Origin: Amycolatopsis sp. FDAARGOS 1241
Lineage (GTDB): Bacteria > Actinomycetota > Actinomycetes > Mycobacteriales > Pseudonocardiaceae
Direction of reading: 5' to 3'
DNA length: 64,000 bases
Assembly (NCBI RefSeq): GCF_016889705.1
Contig: NZ_CP069526.1
Span: forward strand, 3,348,001 to 3,412,000
The position numbers were made by a program, and so were the translations under genes. The notes below the pieces were generated by a model. It was not told the DNA's origin. It was given only the letters and a program-made list of their open reading frames with translations, and did no database searches. Each line of letters opens with the position of its first letter. Position 1 is the stretch's first letter. Shown here piece by piece: positions 1 to 64,000 of the stretch.

Positions 1-2
1 CG

Positions 3-2342
3 GTGCCCGCGAAGCCGGGGCCCGCGAAGGACAGCGCCGGAGCACGGGGTGCGCAGGCGGTGCCACCGTCGAAGGCGAACGGGGCCGCGCCGAACCCGTC
101 GGCGACGCGGCGGGTGCGGGCGCGACTGGCGCGCCGCATCACCGCACAGCGCGCCGCACCCGTGAAGCAGGTGCTCGAGCCGCTCGCCGTCATCCACCGC
201 GAGCTGCACCCGAACGCGGATCTGGCGCTGCTGCAGCGCGCGTACGACGTCGCCGAGGAATTGCACCGCGAGCAGCGGCGCAAGTCCGGCGACCCCTACA
301 TCACGCACCCGCTCGCGGTGGCCACGATCCTCGCCGAGCTGGGCATGGACACCACCACGCTCGTGGCGGCTCTGCTGCACGACACCGTCGAGGACACCGG
401 TTACTCGCTCGACCAGCTCAAGGGCGACTTCGGCGACAAGGTCGGCGAGCTCGTCGACGGCGTCACCAAGCTGGACAAGGTCAAGCTCGGCATGTCGGCC
501 GAGGCCGAGACGATCCGCAAGATGGTCATCGCGATGGCGAAGGACCCGCGGGTGCTCGTGATCAAGCTGGCCGACCGGCTGCACAACATGCGCACCATGC
601 GCTTCCTCCCGCCGGAGAAGCAGGCCCGCAAGGCGCGCGAAACGCTCGAAGTGCTGGCCCCGCTGGCCCACCGCCTCGGCATGGCGACCGTGAAGTGGGA
701 GCTCGAAGACCTCGCATTCGCGATCCTGCAGCCGAAGAAGTACGACGAGATCGTGCGCCTGGTCGCCGACCGCGCGCCCTCGCGCGACACCTACCTGCGC
801 AAGGTGATCGCGGACCTGACGGGCAACCTCGTGTCGTCGCGGATCACCGCGAAGGTCGAGGGGCGGCCGAAGCACTACTACTCGATCCACCAGAAGATGA
901 TCGTCCGCGGGCGCGACCTCGACGACATCCACGACCTGGTCGGCGTGCGCATCCTGGTGGAGGACGTGCGCGATTGCTACGCCGCCATGGGCGTCGTCCA
1001 CGCGCTGTGGCAGCCGGTGCCCGGCCGCTTCAAGGACTACATCGCGCAGCCGCGGTTCGGCGTGTACCAGTCGCTGCACACCACGGTGATCGGCCCGGAC
1101 GGCAAGCCGCTCGAGGTGCAGATCCGTACCTACGAGATGCACCGCACCGCGGAGTACGGCATCGCGGCCCACTGGCGCTACAAGGAAACCAAGGGCACGC
1201 ACACCGGCAACGCGATGGAGATCGACGAGATCGCGTGGATGCGGCAACTGCTCGACTGGCAGCGCGAGGCCGCGGATCCGGGCGACTTCCTTGAGTCGCT
1301 GCGCTACGAACTGGCCGCGCGCGAAATCTTCGTCTTCACGCCGAAGGGCGACGTGATCACGCTGCCCGCCGACTCGACGCCGGTCGACTTCGCCTACGCG
1401 GTGCACACCGAGGTCGGGCACCGCTGCATCGGCGCCCGCGTGAACGGCCGGCTCGTCGCGCTCGAGCGCAAGCTGGAGAACGGCGAGGTCGTCGAGATCT
1501 TCACGTCGAAGGCCGAGAGCGCCGGCCCGAGCCGCGACTGGCTGCAGTTCGCCGGTTCGCCGAAGGCGCGCGCGAAGATCCGGCAGTGGTTCGCGAAGGA
1601 ACGCCGCGACGAGGCGATCGACGCGGGCAAGGAAGCGATCACCAAGGAGATCCGCAAGGTCGGGCTGCCGATCCAGCGGCTCGTGTCGGCGGAGTCCATG
1701 GGCTCGGTCGCCAAGGAGCTGCGCCACGGCGACATCTCGTCGCTGTACGCGGCCGTGGGGGAGGGCCACACCAGCGCGAAGCACGTGGTGCAGCGGCTGG
1801 TCGCGCTCATCGGCGGCGTCGACGAGGCGGAGGAGGAGCTCGCGGAGCGGGCCACGCCGTCCACTGTCACGCGGCGGCGCGGGTCCAACGACGTCGGCGT
1901 GATCGTCAAGGGTTCCAGCGACGTGTGGACCAAGCTCGCCCGCTGCTGCACCCCCGTGCCGGGCGACGAGATCCTCGGCTTCGTCACGCGCGGCGGCGGC
2001 GTGAGCGTGCACCGCACGGACTGCACCAACGCCGACGATCTGCGCACCCAGCCCGAGCGGCTGGTCGAGGTCGAGTGGGCGCCGTCGTCTTCGTCGGTGT
2101 TCCTCGTGGCCATCCAGGTCGAGGCGCTCGACCGGCACCGGCTGCTCTCGGACATCACGAAGGTGCTGGCCGACGAGAAGGTCAACATCCTCTCGGCGTC
2201 GGTCACCACCTCGCGTGACCGCGTGGCGGTGAGCCGGTTCTCGTTCGAGATGGGCGACCCGAAGCACCTCGGCCACGTGCTGAAGGTGGTCCGCGGCGTC
2301 GAGGGCGTCTACGACGTCTACCGGGTCACGTCGGCTTCCTGA
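3..2342 (+). CDS. rel: Bifunctional (p)ppGpp synthetase/hydrolase Rel, 5' end cut by window
   Basis: This enzyme makes and degrades the stringent-response alarmone (p)ppGpp in the cytoplasm. The 779 visible residues show the full family order: an HD hydrolase domain (about 85-200, with LLHDTVED), the synthetase domain (about 270-400, [13 protein letters not shown]), a TGS domain (about 435-500, starting [15 protein letters not shown]), a conserved Cys-rich segment ([13 protein letters not shown]) and a C-terminal ACT domain from about 705. A GTG at base 3 is in frame, but actinobacterial Rel proteins usually have a somewhat longer variable N-terminus, so the true start probably lies just before the window. 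The 3' end overlaps the convergent hydrolase gene by 17 bases. Identity is very secure; only the start is unknown. Confidence 0.96.
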
Positions 2343-3173
2343 GCCAGGCCAGGAGCGCCTCGGTCACCTCGGCGGGCCGCTCCATCGGCGGCAGGTGCCC
2401 GGTGCCGGGGAAGTCGATGCGGCGCGCGCCCGGGATCTCCCTGGCGAACACGTCCGCCAGCTCGACGAGCCCGGACGCGTCTTCGAGGCCGACGAGCACG
2501 AGCGTCGGCGCGGTGATCTCGCCGAGGCGGTGGCGGGTGTCCGGGACGTCCTCCGTCCACTGAGGACCGCTCCACTCGCGCCGGTAGAGGTCCTCACACA
2601 TCGCGATCGCCTGGACGTAGAACGATTTGTCGACCGCGTCGGGAGTCCGTTGTGGACCGACGACCAGGTAGTCGACGTTGGCCTTCGCCATGGCTCGCAC
2701 GTCGGCGGGGTCGATCCGCTCGGCGCTGTGGCTGCGGTAGCGCTCGAGCTTTTCGAGCGGGACGGCTTCGAGCATGGCTTCGCGGACTTCGGTGGCCATC
2801 GGTTCGGGCCATTCGTGACCGGACAGCCCGGCGCCGACGAGCGCGATGCTGCGGACACGCTCCGGGGCGGCCAGGGCGGCGTCGAGCGAGTACGCGCCGC
2901 CCATCGACGAGCCGATCAGGTCCGCCTGGTCCACGCCGAGCGCGGTCATGAGCGCCAGCAGATCGCGGTGGTGGGAGACGGTGCCTTCGGGGTCGGTGGA
3001 GTCGCCGTGGCCGCGCCGGTCATAGCGGATCACGCGGTGCTCGCGGGCGAGGGCCGTGAATTGGTGGTCCACATGCGCCGGTCGGCGAGCCCGGCGTGCA
3101 GCAGCACCACCGCCGGTCCGTGACCTGCTTCGTCGCACCCGAACCGCGCGCCGGCTACCTCGATCATCCCCAT
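2326..3173 (-). pseudogene. Alpha/beta hydrolase, one-base frameshift near 3069
   Basis: This is a soluble alpha/beta-hydrolase-fold enzyme of unknown substrate. The first part, starting at an ATG at 3173 (MGMIEVAGARFGCDEAGHG), runs to RRMW and then leaves frame. The rest continues in another frame from DHQFTALAREHRVIRYDRRG, with the nucleophile elbow GSSMGG, a lid region and the histidine in GTGHLPPMERP. Restoring one G in the TGG-ACC junction near 3069 gives RMW-DHQF and a whole reading frame of 283 codons, a normal length for the family. So the gene either carries a recent single-base deletion or the base was lost in sequencing. It converges on rel and overlaps its end by 17 bases. Confidence 0.85.
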
Positions 3174-3348
3174 CGCGGCCACGCTGGCGTGGCCGCCTGG
3201 TTACAGCCGCAGGTTTCGCGCAGGGCGATCCCGCTACTGATCCGGCTAAAATAGGCGGACGCCCGACAATCGGACGGAACCGTGCGCGCCAACGGGTTCC
3301 GCCGTGCTGTGGTCGGATGGGCAACGAACGGCACAGTAGGGTGCTGGC

Positions 3349-4128
3349 ATGACCGACGGATTCGAGTTCACGCGCGACGGCGAAGTGGCGCGGCTGACGT
3401 TCGCCCGGCCGGAGAAGATGAACGCCATCACCTACGGCATGTGGTCGGCGATCCCGGACGTCGTGGCGGAGGTCGAGGCCGATCCGGCGCTCAAGGTGCT
3501 GGTGCTGACGGGCGCGGGCAAGCACTTCTCGGCCGGCGCGGACATCAGCGAGTTCCGTGAACTGCGCTCCACCGCCGACGGCGCCGCGACCTACGACAAG
3601 GCCGTCGACGGTGCGGTCGCCGCCCTGACCTCAATGCGCAAACCGTCCGTCGCCATGATCCACGGCAACTGCATCGGCGGCGGCTGCCAGCTCTCCGTCG
3701 CGTGCGACTTCCGCTTCGCCGCGGAAGACGCGCGCTTCGGCATCACGCCCGCGAAGCTCGGCATCGTCTACAGCTTCGACTCGACGCGCCTGCTCATCTC
3801 GTTGGTCGGTCCCGCGAACGCCCGCTACTTCCTGCTGTCCGGCGAACTCGTCGACGCGATCCGCGCCCGCGAGATCGGCCTCGTCAACGACGTCCACGCA
3901 CCCGAAGGCCTCGCCGCCGCCACCGCGGCCTTCGCGGCGACCTTGTGCTCCCGCTCGCAGGCCTCGATCCGCGGCATGAACCGCATCGTCGCGAAGATCG
4001 TGGCCGGCCAGGAGACACCCGACCAGGAGGTGGACGACATCCGCCTGGCGGCGTTGCACGGCGAGGACTACGCGGAGGGCGTGGACGCGTTTTTGCACCG
4101 CCGGGACCCGAAGTTCACGCACCGCTGA
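3349..4128 (+). CDS. Enoyl-CoA hydratase/isomerase family protein
   Basis: This is a 259-residue crotonase-fold enzyme acting on acyl-CoA thioesters. The oxyanion-hole segments are visible: the first around GKHFSAGADISEF (about residues 61-73) and the second at GNCIGGGCQLSVACDFRFA (about 105-123). The C-terminal helices typical of the family follow. The acidic residue often placed in the catalytic loop is not obvious at ITPAKLGIVYSFDS, so the exact reaction (hydratase, isomerase or hydrolase) cannot be told from sequence. The ATG start at 3349 follows a purine-rich stretch and keeps the family's usual length. It stands alone, convergent with the aminotransferase gene 10 bases downstream. Confidence 0.9.
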   Translation: MTDGFEFTRDGEVARLTFARPEKMNAITYGMWSAIPDVVAEVEADPALKVLVLTGAGKHFSAGADISEFRELRSTADGAATYDKAVDGAVAALTSMRKPSVAMIHGNCIGGGCQLSVACDFRFAAEDARFGITPAKLGIVYSFDSTRLLISLVGPANARYFLLSGELVDAIRAREIGLVNDVHAPEGLAAATAAFAATLCSRSQASIRGMNRIVAKIVAGQETPDQEVDDIRLAALHGEDYAEGVDAFLHRRDPKFTHR

Positions 4129-4138
4129 ACGGGACGGG

Positions 4139-4924
4139 TCAGATCTCGTCCCAGGGTGCGGTCTCGTACGCGTCGGCGAGCAGCCGCGCGGCCGCGGGAT
4201 CGTTGCGCAGCACCACGTCGTCGACGGACGCCACCGGGCGGCCGACCGTCTCGGAGTTGGTGAGGAACACGGCGTCGAAGCCGGGCAGCTCGCGCGGGTG
4301 CACCTTGCGGGTCACCTGCGCGACGCCCGCGGCGGCCAGGCGGTCGCGCAGCACGAGGTAGGTGATGCCGGGCAGGACGGCGGCGTCGGGCCAGACCACC
4401 GTGTCGCCTTCCAGGAACCCGACGTTCCAGATGGACGCTTCGCTGATGTGTCCACTGTGGTCGACGAACAGCGCGTCCTCGTAACCCGCGAGCACGGCCT
4501 GGCGCGAGTGGTGGATCAGCCCGAACGTGCCGGTGTGCTTGACCTCGGGCAGGTCGCGTTCGTAGCGGACGGACCTCAGCCGGATCGGGTCGGCGACGTG
4601 CTCGCGCGGGGGACCGGTGCGCACGAGAACCTCGGGCGCCATCACGGGGTCTTCCTCGCTGGACCGGGAGAAGACGAGCACCCGCACGGAAAGCGCACCG
4701 CGCCCGGCGACGAGCCGGCGGACGTGACCGCGCACGAGATCGACGTCGAGGTCGCTGCCGAACAGCAGCTCGGTGCTCGTGACGAGGCGGGTGAGGTGGT
4801 GCGCGAGGCCGCGGACCCGGCCGTCGCGGACCTGCATCGCGGTGAAGTGGCCGTAGCTGCCCGTGGCGGCGGCGAGCTGAACGGCGCTGGGTTCAGCGCC
4901 GTTCAGCTCGAGTGCGACGGACAA
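4139..4924 (-). CDS. Class IV aminotransferase (aminodeoxychorismate lyase-like)
   Basis: This is a 261-residue PLP enzyme of fold type IV, the group of aminodeoxychorismate lyase, branched-chain and D-amino acid aminotransferases. The candidate PLP lysine lies in EVKHTGTFGLIHHSRQA, followed by the conserved glutamate region GHISEASIWNVGF and the phosphate-binding LPGITY. It reads from a TTG at 4924, only three bases after the stop of the cyclophilin gene upstream, so translation is probably coupled to it. An aminodeoxychorismate lyase role in folate synthesis is possible, but no other pab gene is present here. The family is secure and the substrate is open. Confidence 0.85.
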   Translation of the reverse strand: MSVALELNGAEPSAVQLAAATGSYGHFTAMQVRDGRVRGLAHHLTRLVTSTELLFGSDLDVDLVRGHVRRLVAGRGALSVRVLVFSRSSEEDPVMAPEVLVRTGPPREHVADPIRLRSVRYERDLPEVKHTGTFGLIHHSRQAVLAGYEDALFVDHSGHISEASIWNVGFLEGDTVVWPDAAVLPGITYLVLRDRLAAAGVAQVTRKVHPRELPGFDAVFLTNSETVGRPVASVDDVVLRNDPAAARLLADAYETAPWDEI

Positions 4925-4927
4925 CGA

Positions 4928-5815
4928 TCAGGCGGCGACGTTCACGGCCGTGAACTTGACCTGTTTCTTCGGCTCACCCGTCGCGCCGTCCTGGCCGACG
5001 GTGCCGATGCCGGCCTTCGCGATCGAGTCGAGGACCTTGAGACCCTCGTCGGAGATGCTGCCGAAGATCGTGTATTGCGGCGGCAGCTCGGCGGTGCCGT
5101 AGACCATGAAGAACTGGCTGCCGCCCGAGTTGGGCTGGCCCGTGTTGGCCATGGCGAGGATGCCGCGGCCGTACTTCTCGCCGTCGATGAACTCGTCGGG
5201 GATGGTGAAGCCGGGGCCACCCATGCCGTCGCTGTTCACGTCGCCCTTGGCGTTGGGGTCGCCGCACTGCAGCATCTGCAGGTCGGTGACGCCGAGGCGG
5301 TGGCAGATCGTGTCGGTGTAGAAGCCCTGCTTGGCCAGGCTCACGAAGGCCTGCACGGTGCACGGCGCGAGCGCGCGGTCGAGTGTGATCGGGATGTCGC
5401 CCGCGGTGCTCTTGAACGTGATCTCGACCTTGCCCTGCGACGGCACGTTCTTGCCGTCCGGCGCCGTGGTCTTCTTCGGCGGCGGCGCGCTCTGCGTGTC
5501 GGCCGGGTACGAGCACGTGGTCGGGTTCGGGAGCGCCTTCGGCCGCGTGGGCAGGGCGGTGCGCTGCGTCGGGATGTTGCCGACCGTCGGCACCGGCGGC
5601 GCCGAGCTCGACGGCGGCGGGCTCGCGGCGGCCGTGGAGTCGCCGCTGCCGCCGCTGTTCACGACCCAGACCACGACACCCGCGACGATGAGGACGACAC
5701 CGCCGACCACACCAGCTCCCACGATCTTGCGTCGCTTGGCCCGCTCCTGCCGGCGCACGAGCTGCCGCTCGAGTTTGCGCTTAGCGGCTTCACGGCGCTG
5801 CTGGTTGGTCGCCAC
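4928..5815 (-). CDS. Membrane-anchored cyclophilin-type peptidyl-prolyl isomerase
   Basis: This enzyme catalyses cis-trans isomerisation of prolyl bonds and probably helps exported proteins fold outside the cell. The N-terminus is a very basic cytoplasmic stretch (about 1-30, rich in K/R), then one membrane segment (about 31-52, KIVGAGVVGGVVLIVAGVVV), then a Ser/Pro/Thr-rich linker to about 125. The cyclophilin domain follows (about 130-295), with GGPGFTIPDEF, ANTGQPNSGGSQFFMVYGTA and YTIFGSI, which are the family's substrate-pocket motifs. The GTG start at 5815 is preceded by GGAGGG. The aminotransferase gene is downstream with a 3-base gap. The call is secure. Confidence 0.95.
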   Translation of the reverse strand: MATNQQRREAAKRKLERQLVRRQERAKRRKIVGAGVVGGVVLIVAGVVVWVVNSGGSGDSTAAASPPPSSSAPPVPTVGNIPTQRTALPTRPKALPNPTTCSYPADTQSAPPPKKTTAPDGKNVPSQGKVEITFKSTAGDIPITLDRALAPCTVQAFVSLAKQGFYTDTICHRLGVTDLQMLQCGDPNAKGDVNSDGMGGPGFTIPDEFIDGEKYGRGILAMANTGQPNSGGSQFFMVYGTAELPPQYTIFGSISDEGLKVLDSIAKAGIGTVGQDGATGEPKKQVKFTAVNVAA

Positions 5816-5960
5816 CCGCCCTCCAGTTCCCGCTCGGTGTCACACGTCTGAGGTAGCGGCAGTGTATGGGCACAGCCTGTGAGGACTCTGTACAGGGGCC
5901 GCTAGTCTCGACCCGATCGTGATCGGCGCCGCTTCGCGGGAGCCGGGAGAGGAGGGTTTG

Positions 5961-6536
5961 GTGCTCGTCGTCGGATTCGCCGCCGGCCCGTTGCGCGCCA
6001 ACTGCTACCTCCTCGCCCAGGCCGCGGGTGGCGAGTGCGTCGTGGTGGACCCCGGGCAGGACTCCGGCGAACCGCTGGCCGCCGCGCTCGCCGAGCACCG
6101 GCTCACGCCCGTCGCGCTGCTCGCCACCCACGGTCACCCCGACCACGTCGCCGGCGCGGCGGGCCACGACCTGCCGCTGCACCTGCACCCGGCCGACCGC
6201 GAGTGGTACGAGGGCCCGTCGGTGCCGCTGGCCGAAGGCCCGCTGGAGCTCGCGGGTCTCGCGCTCGAAGTGATCTCCGTGCCCGGGCACACGCCGGGGT
6301 CGGTAGCGTGCGCCGCGACGGCGAGCGAGGGTGGCAGGCTGGTGCTCACGGGGGACACGTTGTTCGCCGGGTCGATCGGGCGCGCCGACGGCTCCGGCCC
6401 CGACCTGGAGAGATCGTTGCGCACGAAGCTGCTGGGGTTGCCCGATGACACCGTGGTCCTGCCCGGCCACGGACCCGCCACGACCATCGGCCGTGAACGA
6501 GCGAGCAACCCCGCGCTCATCGGAGCGGAGGCGTGA
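5961..6536 (+). CDS. MBL-fold metallo-hydrolase (glyoxalase II-like)
   Basis: This is a soluble metallo-beta-lactamase-fold hydrolase of about 191 residues. It shows the metal-binding motif THGHPDHVAG, a further metal ligand region VPGHTPGSVA, the aspartate in LTGDTLFAGSIGRAD and the last histidine in VLPGHGPATTIG, an arrangement typical of glyoxalase II-like hydrolases. A longer reading from GTG 5919 is possible, but GTG 5961 sits 5 bases after a strong GGAGG and begins at the conserved LVVGFAAGPLRANCYLL, so it was chosen. The stop overlaps the next gene by a GTGA, implying coupling. Rel and such MBL genes often lie close together in actinobacteria. The substrate is not determined. Confidence 0.9.
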   Translation: MLVVGFAAGPLRANCYLLAQAAGGECVVVDPGQDSGEPLAAALAEHRLTPVALLATHGHPDHVAGAAGHDLPLHLHPADREWYEGPSVPLAEGPLELAGLALEVISVPGHTPGSVACAATASEGGRLVLTGDTLFAGSIGRADGSGPDLERSLRTKLLGLPDDTVVLPGHGPATTIGRERASNPALIGAEA

Positions 6537-7207
6537 CGGGCATGACCGAGCAGGGTGGCGCGAAGGACTCGGCAGTGCCGCCGGAGCGGCTGGCGCTGTT
6601 CGCCGAGGACGCCAAGATCCGGCGGCGCCGGGCGTGGTCAGGGGTCATCGGCGCCCTGATCGTCGCCGCGGCGTGCGGCGGGATCTCGGGGCTCATCGGC
6701 GGTCAGCTCGTGGGGCTGATCGTCGCGGTGGTGATCATGCTGCCGCTGGTTTACGTCGTGCTGTACACGCTGCGCCGCCGCGTCTGGCTCGAAGGCACGG
6801 AGCTGATCGTGCGCACGTGGGGCGTGCGGCGCATCGACCTCGTCACCGCGGAACGGCTCGACATCGTGATCGCCGACGTGCGCGGCACGCGAACGGTGAG
6901 CCTGCTCGTGAACGCGGGCAAGCGGCGCCGCGCGGTGAAGCTCGACCTCGCCGTCTTCGCCGGCACCGGCGGGCGTGAGCTGGGTGCGCTGCAGCTGCGC
7001 CGCCTCGCCGACGCGCTGCTGAACAACACCGAAGCCAACGGCCTGGTGTTCTCCGAGCTGCTCGTGGCCGAACTGCGCGCCGAGGCCCGTGGAGGCGGCG
7101 CGGCCGAACGCCCGCTGTACCGCCTCGCGTCGGCAGCGCCGGCCGGGCGCTATCTGCAGCGCTTCCCGATGGAAGCCGTCAGCCGCTTCGTCGCGACGCT
7201 GGAGTGA
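6533..7207 (+). CDS. Two-TM membrane protein with possible PH-like domain
   Basis: This is a 224-residue protein that I recognise only by architecture. After a short soluble N-terminus there are two adjacent membrane segments (about 40-62 and 67-85), then a beta-rich soluble region beginning RRRVWLEGTELIVRTWGVRRIDL. That pattern of short strands with RTWGVRRIDL and VNAGKRRRAVKLDL resembles bacterial PH-like (bPH) domains at the membrane. The end of the protein is helical. It starts at GTG 6533, overlapping the MBL stop, or at ATG 6542 nine bases later. The coupled start suggests co-expression with the MBL hydrolase. No catalytic motif is visible. Confidence 0.7.
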   Translation: MTGMTEQGGAKDSAVPPERLALFAEDAKIRRRRAWSGVIGALIVAAACGGISGLIGGQLVGLIVAVVIMLPLVYVVLYTLRRRVWLEGTELIVRTWGVRRIDLVTAERLDIVIADVRGTRTVSLLVNAGKRRRAVKLDLAVFAGTGGRELGALQLRRLADALLNNTEANGLVFSELLVAELRAEARGGGAAERPLYRLASAAPAGRYLQRFPMEAVSRFVATLE

Positions 7208-7460
7208 CGCGCGCTTCTTCGGCGGCGGGGTCCTCCATGCCGTCGACCCTGGTGCGGATCTGTTCGACCTTGTGTGCGAGCTCCGGCAGTTCCCCGGCGA
7301 CGTAGGTGAGCAAGCGCTCGAGCTGGCGCAGGGTCTTGCGCACGTCGTCGAGTGCCGTCGCGATCCGCGGCACGGCTTCGGCCGCTTCGAGCAGGGCCGC
7401 GAACAACCGCCGGACGAGGTGCGCGGCGAACCGAGGCCCCGCCGGCACGGCTGAGAACAC
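7179..7460 (-). CDS. Small helical protein of unknown function
   Basis: This 93-residue protein has no recognisable domain. Its middle (about 15-75) is one long amphipathic helical stretch with regular leucines (RRLFAALLEAAEAV, LRQLERLLTYVAGELPELAHKVEQI) that could form a coiled coil or bind a membrane surface. A longer form from GTG 7493 exists, but GTG 7460 is preceded by GAGGAGGG at good spacing and was preferred. The 3' end overlaps the convergent gene's end by 29 bases. It is probably real because of the strong ribosome site and helical periodicity. The function is unknown. Confidence 0.6.
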   Translation of the reverse strand: MFSAVPAGPRFAAHLVRRLFAALLEAAEAVPRIATALDDVRKTLRQLERLLTYVAGELPELAHKVEQIRTRVDGMEDPAAEEARVTPASRRSG

Positions 7461-7572
7461 GATCCCTCCTCGGGCACGGACGCGCTCGGCCACTTCGTAC
7501 CGCAGCCGCCGCAGCGTTCCCGGAGCGGGGTTCGTTCGTGTTACTGGTGTGACTGCAGCGCATTTGTGGTGC

Positions 7573-9906
7573 TCACGAGGTGGCCGACGGCTCGCGCGCC
7601 GCGATGAGCGCCGCGAGAATCGTCGTCACCGGCACGGCGGCCACGATGCCGACGGAACCCGCGAGCGTGCGGATGATCTCCGACGCGATGTCCTCGCTGC
7701 CGAGCAGCGCGCCGAGCCCGACCCCGGAGATCGACGAGTACAGCAGCACGGGCAGCGCGGCACCGGCGTAGGCCATCACGAGCGTGTTCACGGCCGAGCC
7801 GACGTGATCGCGGCCGATGCGCAGACCCGAGCGGTACAGCTCGCGCCAGCCCAGCGCCGGGTTCGCGCGCCGCAGCTCCCACACGGCGCTGGTCTGGGTG
7901 ACCGTGACGTCGTCGAGCACCCCGAGCGCGCCGATCACCACGCCGGCGAGCAGCAGGCCGCGCGCGTCGATGCCGTGGCCGAGCGAGCCGATCAGGGTGG
8001 ACGTGCTGTCGTCGAGCCCGGTCAGCGAGGCGCCGATGGAGAAGATCGCCGACAGGATCCCGATCAGCGCGAGGCTCACGAGCGTGCCCAGCACCGCCAC
8101 CGACGTTCTCGCCGACAGGCCGTGGGTCAGGTAGAGGGCGACGAACATGATCGCGCCGGCGCCCGCGATCGCGACCAGCAGCGGGTTCTCGCCGGACAGG
8201 ATCGAGGGCAGCACGAACAGCGCGATCACCACGAAGCTCAGCACCAGCGCGACGAGCGCGGCGAGGCCCTGCCAGCGGCCCAGCACGAGCACGGCGACGG
8301 CGAACAACGCGGCCAGCAGCACGAGCGGCGTGCCGCGCTGGAAGTCGACGAGCTGGAACGACGCCGGGTCGGTGGCGTTGCCGCCGTTGTAGGCGAGCAC
8401 GACCGCGTCGCCGGTGGAGAAGCGCGGGGTGCTCGGCTCGATCGGCACGATGAGCTGCAGCGGTTTGCCGTTCGCGGGCCCGTCGGTCATCGTCAGGTTG
8501 ACAGTGAGGCACGGCTTCTGGTCGGGGTCGGGTTGTGAGCCCACCTGCACCTGGCCCTGCGCGAGGCACGGCCCCGTGGCGGTCGACGTGATCGACGCCT
8601 GTACCGGCGTGCCCTGCGGCACCGCACTCGTCGGCGCCGGTTTGCCCCACGGGTACAGCACGATCATCCCGACGACCGTCGCGACCGCCAGCGGGGCCAG
8701 CAGCCACGTGAGCAACTTCCGCACCCGCGCCGACGCGGGGGCCGCGGGGCCGTGCCCGTGACCATGCCCGTGGCCGTGTCCCGCCCCGGTGAGGGCCGTG
8801 CGGAGGCCTTTGCCCGGTGCAGCTTCCGCCGCATGGTCTTCCGGGTCCGCGGCGCCGTGCGCTTGCCCGGCGACAGCGGCGCGGCGCCTTGCGCGGGTGG
8901 TGGCTTCGGCGTCGAGGTCGGTTTCGGGGCCGGCGACGCCCTGGGCCTGTCCGGTGAGCCCTGCGCGGCGGCCCCCGCGGGAAGGCCCTCCCGCCGCGAA
9001 GTCGACTTCCGGGTCCGCGCCTTGGGCCTGCCGGGCGAGGCCTGCGCGGCGGCTCCCGCTGGAGGGCCCTTCGGTGGCGAAGTCGGCTTCCGGGTCCGCG
9101 GCGCCGTGCGCCTGCCCGGCGACAGCGGCGCGGCGCCTTGCGCGGGTGGTGGCTTCGGCGTCGAGGCCGGCTTCCGAACCGGCGGCTGAGGTATCACCGG
9201 GGGCGGGCCGGGCGGTCCGGGTGCCGTCGCCGCGAGGGCGGCGTGGGCCGTTGGCCGCGGCGCGGCGACGGCCCGCGGGTGGGGGAGTTTCGCCGGTACG
9301 CGACGGCGCGGGGTTTTCTCCGGTGCGGCGGGCGGCGCGTCCGGGGGCGTCAGCAGCGCGCCGGTCAGCGGGTGCGCCGGGCTCGGCGGTGCGCTGAGCG
9401 CCGGAGTCGTCGCCGTCGAGGCGGGCCGAGAGGGACGAGGTGCCGCCGGTGCGGCGGGAGGCTGGCGGCGGCGCGTCGCCGGTGCGGTGGGAGGTGGGCG
9501 GTGGGGTGTCACCGGTGTGGCGGGGCGGTGGGGTATCGCCGGTGCGGCGCGAGCTGGGTGGTGGCGTGTCGCCGGTGCGGCGGGACCGGGGCGGTGGGGT
9601 GTCGCCCGGGGCGCCGTTGCGGCTGCGGCGTGCGGCCGTCGGCGCGTCGCCGGGCTGGTGGTTCGGCCCGGGCCGGCGCGAGGCCGGCGGCGGCGTCTCA
9701 CCGGAACGGCGCGGTGGCAGCGGGGTTTCGCCCGTGCGGCGGCCGCCGTTCGGGCCACGGCGCGGCGGTTCGGCGGCGGGCCACGAGGGCTCGTCGCCGG
9801 TGCGGGGGCGGCGTGGGGTGCCGTCGGTGACCCGGCGGATGGGGCCGGTGTCGTCGGCGTCGTCGTCGGCGAAGTCGGGGTAGTCGGGCGGGGCCACGGC
9901 GGACAT
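7573..9906 (-). CDS. YibE/F family membrane protein with long repetitive N-terminal extension
   Basis: This is a polytopic membrane protein of about 777 residues. The C-terminal half (from about residue 400) carries one anchor segment, an extracytoplasmic beta-rich part and then six or more hydrophobic helices with GVLDDVTVTQTSAVWEL and HVGSAVNTLVMAYAGAALP, which are hallmarks of YibE/F. The first 390 residues are disordered and low-complexity. They contain many short units of the type RRTGDTPPP, then a block of about 28-residue units (RRAAVAGQAHGAADPE and variants) and a GHGHGHGHGHG run just before the membrane. The start at ATG 9906 (MSAVAPPDYPDFADDD) is chosen because longer readings run into the GlxA gene. 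The transported substrate is unknown. Confidence 0.85.
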   Translation of the reverse strand: MSAVAPPDYPDFADDDADDTGPIRRVTDGTPRRPRTGDEPSWPAAEPPRRGPNGGRRTGETPLPPRRSGETPPPASRRPGPNHQPGDAPTAARRSRNGAPGDTPPPRSRRTGDTPPPSSRRTGDTPPPRHTGDTPPPTSHRTGDAPPPASRRTGGTSSLSARLDGDDSGAQRTAEPGAPADRRAADAPGRAARRTGENPAPSRTGETPPPAGRRRAAANGPRRPRGDGTRTARPAPGDTSAAGSEAGLDAEATTRARRRAAVAGQAHGAADPEADFATEGPSSGSRRAGLARQAQGADPEVDFAAGGPSRGGRRAGLTGQAQGVAGPETDLDAEATTRARRRAAVAGQAHGAADPEDHAAEAAPGKGLRTALTGAGHGHGHGHGHGPAAPASARVRKLLTWLLAPLAVATVVGMIVLYPWGKPAPTSAVPQGTPVQASITSTATGPCLAQGQVQVGSQPDPDQKPCLTVNLTMTDGPANGKPLQLIVPIEPSTPRFSTGDAVVLAYNGGNATDPASFQLVDFQRGTPLVLLAALFAVAVLVLGRWQGLAALVALVLSFVVIALFVLPSILSGENPLLVAIAGAGAIMFVALYLTHGLSARTSVAVLGTLVSLALIGILSAIFSIGASLTGLDDSTSTLIGSLGHGIDARGLLLAGVVIGALGVLDDVTVTQTSAVWELRRANPALGWRELYRSGLRIGRDHVGSAVNTLVMAYAGAALPVLLYSSISGVGLGALLGSEDIASEIIRTLAGSVGIVAAVPVTTILAALIAAREPSATS

Positions 9907-9974
9907 AGTGCACTCCGCCTGCCGCCGCCACCCGTACCGGGTGGGGGAGGACCCGGTCGATTCCGGCGTTTCGC

Positions 9975-10952
9975 TCAGCCGAGGGCCTGGCGGAGGTGCA
10001 CCCGGCGGTAAGCCGACGGCGGGGTGTCGAAGTGGTCGAGGAAGGCCTGCCGCAGCGTTTCGGTGGAGCCGAAACCGCAGCGGCGCGCGATGGCGGCCAG
10101 CGGGAGGTCGGTACCGGCGAGCAGGCGGGCGGCGTGCTCGGCGCGGACGGTCCGCACGTACTTGCCGGGGGTGGTGCCGAGGTGGGCGTCGAACAGGCGC
10201 GTCAGCTGCCGCGTGCTGATCCCGGCCTGCCGGGCCAGCACGGGCGTGCCGAGGTCGTCGCCGAGGTGCTCGGTGACGAACGCCGTGAGGTCGCGCACCT
10301 GCCGGTGCTCCGGCGGCGGTCCGGACAGGAACATGCTCACCTGCGCCTGGTTGCCGGGCCGCTGCAGGTACGTCACGAGCGCGCGGGCGGCTTCGCGCGC
10401 GAGTGTCGGGCCGTGGTCCTCTTCGACGAACGCCAGCGCGAGGTCCAGTCCGCTGGTGACGCCGGCGGAGGTGTAGACGTCGCCGTGGCGGATGAACAGC
10501 GGCACCGGATCCACGGTCACCGCGGGGTACCGGGCCGCCAGCTGCGCCGCGTACGCCCAGTGCGTGGTCGCGCGGCGGCCGCTGAGCAGGCCGGACGCGG
10601 CAAGCACGGTCGAGCCGGTGCACACCGACGCCGTGCGCGTGCTCGTCCGGGCGAGGCGGCGGACGTGTTCGAGCAGGCGCTCGTCGGCCGCGGCCGTCTT
10701 GTGGCCGACGCCGCCGGAGACGACCACCGTGTGGAGATCGCCCGCGACCTGGTCGAGGCGGACGTGGGGCGTGAGCGTGATCCCCGACTGGCAGCGGAAC
10801 GGACGACCGTCCACAGTGGCCAGCCGGATGTGGTACGGCGGCCGCGCGCCGAGCCGGTTGGCGGCGTCGAGCGCGTCGGAGACGCACGCGATGTCGAGCA
10901 GCTCGGCGCCGTCGTACGCGACGATCACGACCTGCCGTTCCGGTCCCGCCAT
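9975..10952 (-). CDS. GlxA-family AraC-type transcriptional regulator
   Basis: This is a 325-residue regulator with two parts. The N-terminal half (about 8-185) is a DJ-1/PfpI class I glutamine amidotransferase-like domain with SVCTGSTVLAASGLLSGRRATTHW, which is usually a sensing domain in this family. The C-terminal half (about 225-320) is an AraC double helix-turn-helix ending GFGSTETLRQAFLDHFDTPPSAYR. It is transcribed divergently from a stand-alone DJ-1/PfpI gene only 98 bases away, so it very likely controls that gene and itself. The ATG start at 10952 fits. The inducer is unknown. Confidence 0.93.
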   Translation of the reverse strand: MAGPERQVVIVAYDGAELLDIACVSDALDAANRLGARPPYHIRLATVDGRPFRCQSGITLTPHVRLDQVAGDLHTVVVSGGVGHKTAAADERLLEHVRRLARTSTRTASVCTGSTVLAASGLLSGRRATTHWAYAAQLAARYPAVTVDPVPLFIRHGDVYTSAGVTSGLDLALAFVEEDHGPTLAREAARALVTYLQRPGNQAQVSMFLSGPPPEHRQVRDLTAFVTEHLGDDLGTPVLARQAGISTRQLTRLFDAHLGTTPGKYVRTVRAEHAARLLAGTDLPLAAIARRCGFGSTETLRQAFLDHFDTPPSAYRRVHLRQALG

Positions 10953-10990
10953 GATCGAACGTTAGCAGGTCACCGGGCCGAACGACGTGG

Positions 10991-11042
10991 TTCGCAGGAA
11001 TGCGGACATGCGCCGCCCCCGCCGGGTGTTTCGCAGGCACGC
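10991..11042. promoter_or_regulatory. Direct-repeat operator candidate between glxA-like and DJ-1 genes
   Basis: Two copies of TTCGCAGGMAYGC lie at 10991-11003 and 11030-11042, 39 bases apart, in the 98-base divergent intergenic region. The second copy ends 8 bases before the DJ-1 start. AraC-type proteins commonly bind direct repeats near the -35 element, so these are plausible sites for the adjacent GlxA-like regulator. This rests on position and repetition only. Confidence 0.45.
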
Positions 11043-11050
11043 TGGTCCCC

Positions 11051-11749
11051 ATGACCGAGAAGACGTTCGCGTTTGTCGTGTATCCCGGCCTGACGGTGCT
11101 CGACCTGGTCGGGCCGTTGCAGGTCCTGAGCGCCTACGCGCTGATGGAGCCGGAGTTCCGCGTGGTGGTGGTGGGCGAAACCCTTGACGCCGGCGGCACC
11201 GACACGCCCCTGCGGATCGCGCCGAGTCACACGTTCGAGCAGGTTCCGGAGCCTTTCGGCGTCCTCGTCCCGGGCGGTTCCGCCCCGACGGTGCAGGCAC
11301 TCGCGAACCGCCCGCTCATCGACTACCTGACCTCGGCCGCCCGCACGGCCACGCTCATGACGTCGGTCTGCACCGGCGCCCTGCTCCTCGGCGAGGCCGG
11401 CCTCCTGACCGGCCGTGAAGCCACCACGCACTGGATGTTCCGCGACCTGCTGCGCGCGTTCGGCGCCACGCCCGTCGCGAAACGCTGGGTCGAGGACGGC
11501 CCGGTCATCACCGCCGCGGGCGTCTCGGCGGGCATCGACCTGGCCCTGCACCTCGTCGAGCGCCTCGCCGGCCCCGACCTGGCGCGCCGCGTCCAGTTCG
11601 GCATCGAATACGACCCCGAACCTCCCCTCGGCGGCCTCGACTGGTCGGCCGCTCCGTACGCAGAACTGAAGCCACTGTTGGAGTACTCGCTGAGCGACAC
11701 CCTCACCGACCGCCCTGACCTGAAGGCCAAGCTGCTCCAATACGCCTGA
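11051..11749 (+). CDS. DJ-1/PfpI family protein (isonitrile hydratase-like)
   Basis: This is a 232-residue soluble class I glutamine amidotransferase-like protein of the DJ-1/PfpI group. The nucleophile elbow with its cysteine is TSVCTGALLLGEAGLLTGREATTHW (shown here only to mark the cysteine in SVCTG, about residue 103), and the conserved acid region is LDLVGPLQVL near the N-terminus. This layout matches isonitrile hydratases and related small-molecule enzymes. The start is ATG 11051 (MTEKTFAFVVYPG); an upstream in-frame start at 11000 would overlap the promoter region. It is divergent from the GlxA-type regulator. The substrate is not proven. Confidence 0.9.
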   Translation: MTEKTFAFVVYPGLTVLDLVGPLQVLSAYALMEPEFRVVVVGETLDAGGTDTPLRIAPSHTFEQVPEPFGVLVPGGSAPTVQALANRPLIDYLTSAARTATLMTSVCTGALLLGEAGLLTGREATTHWMFRDLLRAFGATPVAKRWVEDGPVITAAGVSAGIDLALHLVERLAGPDLARRVQFGIEYDPEPPLGGLDWSAAPYAELKPLLEYSLSDTLTDRPDLKAKLLQYA

Positions 11750-11817
11750 CCGGCGGGTCCGGCTGCGGTCGCGGCAGGCCCCGCCGCCGCCTCGTCGCGC
11801 GCCGAGCGGCCGGGTGC

Positions 11818-12260
11818 GAGGGGACCGTTCGCACCGTTGGGCGTGGCTGAGTGATCCCTTCACGAGGGATGAGTTGGGCCGTGCGCGCGGGTGGTCCTGA
11901 ACGGGGTCCCGGTGTCGCCGCGCGGTGCGGTGCCGGTCGCGGGAGGAACGGTACCCCTTTCGCTCGCCGGCTCGCGGAGCGGCACTTCCGGGCGTGAGGG
12001 GGGACCGTTCGTGCCTTGCTGGCGCGGTGTGGCCTGACCCGACGGGGCCGTTCGTGCGCTCGGGGTGCGGCGGGGTTCGGAGCGTGACGTCCATCCGTGC
12101 CTTGCGGGCGCAATGCGAGACGGTGCGAGAGGACCAGTCATGCCACGGGGGTGCGGCATGACTTGGCTCAAGGGGACCGGTCGTGTTTACGGCAGTGGGG
12201 TGAGGGGACCAGTCATGCCACGACGGTGCGGGATGCCGTGAGGGGCCCAGTCATGCTGCG
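11818..12260. repeat. Dispersed short repeats around GGGGACCnGTCnTGCC
   Basis: This is non-coding space with at least seven related units of the form GGGGACCGTTCGTGCC or GGGGACCAGTCATGCC, at about 11818, 12000, 12042, 12129, 12170, 12202 and 12240. The last four are spaced 30-42 bases apart. Units differ by a few bases and are separated by GC-rich spacers, so they are not a CRISPR array, whose repeats would be near-identical. They look like a family of intergenic repeats. The rest of 11750-12250 shows no convincing gene. Confidence 0.55.
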
Positions 12261-12625
12261 ACGTCGGCGTGGGCCATCGTGCCGTACTTCCGGGCCTGCC
12301 ACACATGCGCGAGCTCGTGCGCCACGACCGCGGGCAGGTACCGGCACGGGATGCCGGAGGAGTAGACCACCGCCGACTCCGTCGCGTACGCGGCCGCGTT
12401 GTCCGGCGCCTGCGCCTTCATCCGCTCGGGGAGACCACCGCGAACGACGAGACGTGCTCACCGAGCCGCGCCGTCGTCGCCGCGATCACCGCCGAACGGT
12501 CGCACGCCGGCGCCGCGGCCGGCCGCTCGGCAGGCTGTATCGGCGTAGCGAACCCGGCCAGCGCGATGACCACAGCCAGGCCAGCGACTGCCCGGGTTCC
12601 GCGTCGGTCGCGGCGTGCCCCGGTG
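12251..12625 (-). pseudogene. Secreted metallopeptidase-like remnant with HELAH motif
   Basis: Two reading frames join into one short secreted protein. The first gives a signal-peptide-like stretch (VAGLAVVIALAGFATPIQP) and then ATTARLGEHVSSFAVVSP. The second continues ERMKAQAPDNAAAYATESA, then a zinc-type motif in VVAHELAHVWQARKYG, and ends at a stop at 12251. The break lies in a run of four C (minus strand) near 12430, and one extra C restores the join (VSP-ERMKAQ). No good start codon is seen in frame, so the N-terminus may also be damaged. It is probably a small HExxH peptidase-like protein, either decayed or affected by sequence errors. Confidence 0.6.
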
Positions 12626-12984
12626 GTCGAGGTGTCTGCCCCATATCTGCCCCACGAGTGAGGTTGCAGGGCAGGTCATGGCGCATACGAGGGCAATCAC
12701 TGGGACATCACCTTCTCCACGAGCGGCGGCCGATCGGCTTCCGGCGCGCACCCGCCGCCGCTGTGGTGCGCGCCCGAACCCCCGCCCGGCCGGGCGGCCA
12801 CGGACCGATCCGAGGCCGGGGCGGGGCCTGGCCACCTCTGAGGGCGATGGGCAGTCTCCGGCCCGGCGCACCAGTCACATGACCGGTGCGTGCACGTTCC
12901 GTCACCAGGGGTGGCAGGTGAGGTCGCCCACCCGCGTGGCCCGCGAGGGTTGACCGGGCAGGCGGACGGCGTACCGTCGTACAG

Positions 12985-13338
12985 ATGCCCCACAGCCGAG
13001 GGGGTTCCGGCCTCACCCTCCTGACTTCCGTCCGCGACGACGACCTCGTGCTCGTGACCGCCGTGGGCGAGATCGACGCCGCTTCGATCGGCGACTTCCG
13101 GACGGTGCTGGCCGAAGCGTGCGTAGTGGGGGACAAGCTCGTGGTCGACCTCTCGCGGGTCGGGTTCCTCAGCTGCGCCGGACTGCGCGCGCTGGAGGAG
13201 ACGAGCCGCACGCGGCCTTCGCTGTCGGTGGTCGTGACCGTGCCGCTGGTGCTGCGCGTTTTCGGTGTGACGGGCGCCGACAAGGCGCTCGACGTACGTC
13301 CGGGCCTCGTGGAAGCGTGTGCCGCCGCCCGGGCATGA
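12985..13338 (+). CDS. STAS-domain anti-sigma factor antagonist
   Basis: This is a 117-residue single-domain protein of the STAS family, whose members bind anti-sigma kinases and release sigma factors when unphosphorylated. The core reads LVLVTAVGEIDAASIGDF, then KLVVDLSRVGFLSCAGLRAL, where the serine usually phosphorylated sits in the conserved FLSCAGL position (about residue 61). No anti-sigma kinase or sigma gene is adjacent, so its partner must be elsewhere. The ATG start at 12985 is the only sensible one. Confidence 0.92.
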   Translation: MPHSRGGSGLTLLTSVRDDDLVLVTAVGEIDAASIGDFRTVLAEACVVGDKLVVDLSRVGFLSCAGLRALEETSRTRPSLSVVVTVPLVLRVFGVTGADKALDVRPGLVEACAAARA

Positions 13339-13438
13339 GCTGCCGCTGATCGGGTGGCGATCACGCCGCGGTGGTTGGTGCCGCGCCGCCGCTGGGTAGT
13401 CCTCCGGTGAACCCGAGAGAACGGCGAGGTGATCCGGG

Positions 13439-13831
13439 ATGTCCACCCCGACCGAACGCTCCGGTGCCCGCGGCGCTGTCGGCGCGCTGGTCGGAGCAGC
13501 TGCCGGGCTGGCCGTGCTGGCCGGTCTGTACTTGATCATCGGCCCGTGGCTAGCGCGCTTCGGCGGCGCGGCCGAACTCGCGGTCAGCAACACCGTGACG
13601 GGGCTGGCCATCATCGTGCTCGCGGCCGTGCGAGCACGCGATCCGCGGCCGCAGGCCCTCACGTGGGTGCTGCCCGTGCTCGGCCTCTGGGCCGCGATCT
13701 CTCCGCTGGTGCTGCGCTACGGCGACGAAACCGCGCCGTCGGCGGGCGCCTTGGCGGGCAACGTGATCGCCGGCGTCGTCGTGCTGGCCGCCGGTGTCGC
13801 GCTGCTGCTGAAGCGCCCGGCTAATCGCTGA
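13439..13831 (+). CDS. SPW repeat-type membrane protein
   Basis: This is a 130-residue integral membrane protein with four predicted helices (about 12-32, 45-62, 70-88 and 102-122). The pairs LIIGPWLARFG and AAISPLVLRYGDE occupy the places of the SPW motif repeats that name this family, here as GPW and SPL. SPW proteins are common in actinobacteria, often near stress genes, and have no known activity. The preceding gene is the STAS protein. The 3' end overlaps the convergent LigD-like gene by 11 bases. Confidence 0.78.
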   Translation: MSTPTERSGARGAVGALVGAAAGLAVLAGLYLIIGPWLARFGGAAELAVSNTVTGLAIIVLAAVRARDPRPQALTWVLPVLGLWAAISPLVLRYGDETAPSAGALAGNVIAGVVVLAAGVALLLKRPANR

Positions 13832-15197
13832 GCAACCCACGCCAGCGAGGCGCGGAATTCGGCCCGTGCACGACCTCTGCGGCGAGCACGGGCCGGACCC
13901 AGTGTGCGTCGGCGTGTTCGGGCGCCTGCTCGAACGGCGAATCCGGTTGTTCCAGCTGCGCCAGCGCGGCGGCCAGGGAGACGAGTTCCCCTTGGGAGAA
14001 GCCGACTCCGACGCTGCCCGCGTACCGCAACCCGGCGCCGTCGGGAACGCCCAGCAGCAGCGAGGCGAACGTGCCGGCACGGCGTCCGCCGCCGGGCCGC
14101 CAGCCGCCGATCACGACGCGGCGAACGTCAGGCGACTCGACGTACAGCCAGTCCGAGTTGGCGCGGCCGGGCCGGTACGGGCTCGACCGGCGCTTGGCCA
14201 CGAGGCCGGGTAGTCCGTGCTCGCGGCTCGCCCGCGCGACCGCGCCGCCGTCGCCGAAGTGCGCGGCCGGGACCTGCCAGTGATCGCCGCGGAGGCCGAG
14301 GTCGTCCAGCAGGGCCCGGCGTTCGGTGTACGGCAACTCCAGCCGCGACCGGTAGTCGAGGTGCAGCACGTCGGAGACGAAGAAGAACGCCGGGTGCCGG
14401 TCCACGAGCCGGACGGCGACGGCCGGATCGGCTTCGGTGCGCCGGCGAAGGCCCGCCGGGTCCGGCTTGCCGCCGGAGAACACCACGATCTCCCCGTCCA
14501 GCAACGCTTCCGAGGAACCGAGTTGCGCGCCGAGGCCGCGTAGCTCCGGGTAGCGGCCGGTGACGTCGGCGCCGGTCTCGTCGATGGCCGTCACCCGCCC
14601 GCCGCCCGCGCGCACGATCGTCCGGCGCCCGCCCCACGCGAACTCGTAGGCCCACTCGGCGTCTTCGGCGGTCGAGGGCAGGCGGCCGGGCCGCGCGGGC
14701 ATCGGCGCGAGGAACCTCGGGGTGTCTTCGTGCCCGGCTTCCGCGGGGTCGAGCCGGCGCAGCGTCCAGCCGTCGGCCACGCCGTCTTCGCGGCGGCCGA
14801 GTTCGTAGCGGCCGCGAAGACGTTCGCCGTACAGCACGAACTCGATGCGATGCTCGTGCCAGTGGACTGTCTCGTAGCGGCCACGGTCCCACACCTCGAC
14901 GGTGCCAGCGCCGTACTCGCCCTGCGGGATCTCGCCCTCGAAGTCCGCGTAGGCCACGTCTTGGTCATCGATCCGGACGGCGAGCCGACCGCGGCCGGGG
15001 GATCGGGGCACCCCACGCGGGACGGTCCACGAGGCGAGCACCCCGGCGCGTTCGAGCCGGAAGTCCCAGTGCAACTGGCTCGCGTGATGTTCCTGGACGA
15101 CGAAGACGCCGCCGCGGTCGACGGGGGTTTCGGGCACTGCTTCGGGGGTGCAGCCGAGTGCGCGCTTGCGCCGGCGTTCGGCGAGTTCGTCCGCCAT
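13821..15197 (-). CDS. LigD-like protein: 3'-phosphoesterase plus degenerate DNA ligase domain
   Basis: This 458-residue protein has a phosphoesterase (PE) domain followed by an ATP-dependent DNA ligase adenylation and OB-like region. The PE domain (about 30-150) keeps its hallmark histidines and acid in QEHHASQLHWDFRLE and the EIPQGEYGAGTVEVWDRG stretch. The ligase domain starts about 180, but where LigD has the AMP-accepting KxDG (YEPKWDG) this protein has YEFAWGG: the lysine position is Ala187 and the aspartate position Gly189. The late motif DWLKVK is also changed to DWLYVE. It therefore probably trims 3' ends but cannot seal nicks. Ku is encoded at about 23 kb, so a role in end joining is plausible. 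Confidence 0.85.
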   Translation of the reverse strand: MADELAERRRKRALGCTPEAVPETPVDRGGVFVVQEHHASQLHWDFRLERAGVLASWTVPRGVPRSPGRGRLAVRIDDQDVAYADFEGEIPQGEYGAGTVEVWDRGRYETVHWHEHRIEFVLYGERLRGRYELGRREDGVADGWTLRRLDPAEAGHEDTPRFLAPMPARPGRLPSTAEDAEWAYEFAWGGRRTIVRAGGGRVTAIDETGADVTGRYPELRGLGAQLGSSEALLDGEIVVFSGGKPDPAGLRRRTEADPAVAVRLVDRHPAFFFVSDVLHLDYRSRLELPYTERRALLDDLGLRGDHWQVPAAHFGDGGAVARASREHGLPGLVAKRRSSPYRPGRANSDWLYVESPDVRRVVIGGWRPGGGRRAGTFASLLLGVPDGAGLRYAGSVGVGFSQGELVSLAAALAQLEQPDSPFEQAPEHADAHWVRPVLAAEVVHGPNSAPRWRGLLSD

Positions 15198-15247
15198 GGC
15201 AGGCGTGGCACCCTCGTCCCTTCGGGTGCGCCCACTCTAGTCCTCGT

Positions 15248-15994
15248 TCACCCCAGCACGCGCTCCAGCCACGCCTGCCACACCTTGCTCTGTTCCTCCG
15301 GGTCTGCCTCGAAGAAGAGGTGGTGCCCGACCGCGATCGGCATGCCGAGCGCCGAGCGCTCGTGGAAGCGGTAGAGCGCGCCGGCCGTGCGGATCCCGGC
15401 GTAGTGCGCGTTCGGGTAGTCCAGCACGCCGTCGATGGCGGGAAGCCCGTCGACCTCGAAGTGCACCGGCTGACCCGCCTCGGGTGTGGCGGGGAGGCCG
15501 AGGGCGGCGACGAGCTTGCGCCACGCTTCGGGAGCCGCCGACGACTCCGGCCCGGACGCGAGCACGAACTGCGCGCGGCGGCCCGGAAAGTACCGCAGGA
15601 GCTGGCCGAGTGTGTGCAGGTACATGTCCCAGCCGCGGCTGAAGCCCTCGTGGTACTCCTCGCCCCAGTCCTCCGCGGTGAAACCGTGGTGGATGAAACG
15701 CAGCACCGACGTGCCGCCCCCGGTCGCTTCCACGAGGAACTCGAACGCGTCGAAGCTGCCGTCGGGCGCGGGCGTGGCGCGGTAGGCGAACCGGTGCGGC
15801 GGTTCCCACGTGGTGATCTCGGCTTCGCTGGTGAATTCGCCCATGCGGAAGCGGACTCGACGGGCGCCGGCGTCGACCTCGTGCTTGCCCATGAACCACG
15901 AATCGATACCGGGCCCCGTGGCCACGGCATCCCACACGGCCTCGGGGTCAGCGGGCAGGCGGACCTGCTTGGCGACTTCGAACTCGTGCGTCAT
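15248..15994 (-). CDS. SRPBCC (AHSA1/START-like) domain protein
   Basis: This is a 248-residue protein with an SRPBCC hydrophobic-ligand fold (about 1-145). It shows ADPEAVWDAVATGPGIDSWF, the strands FAYRATPAPDGSFDAFEF and TSVLRFIHHGFTAEDW, and the long C-terminal helix with GWDMYLHTLGQLLRYF. The extra C-terminal 100 residues are unassigned and may be a second, degenerate copy of the fold. It starts at ATG 15994 after GAGGAGGAACC. Such genes are usually next to an ArsR regulator. None is present here, although an ArsR-like inverted repeat lies 40 bases upstream. Confidence 0.85.
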   Translation of the reverse strand: MTHEFEVAKQVRLPADPEAVWDAVATGPGIDSWFMGKHEVDAGARRVRFRMGEFTSEAEITTWEPPHRFAYRATPAPDGSFDAFEFLVEATGGGTSVLRFIHHGFTAEDWGEEYHEGFSRGWDMYLHTLGQLLRYFPGRRAQFVLASGPESSAAPEAWRKLVAALGLPATPEAGQPVHFEVDGLPAIDGVLDYPNAHYAGIRTAGALYRFHERSALGMPIAVGHHLFFEADPEEQSKVWQAWLERVLG

Positions 15995-16033
15995 GACCGG
16001 TTCCTCCTCACCTGACGGAACTTCACCGTGGCA

Positions 16034-16053
16034 TTGACAAGAATAGTTGTCAA
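16034..16053. promoter_or_regulatory. Inverted repeat TTGACAA-N6-TTGTCAA, ArsR-like operator candidate
   Basis: Perfect 7-base arms with a 6-base spacer lie between the divergent SRPBCC and TPP-enzyme genes, 40 bases before the SRPBCC start and 63 before the other. The left arm also reads as a -35 element (TTGACA). Sites of this shape are typical of ArsR-family repressors that control SRPBCC genes. The repressor is not encoded nearby. Confidence 0.55.
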
Positions 16054-16115
16054 GGGTGCGGCGGGGTGCGGCGTCCAGGTGCGAGACTGCGGGGGACCGA
16101 GGGAAAGGACCGCTC

Positions 16116-17862
16116 ATGGCGACCGTGGCCGACCAGCTGATCGACGTGCTCGTGCAATCCGGCGTGCGGCGCATCTACGGGGTGGTGGGCGACAGCCTCA
16201 ACCCCGTCGTCGACGCCGTGCGCCGCACCGGGGGAGCGGCGAAGGGTGGCATCGACTGGGTGCACGTGCGCAACGAGGAGGCGGGCGCGTTCGCAGCGGC
16301 CGCCGAAGCGCAGGTCACCGGGCAGCTGGCCGTGTGTGCCGGCAGCTGCGGGCCCGGCAACCTGCACCTGCTGCAGGGGGTCTACGACGCGCACCGCTCG
16401 GGCGCGCCGGTGCTCGCCATCGCGTCGCACATCCCGTCGACGCAGATCGGCACCGGGTTCTTCCAGGAAACGCACCCGCAGCAGCTGTTCGCCGAGTGCT
16501 CGCACTACTGCGAGCTGGTCAGCAGCCCCGAGCAGATGCCGCGGCTCGCGCGGATCGCGGTGCAGAACGCCGTGGGGCGGCGCGGTGCGGCCGTGCTCGT
16601 GCTGCCCGGCGACGTCTCGCACGAGCCGGCGGCCCACCCGACGGGCGTGTCCGCCTCGCTCGGCACGCCACCGGCGGTGGTGCCCGCGGCGGGCGACGTC
16701 GACCGGCTGGTGGAGCGGATCAACCGGGCCGAGAAGGTGATGATCATGGCCGGCGCGGGCTGCCGCGACGCCCACGACGATCTCCTCGCGCTGGCGGACA
16801 CCGTGGCCGCACCCGTCGGGCATTCCTTGCGGGGCAAGGAGTTCGTGCAGTACGACAACCCGTTCGACGTCGGCATGAGCGGCCTGCTCGGCTACGGCGC
16901 GTGTTACGAAGCGATGCACGAGGCCGACCTCGTGCTGTTGCTCGGCACCGATTTCCCGTACGACACGTTCCTGCCGCAGCGCAACACCGTGCAGGTCGAC
17001 CTCGACCCGGCCCGCATCGGGCGCCGCTCGGTGCTGGAGTTCGGCGTGCTGGGCGACGTCGGCGCCACGATCCGCGCCGCATGGCCGCGGTTGCGGCGCA
17101 AGGAAGACCGCTCGTACCTGCATGCCATGCTGCGCAAGCACGAGCGCGGCTTGCAGCGCGTGGTCGACGCCTACACCGGCGACGTCGCGCAGCGCGTGCC
17201 GCTGCACCCGGAGTACGTCGCCGACCTCCTCGACGAGGAAGCCGCGGCCGACGCGGTGTTCACCGTGGACACCGGTATGTGCAACGTCTGGGCCGCGCGG
17301 TACCTGACGCCGAACGGCCGGCGCCGCGTGCTGGGTTCGTTCGTGCACGGCAGCATGGCGAACGCTGCCGCACGCCATCGGCGCCCAGTGCGCAGCCCAG
17401 GGCCGCCAGGTCGTCGCGATGTGCGGCGACGGCGGGCTGGCCATGCTGCTGGGCGAGCTGCTGACCTTGCGCACGCAGAAGCTGCCGGTGAAAGCCGTGG
17501 TGTTCAACAACTCCTCGCTGGGCATGGTCAAGCTCGAAATGCTCGTCGACGGACTGCCGTCCTTCGGCACCGACCATGACCAGGTGGACTTCGCCGCCCT
17601 CGCCCGGGCGGCCGGCCTGCACGCCCGCCGCGTCGAAAAGCCGGCCGAAGTGCGCGACGGCCTCCGCGAGATCCTCGACCACGACGGCCCGGCCGTCCTG
17701 GACGTCGTCACCGACCCCAACGCCCTGTCCATCCCCCCGAACATCACCGCGGCGCAGGTCCGCGGTTTCGCGCTGGCCGCCTCGCGCACGGTGCTCGGCG
17801 GCGGGGTGGGCAAGATGCTGGAGCTGGCGAAGTCGAACCTGCGCAACGTGCCGCGCCCGTGA
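16116..17862 (+). pseudogene. Pyruvate oxidase/dehydrogenase-type TPP enzyme (PoxB-like), frameshift near 17364
   Basis: This is a thiamine diphosphate enzyme of the acetolactate synthase/pyruvate oxidase group, closest in pattern to PoxB, which oxidatively decarboxylates pyruvate at the membrane. The N-terminal pyrimidine-binding domain has the catalytic glutamate in HVRNEEAGAFAAAA, the middle FAD-type domain follows, and the C-terminal TPP motif is CGDGGLAMLLGEL ... VVFNNSSLGMVK. The frame breaks after GSFVHGSMANA and resumes as LPHAIGAQ. Restoring two bases (GCGCTG for GCTG near 17364) gives 583 codons, the normal full length. The ATG start at 16116 follows GGGAAAGG. It is either a recent pseudogene or a sequence error. 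Confidence 0.85.
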
Positions 17863-17896
17863 ACGCGAACCGGGGCGGTGCCGCGCACGGCACCGC
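17843..17896 (+). terminator. Hairpin after poxB-like gene, first copy of a 54-base duplication
   Basis: The end of the TPP gene and the bases after it carry GGGGCGGTGCC-N6-GGCACCGCGCC, an 11-base stem with one mismatch. The same 54 bases recur at 18191-18244 with a single difference inside the repeat. A transcript from the upstream gene would end here. There is no U-tract, as is usual for high-GC actinobacteria. Confidence 0.6.
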
Positions 17897-18190
17897 GCCG
17901 CAGCGTGGAGGAATCCGGTGGTGTTCGGCCGCCATTCGGCCGGGGAGGTCGGTGGTGCCGGTCGCGGGCCGCCGCCGAGGTCGACGAGGTCGCGCCGGCG
18001 GCGTGCGAGCGCCTCGGCGGCGGCCAGTGAAGTGAGTTCGCAGCGAGGGAGACTTCCCAGCGGCTCGGCTGATCGGGAGCAGGGGAAACCGGGGGCGGCC
18101 GACCGCAGCGAGGCTGCACATCCCACCGGAAGACTCCGGGCCGACATTGCCGCTGAGGCGCCGGCCCCGCGTCGCGCTGGGGCGACGGTC

Positions 18191-18244
18191 GCAACGTGCC
18201 GCGCCTGTGAACGCGAACCGGGGCGGTGCCGCGCACGGCACCGC
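18191..18244. terminator. Second copy of 54-base repeat with perfect 11-bp hairpin
   Basis: This copy has a perfect stem GGGGCGGTGCC-N6-GGCACCGCCCC. It begins with a copy of the last codons of the TPP gene (GCAACGTGCCGCGCC) and lies 18 bases beyond the stop of the ABC exporter gene on the other strand, so it can end both transcripts. The 294 bases between the copies (17897-18190) hold no convincing gene. The pair looks like a local duplication of the gene's tail. Confidence 0.65.
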
Positions 18245-18262
18245 CCCGGGCAGCGGGGACGT

Positions 18263-20272
18263 TCAGTCCGTTTCGGCCATCGCTTCGGCGAACTGCGCCG
18301 CGTACAGGCGCGAGTAGGCGCCGCCCGCATGAAGCAGGGTTTCGTGGTCGCCCTGCTCCACGATGCGGCCCGACTCCATCACGAGGATGACGTCGGCGTC
18401 GCGGATGGTGGAGAGGCGGTGGGCGATCACGAAGCTCGTGCGGCCCTCCCGCAGGGAGTTCATCGCGTGCTGGATGAGGACCTCCGTGCGGGTGTCGACG
18501 GAGCTCGTCGCCTCGTCGAGGATGAGGATCGCCGGGCGGGCGAGGAACGCGCGCGCCACCGTGATCAGCTGGCGCTCGCCGGCGCTGACGGTGCCGCCCT
18601 CGTCGTCGATCACGGTGTCGTAGCCGTCGGGCAACGTGCGCACGAAGCGGTCGACGTAGGTCGCCTTGGCGGCCTCCACGATCTGCTCCTGCGTCACGCC
18701 ATCGGCGCCGTACGCGATGTTCTCCGCGATCGTGCCGCCGAACAGCCACGCGTCCTGCAGCACCATGCCGGTCTTCGCGCGCAGCTCCTCCCGGTCCATC
18801 TTCGCGATGTCCACGCCGTCGAGAGTGATCCGCCCGCCGTCGATCTCGTAGAACCGCATCAGCAGGTTCACCAGCGTGGTCTTGCCCGCGCCGGTCGGCC
18901 CGACGATCGCGACCGTCTGCCCGGGCTCCACCGTGAGCGACAGGTCCTCGATCAGCGGCGTGTCCTCGAGGTAGCGGAACGACACGTCCTGGAACTCGAC
19001 CTTGCCGTGCACCACCGCCGGCCGCTCCGGGTGCTCCGGCTCGGGCTCCTGCTCCTTCGCGTCGAGCAGCGCGAACACGCGCTCGGCCGACGCGACACCC
19101 GACTGCAGCAGGTTCGCCATGCTCGCGATCTGCGTCACCGGCTGGCTGAACTGGCGCGAGTACTGGATGAACGCCTGCACGTCGCCCAGCGTCAGGCTGC
19201 CCGACGCCACGCGCAGCGCGCCGATCACCGCCACCAGCACGTAGTTCAGGTTGCCGATGAACATCATCGCCGGCTGGATCGTGCCCGAGATGAACTGCGC
19301 CCGGAAGCTCGCGTTGTACAGCGTGTCGTTGTGCTCCTTGAACACCTGCTCGGCCTCTTCGCGCCGGCCGAAGACCTTCACCAGGGAGTGGCCGGTGTAC
19401 ATCTCCTCGATGTGTGCGTTGAGCCGCCCGGTGGTGGACCACTGCTTGATGAACTGCGGCTGCGCCCGCTTGCCGATCTTGGCCGCGATGAACACCGACG
19501 CCGGCACGGTCAGCAGCGCGATCACCGCGAGCAGCGGCGAGATGAGGAACATCATCACGAGCACGCCGACCACCGTCAGCAGTGACGTGACGATCTGCGA
19601 AAGTGTCTGCTGCAGCGACTGCGCGAGGTTGTCGATGTCGTTCGTGACGCGGCTGAGCACCTCACCGCGCGGCTGGCGGTCGAAGTAGCGCAACGGCAGC
19701 CGCGAGAGCTTCGCTTCCACTTCGCGGCGCAGCGAGTACACCGCGCCCTGCACGAGGCTCGTCGTGAGCCGGGCCTGGATCAACCCGAAGAACGACGCGA
19801 TCACGTACAGCGCGAGCACCAGCAGCAGCACCCGGCCCACGGCCGTGAAGTCGATGCCCATCCCGGGCACGATGTCGGCGCGCTGGAAGATGTCCGCGAG
19901 CGTGGTGTTGCCCTGCGCCCGCAGCCCCGCGACCACCGCCTCCTTCGACACGCTCGCCGGCAGGTTCTTCCCGATCACGCCCGCGAAGATCAGGTCCGTC
20001 GCCTGCGCGAGGACCTTCGGCCCGATGACGGTCAGCGCGACGCTCGCAGTGCCGAGAACGAGCACCCCGATCAGCGCGGCACGCTGCGGCCGCAGCAGGC
20101 GCAGCAGCCGGGCCAGTGACCCCTTGAAGTCCAGAGCCTTCTCCGGCGGCATGCCACCGGCCATGAACCGTCCCGGTCCCGCGGCCGGCGCGACGTTCTT
20201 GTTGCGCGCCGCGGTCGGCCGTTCGCCGACCTCGGTCGCCACCCCACCCGAAGTGGTGTCTTCCTCGCTCAC
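18263..20272 (-). CDS. ABC exporter half-transporter (permease-ATPase fusion), second subunit
   Basis: This is a 669-residue type IV ABC exporter half. A 60-residue basic tail precedes six membrane helices (about 60-350). The nucleotide-binding domain (about 395-640) has Walker A GPTGAGKTT, the Q-loop, signature VSAGERQL, Walker B ILILDEATSSVD and the H-loop AHRLSTI. Signature and Walker motifs are intact, so this site is probably catalytic. It starts at GTG 20272, overlapping the stop of a 25-codon ORF. It forms one operon with the other half-transporter and a TetR gene upstream, and the two halves very likely make a heterodimeric exporter. The substrate is unknown, though control by TetR suggests a drug or metabolite. 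Confidence 0.93.
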   Translation of the reverse strand: MSEEDTTSGGVATEVGERPTAARNKNVAPAAGPGRFMAGGMPPEKALDFKGSLARLLRLLRPQRAALIGVLVLGTASVALTVIGPKVLAQATDLIFAGVIGKNLPASVSKEAVVAGLRAQGNTTLADIFQRADIVPGMGIDFTAVGRVLLLVLALYVIASFFGLIQARLTTSLVQGAVYSLRREVEAKLSRLPLRYFDRQPRGEVLSRVTNDIDNLAQSLQQTLSQIVTSLLTVVGVLVMMFLISPLLAVIALLTVPASVFIAAKIGKRAQPQFIKQWSTTGRLNAHIEEMYTGHSLVKVFGRREEAEQVFKEHNDTLYNASFRAQFISGTIQPAMMFIGNLNYVLVAVIGALRVASGSLTLGDVQAFIQYSRQFSQPVTQIASMANLLQSGVASAERVFALLDAKEQEPEPEHPERPAVVHGKVEFQDVSFRYLEDTPLIEDLSLTVEPGQTVAIVGPTGAGKTTLVNLLMRFYEIDGGRITLDGVDIAKMDREELRAKTGMVLQDAWLFGGTIAENIAYGADGVTQEQIVEAAKATYVDRFVRTLPDGYDTVIDDEGGTVSAGERQLITVARAFLARPAILILDEATSSVDTRTEVLIQHAMNSLREGRTSFVIAHRLSTIRDADVILVMESGRIVEQGDHETLLHAGGAYSRLYAAQFAEAMAETD

Positions 20273-20346
20273 GCCGCCTCCTGTGTCTCGCGGGAGACCC
20301 GCACCCGGTCGGCGTCGCGAGTGAGCGTTCGCCGTTGTGTACTCAC
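20269..20346 (-). CDS. 25-residue ORF bridging the two ABC exporter genes
   Basis: This is a tiny ORF (VSTQRRTLTRDADRVRVSRE then TQEAA). Its GTG overlaps the upstream transporter's stop as GTGA, and its own stop overlaps the next transporter's GTG in the same way. Its start has AGGAGGCGGC in front. The bases CAGGAGGCGGCGTGAG occur at both junctions, encoding the end of one protein and the ribosome site and start of the next. It may be translated merely to carry ribosomes across the 70-base gap. No function is inferred for the peptide itself. Confidence 0.4.
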   Translation of the reverse strand: MSTQRRTLTRDADRVRVSRETQEAA

Positions 20347-22076
20347 GCCGCCTCCTGCTCGGTCAGCTGCGAAAGCACGATCTCGCGGTACGTTTCGTTG
20401 CCGTCCATCAGTTCGTGGTGGGTTCCGGTGCCGACGACGCGGCCGTCGTCGAGGACGACGATGCGGTCGGCACCGCGGATGGTGCTCACCCGTTGCGCGA
20501 CGATGACCACCGTCGCGTCGCGGGTTTCGTCGGCCAGCGCGCGGCGCAGCGCCGCGTCGGTGGCGTAGTCCAGTGCGCTGAACGAGTCGTCGAACAGGTA
20601 GATCTCCGGTTTGTGCACCAGCATCCGGGCGATCGCGAGCCGCTGGCGCTGGCCACCCGACACGTTCGTGCCGCCCTGCGCGATCGGCGCCGCGAGGCCT
20701 TCGGGCATGCGCTCCACGAAGTCCTTGCCCTGCGCCACTTCCAGCGCGTGCCAGAGCTCTTCGTCCGTCGCGTCCGGATTGCCGTAGCGGAGGTTGCTCG
20801 CCACCGTGCCCGCGAACAGGTACGGCTTCTGCGGCACCATCCCCACCACGCGCGCCAGCGCCGCCGGGTCGAGTTCCTTCACGTCGACGCCGTCCACGCG
20901 CACGCTGCCGGCGGTGGCGTCCATCAGCCGCGGGATCAGGTTCAGCAGCGTCGTCTTGCCGCTGCCGGTGCTGCCGATGACCGCGGTCGTCTCTCCGGGC
21001 CGCGCGATGAGCGAAATGTCGCGCAGCACCGCCTTCTCCGCGCCGGGGTAGCAGAACTCGACGGCGGTCAGCTCCAGCACGCCCCGCACGCCGGCGGGGG
21101 AGACCGGCTTCAGCGGCGGCCGCACGCTCGGCTCGGTGTCGAGCACCTCGGTGATGCGCTCGGCGCTGACCTCCGCGCGTGGCACCATCATGAACATGAA
21201 GGTGGCCATCATGACCGACATCAGGATCTGCAGCAGGTAGGCCAGGAACGCCGTCAGCGCGCCGATCTGCATCGAACCGCTCTCGATGCGGTGACCGCCG
21301 AACCACAGCACGGCGACGCTCGAGACGTTCACCACCAGCATCACGGTGGGGAACATGAGCGCCATCAGGCGCCCGACCCGCAGCGACACGGTGAGCAGTT
21401 CGTCGTTGGCCTGGCCGAAGCGCTCCTGCTCGTGCCGGTCGCGCACGAACGCGCGGATCACGCGGATCCCCATGATCTGCTCGCGCATGACCTGGTTGAT
21501 CTTGTCGATGCGCACCTGCATGAGCCGGAACGCCGGGCGCATCCGCGAGATGATGAGACCGACGGCGATGGCCAGCACGGGCACGATCACCAGCAGCAGC
21601 GACGAGAGCGGCACGTCCTGGTTGAGCGCCAGGACGATGCCGCCGACGCACATGATCGGCGCCGACACCATCAGGGTCAGCGTCATCAGCACCAGCATCT
21701 GGATCTGCTGCACGTCGTTGGTCGTGCGCGTGATGAGCGACGGCGTGCCGAACTGGCCGACCTCGCGGGCCGAGAAGTCCTGCACCTGGTGGAACACCGA
21801 GGCGCGCACGTCGCGGCCCAGTGACATCGCGGTGCGGGCGCCGAAGTAGACGGCGCCGATCGAGCCGCCGATCTGCACGAGCGTGATCAGCAGCATCATG
21901 GCGCCGACCCGCATGATGTAGCCGGTGTCGCCCTTGACGATGCCGCCGTCGACGATGTCGGCGTTGAGCGTCGGCAGGTACAGCGCGGCCAGCGTCTGTA
22001 CCAGCTGCAGGACGACGACCAGCCAGATGGTCGTCTTGTAAGGGCGCAGGTGACTGCGCAACAGGCGGATCAGCAC
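20343..22076 (-). CDS. ABC exporter half-transporter (permease-ATPase fusion), first subunit
   Basis: This is a 577-residue ABC exporter half with six membrane helices (about 15-305) and a nucleotide-binding domain (about 335-570). Walker A is GSTGSGKTT, the signature NVSGGQRQR, and the Walker B region IYLFDDSFSALD. The residue after Walker B is serine (DDS) where catalytic glutamate usually stands, as in the degenerate site of heterodimeric exporters; the H-loop position reads AQRVSTI, with Gln for His. So this subunit probably carries the non-hydrolysing site and the partner supplies the active one. It starts at GTG 22076, 46 bases after the TetR gene. Confidence 0.93.
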   Translation of the reverse strand: MLIRLLRSHLRPYKTTIWLVVVLQLVQTLAALYLPTLNADIVDGGIVKGDTGYIMRVGAMMLLITLVQIGGSIGAVYFGARTAMSLGRDVRASVFHQVQDFSAREVGQFGTPSLITRTTNDVQQIQMLVLMTLTLMVSAPIMCVGGIVLALNQDVPLSSLLLVIVPVLAIAVGLIISRMRPAFRLMQVRIDKINQVMREQIMGIRVIRAFVRDRHEQERFGQANDELLTVSLRVGRLMALMFPTVMLVVNVSSVAVLWFGGHRIESGSMQIGALTAFLAYLLQILMSVMMATFMFMMVPRAEVSAERITEVLDTEPSVRPPLKPVSPAGVRGVLELTAVEFCYPGAEKAVLRDISLIARPGETTAVIGSTGSGKTTLLNLIPRLMDATAGSVRVDGVDVKELDPAALARVVGMVPQKPYLFAGTVASNLRYGNPDATDEELWHALEVAQGKDFVERMPEGLAAPIAQGGTNVSGGQRQRLAIARMLVHKPEIYLFDDSFSALDYATDAALRRALADETRDATVVIVAQRVSTIRGADRIVVLDDGRVVGTGTHHELMDGNETYREIVLSQLTEQEAA

Positions 22077-22122
22077 GGGTCGGTTCTCCCCCAGGGTGGT
22101 GTCGGTCGTGGTGGTTCGGTTC

Positions 22123-22764
22123 TCAGGCGCGGGCGGCGCCGGCCGCCGCCGCGGTCAGGGACGGCATGCCGGTGGAGGCTTCCCGCAGGAGTTCGACGAA
22201 CGTCGGCAGGAACTGCTCGTCCCGGCCGGACGTGAGCCAGTTGTGGAACGCGATGCGGGAAGCGCTCTGTACGATCCCCGCGAGCATGCGCGCGTGCAAC
22301 GGATTTGCGCCACCGCCGGCCCGCTCGGCGACGGCCTCGGCCAGCACCCGCTCCACGGTGGCGTGGGCACGCAGCATTTCGGCGAACAAACCGGCGTTCT
22401 GGAGCATTTCGCGCATCCGGCGCACGTCTTCGCGCGTCGGCCGGCCGTCGCGTGAGGACTGTTCCACCGCCGCGTTGATCACCGCGTCCCACAGCGGTTC
22501 TTCGGCCGGCCGGGCCCGCAGCGCCTCCCGCACGCGCTCCTGCTGCGCGACGATGAAGGAGCAGACCGCTTCCTCCTTGCTCGAGAAGTAGTTGTTGAAC
22601 GTGCGCGGCGACACGCCCACCTCGTTCGCGATGTCCTCGACTCGCAGCTGGTCCATGCCCCGCTCGAGCGCGAGGCGCAGTGCGGCGGTGCCGAGCGCCT
22701 GCCTGGCCGCGATCTTCTTGCGTTCGCGCAGGCCGAGGACGGGTGCCGCGGGTTCGGAGGTCAT
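22123..22764 (-). CDS. TetR-family regulator of the ABC exporter operon
   Basis: This is a 213-residue TetR repressor. The N-terminal helix-turn-helix is clear (RVEDIANEVGVSPRTFNNYFSSKEEAV, about 37-63). The C-terminal helices form the ligand pocket and dimer face. The start is ATG 22764 (MTSEPAAPVLGLRERKK); an upstream in-frame start would run through the operator. The gene heads the operon with the two exporter halves, and a 17-base-arm inverted repeat lies 17 bases upstream. That arrangement implies autorepression lifted by the exporter's substrate. Confidence 0.93.
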   Translation of the reverse strand: MTSEPAAPVLGLRERKKIAARQALGTAALRLALERGMDQLRVEDIANEVGVSPRTFNNYFSSKEEAVCSFIVAQQERVREALRARPAEEPLWDAVINAAVEQSSRDGRPTREDVRRMREMLQNAGLFAEMLRAHATVERVLAEAVAERAGGGANPLHARMLAGIVQSASRIAFHNWLTSGRDEQFLPTFVELLREASTGMPSLTAAAAGAARA

Positions 22765-22780
22765 GCCCACCAGAGTAGCG

Positions 22781-22820
22781 AAAGTGCGCGACACGCAAAA
22801 AACTGCGTGCCGCGCACTTT
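22781..22820. promoter_or_regulatory. TetR operator candidate, 17-bp arms
   Basis: The inverted repeat AAAGTGCGCGACACGCA-N6-TGCGTGCCGCGCACTTT has 16 of 17 paired bases. It begins 17 bases before the tetR start, inside the expected promoter. Its size and position fit a TetR dimer-of-dimers site. The Ku gene starts 187 bases to its other side and could also be affected. Confidence 0.7.
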
Positions 22821-23006
22821 TGGTCGGCATCCGGATCCGGTACTGGTTGCTACTCTGGGTGACCGGCTCGAACCCATCGGCGCAGGTCAGGCTCGGCCGG
22901 TCGGCGCCCGGGCCGATCGGCGGGGCTGTCGGGAACGGACGATCCCGGCTACGGTTGTTACCGAGCGTGAGTGTTAGCCAGGCAGCCGGACAGCGGAGGA
23001 GCGCGC

Positions 23007-23903
23007 ATGCGGGCGATGTGGAAGGGCTCGGTCTCGTTCGGGCTGGTCAGCATCCCGATCCAGCTGTACGCGGCCACGGAGAACAAGAACGTGTCGCTGC
23101 GGCAGGTGCACGAAGCCGACGGCGGCCGCATCCAGTACAAGCGCTTCTGCACGGTCGACGGCGAAGAAGTGCCCTACGCCGAGATCGCCAAGGGCTACGA
23201 GCTGCCCGACGGCGAGATGGTCGTGCTCACCGACGCCGACCTCGCCGAACTGCCGCTGGCCACGCAGCGCACGATCGACGTGCTCGAGTTCGTGCCGCTG
23301 GAGTCGATCGACCCGATCCAGTTCGACAAGACCTACTACCTCGAGCCGCAGAAGAACGCGGTCAAGCCGTACGTGGTGCTGCGCGACGCACTGCACAAGG
23401 CGGGCCACGTCGCGATCGCGAAGGTCGCGGTGCGCCAACGCGAGAGCCTGGCTCTGTTGCGGGTCGTCTCCGACGTGCTCGTGATGACCACCATGCTGTG
23501 GCCCGACGAGGTGCGCACGCCCGACTTCCCGTTCCTGCGCGAGGACCCGCCGCAGGTGCGCCCGCAGGAGGTGACGATGGCGGGCTCGCTCATCGACTCG
23601 CTGTCGGAGCCGGTCTTCGAGTCCGAGAAATACGCGGACGGGTACCGCGAAGCGCTCGAAGCGGTGATCGAGGCGAAGGTCTCGGGTCAGGAGACGAAGA
23701 AACCCGGCGCAGTCGGCGCGAAGGCCGACGTCGTCGACCTCATGGCCGCGCTGGAAGCGAGCGTCTCCGAGGCGCGCAAGTCGCGCTCGTCCACCGGGGC
23801 CAAGAAGGCCGCGTCCCCGCGCTCGCGCAAACCCGCAGCCGACGAAGACGAGAAGCCGGCGAAGAAAACCACTTCGCGGGCGCGCCGGCCGAAGAGCGCC
23901 TGA
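23007..23903 (+). CDS. ku: Ku protein for non-homologous end joining
   Basis: This is a 298-residue bacterial Ku, which forms a ring around DNA double-strand ends and recruits LigD. The core (about 1-255) is typical, starting MRAMWKGSVSFGLVSIPIQLY with IDPIQFDKTYYLEP and the helical tail end. The last 50 residues are rich in Lys, Arg, Ser and Ala (KSRSSTGAKKAASPRSRKP), a basic tail like those that aid DNA binding in actinobacterial Ku. The ATG start at 23007 follows GCGGAGGA. A LigD-like gene with a broken ligase domain is at 13.8 kb, so a full ligase must be elsewhere. Confidence 0.97.
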   Translation: MRAMWKGSVSFGLVSIPIQLYAATENKNVSLRQVHEADGGRIQYKRFCTVDGEEVPYAEIAKGYELPDGEMVVLTDADLAELPLATQRTIDVLEFVPLESIDPIQFDKTYYLEPQKNAVKPYVVLRDALHKAGHVAIAKVAVRQRESLALLRVVSDVLVMTTMLWPDEVRTPDFPFLREDPPQVRPQEVTMAGSLIDSLSEPVFESEKYADGYREALEAVIEAKVSGQETKKPGAVGAKADVVDLMAALEASVSEARKSRSSTGAKKAASPRSRKPAADEDEKPAKKTTSRARRPKSA

Positions 23904-24085
23904 ACCGCGCCCGGCCGGACCGTACGGAGCCGGCGTGAAAAGTGCCCTCCCGCGGTGACCTGCGCCGCGCCGGAGATCACCGGACCGGGCGCGGCGACAC
24001 GCCGCCGGTATGCCAGACTCTGGCGCTCACCGGTGGTACCAAGAAGCCGTCCGGTTCACTACCCAGCACGATCGCGGAAGGCGGC

Positions 24086-24304
24086 ATGAGCATGGAGTGC
24101 GCGTTCTGCACCAGCGGGATCGACCACTGCCACGGCACCCTGGTCGTTCACCCGGACGGCGGGTTCGCCGAGTGCACGGACGAGAACTGCACGGATCTCG
24201 ACCGCGTCCGGCACGCCCTCATCATCGACTGCCACACGCTCGACGACGCGTGCTCCTGCACGCTGGCCGTCGAGGTGGAGGCGGTGCTCCGGCAGGCTTC
24301 CTGA
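24086..24304 (+). CDS. Small cysteine-rich protein, possible metal binder
   Basis: This is a 72-residue protein with nine cysteines and four histidines, including ECAFC, DHCHGTLVVH, ECTDENC and CHTLDDACSC. The spacing suggests one or two bound metal ions, most likely zinc, though no named family is recognised. The ATG start at 24086 follows GGAAGGCGGC; a second ATG two codons on is also possible. It sits alone, followed by a strong inverted repeat. It is likely real because of the ribosome site and unusual composition. Confidence 0.65.
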   Translation: MSMECAFCTSGIDHCHGTLVVHPDGGFAECTDENCTDLDRVRHALIIDCHTLDDACSCTLAVEVEAVLRQAS

Positions 24305-24323
24305 GCCCTCCCGCGGCTCGGTG

Positions 24324-24373
24324 ACCGTGAAGGCCCCGCTCTCCGGCGCGCCGGCGAACGGGGCCTTCACGGT
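24324..24373. terminator. 15-bp perfect inverted repeat, bidirectional terminator or intergenic repeat
   Basis: Arms ACCGTGAAGGCCCCG and CGGGGCCTTCACGGT pair perfectly. Between them lies a second palindrome, CCGGCGCGCCGG. The element sits 20 bases after the Cys-rich gene's stop and between convergent genes. GTGAAGG...CCTTCAC intergenic palindromes recur in Amycolatopsis genomes as far as I recall, so it may be both a terminator and a dispersed repeat. Confidence 0.65.
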
Positions 24374-24466
24374 GTTCAGCCAGGCGGCTTCCCGTCCGGC
24401 GCCGATCCTTACCCGATCGTGTATGCAGCTGTGTACACCGGCTTGGCGATGTGCTAACACTAACGA

Positions 24467-24505
24467 GGTCCTTCGGCTCTCCCTCCCCCTCGGAGCCGGA
24501 GGACC
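24467..24505 (-). terminator. Terminator hairpin after S-adenosylhomocysteinase gene
   Basis: A 13-base stem with one mismatch (GGTCCTTCGGCTC paired with GAGCCGGAGGACC) encloses a 13-base loop, 41 bases beyond the stop of the adenosylhomocysteinase gene. There is no U-tract. Position and stem length support a terminator on the minus strand. Confidence 0.6.
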
Positions 24506-24545
24506 CCTTAGCCGGCGGCGCGCCCGATCAGGCAGGCGAGCGCCG

Positions 24546-26021
<1,476 letters not shown>

Positions 26022-26159
26022 GTCGGTTCCCCTTGGAGGTGGTCGTTTCCGTTGCCGGGCAAGGCGAATCACGGCGCCACCGCGTGCGGGGCACCGGAGC
26101 CTGCCGGAGGGTTCAGGAGGCGCGGACGCCGTTCGCCGGCGAATTCCGCTTCGGTGAAA

Positions 26160-26263
26160 GCAAAAGAGGCACCTCCTTGTCAGGAGGCGCCCTTGTCCGG
26201 AACTCACGGGCGGAGCGTGGCGGAACCCTCAGGGGTTGCCGTCGCAGCGCCTCTCGGCCCGGA
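26160..26263 (-). promoter_or_regulatory. SAH riboswitch-like leader with intrinsic terminator
   Basis: On the minus strand the leader reads GGGCCGAGAGGCGCTGCGAC, then a small hairpin (AACCCCTGAGGGTT), then CCGCCACGCTCCGCCC and later GGGCGCCTCC. This follows the SAH riboswitch plan: P1 (GGGC-C-GAG with CTC-C-GCCC), the GCGCUGCGA core, and a pseudoknot in which GAGGCGC pairs with the downstream GCGCCTC. That downstream strand is also the 5' arm of an intrinsic hairpin GGCGCCTCCT-GACA-AGGAGGTGCC followed by TCTTTT (26191 down to 26160). Ligand-bound pseudoknot would block the terminator and switch ahcY on. The ligand is inferred from the motif and the gene it precedes. Confidence 0.75.
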
Positions 26264-26329
26264 GTGCGCGCCCGCGGGCGCGCGTCTGGTTTTCCCGCCA
26301 TCCACCATGGCAAGAGCGGAAGGAGGCTG

Positions 26330-27103
26330 TCAAGCGAGCGGCTCGGGCAGGTCGAGGTCGACGTGGCGGGTGGCCAGCGTCTCGGCCAGCACGGTGAGCT
26401 TCACGTTCAGCTCCTGTGACGTGCGGCGCAGGATGTCGAACGCCTCGTCGGCCGTGATCCCGCGCCGCTGCATCAGGATCCCCTTGGCCTGACCGATCAC
26501 GTCCCGGGAGTCGATCGCCTTGCGCAGCTGCGCGTTCTGCAGTTCCGCGGCGGTCACGGCGCGCGTGTTCGCCAGCGCGAGCGAGCCGTGGGTGGCCAGC
26601 AGGAGCGCCACTTCGCGATCGGCTTCCGTCAACGCGCCGGCATCGTGGGCGTAAACGTTCAGCGCGCCCGACACCTGCGGTGGGCGCGCGTCGGGCAGCA
26701 GCGCGATGGCGAGCAGGGAGCCGACGCCGTGGCGGGCGGCGGCCGGACCGAACTGCGGCCACTTGGCCTCGCGCGCGAGGTCCTGGCTCTCCGCGTGGGC
26801 CGGTCCGTCGGGACGGGCCGCGTCGACGCAGGGACCTTCACCGGCGCGGTACTGCACCTGGTCGAGTTCGGTCGCGATCGGGTCGGTCTCGACGGGGGTG
26901 TAGAAGAGCCCGTCGGGCCCGCGCAGCGTGATGCTGACCAGCGACGCCGCCGGGATCACGCGCGCCGCGGTCGTCACGAGTTCGCGCAGCACACCGCCGA
27001 TGGTCGTCGCACCGAGCAGCGACCGGGTGAGCCCCCCGAACTCCGTGCCCAGCCCCGCGAACCGGTCGCCGGGCAGCGCGCGGGCAGCGTCGCCGTCGGA
27101 CAT
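26330..27103 (-). CDS. GAF and ANTAR domain-containing RNA-binding antiterminator
   Basis: This 257-residue protein has a GAF-type sensing domain (about 25-180, with AGEGPCVDAARPDGPAHAES and SLLAIALLPDARPPQVSGAL) followed by an ANTAR domain (about 190-245, AELQNAQLRKAIDSRDVIGQ then AKGILMQRRGITADEAFDIL). ANTAR proteins bind paired hairpins in nascent RNA and prevent termination. It is transcribed in the same direction as ahcY, with its stop 67 bases before the riboswitch leader. Whether it acts locally is unknown. The ATG start at 27103 fits. Confidence 0.92.
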   Translation of the reverse strand: MSDGDAARALPGDRFAGLGTEFGGLTRSLLGATTIGGVLRELVTTAARVIPAASLVSITLRGPDGLFYTPVETDPIATELDQVQYRAGEGPCVDAARPDGPAHAESQDLAREAKWPQFGPAAARHGVGSLLAIALLPDARPPQVSGALNVYAHDAGALTEADREVALLLATHGSLALANTRAVTAAELQNAQLRKAIDSRDVIGQAKGILMQRRGITADEAFDILRRTSQELNVKLTVLAETLATRHVDLDLPEPLA

Positions 27104-27171
27104 GCCGTCACCTCGAATCCTGGGGTTCCCTCCGGGCTACCCGCGCCGGGGTGGCGGCCAAACGGCGCCCG

Positions 27172-28209
27172 TTACCCCGGCGGAGGCGGGAACTCCGCGC
27201 GGACGCCGAGCAGCCGCACCGGCTTGCCGAGCTCGAACATCCCCAGCACCTCGTGGGCCGCGCGGCCGATGGCGGCGGCGTCGGACGTCGGCTCGGGCAG
27301 CGTGACGCTGTGCGTGTGGGTGAAAAACGGCGCGAACCGCACCTTCACCGCCACGCGGGCCGCGGGGCGGCCCTCCTCGGCGACGTCGGCCGCGACGCGC
27401 TGGGCAAGCCCGTCGACCTCGTCGGCGATGCGGCCCGGATCGGTGAGGTCTTGCTGGAAGGTCGTTTCCCTGCCGCGTGAGCGGACCACGTACGGGGTGG
27501 CGGTGACCTCGGCGTCGCTGACGCCGCCCGCGAGCAGCCGGTACCACGGGCCGAGCCGCGGGCCGAAGCGCGCGGCCAGGTCTTCGGGGTCGGCGCCGGC
27601 CAGCTGCAGCACCGTGGTGAGCCCGGCTTCGGCGAGCTTCTTCGCGGTCTTGCGCCCGATGCCCCACAGGGCGTCGGTGGGCCGCTCGGCCATCACGGCC
27701 CACCAGTTCTCCCGCGTGAGCCGGTAGATGCCGGCGGGTTTGGCGAAGCCGGTGGCGAGCTTGGCGCGCAGCTTGTTGTCGCCGATCCCGACGGAGCACG
27801 ACAGGCCGGTCTCTTCCTGCACCGCGTGGCGGATATCGGCGGCGAAGGCCTCCGGATCGGCGGTGGTCACGCCGAGGAAGGCCTCATCCCAGCCGAGGAC
27901 CTCGACGACGGCCGGGAACTGCCGCAGCCGCGCCATGACCCGCTCGGAGACCTCCTGGTAAGCGGGGGCGTCGGTGGCGAGGAAGACGGCATCGGGGCAG
28001 CGCTTCGCGGCCAGGCGCAAGGGCATGCCGGACTGGATGCCGAATACGCGGGCTTCGTAGGAAGCGGTGGCCACGACGGCGCGTTCGGAGGGGTCGCCGT
28101 TCCCGCCGACGACGACCGGGCGGTTGCGGAGTTCGGGGTGGCGGGCGATCTCGACGGCGGCGATGAACTGGTCGAGATCGACGTGGAGGACCCAGGTGGT
28201 GGTGGGCAC
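27172..28209 (-). CDS. Y-family DNA polymerase (DinB/Pol IV type)
   Basis: This is a 345-residue translesion polymerase. Motifs include the palm aspartate in HVDLDQFIAAVE near the start, the fingers segment ATASYEARVFGIQSGMPL, the second acidic pair in VLGWDEAFLGV, the helix-hairpin-helix region LWGIGRKTAKKLAEAG and a little-finger domain to the end. HVDLDQF and GWDEAF differ from the classical HVDMDAF and SIDEAF and match a divergent actinobacterial DinB branch. The GTG start at 28209 (VPTTTWVLHVDLDQF) removes a 69-codon low-complexity upstream reading. It is one of three DNA repair genes in the window. Confidence 0.92.
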   Translation of the reverse strand: MPTTTWVLHVDLDQFIAAVEIARHPELRNRPVVVGGNGDPSERAVVATASYEARVFGIQSGMPLRLAAKRCPDAVFLATDAPAYQEVSERVMARLRQFPAVVEVLGWDEAFLGVTTADPEAFAADIRHAVQEETGLSCSVGIGDNKLRAKLATGFAKPAGIYRLTRENWWAVMAERPTDALWGIGRKTAKKLAEAGLTTVLQLAGADPEDLAARFGPRLGPWYRLLAGGVSDAEVTATPYVVRSRGRETTFQQDLTDPGRIADEVDGLAQRVAADVAEEGRPAARVAVKVRFAPFFTHTHSVTLPEPTSDAAAIGRAAHEVLGMFELGKPVRLLGVRAEFPPPPG

Positions 28210-28632
28210 GGGATCCAGTGTGCGGGGTTGGGGTGGGGTTGTGCACGTATGTGGTGCTGGGGTGGGGGTGTGGGTGGCTTGTTGTGCTGGGGGGGCGGCT
28301 TGTTGTCTTGAGGAGGCGCGGCTTGTTGCGCTGGGGAGTGGCCGGCTCGTCGCGCTGGCGCGCGACGTTGCGCCGGATCGGAAACCCACTGGGGCACCCC
28401 GATTTTTGATTGTCACCGCGTGGAAAGCGGGGATCGAGGTGCAGGGGCGGGTCTGGCTGTGTGGTGGGGTGCGTCGTCGGGTGGCGGTGGGTGGGGTGAG
28501 CGCGTGGTGAGGTTGCGTAGGGCAGCGGGGGGCAGGCGTGGGTGAAGGGTGCGGTGCGTAGCCCGGTGCGGTGGGCAGCGGTGGGCCGGTGGGTGAGTGG
28601 TCGCGTGGCGGTCGCAGCTGCGGTGCGTCGGA
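28210..28632. other. Strand-asymmetric G-rich intergenic stretch with short direct repeats
   Basis: No convincing gene is seen here. The plus strand is strongly G/T-rich, with runs GGGG-TT-GGGG-T-GGGG at 28224-28238 and GGGG-T-GGGGG-TGT-GGG at about 28259-28274, which could fold as a G-quadruplex. Three imperfect units beginning GGCTTGTTG start at 28276, 28297 and 28320 (spacing 21 and 23). The stretch lies in the promoter region of the DinB-type gene. Confidence 0.5.
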
Positions 28633-28902
28633 TCAGCCGTGGCTGTGGCCGCCGATGATGTGGAGGGCGACGCCGCCGCCGACGGCCAGGAGGGCGCCCA
28701 GGGTGAGGGCGGGGCTGGTGGTCACGAGGCCGCCGACGAGGAACGCCACGGCGGCCAGGTCGAACAGCACCGCCATCACGGTCGCGGCCAGGCGGTTCGG
28801 GGCGGGTTTGCCCCGAGTCAGGGCCGCCGCCAGTGCGGGGTCGCTGACTTCGAACCAGCGCTCGATCTTGTCCAGCTCGCTGCGTTCCTCGTGACTGAGC
28901 AT
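28633..28902 (-). CDS. DUF3040 domain membrane protein
   Basis: This is an 89-residue protein starting MLSHEERSELDKIERWF, the signature opening of DUF3040, followed by a short linker and two membrane helices (about 40-59 and 62-82) and a tail GGHSHG. The family is found in many actinobacteria and its role is unknown. The ATG start at 28902 follows AAGGAG at good spacing. An upstream in-frame reading exists but crosses the broken beta-helix gene. A GTATA-N6-TATAC element lies 103 bases upstream. Confidence 0.9.
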   Translation of the reverse strand: MLSHEERSELDKIERWFEVSDPALAAALTRGKPAPNRLAATVMAVLFDLAAVAFLVGGLVTTSPALTLGALLAVGGGVALHIIGGHSHG

Positions 28903-29004
28903 GGAGGTCTCCTTCGGCGGCGCGCCTGCCGGTGTGTTCGGCAAGTACCCGCACGCGCGGTGCGCCAACCGCTCCGGAGCGGATTCACCCGGGTGTTCGC
29001 CGTC

Positions 29005-29020
29005 GTATAACGGCCTATAC
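29005..29020. promoter_or_regulatory. GTATA-N6-TATAC inverted repeat (copy 1)
   Basis: GTATAACGGCCTATAC lies 103 bases before the DUF3040 start. The same element with a different centre occurs at 35809-35824 before the TauE-like gene. Two AT-rich copies with identical arms in such a GC-rich sequence suggest a shared binding site or a promoter -10 region (TATAAC). Confidence 0.45.
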
Positions 29021-29128
29021 GTCGATTCATGGGTCGCCGGCTGGAGTCCGGGGTCCACTGTGGATCCTTGATCGGCCGGACGAGTGACTGCGGCGCTCAC
29101 GCTGCGAAGCGCGGGTGCCGGCCGGTTC

Positions 29129-29500
29129 TCATTGTCCGCCCACGGGAACCGGCACGGCTCGCAGGCCGGTTCGGGGCCGACGCAGCTCCGGCGTGACGAA
29201 CGGTCGAGCCCAACCTCGCAGTGACTGGCCGGGTCGGCGTGGTTCCCGTCGACGTGTGCGCCCGTCGAGCCGGTCGCGAGCCCGCTCGCTTGGTCGGGCC
29301 CCGCGGCGAAGGTGTTGCCGGTGAGGGTGGCGTCCTGGACGTCTTCGAACGTCAGCGCCTGCGACGCCTTGATGGTCTCGCAGTAGTTGTCCTTCATGAC
29401 GAAGTCCGTGGTGTGTCCCTTGCCGACGTTCAGGGCCTCGGCCATGAGGCACGTGTTGGCCGATCTTTTCGCAGCGGTTGTCCTCCATGCGCAACCCGCA
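29129..29500 (-). pseudogene. Right-handed beta-helix (pectate lyase-like) gene fragment
   Basis: This is the remains of a repetitive beta-helix protein. One frame ends RMEDNRCEKIG. Another continues ANTCLMAEALNVGKGHTTDF, VMKDNYCETIKASQALTFED and ATLTGNTFAAGP, with the regular N-x-[FYC] turns of parallel beta-helices. The two frames meet near 29460, where GGCC would become GGCGCC by adding two bases. No start codon or upstream part is present, and the exact C-terminus is unclear. It is probably a truncated extracellular protein, and the boundaries are approximate. Confidence 0.5.
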
Positions 29501-29619
29501 GCGTAAGGGCGCCGCCGGGACCCGTCCCGGGTTCGGGCCGCTTCCTGCTCGCGGACGCGATGCAGTATCGTTACTGCGAGTTACCACACTGAGGTCCGAC
29601 CACGCCGAGGGGAGCGTCG

Positions 29620-31443
29620 GTGCAGGGTGACCAGCTGATCGCGCAGCGTTATCGACTGCTCGAGCGGATCGGCACCGGCGGCATGGGCGTGGTCTGGCGT
29701 GCGCGCGACGAGCAGCTCGACCGCGTGGTGGCGGTCAAGCAGGCCCGGCTTTCCGACGCGGTGAGCGGCCGCACCCTGCGGCGTGAGGCGCGGCTCGCCG
29801 CCGGGGTGCAGCACCCGAACGTGGTCACCTTCTTCGACGTGGTGGCCGATGGCGACGAGCTGTGGCTGGTGATGGAGTACGTCCCGTCGCGCAGCCTCGC
29901 CGAGCTGCTGACCGAGCGAAGCAGCCTGCCGGTGCGCACGGTCGCGGAGATCGGCGTGCAGGTCGCGGCGGCGCTGGCCGCGGTCCACGAACGCGGCATC
30001 GTGCACCGCGACGTGAAGCCCGGCAACGTCCTGATCACCGACGACGGCCGCGCGAAGCTCACCGACTTCGGCATCTCCCGCTCGGTCCGCACCGACGAGA
30101 CGCTCACCGACTCGCCGCTCATCGGCGGCACCCCGGGCTATCTCGCGCCGGAGGTCGCGCAGGGGCACGCGCCGACGCCCGCGTCGGACGTCTTCTCGTT
30201 GGGCGCCACGCTGTTCGCCGCCGCCGAGGGGGTGCCGCCCTTCGGTGGCGGCAACGAGTACGCGACGATCCACCGCGCCGCGGAGGGCGCCGTGCCGCAG
30301 CCGCGCCAGGCGAGCGATCTCGCGCCGGCGCTCGCCGCGCTGATGCGTTCCGCGCCCGCGGACCGGCCCACCGCCGCCGCCGCGCACGACCTCCTCGCGG
30401 CGGGGCTCGACGGGCTCCCGGCCGCGGCGCCGCTGCGCCCCGCCGGTGGCCGCCGACGCGGGCTGGTGCTCGCCGGGGTGACCGTCGCGGCGGTCGTGGT
30501 GCTCGCCGGCGTCGCGCTGATCGTGGTGCACGGCAAGGGAAAACCGGGGACCCCCGCCGCCGGCGCGGGCGCGTCCGCCGGACCCGCGAAGCTCGGGATC
30601 GGGCGCGATCCGCGCTCGGGCGACCCGTGCCGGCTCGTCGACCCGGCGCCGCTGAAGCCCTTCGGCGACCCCGAGGTGGACCCGGACTACGGCAACTTCG
30701 ACCGCTGCGACGTGATCATCCACCGCCCTGGCGACGACGTGCAGGCCGACGTGAAGGTAGAGCTGCAGGACGCGCCCGCGGACAAAGCGGCGCCCGAGGG
30801 ACAGCGCACGCGCTCGGCTCCGTTCGACGTGTTCGGCGACCCCGCGCAGGACGGCGACTGCGTGCGCCTGATCCGGCTGCAGGACGGCTACCTCGTGCGC
30901 GTGACCATCGCCGACGACCCGGGCGACCACCTCGACGTGTGCCAGGCCGCCGGGGTCGCGGTGGCGTCCGCGACGAAGGTGCTGGCCGCTTCGGGCGTTC
31001 CGGCGCGGGCGACGCCCTGGCCCGCGGGTTCGCTCGCGCGCGTCGACGCCTGCGCGCTGCTCGATCCGGCGACGCTCGGCAGCGCGGCGGGCGTCGCGGC
31101 TCCGGTGCAGGTGGAGCCCGGCTACGGCAACTGGACCTGCGATTGGGACAGCTCGGCTTCGAGCCGCGGGGTCACCGTGATCTTCGACCGCGACCAGCCG
31201 CCGGACGGGGGCACGGGCCAGCTCGTGCAGGTCGCCGGCCACGACGTGTACCTCAAGACCGACGAGTTCGCCGACGACACGTGCCAGGCTCTGCTGGTCT
31301 ACCGCCGGTACACCGACGCGCACGGGGAGGCCGCGGTGGAGCAGCTCAAGGTCGTCGTGCACGGCGACCCGCCCTCGGCCCAGTTGTGCGCGCCGGCCAC
31401 CGCGCTCGCCGGCACCGTCGTCTCGAAGCTGCCGCAGGCATGA
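29620..31443 (+). CDS. Membrane-anchored serine/threonine protein kinase
   Basis: This is a 607-residue eukaryotic-type kinase. The catalytic domain (about 10-265) has the glycine loop GTGGMG, VAVKQA with the ATP lysine, HRDVKPGNV, DFG and APEVAQG, all intact. One membrane helix follows (about 286-305). The outer part (about 320-607) holds two similar halves, each with GDPCRLVDP or DACALLDP near its start and a GYGN or DYGNF motif with cysteines, like DUF3558-type sensor domains. So it probably senses an external signal. GTG 29620 follows GAGGGGAG. Its stop overlaps the next gene as ATGA, and two FHA-domain genes follow, which are likely phosphothreonine-binding partners or substrates. Confidence 0.93.
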   Translation: MQGDQLIAQRYRLLERIGTGGMGVVWRARDEQLDRVVAVKQARLSDAVSGRTLRREARLAAGVQHPNVVTFFDVVADGDELWLVMEYVPSRSLAELLTERSSLPVRTVAEIGVQVAAALAAVHERGIVHRDVKPGNVLITDDGRAKLTDFGISRSVRTDETLTDSPLIGGTPGYLAPEVAQGHAPTPASDVFSLGATLFAAAEGVPPFGGGNEYATIHRAAEGAVPQPRQASDLAPALAALMRSAPADRPTAAAAHDLLAAGLDGLPAAAPLRPAGGRRRGLVLAGVTVAAVVVLAGVALIVVHGKGKPGTPAAGAGASAGPAKLGIGRDPRSGDPCRLVDPAPLKPFGDPEVDPDYGNFDRCDVIIHRPGDDVQADVKVELQDAPADKAAPEGQRTRSAPFDVFGDPAQDGDCVRLIRLQDGYLVRVTIADDPGDHLDVCQAAGVAVASATKVLAASGVPARATPWPAGSLARVDACALLDPATLGSAAGVAAPVQVEPGYGNWTCDWDSSASSRGVTVIFDRDQPPDGGTGQLVQVAGHDVYLKTDEFADDTCQALLVYRRYTDAHGEAAVEQLKVVVHGDPPSAQLCAPATALAGTVVSKLPQA

Positions 31444-32285
31444 CCGCACTGCGCCCCGGCGGCCAGGCCGAACCCCTCGGTGCCGACCACGGCAGCCTCG
31501 CCTACGGCGTGCCGCCCTCGCCGCCCGGCACGATCTTCGCGCTGCCGTCACCGGCGGGATCCGCATGCCGCCGGTGACGGGCGCGAGGTGCTCTTCGGCC
31601 GCAACCGCGAGGACGTGCACGTGTGCGTCGGCGAGGACGACCGCAAGGTCAGCCGCAAGCAGGGGTTCCTCGTGCGCCGCCACGACGCCTGGTGGATGCA
31701 CAACACGGGCCGGCTGCCGATCCGGCTGCCCGGCTCGCGGCTGCTGTTCCCCCAGGAGGAGCCGGTGCCGCTCGCACAGGGCTACACGGCCGTGTTCGTG
31801 CGCGGCTCCGCCGGCCGCGAGCACCTGCTCGAGCTGTACGTGTCGGGCGCGGACGGGCGGCGGCCCGAGTCGCAGCCGCAGGACAGACGGAGCCGCCGCG
31901 CATGTGGCGCCTCAGCCCCGAAGAACGGCTCGTGCTCGTGTCGCTGGCGCAGCGTTACCTGTTGCAGCAGCCGTATCCGCAACCGATGGCGTGGCGGCAG
32001 ATCGCCGAGCAGCTCGCCGAGCTGGAACCGGGCAAGCGCTGGACGCCCAAGCGCGCGGAGCACCTCGTGGTCGCCGTGCGCGCCCGGCTCGCCCGCGCCG
32101 GCGTCGCGGGTCTCACGCGCGAGGAAGTCGGTGAGCCCGTGGGCAACTCCCTCAACGACAACCTCGTGAAGGAACTGCTGCTGTCCACCTCGCTCGTGCC
32201 GCCGGACCTCGCGATGCTCGAACCGGCCGACGACGAAGCCGGTGGTGCGCCCGGTTCGGGAGGGGTCCCGGCAGCGCCTGGTTAG
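31440..32285 (+). pseudogene. FHA-domain protein with helical C-terminal domain, three frameshifts
   Basis: This protein is co-transcribed with the kinase; its ATG overlaps the kinase stop. Read across frames it gives MTALRPGGQAEPL..., then MPPVTG, then an FHA domain (EVLFGRNREDVHVCVGEDD, RKVSRKQGFLVRRHDAWWMH), then a helical domain (LSPEERLVLVSLAQRYLLQQ, RWTPKRAEHLVVAVRARLAR). Frame changes occur near 31547, 31582 and 31884. Adding one base at each (CCGGTC, GGGCCGC, GACCAG) gives 283 codons and a continuous protein closely paralogous to the next gene. FHA domains bind phosphothreonine. Three lesions in one short gene look more like base-call errors than gene decay. Confidence 0.75.
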
Positions 32286-32338
32286 CCTCGCGGGGCGCGG
32301 CGGGCCGGCCCCCGCGCCGGAGCGGGGGAGGGGGCGGT

Positions 32339-33090
32339 GTGACCGGTGCGGGGACGCGGGTGCTGCCCGCCGGGCACCCGAGCCTGGCGCGGGGGTTCGT
32401 GTCCCCGGCGGGCACGCTGGTGGTCCTCGGGCCGGCCGGGGAGTACTGGTGCCGCCGGGTGTGCTGGACCCGGTGACGTTCGGGCGCAACACCGCTGAGG
32501 TGTCCGTGCCGGTGGGGGAGGACGACCGGCGCGTGAGCCGCCGCCACGGCGTGCTGGAGCGCCACCGCGAACGCTGGTGGGTGCGGGCGACCGGCAAGGT
32601 TCCGTTGCGCCTGCCCGAGTCGCGGTTGCTCTTCACCGGCGCCGCGCCGGTGCCGCTGCCGGGCGGCTACCTGCCGCTGTTCGTGCACGGCTCCCGCGGG
32701 CGCGAGCACGTGCTGGAGGTCCACGTCGCCGACGGCCGGCCGGTCGCGCCACCCGTGGCCGACGGCGTGCTCGCCGCCTGGGAACGGCTCGCGCTCATCG
32801 TCGTCGGCCAGAGTTTCCTGCGCTGGGAAGCGCATCCGCGGGTGGTGCCGTTCGAGCGGGCGGCAACCCAGCTCACCGCCCTCGACCCCGCCGGCGGCTG
32901 GACCCCGCGCACGGTGCGCGCCGCGGTCGGCGCAGTGCGCGCCCGCCTCCCCCCGGCGTGCGGCGACGAGCAGCTGCTGACCGGCCTCGTCGCGTCGGCC
33001 GTGCTGGTGCCGCCGGACCTCGCCCTGTTGACCGCCACGGCAGCGTCGCCCGGGGCGTCCGACTGGACACAGAGGACAGTCGGCGAGTAG
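32339..33090 (+). pseudogene. Second FHA-domain protein, paralogue of the previous gene, one frameshift
   Basis: GTG 32339 begins VTGAGTRVLPAGHPSLARGF, VSPAGTLVVLGPAGEY; the frame then breaks near 32446. It resumes LVPPGVLDPVTFGRNTAEVS with an FHA domain (VGEDDRRVSRRHGVLERHRE, then RWWVRATGKVPLRLPESRLL) and the same helical C-terminal domain as its neighbour (LAAWERLALIVVGQSFLRWE). One extra C (TACCTG for TACTG) gives 251 codons. It lies 53 bases after the first paralogue. The kinase-FHA-FHA order suggests a signalling unit in which both FHA proteins read the kinase's phosphorylation. Confidence 0.75.
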
Positions 33091-33157
33091 CGGCGCCGGA
33101 GGTGGTTGTGCCATCGCCCGGGCCGGGACGGACTCCGCGACGGCCGGGTGCCGAGTC

Positions 33158-33637
33158 TCACACCGCCGTTCGCTGCGGCCGATCGGCGCCGCGGAGGTGG
33201 GTGTCGAGGATGTCGAGGGCTTCGCCGAAGGCCGTGAACTGCTCGGGGGTGAGGTGGTCGACGAGGAGTTCACCGACGAGGGCGGCGTGGCCCGCGGCTG
33301 CTTCGCGAAGCTGTGACCAGCCGAGATCCGTGAGGAACGCGATCACGCCCCGGTCATCGGATTCGCACGAGCGGCGGCCGACGAGCCCGGTTTTCTCCAG
33401 CTGCCCGACCTGGTAGCTCAAGCCGCTCTTCGACGTCAGCGCGGCGCCGGCCAGCTCCGTCATCCGCAGCGCGCCGCCGGCGGCGGCGAGGCGGGCCAGA
33501 ACTTCGTACTGTGGGTGTGAAAGCCCCGCGTCGTCGCGCAACTGCTGTTCGACGCGACGGTTGAGCTGCGAGGTCACCGCCAGGAAGGCCTGCCAGGTCT
33601 GCAGCTGGCGATCCGTGAGCCATCGGGGTTCGGCCAT
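33158..33637 (-). CDS. MarR-family transcriptional regulator
   Basis: This is a 159-residue winged-helix regulator. The core reads LSHPQYEVLARLAAAGGALR, MTELAGAALTSKSGLSYQVGQ and the wing LVGRRSCESDDRGVIAFLTD, with dimer helices at both ends. It is divergent from ribA with 98 bases between the starts, which hold two matching AT-rich palindromes 40 bases apart. It probably represses itself and ribA. Ligand unknown; a flavin-pathway compound or an aromatic acid are possibilities that the sequence cannot separate. Confidence 0.92.
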   Translation of the reverse strand: MAEPRWLTDRQLQTWQAFLAVTSQLNRRVEQQLRDDAGLSHPQYEVLARLAAAGGALRMTELAGAALTSKSGLSYQVGQLEKTGLVGRRSCESDDRGVIAFLTDLGWSQLREAAAGHAALVGELLVDHLTPEQFTAFGEALDILDTHLRGADRPQRTAV

Positions 33638-33658
33638 GCACCCATGGTAACGCAGGTT

Positions 33659-33712
33659 GTTCCAATTTGAACGTTGTTGTAGGGTCGGTCGAGTCGTGGT
33701 TCGAATTTGAAC
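33659..33712. promoter_or_regulatory. Twin operators GTTCnAATTTGAAC between marR and ribA
   Basis: GTTCCAATTTGAAC at 33659-33672 and GTTCGAATTTGAAC at 33699-33712 differ at one base and lie exactly 40 bases apart, about four helix turns, so they face the same side of the DNA. Each has GTTC/GAAC arms around an AT-rich centre. They flank the divergent promoters, and the AT content stands out sharply. They fit two MarR dimer sites. Confidence 0.75.
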
Positions 33713-33735
33713 TACCTGGGAGAACGGAGCGGTCG

Positions 33736-34371
33736 ATGGCCACAGCAGCGGAGGTGCGTACGCGGGTGCGGATCCCGCTGCGGCTGGGCGAGGACTTCGA
33801 GGTCGACGCGGAGGCCGTCACGTTCCGGGGGCTCACCGACGGGCTGGAGCACCTGGCATTCGTGCTGGGCGAGCCCGGTGACGTCCCGCTCGTGCGGCTG
33901 CACTCCGAGTGCCTCACCGGTGACGTCTTCGGCTCGGCCCGTTGTGACTGCGGCCCGCAGCTGCGCGAGTCCGTCGCGCGGATCTCCGAGGCCGGCGGCT
34001 ACCTGCTGTACCTGCGCCAAGAGGGCCGCGGCATTGGTCTGTACAACAAGCTCGACGCGTACGCCCTGCAGGACAGCGGCCTCGACACGTACGCGGCCAA
34101 CGCGGCGCTCGGCCTGCCCGAGGACGCCCGCGACTACACCGCCGCCGCGCAGATGCTCCTCGCGCTCGGGGTGCGGAAGCTCGACTTGCTGTCGAACAAC
34201 CCGGACAAGGCCGCGCAGCTGACCGCGCACGGTCTCGAGGTGCACGAGCGAGTGCGCACCGGCGTGTTCGCGACCGAGACCAACGTCCGCTACCTGCGCG
34301 CGAAGATCGAGCACACCGGTCACAGCCTCACGCTGCCGAAGGGTTTCGGGCACGCCGGCATCGCCAGTTGA
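33736..34371 (+). CDS. ribA: GTP cyclohydrolase II
   Basis: This enzyme opens GTP to start riboflavin synthesis, releasing formate and pyrophosphate. The 211-residue stand-alone protein has the zinc site ECLTGDVFGSARCDCG with three cysteines, the GTP-binding YLRQEGRGIGLYNKLDAYAL, and the late motif DLLSNNPDK (usual LMTNNPxK). There is no DHBP synthase domain, unlike the fused RibBA of the housekeeping operon, so this is likely an extra copy serving a special flavin or deazaflavin-type pathway. ATG 33736 is preferred to an earlier in-frame ATG at 33667 that lies within the operator region. It is probably under MarR control. Confidence 0.94.
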   Translation: MATAAEVRTRVRIPLRLGEDFEVDAEAVTFRGLTDGLEHLAFVLGEPGDVPLVRLHSECLTGDVFGSARCDCGPQLRESVARISEAGGYLLYLRQEGRGIGLYNKLDAYALQDSGLDTYAANAALGLPEDARDYTAAAQMLLALGVRKLDLLSNNPDKAAQLTAHGLEVHERVRTGVFATETNVRYLRAKIEHTGHSLTLPKGFGHAGIAS

Positions 34372-34701
34372 CGTCGCGTCCGCCGGCTCGAATGGTCCAT
34401 CGAGGCCTGCCGGCCGGCCGCACGTGCGCCGCCGCAGTCGTGAATGGACAGGATCGGCAACGCGTAGCCGCGGGGCCTCGTCCTGCAAGGGCGGGCCGCG
34501 CCGCTGCATGACCTGTCGCGTGGATGCGGCAGCCGCTTCACCGAGGTCATCGCGATGATCAGTGGCGTACAGTCGCTCGACGCGCCCGCGGCCGGCCGGC
34601 GGAGTCCGCGCGCAGCGGAGACCGTGAATCCGGCGCAAACCGTTTGCTGTGCGCGGTTTTCCACTGAGGAGCGAGCCTGGGTGGACACCAACCCACCGGA
34701 G
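34372..34701. other. Intergenic region, no feature seen
   Basis: The 330 bases between ribA and the convergent LacI gene hold no ORF with supporting motif, no clear tRNA and no long repeat. A few weak GC-rich inverted repeats (such as GGCCTGCCGGCCGGCC near 34405) could serve as a terminator, but none is convincing. Confidence 0.4.
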
Positions 34702-35679
34702 TCAGGGCGCCGATTCGCGCACCACGAGCTCGCTCGGCAGCACCGTCGTCCCGCCCAGCGGCGCGCCGCCGGTAAGCCGGTCGAGGAGCTTGCGCGCCGC
34801 GGTTTCACCGAGGGCGCGCAGTGGCCGGCGGACGGTCGTGAGTCCCATGACCTCGGCGAGCGGGGTGTCGCCGAACCCGGCCACGGCGACCGTCTCCGGG
34901 ACCGCGCGGCCCGCTTCGCGCAGACCGGTCAGCACTCCGGCGGCCAGGGCGTCGTCGCACGCGAACACCGCGTCGAAGCCGAGGCCGGCGGCGAGGAGTC
35001 TGCGCACGGCCAGCCGCCCGCCCGCCACGGTGAGGTCGGCTTCGGTCACGGCGGGTTCGCCCAGTGGCATCCCGGTTTCGGCCAGTGCCGCGCGGAAGCC
35101 CGCGAGCCGGCGGCCGGTGACCGCGGCCGGGCCGGTCACCACGGCGACGCGCCGCCGGCCGCGCGCCAGGAAATGGCGGGCCACGGCGGCCGCGCCGGCG
35201 GGGTCGTCCGCGGAGACCGACGCCAGCGTGGGGTGCGTCCCGTCGACCACGACCACGGGCAGGTCCGAATCGCGCAGCGCGTCGAGGTCCGTGACGGCGG
35301 GCGGGGGAGCGACCAGCAGCAGCCCGTCGAACGCGCGCGCCCGCACCTGGTGCCCGAAGCGCTCGAGCGACTCCTCGCCGCGATTCGTGGTGCCCAGCAG
35401 CAGGCCGTGGTCGTTCGCTTCGACGGCGTCGGCGATCGCCTGCAGCACCTCGCCCATGCCCGGCGGCGACAGTCCGGGCACGAGGACACCGACCAGCCCG
35501 GTGCGGCCCTTCGCCAGCCCGACCGCGCCGGCGCTCGGGATGTACCCGGTGGCGGCGATGACCTCGCGCACGCGTACGGCGGTCGCGGCGTCCACGTCGG
35601 ACTTGTTGTTGAGCACCCGGGACACGGTCGTCTTGCTCACCCGCGCGCGGCGGGCGACCTCGGCGATCGTGACGCGCAT
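34702..35679 (-). CDS. LacI-family transcriptional regulator
   Basis: This is a 325-residue repressor. The N-terminal helix-turn-helix and hinge read VTIAEVARRARVSKTTVSRV, LNNKSDVDAATAVRVREVIA then ATGYIPSAGAVGL. The rest (about 60-325) is a periplasmic-binding-protein-like sugar sensor with VGVLVPGLSPPGMGEVLQAI and FDAVFACDDALAAGVLTGLR. The start ATG 35679 follows GGAGGACCT. No sugar transporter or glycosidase is adjacent; the divergent neighbour is a TauE/SafE-type permease. The effector and targets are unknown. LacI proteins usually bind palindromes near their own promoters. Confidence 0.94.
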   Translation of the reverse strand: MRVTIAEVARRARVSKTTVSRVLNNKSDVDAATAVRVREVIAATGYIPSAGAVGLAKGRTGLVGVLVPGLSPPGMGEVLQAIADAVEANDHGLLLGTTNRGEESLERFGHQVRARAFDGLLLVAPPPAVTDLDALRDSDLPVVVVDGTHPTLASVSADDPAGAAAVARHFLARGRRRVAVVTGPAAVTGRRLAGFRAALAETGMPLGEPAVTEADLTVAGGRLAVRRLLAAGLGFDAVFACDDALAAGVLTGLREAGRAVPETVAVAGFGDTPLAEVMGLTTVRRPLRALGETAARKLLDRLTGGAPLGGTTVLPSELVVRESAP

Positions 35680-35808
35680 AGGTCCTCCCGCGGAGCCCGT
35701 CCACCGGGCGCCGTCGTCCGGGCTGGCGGCCTCTCTTCCAAAATTACCCGTGTTCGGGGCCCCGGCCGGGCGTCCGTTCGGCGGTGTCCGTTCCGCCGGA
35801 CGTGACAT

Positions 35809-35824
35809 GTATAACAACCTATAC
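35809..35824. promoter_or_regulatory. GTATA-N6-TATAC inverted repeat (copy 2)
   Basis: GTATAACAACCTATAC lies 33 bases before the TauE-like start, where a -10 region would be, and 130 bases from the LacI start. It matches the element at 29005-29020 in both arms and shares AAC/CC in the spacer. Confidence 0.45.
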
Positions 35825-35856
35825 GGTGACGCTCCGCCGCGTGTTCTCATGTCCGC

Positions 35857-36648
35857 GTGATCATCGACGCGGGCGAGCTCGCCCTCCTCCTGCTCGCCGG
35901 AGTCGGGGCCGGCCTCGTCGGCGCGACGGCCGGGCTCGCCTCGCTCGTGTCGTACCCCGCGTTGCTCGCCGCCGGAATGCCGCCGGTCGTCGCGAACATG
36001 ACCAACACCGTCGCAATGCTCGGCACCACCGCGGGCGCGGCCGCGGGAGCGCGCCCGGAGCTCACCGGGCAGTGGCGCCGGCTGCTGCCGCTGTGCCTCA
36101 TCACCACCGCGGGCGGCGCGTGCGGTGGGCTCGTGCTGCTGCTGACGCCGGCCGACGCGTTCACGGTCGTGGTGCCGTGGCTGATCGGTGGCGCGTCGCT
36201 GGTGCTGATGGCGGGTCCGCGGTTGCGCCGGTTGGCAGAAGGCACGGAAGGCTCGGAAGGCACGGAAGGCTCGGAGCGGCACGGGATCGGCCCGGGCACC
36301 GGCGCGGCCGCGTTCCTGGTCGGCGTCTACGGCGGCTACTTCGGCGCGGCGGCGGGGGTGCTGATGCTCGCGCTGCTCACGACCGTGTGGACACAGTCGC
36401 TGGCCCGCACGAACGCGGCGAAGAACATCGCGACGGGCACGGCGAACCTGGTCGCCGCGGTGGTCTTCTCCTTCACCGGCCGGGTGTTGTGGCCGGCGGC
36501 CCTCGCCGTGTGCCTCGGTTCGGTGGTGGGTTCCTGGCTGGGCTCGGTGCTGGTCCGGTATCTTCCCGCGACACCCCTGCGCATCGCGATCGCCCTCGGC
36601 GGGCTGGCGCTCGCGGTCGCGCTGGCCCGCGAAGCGTTCGCCGGCTGA
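35857..36648 (+). CDS. TSUP family (TauE/SafE) membrane permease
   Basis: This is a 263-residue integral membrane protein with about eight helices in two repeated halves. The first half has VGATAGLASLVSYPALLAAG, the second VYGGYFGAAAGVLMLALLTT, which are the matched TauE/SafE signatures. The family exports sulphite, sulphoacetate and other organic anions. The cytoplasmic loop between the halves contains EGTEGSEGTEGS, encoded by two perfect 18-base units at 36238-36273, a site prone to replication slippage. The GTG start at 35857 was chosen. It is divergent from LacI. The substrate is unknown. Confidence 0.9.
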   Translation: MIIDAGELALLLLAGVGAGLVGATAGLASLVSYPALLAAGMPPVVANMTNTVAMLGTTAGAAAGARPELTGQWRRLLPLCLITTAGGACGGLVLLLTPADAFTVVVPWLIGGASLVLMAGPRLRRLAEGTEGSEGTEGSERHGIGPGTGAAAFLVGVYGGYFGAAAGVLMLALLTTVWTQSLARTNAAKNIATGTANLVAAVVFSFTGRVLWPAALAVCLGSVVGSWLGSVLVRYLPATPLRIAIALGGLALAVALAREAFAG

Positions 36649-36732
36649 TCGCGGCGGAACCGTTGCCCCACGGGGATGACGCGCGAGTGCCTCAAAGGGC
36701 ATGATCGCGGGGTATCCCGAGCAGGAGGCCAG

Positions 36733-38985
36733 ATGAGCATTGTCGGCACCCGTGTGGTGCGTGTAGAGGACGAGAAGCTGATCACCTCGGGCGGAACGTA
36801 CGTCGACGACTTGCGGGAGGCGGCGCTCACCGGCGCGCTCCACGCGGTCTTCGTGCGCAGCCCGATCGCCCACGCGCGCATCACCGGCATCGACGTGGAA
36901 GAGGCGAAACAGGCGCCGGGCGTCGTCGCCGTCTTCACCGCGGCGGACCTCGACCTCGCCCCGCACGAGGCCGGGCCCGTCCCCGAACCGTTCCTCGCCA
37001 CCGACGTCGTGCGCTACGTCGGCGAACCCGTCGCGCTGGTGCTCACCGAAGAGCGCTACCAACTGGCCGACGCGGCGGAGCTGGTGGACGTCGACTACGA
37101 CCCGCTCGACGCGGTGGCGAGCATCGACGCCGCGCTGTCAGGCGAAACCGAGCTGTTCCCCGGTGGCAACGTCGTGCAGGTGACCGGCGAGGGGGACCTC
37201 GACGACGCCGTGTTCGCCGGCTGCGACGTGGTGGTGACGCAGACGATCCTCAACCCGCGCGTGGCGCCCGCTCCGCTCGAGGTGCGCGGCGCGTCCGTGG
37301 CCTGGGGCGAAGACGGCCGGCTCACACTGTGGCTGTCGACGCAGAACGCCCAGATCGCCCGGACCACCGTCGCGAGCGCGCTGGGGCTGCCCGAAGAACA
37401 GGTGCGCGTGATCACGCCGGACGTCGGCGGCGGCTTCGGTGCGAAGATCGGCGCGGACCCGGAAGCGAGCCTGCTCGGCTGGGCCGCGCGGCGCGTCGAA
37501 CGGCCGGTGCGGTGGGTCGAGTCGCGCAGCGAGAACCTGACCGCGATGACCCACGGGCGCGCGCAGCAGAACACGGTGACCATCGGCGGCAAGCGCGATG
37601 GCACCGTGCTGGCGTACCGGCTCGAGGTCGTGCAGGACGCGGGCGCCTATCCGCGCAGCCTCTTTCTCCCGACGCTGACGGAGCTGATGGCGCCGGGCGT
37701 CTACCGGTTCCCGGTCGTGCAGACCCGGAGCCGGGCGGTCGTCACGAACACCACGCCGATCGCGGCGTACCGCGGGGCCGGCCGGCCCGAGGCGACGGCC
37801 GCGGTCGAACGCGCGATGGACCTGTTCGCCGCGGAGATCGGGATGGATCCCGCCGAGGTGCGGCGCATCAACTTCATCCGGCCCGAGGAGTTCCCGTACA
37901 CCACCAAGACCGGCGGGGACTACGACACGGGTGAGTACGCGGCCGCGCTCGACGGGGTGCTCGAAGCGGCGGGCTACGCCGAGCTGCGCGCGGAGCAGGA
38001 AACCCGCCGCGCCGCGGGTGATCCGGTGGCGTTGGGTCTCGGGATCGCAGCGTACGTCGAGATCACGGGCGGCGACGCCGGCGGTGAGAGCGGCCGCGTC
38101 GACCTCCACGCCGACGGCTCGGTCACCGCGTACACGGGCAGCTCGCCCCACGGCCAGGGCCTGGCGACGTCGCTGGCGATGCTGCTGTCGGACCGGCTCG
38201 GCGTGCCGATCGAGAAGATCACCGTGAAGCACGGCGACACCGACGACGTGCCGCGGGCGGTCGGCACGTTCGGCTCGCGGTCGCTGCAGCTGGGCGGTTC
38301 GGCCATCCGGCAGGCGGCCGACGCCGTGGTGGAGCAGGCCCGCGAACTCGCGGCCGACCTGCTTGAAGCGGCGCCAGAGGACCTGGAGCTCGACACCGAC
38401 CGCGGCGTCTGGCAGGTGCGCGGCGCGCCGGCGAGCGTCACGCTCGACTGGGCCCGGGTGGTGTCCGCGGCCGAGGGCGGGACGCTGTCGGCCGACGTGT
38501 GGTTCGGCGACGGCAAGCCGACGTTCCCGTTCGGCGCGCACCTCGCGGTCGTCGAGGTCGACACGGAGACGGGCAAGGTCGAGGTGCGGCGCGTGATCGC
38601 GCTCGACGACGCGGGGCCGGTGGTGAACCCGCTGACGTTCCGCGGCCAGCGCCACGGCGGCCTCGGCCAGGGCGTCGCTCAGGCGCTGCTGGAGGTCGTG
38701 AACTACGACGAAGACGGCAACCCGACCACGGCGACGCTCGCGGACTACTCGTTCGTGACCGCGACCGAGCTGCCCGATTTCGAGCTCGTGGAGATGGAGA
38801 CACCCACGACCCGGAACCTGCTGGGGGTCAAGGGCATCGGCGAGGCGGCAACGATCGGGTCGACGCCGGCCGTGCACAACGCCGTGGTCGACGCGCTCGC
38901 CCCGTACGGCGTGCGGCACCTGGACATGCCGACCACCCCGATGCGGGTGTGGACGGCCCTGAACGACGCGAGGAAGGCGAACTGA
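36733..38985 (+). CDS. Xanthine dehydrogenase-family molybdenum subunit, form II CoxL-like
   Basis: This is the large molybdopterin-binding subunit of a CO-dehydrogenase-like hydroxylase, 750 residues. The N-terminal domain starts [21 protein letters not shown]; the molybdenum domain has [20 protein letters not shown] and, at the active-site loop, AYRGAGR. Form I (true CO-oxidising) CoxL has AYxCSFR there, so this belongs to form II, whose members oxidise other small molecules. It has the usual C-terminus with [23 protein letters not shown] 36733 follows AGGAGG. The small and FAD subunits follow in one operon. The order L-S-M differs from the classical M-S-L. Confidence 0.94.
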
Positions 38986-38986
38986 C

Positions 38987-39457
38987 GTGCGGGTCTCCAT
39001 AGAGGTCAACGGAAGGACCGTGGCCAGTGAGGTGCCCGACCGGACGCTGCTGGTGCACTACCTGCGCGACACGGCCGGGCTGACGGGCACCAACGTCGGC
39101 TGCGACACCACGTCGTGCGGCGCGTGCACCGTGCTGTTCGACGGCGAGTCGGTGAAGTCGTGCACCGTGCTGGCCGCGCAGGCGGACGGGCACGAAGTGA
39201 CCACAGTGGAGGGTCTGGCCGGCGCGGACGGCGAGCTGCACCCCGTGCAGCGTGCGTTCCGCGAGCAGCACGGCCTGCAGTGCGGGTTCTGCACCCCGGG
39301 CATGATGATGGCGTCGGTGTCGTTGCTGAAGGAGAACCCGAAGCCGACGCGGCGCGAGGTGCGGGAAGCGCTCGAGGGCAACCTGTGCCGCTGCACAGGT
39401 TACCACAACATCGTGAGCGCCGTGGTCGAGGCCTCCGGGCAGGAGGTGGACCGGTGA
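38987..39457 (+). CDS. [2Fe-2S] small subunit, CoxS-like
   Basis: This 156-residue iron-sulphur subunit passes electrons from the molybdenum centre to FAD. The plant-type cluster uses the cysteines in [16 protein letters not shown] and the one following at VKSC. The second cluster, in the C-terminal helical domain, uses CGFCTPGMM and [11 protein letters not shown]. All eight ligands are present. It starts at GTG 38987, one base after the large-subunit stop, and its own stop overlaps the next start as GTGA, so the three subunits are made together. Confidence 0.96.
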
Positions 39458-40269
39458 TCCCCGCCGAGTTCGCCTACCGCCGGGTGTCCACTGTGGACGA
39501 GGCGCTGGCCGTGCTGGCCGAGCACGGCGACGATGCCAAGGTCCTGGCCGGCGGGCATTCGCTGCTGCCGCTGATGAAGCTGCGGTTCGCGGCGCCGGAG
39601 GTCGTGGTGGACATCGGGCCGCTGGACGAGCTGAAGTTCGTGCGCCTCGACGGCGACGAGGTCGTGATCGGTGCCCTGTCGCGCTACCACGACCTGCACG
39701 GCGACCCCGTGCTCGCCGAGCACGCGCCGCTGGTGGCGCACGCGTCGGGTGCGGTCGGTGACCCCCAGGTGCGCCACCGCGGCACGCTCGGCGGTTCGCT
39801 CGTGCACGCCGACGCGGCGGCCGACCTGCCCGCCGTGGTCCTCGCGTCGGGCGGCACGCTCGTCGCCCGCGGCCCCGCAGGGGAGCGGCGGATCCCCGCG
39901 GCCGAGTTCTTCCTCGGTCCGTTCACCACGCCGCTGGAACCCGACGAGCTGCTGAGCGAGATCCGGTTGCCGAGCCAGGCCGGTCTCGGGTGGGGCTTCG
40001 AGAAGTTCACGCGCCGCTCCATCGACTGGGCGATCGTCGGCGTGGCCGTCGTCGGCCGGTCCGTGGGCCTGATCAACCTGGGTGGCACGCCGCTGCGGGC
40101 GGCCGCGACGGAGAAGGCCCTGGCGGACGGCGCCTCGGCGGACGAGGCGGCGGCGCTGGCGGCGCAGGACACCTCCCCGCCCGACGAGCCCCACGCGTCG
40201 GCCGAGTACCGGCGGCACCTGGCGCGTGTGCTGACCCGCCGCGCCCTGCTGGCGGCCGGCATCGCCTGA
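39454..40269 (+). CDS. FAD-binding medium subunit, CoxM-like
   Basis: This is the flavin subunit of the same molybdo-hydroxylase, 271 residues. The FAD motifs are [20 protein letters not shown] near residue 31 and [19 protein letters not shown] near residue 110, both as expected for the CO-dehydrogenase medium-subunit family. The C-terminal domain follows from about 180. It starts at GTG 39454 in GTGA overlap with the small subunit. A 13-base hairpin lies 6 bases after its stop, closing the operon. No CoxD/E/F maturation genes are in the window. Confidence 0.94.
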
Positions 40270-40274
40270 TCGCT

Positions 40275-40314
40275 CCGGCTGGCGGGATCACGACGTCCGT
40301 TTCCCGCCAGCCGG
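40275..40314 (+). terminator. Terminator hairpin of the cox-like operon
   Basis: Perfect 13-base arms CCGGCTGGCGGGA and TCCCGCCAGCCGG enclose 14 bases, starting 6 bases after the medium-subunit stop and before the next gene at 40343. No U-tract. Confidence 0.7.
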
Positions 40315-40342
40315 TGCGTTCGCCCCTGCGCAGACTGGCGAG

Positions 40343-41026
40343 GTGAACGTTTCCCCGCACACTCCCATCGAGCCCGGCATCCTCTACTTCGGCACTCCGG
40401 TCGTGCTGATCTCGACGACCAATGAGGACGGTTCGGCGAACCTGGCACCCATGTCGTCGGCCTTCTGGCTCGGCTGGCGCGCCATGCTCGGCCTGGGCGC
40501 CCGCTCCAAGACGACGGCGAACCTGCTGCGCACGCGCGAATGCGTCCTGAACCTCCCCTCGGCCGACCTCGCACCGGCCGTCGACCGGCTCGCCTTCACC
40601 ACCGGCTCCGACCCCGTCCCACCGGGCAAGACGAGGCGCGGCTACTTCCACGTCGCGGACAAGTTCGGCCGCGCGGGCTTCACGGCCGTTCCGTCCGGAA
40701 CCGTCGCGCCCCCGCGGGTCGCCGAATGCCCCGTCGCCCTGGAAGCCGTCCTCGAAGCCACCCACCCGTTCGCCACCGACGACCCCGCCCAGTCCGGCTC
40801 CGTCCTGGGCCTGGAAGTCCGCGTCCAGCGCGTCCTGGTGCACGACGCCATCCGCCGGACCGACGCGCCCGACCACATCGACCCCGACGCGTGGCGGCCG
40901 CTGATCATGAGCTTCCAGAAGCTGTACGGCCTGGGGCCGCAGGTGCACGAATCGACGTTGGCCCGGATCCCGGAGCGCCTGTACCGGGGGCCGGACATCG
41001 ACCGAGCCAGGAGGATCGGCGCCTGA
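40343..41026 (+). CDS. Flavin reductase-like FMN-binding split-barrel protein
   Basis: This 227-residue protein has the flavin reductase-like fold: TPVVLISTTNEDGSANLAPM, SSAFWLGWRAMLGLGARSKT and RTRECVLNLPSADLAPAVDR. Members either reduce free FMN/FAD or bind flavin as part of an oxygenase. A longer helix-rich C-terminus (LEATHPFATDD to RARRIGA) distinguishes this subgroup. The GTG start at 40343 was kept. It lies just beyond the cox-like terminator and so is probably separately expressed. The physiological partner is unknown. Confidence 0.88.
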   Translation: MNVSPHTPIEPGILYFGTPVVLISTTNEDGSANLAPMSSAFWLGWRAMLGLGARSKTTANLLRTRECVLNLPSADLAPAVDRLAFTTGSDPVPPGKTRRGYFHVADKFGRAGFTAVPSGTVAPPRVAECPVALEAVLEATHPFATDDPAQSGSVLGLEVRVQRVLVHDAIRRTDAPDHIDPDAWRPLIMSFQKLYGLGPQVHESTLARIPERLYRGPDIDRARRIGA

Positions 41027-41379
41027 GCGCTCCGCTGACGACGCGATGGACCTCAGCTGACCGGAATCCGATGAGAATGTCCACAACAGACAAAATTGCC
41101 GGGGTGGTGTCCCGGTTCGGCAACCAGAACACCACCCCGGCGGTCGCCGGGCGCGGAAGTTCCCCTGACCCACCCTCACCATCCCGGACGAACCAGCACG
41201 CGGTGATGAGTTGTGCCACGTACACCGTCACCTGTGCGCCGTGCTGGGCTGCGCTGTCCCTGGGGAATCGAACCCCCGCGTTGCCCGCCACGCGCCAGGA
41301 GGTGGGCCGGAATGACCGCCGGCCCTCGGTGTGTGCTCGCGTTCGCTCGGGGTGGTTACCGGCTTCCGCGCCGGGAGAC
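41027..41379. other. Intergenic region with a tRNA T-arm-like fragment
   Basis: No convincing gene. On the minus strand around 41250-41280 the bases GCGGGGGTTCGATTCCCC followed by AGGGACAGC look like a tRNA T-arm and 3' acceptor strand, but no matching 5' acceptor, D-arm or anticodon arm precedes it. It may be a tRNA remnant or old attachment site. A minus-strand ORF (41291 to 40905) overlaps the flavin reductase end and lacks recognisable motifs. Confidence 0.35.
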
Positions 41380-41856
41380 TCAGGGCAGCAGGTCGGCTTC
41401 CCAGTTGGTGCGCTGGATGTCGACGTCGAGGGTGCGCAGGTCCAGGGCGACGCGGTCGGCGCGGTCGCGCAGTTCGGCCACGGGGAGGGCGGCCAGCTGG
41501 CGCAGTTCGGACCGCAGCTGGCGCGCGATGCCGTGCCCGCGGCCGGACGCGGCGTCGGCGGCGGCCGTGAGGACGGAGTGGCGCAGGCGGAGCGCGTCGC
41601 GGCGGGCCAGAGCGTCCGTGACGCTGCCGTCGCCCAGCGGGGTTTGCGCGTTGGTGCGGTTGATACGCCGGATCAGGTCCTCGAGTTCGTCGAGGGTGGT
41701 GCCGGCTTCCGTGAGCAGGTCGGCGGCGTTCTCGGCCGGCTCTTCACCCTCTTGGTAACGCGCGCTCGCCACGATCCGCGTGCGCAGCTGCTCGATCCGC
41801 TTGGTCGCGTCGGCACGCAGCGCCAGGGCTTCCGCGAGCTTCATCTCCTCTCTCAT
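41380..41856 (-). CDS. DIP1984 family protein
   Basis: This is an all-helical protein of about 158 residues of the DIP1984 family, recognised from MKLAEALALRADATKRIEQL near the start, EELEDLIRRINRTN-like text (here LDELEDLIRRINRTNAQTPL) and the LARRDALRLRHSVLTAAADA block. The family's function is unknown; the coiled-coil-like helices suggest a structural or binding role. Two starts are possible: ATG 41856 (MREEMKLAEAL) and ATG 41844 (MKLAEAL), where family members usually begin. Neither has an ideally spaced ribosome site; the purines GAGAGGAG abut the second. Confidence 0.85.
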   Translation of the reverse strand: MREEMKLAEALALRADATKRIEQLRTRIVASARYQEGEEPAENAADLLTEAGTTLDELEDLIRRINRTNAQTPLGDGSVTDALARRDALRLRHSVLTAAADAASGRGHGIARQLRSELRQLAALPVAELRDRADRVALDLRTLDVDIQRTNWEADLLP

Positions 41857-41898
41857 GCCTCGACGGTAACCGGCAAGATCACCGCGGGCCACCGATTT

Positions 41899-42828
41899 TC
41901 AATCCGCCGTCCACGCGGCGAGAGCCGGTGCCAGTGCCTTGATCCCCGCCGTCACCGTGGCGCGGCCCTTCGCCGACGAAGTGCCGGCCCGCTGCTGCGT
42001 GAAGAGCACCACCACGTACCGCGAGTCGACGATGCCGGTGGTGTTGAGCACGAGTGCGGACCGCCGGATCATCCAGCACTGCTTGATCTCCCACGTCGAA
42101 CCGGGCAGCCCGTCGGGGATGCCGAAGTACTGGGGGTAGCCGTCGTCGGCGGGCTGGCGGGCGTCGGCGAGCGCGGTGAGCAACGGCTGTGCCGTGGCGG
42201 CGGGGACGGTGTTCTCGAGGTAGCGGTAGGTGGTGACGACGTCCTCGGGACTCATCTTCGTCATGCCCCACTCGCCGGGCTCGGTCGGCTCTAGTGTGTG
42301 CGACAGTCCGATGAGGTCGGTCATCCGGCCGATGACCGCCGTGTCGCCGCCTTCTTCCCACAGCTTGGAGGCGATGGCGTCGTCGCTGCCGGCGAGCATG
42401 TCGGTGAGGTCCTGCGCGTCCTCGCCTTCCGGGACCCGCCACGTGCCGTCGTCGTAGAGCGAGTCGAGCGCGATCAGCAGTTTGACCACCGAAGCCGTGT
42501 AGTGCGGCTGGTCGGGATCGGTCTCCGCGATCGTCTTGCCCGTCTTCTCGTCGTAGACCACGAGCCCCACCTGCGTGCCCTTCGACGCGGCGGTGGCGGC
42601 GTCGGTCACCTCGTCCGCCACCTCCGCCGGGTCCGGCAGCGGGGTGGCCGGGGTCGGCGTCGGTGGCTCGCTGCTGCTCGGCGGGTCCGAGGAGGTCGGC
42701 GGGGACGCCGGAACCACGGCCGCGACCGGGGTGTCGTGCCGGGCACTCGCGGTGACCGCGATCGCCGTGGTGAGGACCGTCGCGGTGAGACCAGCGGCGG
42801 CCAGCGTCCATCCGAGAGCCCGTGCCAT
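41899..42828 (-). CDS. Exported serine hydrolase of the beta-lactamase/PBP-like fold
   Basis: This is a 309-residue exported protein. An N-terminal hydrophobic segment (about 5-28, LGWTLAAAGLTATVLTTAIA) is followed by a Pro/Ser-rich linker to about 70. The catalytic domain has the SxxK tetrad in TASVVKLLIALDSLY (Ser about 123) and a region MLAGSDDAIASKLWEEGG that aligns with the SDN-like loop of class A beta-lactamases. The third motif (KTG) is not obvious, so antibiotic hydrolysis should not be assumed. The ATG start at 42828 gives MARALGW. It is probably a cell-wall-associated hydrolase. Confidence 0.75.
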   Translation of the reverse strand: MARALGWTLAAAGLTATVLTTAIAVTASARHDTPVAAVVPASPPTSSDPPSSSEPPTPTPATPLPDPAEVADEVTDAATAASKGTQVGLVVYDEKTGKTIAETDPDQPHYTASVVKLLIALDSLYDDGTWRVPEGEDAQDLTDMLAGSDDAIASKLWEEGGDTAVIGRMTDLIGLSHTLEPTEPGEWGMTKMSPEDVVTTYRYLENTVPAATAQPLLTALADARQPADDGYPQYFGIPDGLPGSTWEIKQCWMIRRSALVLNTTGIVDSRYVVVLFTQQRAGTSSAKGRATVTAGIKALAPALAAWTAD

Positions 42829-43110
42829 GTCTGGACAACGTGCGGAACGCTTGGGTTGCAGCGGTTTTCGCCTGTTCGTTTCCTGTGTGTTGCTTCGCCG
42901 CCGCGGCGCTCGCGCTGATGATCGCCACGTCCGGGTTCGTCCGGTTCGGCGCCCCGGCTGTTCCTGGCGGCCCGCCGTCCGGTCGGCCCGCGGTGAACGG
43001 TCCACACGGGACGGGAGGACGCCCGCGCCGCCCGCTACTGCGTTGCCGGAGCAACCCGGCGCGCCGGTAGCCTGAGCGGCGGCAGCAGTGGCCACGGCGA
43101 AGGGGGAACC

Positions 43111-43617
43111 ATGGCGACGGAGCGGATCGGGCCGCCGTCGATCGCGGGGGAGCGGGAGATGCTGCGGGCGTTCCTGGACTTCCACCGCGCGACGCTCGCG
43201 ATGAAGTGCGACGGCCTGTCCGACGAGCAGCTGCGGCAGCGCTCGATGCCGCCGTCCACGCTGTCGCTGCTGGGGCTGGTGCGGCACCTCGCCGAGGTCG
43301 AGCGCACGTGGTTCCGCCGGGTAGTCGACGGCGAGGACGTCCCGCTCGTCTGGTCGCCCGACGGCGACTTCCAGGTCGCCTACGACGCGACCGAGTCGAC
43401 GCGCGCGGAGGCGTTCGCCGCGTGGCAGGAGGAGGTGGCGCACTCGCGGCGGATCGAGGCGGCGGCCGAGTCGCTCGACGTCGTCGTCCACAACGCACGC
43501 TGGGGTGAGGACGTGTCGCTGCGGCTGGTGATGCTGCACCTGATCCACGAATACGCGCGCCACAACGGCCACGCCGACTTCCTGCGCGAGGGGGTCGACG
43601 GGGTGACCGGGGTGTGA
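43111..43617 (+). CDS. DinB superfamily protein (DUF664)
   Basis: This is a 168-residue four-helix bundle protein of the DUF664 branch of the DinB superfamily (unrelated to the polymerase). Three histidines expected to bind a metal are visible: in LVRHLAEVERTWF, in LRLVMLHLIHEYARHNGHAD, where the HxxxH pair is clear. Many relatives are thiol-dependent or mycothiol-dependent transferases. The ATG start at 43111 follows GGGGGAACC. It is divergent from the serine hydrolase gene. Confidence 0.88.
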   Translation: MATERIGPPSIAGEREMLRAFLDFHRATLAMKCDGLSDEQLRQRSMPPSTLSLLGLVRHLAEVERTWFRRVVDGEDVPLVWSPDGDFQVAYDATESTRAEAFAAWQEEVAHSRRIEAAAESLDVVVHNARWGEDVSLRLVMLHLIHEYARHNGHADFLREGVDGVTGV

Positions 43618-43669
43618 GAAGGCGGACTCTGACTTGTGTAAGGAAAGTCAGGGGCCTAGTGTCGGCGCG

Positions 43670-44599
43670 ATGGCGAGCGGGAAGCGGATCCTCGTGGTGG
43701 GCGCCGGTGCGACCGGCGGGTTCTTCGGCGGCCGGCTGCACCAGGCCGGGCGCGACGTGACGTTCCTGGTGCGCCCGCGGCGGGCGAAGCTCCTGGCGGA
43801 GCGCGGCCTGCGCATCACGGGCCTCGGCGAGGAGACGGTGCTGACGCCGAACCTCGTCGAAGCGGACCGGCTGACCGGGCCCTACGACCTCGTGCTGTTC
43901 ACGGTCAAGGCGGCCGGGCTCGAGCAGGCCGCCGCGGACGTGGCGCCGGCCGTCGGCCCGCGCACCCTCGTGCTGCCCGTGCTCAACGGCATGCGCCACG
44001 TCGACGTGCTCACCGCGCGCTTCGGCGAGGAGCGTGTACTCGGCGGCGTCGCGATCGTCGCGACCACTGTGGACGGTTCCGGTGACATCCGGCGGCTCGT
44101 CGACATGCAGTCGCTCACCTACGGCGCCCGCAGCGAGTCGGCCCCGCCCGAGCTCGCCGACGTGCACGCACTGCTCTCGGACGCCGGCTTCCCCACGGCG
44201 CTGGCACCGGACATCACGTCGCAGATGTGGGCGAAGTGGGCCTTCATCGCGTCGATCGGCGCGGTGACCGCGCTCATGCGCGGCACCGTCGGCGACGTCG
44301 CCGGGCAGCCCGGCGGGATCGCCTTCGCCGACGCCGTCGTCGCCGAGTGCGCAGCTGTCGCGGAGGCGGCCGGCCACCCCGTGGCGGCGCCCGCGCTCGA
44401 GAACGCCCGCGCGACCGTCACCGAGATCGGCTCGCCCCGTGCGCCGTCGTTGTACCGGGACCTCACTTCCGGCCGACCCGTGGAAGGCGAGCAGATCTTC
44501 GGCGACCTCGTCGACCGCGCCCACGCGCTCGGCGTCTCCGTGCCGCTGCTCGAACTCGTGCGGCTCAACCTGCGCGTGTACCAGTCGCGCCTCGGCTGA
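43670..44599 (+). CDS. 2-dehydropantoate 2-reductase family protein
   Basis: This 309-residue NADPH enzyme has the ketopantoate reductase fold. The dinucleotide motif is VVGAGATGGFFGGRL at the start, followed by the conserved VLFTVKAAGLEQAAADVAP and the catalytic-lysine helix region MWAKWAFIASIGAVTALMRG (KW at about 197). The usual activity is reduction of ketopantoate to pantoate in coenzyme A synthesis, but paralogues act on other 2-oxo acids, and no pan gene is adjacent. ATG 43670 was chosen over an upstream GTG-type start because it opens directly onto the Rossmann strand. Confidence 0.88.
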   Translation: MASGKRILVVGAGATGGFFGGRLHQAGRDVTFLVRPRRAKLLAERGLRITGLGEETVLTPNLVEADRLTGPYDLVLFTVKAAGLEQAAADVAPAVGPRTLVLPVLNGMRHVDVLTARFGEERVLGGVAIVATTVDGSGDIRRLVDMQSLTYGARSESAPPELADVHALLSDAGFPTALAPDITSQMWAKWAFIASIGAVTALMRGTVGDVAGQPGGIAFADAVVAECAAVAEAAGHPVAAPALENARATVTEIGSPRAPSLYRDLTSGRPVEGEQIFGDLVDRAHALGVSVPLLELVRLNLRVYQSRLG

Positions 44600-44866
44600 A
44601 CCGCGGTTCGGCGCCCGCCGAAAATTTCCCGGACTCCGGTGAACCGGATCGGTGGCGGCGCACGTGACAGAGGCGGACGGGCGCGAAGGTCGTGCCCGGC
44701 GTGACACGGACGAATGGTCTTTCGGGCACCGGTTCGAGTGGTGATTTCCCGCCACACCAGGACTGCTAGGCTCCGATCAGTGACATCAGCGCCGGTTTTG
44801 GCACTGGTGTCCGGACCGCGGCCCCAGGCCGTGCACGACCCGCCTTGCGGAAGGATGCTCTCGGGT

Positions 44867-45715
44867 ATGGCGGACAGGTTCGAGTTCGTTCTCGACGTCG
44901 TCGAAGCTCTAGTGGTCGGCCAGGCAACCGGCGGGGACATCCGCCAGTACCCGTTGCGGATCGGGACGGTGCCTTCGGATCCGGTGCGCTTCGTCCGCGT
45001 GGCGACGCAGGTCTACCGCGCGATGGAGGACCGCAGGCTCTCCGTGCACGGTGAGCTCAACCCCCACGTTCGCACGGCGTTCGGGTTGCTCGCCCGGCCG
45101 CGGGTTTCCGTGGCGGTGACCGGGATCGACGGTGTCGGCGCAGATATCGCGGTGCTCGCGCTCACCGACGGCCGGCAGGCGCTCGGGATCACGCAGGACC
45201 CCCTCACGGACGAACTCCTCTTCTCCCTCTTCGCGGACGAGAACTTCGTCGAGGTCGTCACCGGCGTGCTGCCGCCGGCCCGCCCGGCGTCCACCGGCAC
45301 CCACACCGTCCGCCGCGAGGCGACGCGCTCGGTGTCGGCGATGACGGCCCGGCGGATGGCCGAAGCGGCGGAGGACGAAGAAGAGACCGACGCATTCGGG
45401 ATGATCGAGGTGCGCGGCACCGTCCAGCCGCGGCGCCCGGACCCCCGCGTGCGGCGGTCGGAAGGCAGCACCGAGGTGCTCGAACGCGTGCTGGCCGCGC
45501 CGCGGCTCGGCGGCGGGCACATCACCGTCTCCGGCATCAGCCGGCGGGGCGAGCGGCTGGCCGCCGATCCGTTGAGCTGGCTCGACACCGCAGACGGCCG
45601 CTACCTGGTCCACACCACCACGGGCGCGTCCGGTGAGCTGAGCGCGCAGTACGTCCCCGCAGGGCGGTCCGAGGTGGCCCGCGCCGTGCAACACGCCATC
45701 GCCGCCGTCTACTGA
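44867..45715 (+). CDS. EspG family type VII secretion chaperone
   Basis: This is a 282-residue protein of the ESX secretion-associated EspG family. These cytosolic chaperones hold PE/PPE-type substrates before export. Family text includes FEFVLDVVEALVVGQATGGD near the start, LSVHGELNPHVRTAFGLLAR and the C-terminal ADGRYLVHTTTGASGELSAQ. ATG 44867 was taken; ATG 44855 four codons upstream abuts the purine run GGAAGG and is also possible. It heads a row of likely secretion substrates, and the PPE-like protein two genes on is its most likely client. Confidence 0.88.
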   Translation: MADRFEFVLDVVEALVVGQATGGDIRQYPLRIGTVPSDPVRFVRVATQVYRAMEDRRLSVHGELNPHVRTAFGLLARPRVSVAVTGIDGVGADIAVLALTDGRQALGITQDPLTDELLFSLFADENFVEVVTGVLPPARPASTGTHTVRREATRSVSAMTARRMAEAAEDEEETDAFGMIEVRGTVQPRRPDPRVRRSEGSTEVLERVLAAPRLGGGHITVSGISRRGERLAADPLSWLDTADGRYLVHTTTGASGELSAQYVPAGRSEVARAVQHAIAAVY

Positions 45716-45746
45716 CGAGCGCGCGGAAGAACGAGGAGGGAGCCCG

Positions 45747-46160
45747 ATGGCCGACGACACGACGCCGGTCCCGGCGACGCGCGAACTGACCCCGCGCCTG
45801 TCCGGAACCGCGCTCAAGCAGCTGGCGGAGTCCGGCAGTTTCGCGGTGGACGACACCACCGGCAACCAGATGATCGAATCGCTCGAGGGTGTGATCGACA
45901 CCCTTCAGTCGCGGTGGGACGCTCTGCAGAAACTGGGCCAGAGCCCGTTGATGTCCGAGACGGCCACCGGCAAGTGGGTGGCGAACCACATGCTCAACAC
46001 GGCCAGCGACGCGCAAGGGCTGCTGACGCAGCTGCAGGCGGCGAAGCAGGAGTTCCCGACGTACGTCGAGGCGATCAAGCTGGCCAAGCAGAACTACCGC
46101 GACAGCGACTCCGCGTCCCGCGACTCGCTGAAGCAGCTCCCCGTCGACGAGCTTTCCTGA
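45747..46160 (+). CDS. Small ESX-like helical protein of the secretion island
   Basis: This is a 137-residue all-helical protein, probably a helical hairpin, starting 31 bases after the EspG gene. It has two long amphipathic stretches (about 33-60 and 72-115) joined near SPLMSETATG, with GKWVANHML and later YVEAIKLAKQNYRDSDS. That size and shape resemble ESX/PE-type partners of PPE proteins, but there is no exact WxG turn or clear YxxxD/E tail (the nearest is YRDSD). It may be the partner of the next gene's product. The ribosome site GAGGAGGGAGCC is strong. Confidence 0.65.
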   Translation: MADDTTPVPATRELTPRLSGTALKQLAESGSFAVDDTTGNQMIESLEGVIDTLQSRWDALQKLGQSPLMSETATGKWVANHMLNTASDAQGLLTQLQAAKQEFPTYVEAIKLAKQNYRDSDSASRDSLKQLPVDELS

Positions 46161-46170
46161 GGAGGACCCC

Positions 46171-48156
46171 GTGTCAACGACCGACTCGTCCACCTCGACG
46201 GTTTCCGACCCGTCGTCGCCGGACTACGACCCGCACAGCCCCTACTACGACGTGACGGCCGATTCGTCGTCCAAGTACTACGTCGGCCCGGTCAAGCCGG
46301 ACGACGTCGCCTCCGGTGATCAGATCCGCGCCGAGGCGACCAAGGAGATCGACGACGAGATCGCCAACGGCTGGCTCGGCCCCACCGTCGACCCGAAGAC
46401 GCGCAACGACAAGATCCAGGACCTCTACGAGCAGAAGCTCGTGGAGTCGAAGGGCGGCCTCAACGACGGCCTGCAGATCCGCCAGACCGGCGGCGCCCCG
46501 ACGACCGACTGGTCGCAGGCGACGCACGAGCAGATGGTGCAGGCGATCACGCAGCAGGCCGACTCGGCGAAGGTCGCCGAGTCATCGGAAGAGTGGGTGC
46601 GCGTCGGCAATGAGCTGGCGACGCACCAGCAGAACCTGGCGAAGGCGATCAGCGCGAGCACCTCGAACTGGCAGGGCGCGGGCGGTGACGCCGCGCGCGA
46701 GCACCTCGCGAACGTCGGCAAGTGGCTCGGCACCACGGCCCAGGGCGCGACCCTCACCGGCCGGCAGCAGGAGATCCACTCCCAGGCGCTGAACGAGACG
46801 CAGATCGCGATGGCGGCCAATCCGCCCGTGCAGTTCGACCTGCAGCAGGCCAACCAGCAGCTCCAACAGATCACCGACCCCGCCGAGTACGCCGCCGCGG
46901 CGGGGAAGGCCATGGCGACCTACACGGAGCAGCAGGCCGCGCGAGGCCAGGCGGCCCAGATCATGACGCAGTACGACAACACGATCGGCGCGGCCGTCGT
47001 GACGCCGCAGTTCGCCGCGCCGCCGAAGCTGCCGGGCTCCGCCGGCGCCGGTGGGGCCGGCGGCGGTGCGGGTGGCGCCGGCGGCGGCGCGGGCGGTGCC
47101 GGTGGTGCGGGCGGGGGAGCCGGTGGCGCCGGTGGGGCCGACGCGTTCTCGGCCGGCGGCGGCCCTGGTGGCGGTGCGCTCGGTGGCGGTGCGCTCGGTG
47201 GTGGCGCTGGTGGCGGTGCCGGTGCTGCCGGGGGCGGTGCCGGTGCTGCCGGGGGCGGTGCCGGCGGGACCGGAGGTGGTGCCGGTGGTGGTGCGGGCTT
47301 CACCCCGCCGCCGCTCAACGTGCCGGACGGTCCCGGGGGCAGTGGCTTCTCCGGCTCCGGAGCGGGCGGCGGTGCCGGTGGCGGCGCAGGGGGCGGTTCG
47401 GGCTTCACTCCGCCTCCGCTCAACGTGCCCGACGGCCCGAACGGCAGCGGGTTCGGCGGGGGCGGAGGCGTCGGTACCGGCGGATTCGGCGGCGGTGGTG
47501 GCGACGACACCACGAAGGCCTCGAGCTTCACACCGCCTCCACTGAACGTTCCGGACGGCCCGGGTGGCGGCGGTCTTGGCGGTGGTTCGGGCTTCAACCC
47601 GCCTCCGCTGAACGTGCCCGGCGGTCCCGGGGGCAGCGGCCTGGGTGGTGGCTCGGGTTCGGGCGCCGGCTTCACACCGCCGCCGTTCAACCCGGGCACC
47701 GGAGTCAGCGGCAGTTCGCTCGGTGGTTCGAGCGGCGGCCTCGGCGGGGGCTCGGGCAAGATCCCGACCATCGGCCGCGGTGGTGGTGTCAACGGCGAGA
47801 GCATCAGCAGCCGCCTCGGCGGTGGCGGTGGTGGGATCGGCGGTGGCGGCGGCATCAAGGGCGCCGGTCTCGGTGGTTCGGGCGCCGCGTCGGGTGCTGC
47901 GAGCGGTACCGGCGCCACGGCTGAGGAGGAGCTCGCCGCCCGCGGCGGTGCCGGTGCGGCCGGTGCCAAGGGCGCGGCCGGTTCGCCCGGCATGGGCGGC
48001 ATGGGTGCGGCCGGCCGGGGTGGCGGCAAGGGCCAGGAGGACAAGGAGCACAAGACGGCCGACTACGTGGAGTCGGACGACCCGAGCTTCTTCGCCGCCG
48101 ACGAGGTCGTCGCACCTCCGGTGATCGGCGACTGGAAGAACAAGGACTGGAAGTGA
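46171..48156 (+). CDS. PPE-like type VII secretion substrate with Gly-rich and PPPLNVP repeats
   Basis: This 661-residue protein has a helical N-terminal domain and a long low-complexity tail. In the helical part (about 60-285) the segment STSNWQGAGGDAAREHL carries a W-x-G-type turn between two helices, as in WXG100/PPE substrates. From about 290 it is mostly Gly/Ala, then five units built on G-F-T-P-P-P-L-N-V-P-D-G-P-G (about residues 377, 411, 451, 474 and 502), the last shortened to FTPPPFNPG. An acidic C-terminus (ESDDPSFFAADEV) follows. GTG 46171 is preceded by GAGGAGG. It is likely exported with help from the adjacent EspG; an outer-surface or cell-wall role is inferred. Confidence 0.75.
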   Translation: MSTTDSSTSTVSDPSSPDYDPHSPYYDVTADSSSKYYVGPVKPDDVASGDQIRAEATKEIDDEIANGWLGPTVDPKTRNDKIQDLYEQKLVESKGGLNDGLQIRQTGGAPTTDWSQATHEQMVQAITQQADSAKVAESSEEWVRVGNELATHQQNLAKAISASTSNWQGAGGDAAREHLANVGKWLGTTAQGATLTGRQQEIHSQALNETQIAMAANPPVQFDLQQANQQLQQITDPAEYAAAAGKAMATYTEQQAARGQAAQIMTQYDNTIGAAVVTPQFAAPPKLPGSAGAGGAGGGAGGAGGGAGGAGGAGGGAGGAGGADAFSAGGGPGGGALGGGALGGGAGGGAGAAGGGAGAAGGGAGGTGGGAGGGAGFTPPPLNVPDGPGGSGFSGSGAGGGAGGGAGGGSGFTPPPLNVPDGPNGSGFGGGGGVGTGGFGGGGGDDTTKASSFTPPPLNVPDGPGGGGLGGGSGFNPPPLNVPGGPGGSGLGGGSGSGAGFTPPPFNPGTGVSGSSLGGSSGGLGGGSGKIPTIGRGGGVNGESISSRLGGGGGGIGGGGGIKGAGLGGSGAASGAASGTGATAEEELAARGGAGAAGAKGAAGSPGMGGMGAAGRGGGKGQEDKEHKTADYVESDDPSFFAADEVVAPPVIGDWKNKDWK

Positions 48157-48163
48157 GGCGGCG

Positions 48164-48655
48164 ATGACGAGCGGCAGCGGATTCGAAGTCGAGCCCGACG
48201 AGCTGGTGGCGCACGCCAGCCACCTCGACGGTCTCACCGACCGGCTGAACAACGCGGTGCAGGCGGCGGACTACGCGTTGAGCGATGACGCGTACGGCCT
48301 GCTCTGCGCGTTCCTCCCGCCGATCGTGAACCCGACGGGACAGCAGGCCAAGGACACGGTGAGCGCCGCGGCCGAGGGCATGCAGACGACGGCGGACAAC
48401 GTCCGCACGGCGGCGCAGGGCTATCGCGACCGTGATGAGTCCCAGGCCCAGCCCTTCCTGCGGTCGCTCAGCAACAGCGACGACGCGGCGGGCCTCTCGA
48501 GTGACGGCGAGCCGGCGACTCTGCGGCGCGCCAGCGTGGGCACCTCGGCGGGCGACTCGTCCGGCGTCGACCCGTCGCGGTTCCGCATCGGCACGACGGT
48601 TCAGGAGCCGGCGGCGGACCCGTCGTCGTTCCGCATCGGCACGGTCACCGAGTAG
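48164..48655 (+). CDS. EspC-like ESX secretion-associated protein
   Basis: This 163-residue protein has an N-terminal helical hairpin like EspC/DUF2580 type VII substrates: FEVEPDELVAHASHLDGLTD, then a long helix, and TVSAAAEGMQTTADNVRTAA with YRDRDES, where Y-R-D-R-D resembles the YxxxD/E export signal. The tail from about 105 contains two FRIGT units (SRFRIGTTVQEP, SSFRIGTVTE). It starts 7 bases after the PPE-like gene, and a 12-base hairpin follows its stop. It is a probable secreted partner or effector. Confidence 0.8.
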   Translation: MTSGSGFEVEPDELVAHASHLDGLTDRLNNAVQAADYALSDDAYGLLCAFLPPIVNPTGQQAKDTVSAAAEGMQTTADNVRTAAQGYRDRDESQAQPFLRSLSNSDDAAGLSSDGEPATLRRASVGTSAGDSSGVDPSRFRIGTTVQEPAADPSSFRIGTVTE

Positions 48656-48670
48656 GGACCGGCCCTGATC

Positions 48671-48703
48671 GTGGCGCCGGGCGGCTGAGCGGCCCGGCGC
48701 CAC
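48671..48703 (+). terminator. Hairpin ending the first transcript of the secretion island
   Basis: Arms GTGGCGCCGGGC and GCCCGGCGCCAC pair perfectly over 12 bases with a 9-base loop, 16 bases after the EspC-like stop. Confidence 0.7.
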
Positions 48704-48746
48704 ACGCAGTTTCGAAGCAGGAAGCAGATCGAGGAGTACGAGCGTC

Positions 48747-49343
48747 ATGACCAGTGCGGGAGGGTTGGGTGACCTGATCAGGGACCCCGACGAGGCGATC
48801 CGGCGGATGGACGAGTGGGCGGCCGGGTTCGCCCGCAAGGCCGAGCGCTACGCGGCCGCCCAGCAGGAAACGGAACGGCTGCGCCTCACGGCGTCGAGCC
48901 CCGACGGCACCGTCAAGGTCACCGTCGGTGCCGACGGCGTGGTGTCCGACCTGGTCTTCGGGTCGAAGACGCGGACGATGCCGCCGGAGGAGCTGGCGCG
49001 CATGGTGCTGACCACCATGCGCCGCGCCCAGGCGGGCATCACCGAGCGCGTCGCCGAGGTCATGACCGAGAACCTCGGCGACGAGGACCAGGAAACCCGC
49101 ACCGCGCTGCTTTCCAACCTCAGCAGCCGTTTCCCGGACCCCGACGAGCCCGAAGACGGTCCCGGCGAAGAACCGGCACCTCCGGTTCCTCCGGTTCCTC
49201 CGGTGCCGCCGGCACCGTCGGGTGGCGCGGCCACTCCGCCGCCGGCCGGTGGCGCGACTCCGCCTGCCGCCCCGCCCTCGGCGCCGCCTTCGCGCCGGCC
49301 GGGTGGGGTTGATCCGGACGAGCAGGACAACAACCCCTGGTGA
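48747..49343 (+). CDS. YbaB/EbfC family protein with Pro-rich tail
   Basis: This is a 198-residue protein whose N-terminal two-thirds match the YbaB/EbfC fold: a long helix (about 12-45), strands around SPDGTVKVTVGADGVVSDLV and a last helix with MVLTTMRRAQAGITERVAEV. YbaB proteins bind DNA, but in actinobacterial ESX loci similar proteins (EspL-like) act with secretion genes. The tail from about 130 is Pro/Gly-rich with PPVPPVPPVPPAP and an acidic end. It lies between two hairpins, so it is probably its own transcript within the island. Confidence 0.82.
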   Translation: MTSAGGLGDLIRDPDEAIRRMDEWAAGFARKAERYAAAQQETERLRLTASSPDGTVKVTVGADGVVSDLVFGSKTRTMPPEELARMVLTTMRRAQAGITERVAEVMTENLGDEDQETRTALLSNLSSRFPDPDEPEDGPGEEPAPPVPPVPPVPPAPSGGAATPPPAGGATPPAAPPSAPPSRRPGGVDPDEQDNNPW

Positions 49344-49350
49344 TCACCTC

Positions 49351-49384
49351 GTGGCGTCAGGCCGCTCCGCCGGCCTGACGCCAC
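49351..49384 (+). terminator. Hairpin after YbaB-like gene
   Basis: Arms GTGGCGTCAGGCCG and CGGCCTGACGCCAC pair perfectly over 14 bases with a 6-base loop, starting 8 bases after the YbaB-like stop. Confidence 0.75.
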
Positions 49385-49471
49385 GGCATCGATGACTTCA
49401 CAGCTGCGCCGTGCACCCGTTCGAGCGGCCCGCCTGCGCGTCGGCTGAACACGAATGGAATGGGGAAACGC

Positions 49472-52400
49472 GTGAGCAATCCGTTGATTGCGCCGACGGT
49501 CGATTCGACGAAGGCGTATTCCGGGATTTCGCTGTTGGAGACGGCGAACGATCTGTCGTCGGCGATCGAGTCGGGGGACTGGGCGTCGGTGGCGATGGGT
49601 GCGGTCGGCACCGCGCTGGATGCGCTCTCGGTGGCGATGGATCCGTTCGGGGCGATTCTGGCTGCGGGTGTGTCGTGGTTGATGGAGCACGTCGGCCCGC
49701 TCAAGGACGCGCTCAACGGGTTGACGGGGAATGCGGATCAGATCAAGGCGCAGTCGGAGACGTGGGCGAATGTCGCCAAGGAGCTGGGCAGCGTTGCGGA
49801 TGATCTGAACAGCGCGGTGAGTTCGGATCTGCAGGCCTGGTCGGGGGATGCGTCGGATGCGTATCGGCAGCGGGCGCAGGATCTGGGCACGACGTTGCAG
49901 GCGGCGCAGAAGGGCTGTGAGGGCGCGTCGTCCGGGGTGAAGACCGCGGGTGAGGTCGTGGCGGCGGTGCGGACGCTGGTGCGCGACATCATTTCGGAGC
50001 TGGTCGGGCATTTGATCAGTTGGGCGTTGCAGGTGGTGTTCACCCTCGGTGTCGGGTTGGCGTGGGTGGTGCCTCAGGTGGTCAGCGCGGTCGCCAAGAC
50101 CGCTTCGCAGATCACCTCGATCGTGACGAAGCTGGTGAAGGCGCTCAAGGCGCTGATCCCGTTGTTGAAGAAGGCCGGGACGCTGTTCGAGGACGCCGGT
50201 AAGGCGTTGAAGGGCCTCAAGGGTGGCAAGGTCTCGTCGGCGGGCAAGGGTGGCGACGTCGGCGGCATGCCGAAGGACCCGCCCAAGCCCGTCGGTGGTG
50301 GTGGGGGCACCCCGAAGGGCGGGGGCGACGGTGCGCCACCACCGGCCAAGTCGGGGGGTGATGACTCCACGCACTCCTCCAGCGCCGGTGGCGGGGGCAG
50401 CCACGGCGGTGGCGGCACCCCGCCCCCGAAGACCGAGGCGCCAGCGCCTCCGAAGACCGACACCGGTGACGGTCCGACGGTGACTTCCGGTGCGGGTGGA
50501 GGCGGTGCTCCGAAGGGCGGCGGTTCCTCCGGCCCCAAGTCGCCGGGCAAGGTGCCGGACAAGCCGGAACCCCCGCGCGACCGTTCGGTGGGCACCGACA
50601 ACCGCGTGTGCGAGTCGGACCCGGTCGACATCGCGACCGGTGACGTCGTGATGACCCAGGTGGACCTCCTCATGCCGGGTCTTCCGGAGTTGGCGCTGGA
50701 GCGCACGCACATCTCCTCCTACCGGGCCGGCCGGGTGTTCGGTTCGACGTGGTCGTCTACTTTGGACCAGCGGATCGAGTTCGACGACGAGCACGCTTGC
50801 TACTTCTCGGCGGACGGCATGATCCTCGTGTACCCGTTGCCGCGCGCCGGTGAGGCCGTGTTGCCGGTCGAGGGTCCGCGGTTGCCGCTCGTCGCGACCG
50901 AGGCTGGGTACCGGCTGGCCGACCCGCTGCAGCAGGTGAGCCTCGAATTCGCCGCGGTGCCGGGCGCCCGCCGTGGCCTGGTTCCGCTGGTGGCGATCGA
51001 GCACGAGTCCGGCGAGCGGATCGACCTGCAGTACGGTCCGTCCGCGGTGCCGGTCGGGCTGAGCCGCTCCGACGGCCGGGCTGTCCGGCTACTGAGCGAG
51101 GGGGGACGGATCACCGCGATCGAGGTCGCCGACGGCGACGCCTCGGTGTCGGTGGCGAAATTCGGGTACAACCGGTTCGGCCAGCTGACGAAGGTCGCGA
51201 ACTCGTCGGGCCTGCCTGCGGGGTACGACTACGACGTGCACGGCCGCATGGTCGGGTGGCAGGACCGGACGGGTACCTGGTACCGCTACGTCTACGACGC
51301 CGACGGCCGCTGCGTGCGCACGGTCGGTCCGCAGGGCTTCTACAGCGGGTCGTTCGCCTACGACCGTGAGCGTTTGATCACGCGTTACTCGGACTCGCTG
51401 GGCAACGTTACGGAATACCACCTCAACGAGGCCAACCAGATGCTGCGCCGCGTCGACCCGCTGGGGAGCGTGACGGGTTTCGTGTGGGACCGCTACGACC
51501 GGCTGCTGGAGAGCGTCGACCCGCTGGGGCACACGACTGCCTACTCCTACGACGAGTACGGTGCGCTGGTCTCGGTGACCCGTCCCGACGGTTCCGTCGT
51601 CGAGGTGAGCGGGGGTGGAACCGGACTGACCATCACCGTCCGGGACGGCGACCGGCACTGGAGCCGCACCTACACGGGCGAGAACGTGCCCGACCCGCTG
51701 ATCGACCCGGTCGGCGTGTCGGCCTCGTTGAGCTACACGGAGCTGATCGACCGGCAGAACGCCGCACCGGAGGTGGCGGCCGCCGGCGCAGGAGCACCCG
51801 CCGACACTGACCCGGCGGGCCAGTCGGAGCCGCGCGACGTGTTCGGCCGCGTGACCACAATGCTCAACCGCTCGCGGCGGCCGGTCCGGCTCGGCTGGAC
51901 CGTCGAGGGCGAGGAAAACCTGAGGGTCCATCCGTCCGGGGCTCGTGAGGCGCGGCGGTACGACCCCGAGGGCAACGAGGTCGAGCACGTCAACGGCGCT
52001 GGGTTCGTGACCCGGACCGAGTACGGGCCGTTCGGGTTGCGAACGGCGTCGATCGACGCCTCCGGTGCGAGGACCACCTACGCCTACGACACCGAGCTTC
52101 GGCTCACCACGGTCACCAACCCGCTGGGGTTGCAATGGACCTACCGCCACGACGCGGTAGGCCGGCTGGTGGAAGAGGTCGACTTCGACGGGCGCGTGCT
52201 GCGGTTCGACTACGACCGCGCCGGGCGCCTGGTCCGGTCGGTCAACGGAGCCGGTGACCGGACCGAGTACGTCTACGACCAGCTCGGCAACGTCCTCGAA
52301 CGGCGGACTCCGACGGGGACGACCCGCTACTCGTACGATCCGGTGGGACGGATGATCCACGCCACAATCGGCGACGTCGAGCTGCGGATCGAGTACGCCG

Positions 52401-54505
52401 CCGACGGCACGTTGCTCAGTGAGACCGTCGACGGTCGAACGGTGACCACCAGCCGAGACCAGAACGGCGCGACGGTCCGGCGTACGCCTTCCGGAGTGGA
52501 GAGCGTGTGGCGCTTCGACACCGCGGGCAATCCTGATGCGCTGACGGTCGGCAGGCACTCCGTCGAGTTCAGCCACGACGAAGGTGGCCGCGAAATCGTT
52601 CGGACGGTCGACGGCCGGGTGGTTGTCTCGCAGGCCTTCGACGGCGACGAGAACTTGGTCGAGCAGTCCGTGCGGACCGCCGAATCCGAGCGAAGCCGCC
52701 GGTTCACCTACCGGAGCGACGGGTTCCTCACTGGGATCGACGACGAGGTCGCCGGCCCGACGCGGCTGCTGCTCGACGCGATCGGCCGGGTCGTGGAACT
52801 GCAGACGACGCAAGGCGACCGGCACTACCGCTACGACGACCTCGGCAACGTGACCGAGTCTGGCGAGCCGGTGGCCGCAGCCACCACCGGGATCCGGCGC
52901 TACGCCGGGAATGCTCTGGTGGCCGCGGGTGCCACGGAATACGAGCACGACCTGCAGGGGCGGGTGGTATCGCGCCGCGAAGGCGACCGGGTGTGGCGCT
53001 ACACCTGGGACGCGCACGATCGGCTGGTCGGACTGCTGACGCCCGACGGCAGCCGGTGGAGCTACCGCTACGACCCCGTGGGGCGCCGCATCGGCAAGCA
53101 GCGGCTGGTGGCCGCCGCAGGGTCGTGGCACGTCACCGAGAGTTTCGTCTTCACCTGGAGCGGCTCACAACTGGTGGAGCAGAGCCACACCAACGAGGCG
53201 GGGCGGCAGGTCATCACCACCTGGGAATACCACCCGAAGGACGACCGCCCGATCCTGCAGCTCGGCCAGCCGTCCACTGTGGACGAGGAGTTCTTCTCCA
53301 TCGTCACCGATCTGCTTGGTACTCCGACGGAGCTTCTCGACGCCGATGGGGCCACGGCGTGGCGCGACAGCGTCGGGCTGTGGGACCGGTCGGGCGGCAC
53401 GGCGCTCACGCCGCTGCGCTTCCCCGGCCAGTACGCGGATGCCGAATCGGGCCTGCACTACAACGTCTACCGATACTACGATCCGGCTACCGGCCGCTAC
53501 CTGAGCCAGGACCCGCTCGGCCTCGGGCCCGCCGAGAATCCCGCCGCCTACGTCCCCAACCCGTTCGCGGCCTGCGACCCCCTGGGTCTCGCGGCGAAGA
53601 AGGGCGGCTGCGGCGCCGGCGGTTCCGGCAAGGGCAAGACGCCCGACCGGCCCGGCGGCGGTGGAGACGTCAGCAAGGTCCCGGACACGAAGGGCAAGGG
53701 CGCGGCAAACGGCACCCACCCGGCGGGAGCCGAACCCGGCATGCCCAGCGCGTCGTCTTCGTCGGGGACGAGGCAGCCGACGCACGCCTACCACAACCTC
53801 GATGGCACCGGTTACCACACGGCCGGCCAGAACATGTTCAACCAGTACTACCCGCCGGCCAAGCCCGGCTGGCCGGGCCGGCCGAACGATCTCGGCGGCG
53901 CGATCCCGTCCACGAGTTCGTCCGCGCACAATCCCTACATCCCGGCGAACGCCACACAGCGGCCGCCGACACACCCGGCCGTGATCGACCCCAATGGACC
54001 GGGCCCCTCGGTGCACGCCGGGCACGGTACGCCCCAAGCGCAGCAGCAGTTCCTGGACACGCACTTCCCCAACCACGGCCAGATCAACCCGAACTTCGGT
54101 ACGAACCAGGGGTACGGTCTGAACTGCAACCAGTGCATCGTCAGCGTGGACGCGGTGAACGCGGGTCACCCCGTCACGCACGCGCCGCCGATGTCGTCCG
54201 GCTCCTTCGCCGGCACCGAGTTCCTGAAGAACAAATACGGCGGAACGGAATACCACAACACCACTTACGGCGAAATCACGCAGAAGATCACCCAGCAAGG
54301 TGGCGCCGGAGTCGTCTACATCAACCGGCCGCCCGCCGGTGGCTTGCCCGGTTCGGCACACGTGTTCAACGTCGTGCACCACCCGCAGTACGGTGCGGTC
54401 TATCTTGACGGGCAGACGGGCAAGCTGGCCAACCTCGAGGCGTTGACCCACCAGGGCGGTGCGGTCGACCGGGTCGATCTCATGCACTACTTCCCGAACT
54501 ACTAG
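49472..54505 (+). CDS. Rhs polymorphic toxin with ESX-type N-terminus and papain-fold (Tox-PL) C-terminus
   Basis: This is a 1,677-residue modular toxin. Residues 1-190 form a helical ESX-like trafficking region with W-x-G (LQAWSGDASDAY), then a hydrophobic stretch (about 175-205), a Gly/Pro/Lys linker (about 250-370), a DUF6531-like entry (VCESDPVDIATGDVVMTQVD) and many YD/Rhs repeats to the core YYDPATGRYLSQDPLGL near 1350. After a variable linker (1375-1500) the C-terminus has GLNCNQCIVSVDAV (Cys1552 and Cys1555), SAHVFNVVHH (His1630) and VYLDGQTGKL (Asp1646), matching the Cys-His-Asp pattern of Tox-PL, a papain-fold toxin family predicted to deamidate glutamine. GTG 49472 was chosen; ATG 49460 is also in frame. 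The immunity gene follows. Confidence 0.9.
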   Translation: MSNPLIAPTVDSTKAYSGISLLETANDLSSAIESGDWASVAMGAVGTALDALSVAMDPFGAILAAGVSWLMEHVGPLKDALNGLTGNADQIKAQSETWANVAKELGSVADDLNSAVSSDLQAWSGDASDAYRQRAQDLGTTLQAAQKGCEGASSGVKTAGEVVAAVRTLVRDIISELVGHLISWALQVVFTLGVGLAWVVPQVVSAVAKTASQITSIVTKLVKALKALIPLLKKAGTLFEDAGKALKGLKGGKVSSAGKGGDVGGMPKDPPKPVGGGGGTPKGGGDGAPPPAKSGGDDSTHSSSAGGGGSHGGGGTPPPKTEAPAPPKTDTGDGPTVTSGAGGGGAPKGGGSSGPKSPGKVPDKPEPPRDRSVGTDNRVCESDPVDIATGDVVMTQVDLLMPGLPELALERTHISSYRAGRVFGSTWSSTLDQRIEFDDEHACYFSADGMILVYPLPRAGEAVLPVEGPRLPLVATEAGYRLADPLQQVSLEFAAVPGARRGLVPLVAIEHESGERIDLQYGPSAVPVGLSRSDGRAVRLLSEGGRITAIEVADGDASVSVAKFGYNRFGQLTKVANSSGLPAGYDYDVHGRMVGWQDRTGTWYRYVYDADGRCVRTVGPQGFYSGSFAYDRERLITRYSDSLGNVTEYHLNEANQMLRRVDPLGSVTGFVWDRYDRLLESVDPLGHTTAYSYDEYGALVSVTRPDGSVVEVSGGGTGLTITVRDGDRHWSRTYTGENVPDPLIDPVGVSASLSYTELIDRQNAAPEVAAAGAGAPADTDPAGQSEPRDVFGRVTTMLNRSRRPVRLGWTVEGEENLRVHPSGAREARRYDPEGNEVEHVNGAGFVTRTEYGPFGLRTASIDASGARTTYAYDTELRLTTVTNPLGLQWTYRHDAVGRLVEEVDFDGRVLRFDYDRAGRLVRSVNGAGDRTEYVYDQLGNVLERRTPTGTTRYSYDPVGRMIHATIGDVELRIEYAADGTLLSETVDGRTVTTSRDQNGATVRRTPSGVESVWRFDTAGNPDALTVGRHSVEFSHDEGGREIVRTVDGRVVVSQAFDGDENLVEQSVRTAESERSRRFTYRSDGFLTGIDDEVAGPTRLLLDAIGRVVELQTTQGDRHYRYDDLGNVTESGEPVAAATTGIRRYAGNALVAAGATEYEHDLQGRVVSRREGDRVWRYTWDAHDRLVGLLTPDGSRWSYRYDPVGRRIGKQRLVAAAGSWHVTESFVFTWSGSQLVEQSHTNEAGRQVITTWEYHPKDDRPILQLGQPSTVDEEFFSIVTDLLGTPTELLDADGATAWRDSVGLWDRSGGTALTPLRFPGQYADAESGLHYNVYRYYDPATGRYLSQDPLGLGPAENPAAYVPNPFAACDPLGLAAKKGGCGAGGSGKGKTPDRPGGGGDVSKVPDTKGKGAANGTHPAGAEPGMPSASSSSGTRQPTHAYHNLDGTGYHTAGQNMFNQYYPPAKPGWPGRPNDLGGAIPSTSSSAHNPYIPANATQRPPTHPAVIDPNGPGPSVHAGHGTPQAQQQFLDTHFPNHGQINPNFGTNQGYGLNCNQCIVSVDAVNAGHPVTHAPPMSSGSFAGTEFLKNKYGGTEYHNTTYGEITQKITQQGGAGVVYINRPPAGGLPGSAHVFNVVHHPQYGAVYLDGQTGKLANLEALTHQGGAVDRVDLMHYFPNY

Positions 54506-54527
54506 CCGAAGCAAGGGGACTTTCGAG

Positions 54528-54866
54528 GTGGAGGGTATTTCGATCATGGACCGGGACAACGCGCTGGCGGCGGCACGGGCGCTACTGGACCAGGAAACCG
54601 CCGCGATTCCTGAGGACTCCCCGTTTCACGACATGGTGATCCGGGACGAGCAGGTCGTGCAGCATCCGGCCGGCTGGCTGGTGCCGTTCAACACCAGGCG
54701 GTACCTGGAGACCGAGGACTTCGCCGTGGCCGCGGTGCCCAACCTGGTCATGGTGCCCGGCGACGGCTCGCCCGCGCACTTCCCACCCAGCGCGGTTCCG
54801 GTCGACCGCTACCTGGAGGCGGTCACCGCGGGCGAGATCGGCTGGGGGCAGCTGCCTCAGACCTGA
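54528..54866 (+). CDS. Imm35 (YrhB)-like immunity protein
   Basis: This is a 112-residue soluble protein directly after the toxin (22 bases). It has the shape of the Imm35/YrhB immunity family: an opening helix NALAAARALLDQETAAIPED, then strands VIRDEQVVQHPAGWLVPFNT with the GW-x-[VP]-F core, RRYLETEDFAVAAVPNLVMV and the closing VDRYLEAVTAGEIGW. Imm35 members are repeatedly found beside Tox-PL toxins, so family and position support each other. It should bind the toxin's papain-fold domain and protect the producer. GTG 54528 has AAGGGGAC upstream; ATG 54546 with GGAGGG is an equally good start. Confidence 0.82.
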   Translation: MEGISIMDRDNALAAARALLDQETAAIPEDSPFHDMVIRDEQVVQHPAGWLVPFNTRRYLETEDFAVAAVPNLVMVPGDGSPAHFPPSAVPVDRYLEAVTAGEIGWGQLPQT

Positions 54867-55139
54867 CCCTGCTCGGATCGCGGGTATGGACAAATTCGCG
54901 GTGATCACCAGGCCCGGGGCGACGAGACATCGCTTCAGGGGCCGGCCGAGAAACTGGCCCCGCGCCGTGGGCGCGGCCTGGGATCGGCCCGAGCCGCCAG
55001 TGGAACCAGGACAAAGGAAAAGGTTTCGGCTACCACGCGAACCCCCGAAAACAACGCGTGGTAGAAGAAAACAGGCAGCAAGATCGCGAAGCAGCACGGT
55101 CTGGGCTGATTACCCGGCTGATTTGTCGGGCGACTGAGT

Positions 55140-55166
55140 CCGGCTGCGGGTGTGCCCCGCAGCCGG
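55140..55166. terminator. Bidirectional terminator between immunity and nitroreductase genes
   Basis: Arms CCGGCTGCGGG and CCCGCAGCCGG form an 11-base stem with a 5-base loop, 23 bases beyond the nitroreductase stop on the minus strand. The other bases of the 323-base gap (54867-55189) contain no convincing gene; an 83-codon plus-strand reading there lacks support and overlaps this hairpin's region. Confidence 0.7.
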
Positions 55167-55189
55167 CCGTCGCTACGCGCTTGTTTTGG

Positions 55190-55822
55190 TCACCACTGGT
55201 CCCAGTGGGTGACCTCGTCCGGAGCGGGCCGGGAAGCCGGGCGGAAGTCCGTGCCCTTCGTGTACGCCAGCGGAGTCAGCACAGTCTGCACGACCGTCTC
55301 GTAAGGAATGCCGAGGACGTCCGCGACGTCCTTTTCGCGGGCGACGTGCATGGACGTCCAGGCCGTACCCAATCCGCGGGCGCGCGCGGCGAGCATGAAG
55401 CTCCACGTGGCGGGCAGGACGTTGGACACGCCGGCTGCCGCGGAAGCTCGGTCGGGGCCCTCGTTGCAGGCCAGGACGAGCACGGGGGCCTCGCCCATGT
55501 GCTCGCCGAGGTAGTCGGCGGAGCTGGCCACGCGCGACTGCACGCGGTCGCGCTCGGTGGCGCCCGCGTTGTTGCCCGGGTAGCCGGGGGAGGCCTTGTA
55601 CTTGGCGTAGATGGAGCCGTAGATCTCGCCGATGGCGCGGCGCTTGGCTTCGTCGCGGACGACCACGAAGCGGGCCGTCACCACGTTCGAGCCGGCCGGG
55701 GCTTGCAGTGCCAGTGCGACGCATTCGCGGATGAGGTCGTCGGGGACGTCGCGGGTGAAGTCGAGGCGTTTGCGGACCGCGCGAGTGGTGGACAGGAGCT
55801 GGTCGGGGGAAAGATCGAGCAT
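55190..55822 (-). CDS. Nitroreductase family flavoprotein
   Basis: This is a 210-residue FMN-binding nitroreductase-fold protein. It shows the opening STTRAVRKRLDFTRDVPDDL with arginines that bind FMN phosphate, LALQAPAGSNVVTARFVVVR, and the conserved tail region RARGLGTAWTSMHVAREKDV and LGIPYETVVQTVLTPLAY. Members reduce nitro compounds, quinones or other small molecules with NAD(P)H. ATG 55822 was chosen; the longer reading to 55942 lacks family similarity. It is followed by a terminator and preceded by the TetR gene on the same strand. Confidence 0.92.
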   Translation of the reverse strand: MLDLSPDQLLSTTRAVRKRLDFTRDVPDDLIRECVALALQAPAGSNVVTARFVVVRDEAKRRAIGEIYGSIYAKYKASPGYPGNNAGATERDRVQSRVASSADYLGEHMGEAPVLVLACNEGPDRASAAAGVSNVLPATWSFMLAARARGLGTAWTSMHVAREKDVADVLGIPYETVVQTVLTPLAYTKGTDFRPASRPAPDEVTHWDQW

Positions 55823-55964
55823 GTCGCGATCATAGGTCCACCCGAACCACGGTGCCGACGCGCGAGATGGTGACCACAACGCACCGCGCCGGAAGGCCGG
55901 CGCGAACGGTTCCGCGAACGGCACCCACCGAACCGGGCGCAACGGCGGCAGAACGCGCCCACCG

Positions 55965-56555
55965 TCAGTGCGCGCGCAACCCCTCGATCAGCAGATCCGC
56001 GAACTGCTCCGCCAGCTGATCCGTCGTCAGCGAACCTTCCGGCGAATACCACACGTACGCCCAGTTCAGGATGCTCGTCAGCGCGATGCCCGCGATGCGC
56101 GGATCGGCAGCGCGGAACTCGCCGTCGGTGATGCCGCGGGTGATGATGCTGCGCAGTCCCGTCTCCCAGCGGTCACGGCTGGCGATGACGGCCTGCTGGC
56201 GCGGTTCGCTGAGGTTGCGCCACTCGTGGAAGAAGACGGTGGCGAACTCCTTGTTCTCGGCGATGAGCTTGAGGTCGCGCGCGGCGACCTGGCGCAGTTG
56301 CTGCGTGGCCGTGCCCCCGCCCGCGAGGATCTCCTCCATGTCGCGCTCCGAGCGCTCCATGATGCTGTGCACGATCGACTCCAGCAGGTCCTCCTTGCTC
56401 TGGATGTGCACGTACAGGCTGCCGGCGTGCACGCCGACCTCCCGCCCGATGTCGCGCATCGACGTACCGTGGTAGCCCTTGCGGGCGAACAGGCTCGCGG
56501 CGATTTCGACGATCGGCGTCACGTAGTCGGTGGCTCGTTCGGGCACGAGCCCCAT
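55965..56555 (-). CDS. TetR-family regulator divergent from the acyl-CoA operon
   Basis: This is a 196-residue TetR repressor with the DNA-binding helices SLFARKGYHGTSMRDIGREV then GVHAGSLYVHIQSKEDLLES. The C-terminal ligand domain (about 75-196) resembles fatty-acid or acyl-CoA-responsive TetR proteins such as KstR2-like regulators in general layout only. It starts at ATG 56555, 115 bases from the divergent acyl-CoA ligase. A 16-base palindrome between them is a likely operator. An acyl-CoA intermediate of the operon's pathway is the natural candidate ligand, by inference. Confidence 0.92.
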   Translation of the reverse strand: MGLVPERATDYVTPIVEIAASLFARKGYHGTSMRDIGREVGVHAGSLYVHIQSKEDLLESIVHSIMERSERDMEEILAGGGTATQQLRQVAARDLKLIAENKEFATVFFHEWRNLSEPRQQAVIASRDRWETGLRSIITRGITDGEFRAADPRIAGIALTSILNWAYVWYSPEGSLTTDQLAEQFADLLIEGLRAH

Positions 56556-56597
56556 TAGACACTACGGCGAGTGACGAGTCGATGGGCACACAGCTTG

Positions 56598-56613
56598 CAA
56601 CAACTGTTTGTTG
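56598..56613. promoter_or_regulatory. TetR operator candidate CAACAA-CTGT-TTGTTG
   Basis: A perfect 6-base inverted repeat with a 4-base centre lies 43 bases before the TetR start and 57 before the acyl-CoA ligase start. It is AT-rich for this sequence and centred between the divergent promoters. Confidence 0.6.
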
Positions 56614-56669
56614 ACCAATCGTGTCCTGCCGGATAGCGTCCGGGGCAGAGACTTGGAGGCAGCTCGACG

Positions 56670-58286
56670 ATGCGCTACTACGAGATCGACCAGAGGACGA
56701 CCGCGCACATCCTCGCCGACAAAGCCGCCCGCGTCGGCGACCGGCCGTTCCTCCATTGGGCCGGGCGCACTTACACCTACCGGGACCTCGACGAGATCAC
56801 CAACCGCTACGCCAACGGGTTCGCGGACCTCGGCATCACGAGGGGCGACCACGTGGCGATGATGATGCCCAACGGCCCGGAGTTCCTGTGGACGCTCTGG
56901 GGCCTGGGCAAGCTCGGCGCCGTGGCGGTGCCGCTCAACACCGCAGCTAAGGGCGAGCTGCTGCGCTACTTCCTCGACCAGTCCGATTCCACGGCGATCT
57001 GCGTGGCGGGGGAGCTGCTCCCGCGCGTCGCCGCCGTGCTGTCCGAGGTTCCCGGCGTGCGCACGGTGCTGGGGCTCGGCGCCGACCCGGCACAGCTCGC
57101 CGCGCTCGAGGGCATCGCGACACACGACTTGGCGACCCTGCACGACGCGTCTGCGGAACCGCCGCGGCTCGCCGAACCCGTGCGCTGGAACGATCCCCAC
57201 CTGATCCTGTACACGTCCGGCACCACCGGCCCGTCGAAGGGCGCGATCTGCCCGCAGGCACAGGGACACGCGGTCGGCCACCAGATGGCTTCCCTCAACG
57301 GGTACCGACAGGACGACGTGCTCTACACCTGTCTGCCCGTCTTCCACGGCAACGCGCTCTGGTACACCGTGTACGCCGCGCTGTGGGCGGAGGCGTCCGT
57401 GGCGCTCTACCCGCACTTCTCGGCGAGCCGGTTCTGGTCGCAGATCCGCGAATCACGCGCCACCGTGTTCAACGCGCTCGGTGCGATGGCGAACATCATC
57501 TGGCAACAGCCGCCGTCCGAACAGGACCGCGACCACTCCGTGCGGATCTGCATGATGGTTCCGAACTCCCGCGAGCTGGCCGAAGGGTTCCTCGAGCGCT
57601 ACGGCACGCGCGTCACCTCGGTCTACGCCATGACGGAGAACTGCGCGGTCACGGTGTTCAGCCCGGAGGACCCGCTGGAGAAGGTCCCATCGGCGGGCCG
57701 CGTGCGCCCGGACATGAGCGTGCGGATCTTCGACGACGACGGCCTGCCGGTGCCCACGGGCGAGGTGGGCGAGATCTGCCTGCGGCCCAACGAACCCGGC
57801 ATGACGATGCTGGAGTACTACAAGATGCCGGACGCCACGGTCGGCGCCACGCGCGACCTGTGGTTCCACACCGGCGACCGCGGTTCGCTCGACGAAGACG
57901 GCTACCTGTTCTTCTCCGACCGCAAGAAGGAAGCCATCCGCCGCCGCGGTGAGAACATCTCGGCGTACGAGGTCGAGACGATCGTCTGCCGGCACCCGGC
58001 GATCCTCGAGGCCGCCGCCGTGCCGGTCGCCTCCGAGCTCGGTGAGGACGACCTCATGGTCTACCTCGTCACCGAGGACGGCGCTTCCGCATCGTACGAA
58101 GAGATCATCGCGTTCTGCGACGAGCACATGCCGTACTTCATGGTGCCGCGCTACCTCGAGTTCATCGACCGGCTGCCCAAGACGCCGAGCGAGAAGATCG
58201 AGAAGTACAAGCTGAAGACCGCCGCCGCGAAGCGCGTCGGCGAGCTGTGGGACCGGGAGGCCGCGGGCATTGTCATCAAGAAGTGA
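56670..58286 (+). CDS. AMP-dependent acyl-CoA synthetase/ligase
   Basis: This is a 538-residue ANL-superfamily enzyme that activates a carboxylic acid with ATP and joins it to CoA. The ATP motif is LILYTSGTTGPSKGAICPQA (about 178-197), followed by VYAMTENCAVTVF, the hinge WFHTGDRGSLDEDGYLFFSD and the catalytic lysine motif KTPSEKIEKYKL near the end. At 538 residues it is typical for medium/short-chain or special-acid ligases. It opens an operon of acyl-CoA enzymes with coupled starts, so it feeds the pathway its CoA ester. The acid is unknown. Confidence 0.95.
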   Translation: MRYYEIDQRTTAHILADKAARVGDRPFLHWAGRTYTYRDLDEITNRYANGFADLGITRGDHVAMMMPNGPEFLWTLWGLGKLGAVAVPLNTAAKGELLRYFLDQSDSTAICVAGELLPRVAAVLSEVPGVRTVLGLGADPAQLAALEGIATHDLATLHDASAEPPRLAEPVRWNDPHLILYTSGTTGPSKGAICPQAQGHAVGHQMASLNGYRQDDVLYTCLPVFHGNALWYTVYAALWAEASVALYPHFSASRFWSQIRESRATVFNALGAMANIIWQQPPSEQDRDHSVRICMMVPNSRELAEGFLERYGTRVTSVYAMTENCAVTVFSPEDPLEKVPSAGRVRPDMSVRIFDDDGLPVPTGEVGEICLRPNEPGMTMLEYYKMPDATVGATRDLWFHTGDRGSLDEDGYLFFSDRKKEAIRRRGENISAYEVETIVCRHPAILEAAAVPVASELGEDDLMVYLVTEDGASASYEEIIAFCDEHMPYFMVPRYLEFIDRLPKTPSEKIEKYKLKTAAAKRVGELWDREAAGIVIKK

Positions 58287-59052
58287 AGCCGTCAACTTCA
58301 CCGTCGACGGGCACCTCGGCCGCATCACGATCGACCAGGAAGCCACCCGCAACGCGCTGAGTCCCGAAGTGATCGCCGGGCTGGACCGGGCGATCACGGC
58401 CGCCGAGGGCTGCTCGGTCGTGGTGGTCCGCGGGCGGGGCGGGACGCTGTCGGCCGGTGCGGAGCTGAAGTTCCTCCGGTCGGTGCTGGACGATCCAGAG
58501 GCGGTGCGCGACTACATCACCTCGATCGGCGTGACGCTCGACCGGCTGGAGGCCGCGCCGTTCGTGTCCGTGTGCGTGATCGACGGCTACGCGGTCGCCG
58601 GCGGCTGCGAGATCATGCTCGCGTGCGACCTCGCGGTGGTCAGCGAAACGGCGCAGATCGGCGACCGGCATCTCGAGTACGGCCTGCTGCCGGGAGCCGG
58701 CGGTTCGGTGCGGCTCACGCACGCTGTGGCGCCGGCCATCGCACGAAGGCTGCTCTACACCGGGGAAATCGTCGACGGGGCCACGGCGGCGAGCTTCGGG
58801 CTCGTGAGCAGCGCCGTGCCCGCGGCGGAGCTCGACGATGCCGTCGACGCGCTCGTCGCCCGCCTGTCGCGGCACGCCCCCGACGCGTTGCGGAGCATGA
58901 AACGCCTGCACCGCGACGCACTCGCCGCGGAGCCGGCGACGGCGATCACCGCCGAGCGCGAGACGCTGCTCGCGCACCTGGCCGGACCGGTCGCCCGCGA
59001 AGGGCTCGCCGCCTTCGCCGAGCGCAGACAGCCCCGGTTCAGCACACTCTGA
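58270..59052 (+). CDS. Enoyl-CoA hydratase/isomerase of the acyl-CoA operon
   Basis: This is a 260-residue crotonase-family enzyme. The oxyanion hole segments are [19 protein letters not shown] (about 57-75) and [20 protein letters not shown] (about 103-122), with [20 protein letters not shown] after them, where the glutamate (E in [12 protein letters not shown]) fits a catalytic acid. It starts at TTG 58270 with GGGAGG upstream, overlapping the ligase gene's end by 17 bases, which means coupled translation. It probably hydrates or isomerises an enoyl-CoA made by the same route. Confidence 0.93.
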
Positions 59053-59089
59053 GGCGACCCGGCCGGTGACCCAGCACGGAAGGAAGACC

Positions 59090-59578
59090 ATGAGCACAGA
59101 CACCGAGCGCCCGGTTTCGGGCCGGTGGTTCGAACAGCTGACGGTGGGCACCCTCGTCCACCACGCGACGCGGCGCACCGTCACCGAGACCGACAACGTG
59201 CTGTTCACCACGATGACGATGAACCCGGCGCCCATGCACCTCGACGCCGACTACGCCTCGCGCAGCGAGTTCGGCAAGCCGCTGGTGAACAGCATGTTCA
59301 CGATCGCGCTGGTGGTCGGGCTCTCGGTGTACGAGCTGACGCTCGGTACTATCGTCGCGCAGCTCGGACTGTCCGATGTGGAGTTCCCCAAGCCGGTGTT
59401 CGCCGGCGACACGATCCGCGTGGAGAGCGAGGTCGTGGAAGCCCGCGCCTCGAAGTCGCGGCCGCGCGCGGGGGTCGTGGTGTTCGAGCACCGGGCCTAC
59501 AACCAGCGTGACGAGCTCGTGTGCCGGGCCCGGCGCACCGGGCTGATGCACCGCGAACCGACGGGGGAGCAGGCGTGA
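59090..59578 (+). CDS. MaoC-like dehydratase, Rv2499c type
   Basis: This is a 162-residue hot-dog fold protein of the MaoC family. The opening [60 protein letters not shown] and [20 protein letters not shown] strongly recall the mycobacterial Rv2499c protein, which sits beside the CitE-like lyase and accA1-accD1. The catalytic Asp/His of R-specific hydratases appears as N-PAPMHLD. The ATG start at 59090 follows GGAAGGAAG. Its stop overlaps the next gene as GTGA. It may hydrate the carboxylated enoyl-CoA ahead of cleavage. Confidence 0.9.
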
Positions 59579-60024
59579 TCACCGAGTACTTCGACAAGAT
59601 CAAGCTCGGCGACCGGCACGTCAGCCGGGCCCGCACGATCACCGAGACGGACATCGTGCAGTTCGCGATGTTCACCGGCGACTGGCACCCGGCGCACACC
59701 GACGCCGAGTACTTCGGCCAGGACCCCGTGTTCGGCGGCCGCGTCGCCCACGGCGCGCTGTCGCTTTCGGTCGCGCTGGGGCTGGTCACGTTCTGGCCCG
59801 AGGCGATGAAAGCCTTCTACGGCATCGACAAGCTCCGCTTCGTCACGCCGGTGCGCGTCGGCGACACGATCCACGTCGAGACCGAGGTCACCGAGCTGAC
59901 GCCGCGCGGCGCCGGCAAGGGCGTGGTCACTTCGGCGTTCCGGATTCTCAACCAGCGCGGTGAAACCGTGCTCGCGGCGACGCTGAAGACGCTGGTGGTC
60001 ACCGAGGAGGCGGCGCGGCGATGA
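59575..60024 (+). CDS. Second MaoC-like (R)-hydratase
   Basis: This is a 149-residue hot-dog protein with the canonical R-hydratase motif: [20 protein letters not shown] then [20 protein letters not shown], giving the catalytic aspartate (TGDWHPAH) and histidine. It is shorter than and distinct from the preceding MaoC protein, so the two could act as a heterodimer or in successive steps. GTG 59575 overlaps the upstream stop; its own stop overlaps the carboxyltransferase start (ATGA). The substrate is unknown. Confidence 0.92.
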
Positions 60025-61538
60025 GCGAGGTGACGGCCGAGCTGGAGAAGGCCGCGCAGGCCGCGCTCGCGGGCGGCGACGCGAGCCGGTGGCCGAACAA
60101 GATCCCGGTGCGGGAGCGGATCGCGCTCCTGCTCGACCCGGGCAGCTGGGTCGAGGACGGGCTGCTCGCCGATGCCTCCGGCGACGGTCTGCCGGCCGAC
60201 GGCGTGCTCACCGGCGTCGGCACGGTCGAGGGCCGCCCGGTCGCGGTCATCGCCCACGACTTCTCGGTCAAGGCCGGTTCGTGGGGCGAGCTGACCTGCG
60301 AGAAGCAGGTGCGCATCCTCGAACGCGCCGACCGCGACCTGATGCCGGTGTTCTACCTCGTCGATTCGGCGGGCGGGCGGCTGACCGACCAGCTCGGGTT
60401 CTTCTCGGGCCGGCGTGGGGCGTCGCGGATCTTCCAGCTGCAGATCAAGCTCTCCGGGCGGGTGCCGCAGATCTGCTGCCTGCACGGGCCTTCGGCCGCC
60501 GGCGGCGCGTACATGCCGGCGTTCACCGACTGGGTCGGCATGGTCGAGGGCAATGCGTCGATGTACCTGGCCTCGCCGCGTGTCGCCGAGAAGGTGACCG
60601 GCGAGCACACCACGCTCGAGGAGATGGGCGGCGCGGTCATGCACGCGACGGTCTCCGGCTGCGGTGACGAGGTGTTCGACGAGGACTGGCAGGTGATCGC
60701 GGCCGCGCGGCTGCTGCTGTCGTACCTGCCCGACGACTGGCGCTCGCCCCCGGCGAACGCCGAACCCGCCGAGCCCGAACTGCTCGACTGGCCCGAGGGC
60801 CTGATCCCGGAGGACCCGAACGCGGCCTACGACGTGCGCGACGTGATCCTGCGGCTCGTGGACGCCGGCAGCTTCTTCGAGATCAAGTCGGCGTGGGCCA
60901 CCGAGATGGTGACCGGGTTCGCGCGGCTCGACGGGCAGACCGTCGGGCTCGTGGCGAACCAGCCGTCGGTGCGCAGCGGCGCGATCTTCGTCGACTCGGC
61001 CGACAAGGCGGCGCGGTTCATCTCGATGTGCGACGCGTTCAACATCCCGCTGGTGTTCCTGCAGGACGTGCCGGGCTTCATGGTCGGCGTCGCGGTGGAG
61101 CGGCAGGGGATCATCCGGCACGGTGCCAAGATGGTCGCCGCGATGGCCAGCGCCGAGGTGCCCAAGTTCAGCGTCGTGCTGCGCAAGGCCTACGCCGCCG
61201 GGTTCTACGCGATGTGCGCACCGGGTTTCGAGCCGCGCGCCACGATCGCGCTGCCGACCGCGACGATCGGCACGATGTCGCCGGAAGCTTCCGCGAACGC
61301 CGTGTACGCCAACAAAATCGCGGCGATCGAGGACCCCGCCGAGCGCGAGGCGTTCGTGCAGGCGCGGGTCGCCGAGCAGGCCGCGGACTTCACGCTCCTG
61401 CGGCTGGCCGGCGAACTGCACGTCGACACCGTGGTGAAGCCCGAAGCGCTGCGCGCCGAGTTGCTGGGCCGCCTGCGGGCCGCCCGGAACTGGGAGCGCT
61501 CGGGGCACCGCCGCCACCACCTGATCAGCCCGGTGTGA
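60021..61538 (+). CDS. Acyl-CoA carboxylase carboxyltransferase (beta) subunit
   Basis: This is a 505-residue carboxyltransferase of the AccD/PccB/MccB group. It transfers carbon dioxide from biotin to an acyl-CoA. Motifs include the first oxyanion region GRVPQICCLHGPSAAGGAYM and MVEGNASMYLASPRVAEKVT, and the second in DVPGFMVGVAVERQGIIRHG with KMVAAMASAEVPKFSVVLRK and YAAGFYAMCAPGFEPRATIA. The biotin carboxylase subunit is four genes down. Methylcrotonyl-, geranyl- or other acyl-CoA are all possible; the sequence alone does not decide, although the neighbouring Rv2498c/Rv2499c-type genes point to a branched-chain substrate. Confidence 0.95.
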   Translation: MSEVTAELEKAAQAALAGGDASRWPNKIPVRERIALLLDPGSWVEDGLLADASGDGLPADGVLTGVGTVEGRPVAVIAHDFSVKAGSWGELTCEKQVRILERADRDLMPVFYLVDSAGGRLTDQLGFFSGRRGASRIFQLQIKLSGRVPQICCLHGPSAAGGAYMPAFTDWVGMVEGNASMYLASPRVAEKVTGEHTTLEEMGGAVMHATVSGCGDEVFDEDWQVIAAARLLLSYLPDDWRSPPANAEPAEPELLDWPEGLIPEDPNAAYDVRDVILRLVDAGSFFEIKSAWATEMVTGFARLDGQTVGLVANQPSVRSGAIFVDSADKAARFISMCDAFNIPLVFLQDVPGFMVGVAVERQGIIRHGAKMVAAMASAEVPKFSVVLRKAYAAGFYAMCAPGFEPRATIALPTATIGTMSPEASANAVYANKIAAIEDPAEREAFVQARVAEQAADFTLLRLAGELHVDTVVKPEALRAELLGRLRAARNWERSGHRRHHLISPV

Positions 61539-61540
61539 CC

Positions 61541-62365
61541 ATGACGGACGGACTGGTTCCCCGCAGCCTGCTGTTCATGCCGGGTTCGAAGGCGTCGATG
61601 GTCGCGAAGATCCCCGTGCTCGCGCCCGACGCTGCCGTGGTCGACCTCGAGGACGCCGTGCCCGCGGCGCAGAAGGCCGAAGCGCGCGAGACGGCGGTCG
61701 CCGCGCTGGCCGGGCTCGACGCCGGCCCGCGCACCACCGTGCTCGTGCGCGTCAACCCGATCACGTCGCCGTGGTTCGCCGACGACCTCGCGGCCGTCGC
61801 CGGACTCGGCGGGATCGGCGTGGTGCTGCCGAAGTACGAGCGGCGCGAGGAGATCGACGTGCTGCGCGGCCGGCTCGGGCCCGACGCGCCGATCGTCGTC
61901 GGGCTCGAAACCGTGCGCGGGGTCGCGGACTGCCGCGAGCTGCTGCGGGCCGGCCTCGACTCCGTCTACTTCGGGGCCGAGGACTACATCGCCGATATCG
62001 GCGGCGTGCGGACCACCCACGGCGACGAGGTGCTCTACGCACGCAGCGAGGTCCGCCTCGCCGCGCACCTCGCCGGGGTGTCCGCTGTGGACCAGGCCGT
62101 GGTCGCGATCCGCGACGACGACCGGTTCCGCGCCGACGCGGCGCAGGGTCGAGCGATCGGGTACACCGGCAAAATCTGCGTGCACCCACGTCAGGTCGAG
62201 CTGGCGCACGAGGTCTTCACACCGGCGCCGGACGAGGTCGCGCACGCGCGCGCCGTGCTGGCGGCGGCGGACGAAGGCGTCGCGGTCGTCGACGGCCAGA
62301 TGGTCGACGACGTCCACGTGCGGATGGCGCGCACCGTGCTGGCGCGGCTGCCGGAGGAGCGGTGA
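61541..62365 (+). CDS. HpcH/HpaI-family CoA ester lyase (CitE-like)
   Basis: This is a 274-residue TIM-barrel lyase of the citrate lyase beta-like family, which includes citramalyl-CoA, malyl-CoA and beta-hydroxyacyl-CoA lyases. It has RSLLFMPGSKASMVAKIPVL at the start, DAAVVDLEDAVPAAQKAEAR with the metal-binding acid, the glutamate in VVGLETVRGVADCRELL and VYFGAEDYIADIGGVRT, and GYTGKICVHPRQVELAHEVF. ATG 61541 is used; GTG 61535 would give GTGA coupling with the carboxylase. It should split a hydroxylated CoA ester into two smaller units. Confidence 0.93.
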   Translation: MTDGLVPRSLLFMPGSKASMVAKIPVLAPDAAVVDLEDAVPAAQKAEARETAVAALAGLDAGPRTTVLVRVNPITSPWFADDLAAVAGLGGIGVVLPKYERREEIDVLRGRLGPDAPIVVGLETVRGVADCRELLRAGLDSVYFGAEDYIADIGGVRTTHGDEVLYARSEVRLAAHLAGVSAVDQAVVAIRDDDRFRADAAQGRAIGYTGKICVHPRQVELAHEVFTPAPDEVAHARAVLAAADEGVAVVDGQMVDDVHVRMARTVLARLPEER

Positions 62366-63294
62366 TGCGCGTCGGACTGATGTTCCCGCCCGGGGCCGAC
62401 CCGGGCGAGATCCCCGCTGTCGCGCGCCGCGCCGAGGAAGCCGGCTTCGACTACTTCTGCTGCGGTGAGCACGTGTTCTTCCACGGGCCGATCACCAACG
62501 CGTTCGTCGGGCTGGCCGCCGCCGCGGGCGCCACCGAGCGGATCCGGCTGCTGAGCGCGCTCACGATCCTGCCGGTGTACCCGGCCGCGCTGGCGGCGAA
62601 GCTCGTCGCGACACTCGCGGCCGTGTCGCGCGGCCGGTTCGAGCTGGGCGTCGGGGTCGGCGGGGAGCACCCGCCCGAGTTCGAGGCCGTCGGCGTCCCG
62701 CTCGCCGAACGCGGCCGCCGGACCGACGAAGCCCTCGAGGTGCTCGAGAGGCTGCTGGCCGGGGGACCGGTGACGTTCCACGGGGAGTTCACCACGATCG
62801 AGGACCAGGAGCTGCAGCCGGTGCCGGCGCGGCGCCCGCCCGTGTGGGTCGGGGGCCGGCGGCGCGCGGCGATGCGGCGCGCGGCGAAGCACGCCGACGT
62901 CTGGCTGCCGTACCTGGTCACACCCGAGCGCCTCGCGGGCAGCCTCGCCCAAGTCCGCGAGCTGGCCGCCGGGCACGGCCGCGAAGCCGCGGACCTCACC
63001 GGCGGTGTCTACCTGTGGTCCACTGTGGACCGGGACGGCGACCGCGCCCGCCGCGAGGTCGTCGAGGCCATCAGCCGGATCTACCGGCAGGACTTCGAGC
63101 CCTACGCCGATCGCTACCTGCTCTTCGGCACGCCGGCCCGGCTGCGTGAGCGCATCGCGCAGTTCGCCGCAGCCGGCGCGGAGCGCATCGTGTTCGCCCC
63201 GGCCTGCGCGGCCGGAGACCGCGACCGCGTGATCGACCTGTTCGCCACCGAGGTCCTGCCCGGGATCCGGGAGAGGGGAGTTTCCGTTGCCTGA
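62365..63294 (+). CDS. LLM-class flavin-dependent oxidoreductase
   Basis: This is a 309-residue luciferase-like monooxygenase/F420-dependent oxidoreductase fold protein. The core reads [20 protein letters not shown], then [20 protein letters not shown], then [20 protein letters not shown], with the C-terminal catalytic-barrel segment [20 protein letters not shown]. The cofactor may be FMN or F420, which the sequence does not settle. Starting at ATG 62365 it overlaps the lyase stop as TGATG, so it is part of the operon. It could provide an oxidation step that replaces the missing acyl-CoA dehydrogenase, or an entry step for an unusual substrate. Confidence 0.9.
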
Positions 63295-64000
63295 GTTCCG
63301 CAAGGTGCTGGTCGCGAACCGCGGCGAGATCGCGGTGCGGGTGATCCGGGCCGCGCGCGACGCCGGGCTGGCCTCCGTCGCCGTGTACGCCGACCCCGAC
63401 GCGCGGGCGCCGCACACGCGCCTGGCCGACGAGGCCTACGCGCTGCACGGGAGCACTGCGGCCGAGTCCTACCTGGACATCGACAAGCTGCTCGACGTCG
63501 CCAAGGTCAGCGGTGCCGACGCCGTCCACCCCGGGTACGGGTTCCTCTCGGAGAACGCCGACTTCGCGCAGGCGGTGCTCGACGCCGGGCTCGTGTGGAT
63601 CGGCCCCGAGCCGCAGGCGATCCGGGACCTGGGCGACAAGGTCACCGCGCGCCGCATCGCGCGGTCCGTCGGTGCACCGCTCGTGCCGGGCACGGAGGAA
63701 CCGGTCGCGTCGGCCGGTGAGATCGTCGCGTTCGCGCGTGAGCACGGGCTGCCGGTGGCGATCAAGGCGGCGTTCGGCGGCGGCGGGCGCGGGCTCAAGG
63801 TTGCGCGGGAGCTCGCCGAGATCCCCGAGCTGTTCGACTCGGCCACGCGCGAAGCGGTGGCGGCGTTCGGCCGTGGCGAGTGCTTCGTCGAGCGCTACCT
63901 CGACCACCCCCGGCACGTGGAGGCCCAGGTGCTGGCGGACGCGCACGGGACCGTGCTCGTCGCCGGCACGCGGGACTGCTCGCTGCAGCGGCGGCACCAG
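63287..64000 (+). CDS. Acyl-CoA carboxylase biotin carboxylase (alpha) subunit, cut by window end
   Basis: This is the first 238 residues of a biotin-dependent carboxylase alpha chain. The biotin carboxylase fold opens with [40 protein letters not shown] and the ATP-grasp glycine loop [20 protein letters not shown], followed by [23 protein letters not shown] 63287 is preceded by GAGAGGGGAG and overlaps the upstream stop by 8 bases. Its partner is the carboxyltransferase at 60.0 kb. The C-terminal biotin-carrier part lies outside the window. This subunit completes an acyl-CoA carboxylase in the operon. Confidence 0.95.

What the first reader, a model, noticed from the sequence alone, without database searches (positions are those of the whole stretch)
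49472..54866. ESX-type Rhs toxin with papain-fold deamidase domain and Imm35-like partner
One 1,677-residue protein joins a W-x-G helical N-terminus to an Rhs shell and a Cys-His-Asp papain-fold C-terminus (Cys1552/1555, His1630, Asp1646). A 112-residue protein with Imm35 pattern follows 22 bases later. This makes a complete toxin-immunity pair linked to type VII secretion rather than to a type VI needle. Prediction by family suggests glutamine deamidation of an unknown target.
Basis: partly seen in the sequence, partly recalled or inferred. Interest (0 to 1): 0.72.

Follow-up and report, generated by a model that had tools for sequence, protein, structure and literature searches.

The report
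Type VII toxin with Imm35 antidote
This Amycolatopsis bacterium carries a large gene that joins a type VII secretion tag, an Rhs shell and a papain-type enzyme tip, with a small Imm35 gene right behind it; it is likely a weapon against rival bacteria with its own antidote, predicted to alter a still unknown target protein, and two closely related species hold different tips in the same chromosomal place.

Summary
A 1,677-residue protein (49472-54505) joins a WXG100-like N-terminus, Rhs repeats and a PF15644 (Tox-PL1/Gln_amidase) C-terminus with the full N1551-C1552/H1630/D1646-x-Q1648 signature; an Imm35 (PF15567) gene starts 22 bases later. Both Pfam matches exceed their cut-offs. The genome (genus Amycolatopsis) has ESX genes elsewhere, and the toxin lies behind EspG, PPE-like, EspC-like and YbaB genes. 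New here: the place behind YbaB is a variable toxin slot. In one sister species the same Rhs gene (83% identical DNA) carries an unrelated tip and no Imm35 beside it; in another the whole toxin differs, although flanks are 81-90% identical. None of 79 other loci with this N-terminus shows Tox-PL or Imm35, and the Tox-PL domain is among the lowest-GC stretches of the window. Tip and immunity gene thus behave as one imported cassette. Deamidation is plausible (best PDB sequence match OspI, E 0.007, weak), but the best fold match is the effector SpvD; deamidase versus protease is open. The pairing Tox-PL1, Imm35 and T7SS was predicted in 2012, so this is a new member of a known kind. Toxicity, export and neutralisation are untested. 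The Imm35 model weakly resembles YebF and cystatin folds, a testable lead.

The parts
44714..45715 (+). EspG-family gene (EspG is a chaperone of PPE proteins in ESX systems; recalled)
   Evidence: PF14011 122.2 bits
45747..46160 (+). 137-aa protein without Pfam match, carries YRDSD at residue 117
   Evidence: found in place in 14 of 79 trunk loci
46171..48156 (+). 661-aa PPE-like protein
   Evidence: PF00823 21.7 bits, below the cut-off of 26
48164..48655 (+). EspC-like protein with YRDRD (YxxxD/E) at residue 87
   Evidence: PF10824 38.4 bits, cut-off 23.5; motif
48747..49343 (+). YbaB/EbfC-family protein; the gene directly upstream of the toxin slot
   Evidence: PF02575 43.2 bits, cut-off 25.5
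49472..54505 (+). polymorphic toxin, 1,677 aa
49472..50230 (+). N-terminal trunk (residues 1-253) with WXG100_2 domain and WSG at 123
   Evidence: 80 of 80 genomes of the genus have a match
50618..53590 (+). DUF6531 and Rhs repeat shell ending in two DPLGL motifs (residues 1347 and 1369); predicted self-cleavage after Leu1373
   Evidence: PF20148, PF05593, TIGR03696; motif positions; cleavage by analogy, recalled. Limits approximate
53702..55186 (.). segment without a DNA match in the orthologous place of sister species G059: tip, Imm35 gene and 320 bases after it
54122..54424 (+). Tox-PL / Gln_amidase domain core (N1551-C1552, H1630, D1646, Q1648)
   Evidence: PF15644 38.3 bits in the genome search; signature; model of residues 1505-1677 with pLDDT 85.4
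54528..54866 (+). Imm35 gene, 112 aa (106 aa if it starts at ATG 54546)
   Evidence: PF15567 39.6 bits; model pLDDT 90.9

Best explanation
The gene encodes an ESX-type N-terminus, an Rhs shell and a C-terminal domain of the papain-type Tox-PL1 family, followed 22 bases later by an Imm35 gene; it is likely an interbacterial polymorphic toxin, predicted to be exported by type VII secretion and to deamidate a glutamine of an unknown target protein, while the Imm35 protein would block its active site in the producer. Steps shown: the domain architecture, the complete catalytic signature, the adjacent Imm35 gene, ESX genes in the genome, and different tips with or without Imm35 at the same place in sister species. 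Steps inferred: the WSG-bearing trunk pairs with a helical partner (a good candidate is the EspC-like protein, which carries the YxxxD/E motif that the trunk lacks) and is exported by one of the genome's ESX systems; the Rhs shell encloses the tip and cuts itself after the second DPLGL (Leu1373), so that a 304-residue fragment (linker plus Tox-PL) is freed; that fragment reaches a neighbour's cytoplasm; Cys1552, activated by His1630 and Asp1646, attacks a glutamine side chain. Siblings survive because they hold the same Imm35. My separate estimates: toxin-immunity pair 0.85, ESX export 0.75, deamidation rather than peptide cleavage 0.55.
For: Pfam and NCBIfam matches over cut-off. Signature: N, H, D invariant and C, Q in at least 90% of 32 aligned Tox-PL domains. 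Model with pLDDT 85.4 and papain-fold neighbours; OspI, a solved glutamine deamidase, is the best PDB match of the sequence profile (E 0.0071) and has the highest identity (16%) among the 50 rows. Of 19 relatives of the tip in the family (L048-L066), 10 have an Imm35-type gene directly behind: 7 a small gene, 3 the start of a longer frame; 2 more have an Imm35/Tox-PL protein behind. In 80 genomes of the genus, 68 of 74 Tox-PL frames have an Imm35 domain on the same strand within 10 kb downstream, 12 of them within 1.2 kb; most of the 68 look like one conserved locus, so they are not independent. Slot comparison. No Tox-PL and no Imm35 in 79 other trunk loci or 3 own paralogue loci. Low GC of the Tox-PL domain (64.0% against 71.4%, 0.3rd percentile of the window). 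ESX.
Confidence: 0.5

Rival explanations
1. Same toxin-immunity pair and export route, but the Tox-PL domain cuts a peptide bond of a target protein (a protease toxin), and Imm35 is a protease inhibitor.
For: Zhang et al. 2012 (PMC3482391; passages, and section 12) class Tox-PL1 as papain-like peptidases and suggest that Imm35 is a peptidase inhibitor; the best fold match is SpvD, and AvrPphB and staphopain also rank high.
Against: PF15644 is named a glutamine deamidase; PMC10318531 (passages) treats PF15644 and OspI together in a cluster of mostly deamidases and transglutaminases, though it says that PF15644 members might act as releasing peptidase or poison; OspI is the best profile match in the PDB.
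Confidence: 0.35
2. The Tox-PL domain is an auto-processing or releasing peptidase and not the toxic part.
For: Zhang et al. propose this for Tox-PL1 domains in internal positions.
Against: Here it is the extreme C-terminus with nothing behind it, it is absent from the same place in two sister species, and it comes with an Imm35 gene.
Confidence: 0.05
3. The effector is aimed at eukaryotes (protists, fungi, plants) and the small gene is a chaperone rather than an antidote.
For: Several fold neighbours (SpvD, OspI, AvrPphB, YopQ) are effectors acting in eukaryotic cells (their biology recalled).
Against: Exchange of tip plus small gene between sister species, and many different tips on one trunk, is the pattern of interbacterial polymorphic toxins; Imm35-type genes follow Tox-PL on different shells.
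Confidence: 0.1

Closest known systems
Tox-PL1 / PF15644 with Imm35 / PF15567 (Zhang et al. 2012, PMC3482391)
   Same: Domain at the extreme C-terminus, NC-H-DxQ signature, WxG (T7SS) delivery in actinobacteria, Imm35 named in the text as its specific partner and a possible peptidase inhibitor.
   Different: Their Table 2 row for Tox-PL1 lists no immunity protein, and Imm35 is also listed with Ntox40. This case adds an Rhs shell between trunk and tip, a mapped exchange slot and a structural lead for Imm35; no new chemistry.
OspI (glutamine deamidase of Ubc13; PDB 3b21, 4ip3)
   Different: OspI is an injected effector aimed at a eukaryotic E2 enzyme; the target here is unknown and delivery is by another system.
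LXG / WXG polymorphic toxins of T7SS, including AaEAS of Amycolatopsis azurea (PMC12691689) and the Rhs toxin tied to a Listeria EssC variant (PMC10327511)
   Same: Helical N-terminus for T7SS plus exchangeable toxic C-terminus; AaEAS is from the same genus (passages). PMC10327511: search listing only.
   Different: AaEAS carries an alarmone synthetase tip; the Listeria system is T7SSb. This one has a papain-type tip and Imm35.
Papain-fold toxin/immunity pairs with solved structures (9l5u; CdiA-CT/CdiI 8ssm)
   Different: No sequence match to our profiles at E 1; their immunity families were not looked into.

Membership tests
Tox-PL1 / PF15644 | Pfam match over the curated cut-off | tested here: met
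   35.0 bits against 24.1
Tox-PL1 / PF15644 | NC-H-DxQ signature | tested here: met
   N1551 C1552 H1630 D1646 Q1648
Tox-PL1 / PF15644 | papain-like fold | tested here: met
Tox-PL1 / PF15644 | glutamine deamidase activity | not testable with these tools
   needs mass spectrometry
Imm35 / PF15567 | Pfam match over the curated cut-off | tested here: met
   39.6 bits against 27.5
Imm35 / PF15567 | conserved W and [ST] (as listed by Zhang et al.) | tested here: inconclusive
   W106 invariant in 27 sequences; which S/T is meant is not said in what I read; S81 of DGSPAH is a candidate but is L in L040 and L041
Imm35 / PF15567 | gene next to a Tox-PL1 toxin | tested here: met
   22 bases behind it
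Imm35 / PF15567 | neutralises the toxin | not testable with these tools
   needs expression and binding tests
T7SS (ESX) polymorphic toxin | WXG100-like N-terminal domain | tested here: met
   PF25547 32.1 against 27; PF06013 and PF21725 below cut-off
T7SS (ESX) polymorphic toxin | ESX machinery in the genome | tested here: met
   EccB at G000:C1:8349312 (385.8 bits) and 6876305 (225 bits), a third short match; other Ecc genes not searched
T7SS (ESX) polymorphic toxin | YxxxD/E export motif on the substrate or its partner (motif recalled) | tested here: inconclusive
   absent from the first 260 residues of the toxin, though such strings occur by residue 444 and later in the Rhs part; present in the EspC-like protein (37 and 87) and the 137-aa protein (117); partnership untested
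T7SS (ESX) polymorphic toxin | export by T7SS | not testable with these tools
   needs a secretion assay
Rhs toxin | Rhs repeats and Rhs-associated core before the tip | tested here: met
   PF05593 173 bits, TIGR03696 72.9 against 32.5
type VI Rhs effector | PAAR or other T6SS N-terminal domain | tested here: not met
   no such Pfam family in the toxin at E 0.01
cystatin-like inhibitor (for Imm35) | cystatin fold | tested here: inconclusive

The most novel reading that the evidence does not exclude
Imm35 is a bacterial cystatin analogue: a helix on a curved sheet whose conserved VP-x-DG-[ST]-PAH-x-PP loop plugs the papain-fold cleft of Tox-PL1 toxins. Actinobacteria would thus have reached, in a toxin-antidote pair, the same solution that animals use against papain-type proteases, with the antidote travelling together with its target as a cassette into a T7SS toxin slot behind EspC-YbaB.
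Probability: 0.2. Interest if true: 0.6.

Novelty: new member of a known kind. Interest (0 to 1): 0.42.

Why it matters
Tox-PL1 and Imm35 were paired on paper in 2012. A search of the held open-access library for Imm35, 'immunity protein 35', PF15567 or PF15644 lists 5 papers: that one, one that names PF15644 only, and three on unrelated subjects that hold the string Imm35; subscription papers are mostly not held, so an experimental study may exist elsewhere. This locus is a clean test case: a separable tip, an adjacent antidote, and sister species with the same slot but other tips, which serve as natural controls for sibling killing. It would also show which target an actinobacterial toxin of the OspI family modifies.

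Tried and rejected
Type VI delivery: no PAAR-like domain in the toxin. A dedicated EspG-PPE-EspC-YbaB export module: weakened, since YbaB stands without the trunk in 23 of the 30 best loci and most trunk loci show no module. Chance adjacency of Imm35: rejected. Naming relatives by Imm35 in genome contigs gave none (340 stretches). A search with toxin residues 1480-1677 returned only the protein itself (719 candidates; candidates are limited by length). Imm35 has no PDB relative by sequence and no Foldseek match below E 0.1. Cystatins are listed only with low Z and YebF ranks higher, so the fold reading stays a lead. Paper searches 'glutamine deamidase' + 'immunity protein' + interbacterial, and papain-like + CdiA-CT + immunity protein + cysteine, found no paper.

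Two of the 12 short-range cases (G005, G058) have both domains in one frame. The 6 frames without an Imm35 within 10 kb are in G023 (its contig ends there), G017, G025, G053, G021 and G073. In one search three of the 79 loci end inside the toxin (L130, L133, L146). The 79 are the best of 112. Pfam check of relatives' small genes: Imm35 over cut-off for L050, L056, L041 and L002, just below for L051 (27.1 against 27.5), no match for L054, which I call Imm35-like from the alignment alone; L048's is a match; L052 and L055 were not scanned.

Full report
What is there. The window belongs to a 9.8 Mb genome. I place it in Amycolatopsis because 72 of the 79 named loci that best match the toxin's N-terminus are from that genus. 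The toxin gene (GTG 49472 to 54505) encodes 1,677 residues. Pfam finds, from N to C, WXG100_2, DUF6531, nine stretches of RHS repeat and PF15644, all over cut-off; NCBIfam adds the Rhs-associated core. The next gene, 22 bases later, is Imm35 by Pfam (39.6 bits, cut-off 27.5).

The pair. Of 19 relatives of the tip fetched from the family (L048-L066, 24-42% identical), seven have a small Imm35-type gene directly behind the toxin gene (L048, L050, L051, L052, L054, L055, L056, 39-42% identical). Pfam confirms it over cut-off for L048, L050 and L056; L051 is just below, L054 is Imm35-like by alignment only, L052 and L055 were not scanned. Three more (L063-L065) have an Imm35 domain 84 bases behind the Tox-PL match, at the start of a longer frame. 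L059 and L062 are followed by proteins of 436 and 422 aa; the one in L059 holds Imm35 and Tox-PL. L058 is itself such a two-domain protein. Six (L049, L053, L057, L060, L061, L066) show no such gene directly behind. Two sister species (G010, G059) carry the trunk without an Rhs shell, another Tox-PL tip and an Imm35 gene (Pfam on the G059 pair: PF15644 30.0 and Imm35 34.1 bits, no Rhs family, WXG100_2 26.8 against 27). In 80 genomes of the genus, 68 of 74 Tox-PL frames have an Imm35 domain downstream on the same strand within 10 kb, 12 of them within 1.2 kb; most of the 68 look like one conserved locus, so the independent evidence is the short-range cases. Imm35 proteins 75-86% identical to this one exist in the protein collection (P0016, P0018, P0020).

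A toxin slot. Comparison of the window with the orthologous place in G059 (L183) gives, with three short gaps, 81-84% DNA identity from 44001 through the trunk and the Rhs shell to 53701, no match from 53702 to 55186, and 87-89% from 55187 on. The G059 gene ends in an unrelated tip; neither Tox-PL nor Imm35 is found in the 16 kb fetched there. In G010 (L191) the flanks align at 81-90% but the trunk is 76% identical and only short pieces of the Rhs part align; its tip is again unrelated. G059 and G010 are 93-94% identical in the flanks and yet hold different toxins. In other species YbaB is followed directly by a GNAT acetyltransferase gene (L209-L214, L217-L219; Pfam on L211) whose counterpart comes behind a trunk toxin in L074, L076, L079 and L085: empty and filled versions of one place, judged by gene order, not by aligned DNA. 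The Tox-PL domain has GC 64.0% against 71.4% for the window, the 0.3rd percentile of similar-sized stretches. None of 79 named trunk loci and none of 3 own paralogue loci carries Tox-PL or Imm35 by profile search at E 0.001. The simplest reading is that tip and Imm35 moved in together.

The trunk is also copied between loci. A paralogue in the same genome (L178) is 99.3% identical over 956 bases (49473-50428) and then drops to 66%, whereas the orthologous trunk in G059 is 84% identical. Recent gene conversion is the simplest reading. All 80 genomes have trunk matches; the own genome has 10, two of them degenerate and overlapping.

Export. WXG100_2 at about residues 86-204, WSG at 123, EspG (PF14011), a PPE-like protein, an EspC-like protein and YbaB upstream, and EccB genes elsewhere in the genome point to ESX export. 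The trunk has no YxxxD/E motif but the EspC-like protein (YRDRD) and the 137-aa protein (YRDSD) have one: a partner may supply it. Against a fixed partnership, only 14 of 79 trunk loci show the five genes upstream and only 7 of the 30 best YbaB loci, the window's own included, have the trunk downstream (the script's strict count is 6, L220 overlaps by 3 bases). The EspC-like gene is matched beside YbaB in all 30 (25 strictly upstream, 5 overlapping).

Known or new. Zhang et al. state in their text that Imm35 goes specifically with Tox-PL1, although their tables also list it with Ntox40, and that Tox-PL1 is usually secreted by T7SS. The finding is therefore a new member of a known kind. What is added is the Rhs-ESX architecture, the exchange slot, the low-GC cassette and the fold lead for Imm35.

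Noticed in passing
G000:C1:1866887-1867573 (loci L002, L042): A second Tox-PL match in the same genome covers only model positions 45-113 (the N-C half is missing) and is followed by a 146-aa Imm35 (47 bits): an orphan immunity gene behind a broken toxin, related to the G010/G059 type.
   Followed up: partly
for example L006, L009, L037; G000:C1:9223865 (L003, L043): Many genomes of the genus hold a protein of about 1,700-2,800 aa with two Tox-PL domains, followed some kb later by a protein of about 748 aa with an Imm35 domain and often a further Imm35 protein. The own genome keeps the 748-aa Imm35 protein but has no Tox-PL match there.
   Followed up: partly
L007, L022, L058; the gene behind the toxin in L059 (and by eye L062): Proteins of about 420-490 aa that hold both Tox-PL and Imm35 domains (Pfam for L058 and L059); in L059 and L062 they follow a Tox-PL toxin, so a Tox-PL domain may serve inside an immunity protein.
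   Followed up: partly
window 49473-50428 and L178: 99.3% DNA identity of the trunk between two toxin genes of one genome, then a sharp drop to 66%: trunk gene conversion between toxins with different tips.
   Followed up: partly
L209-L214, L217-L219: YbaB followed directly by a GNAT acetyltransferase gene: the empty version of the toxin slot.
   Followed up: partly
window 47013-47715: Several short overlapping matches inside the PPE-like gene, suggesting internal repeats in its C-terminal part.
   Followed up: no
window 40540-42918: Two frames of 584 and 206 aa without any Pfam match.
   Followed up: no
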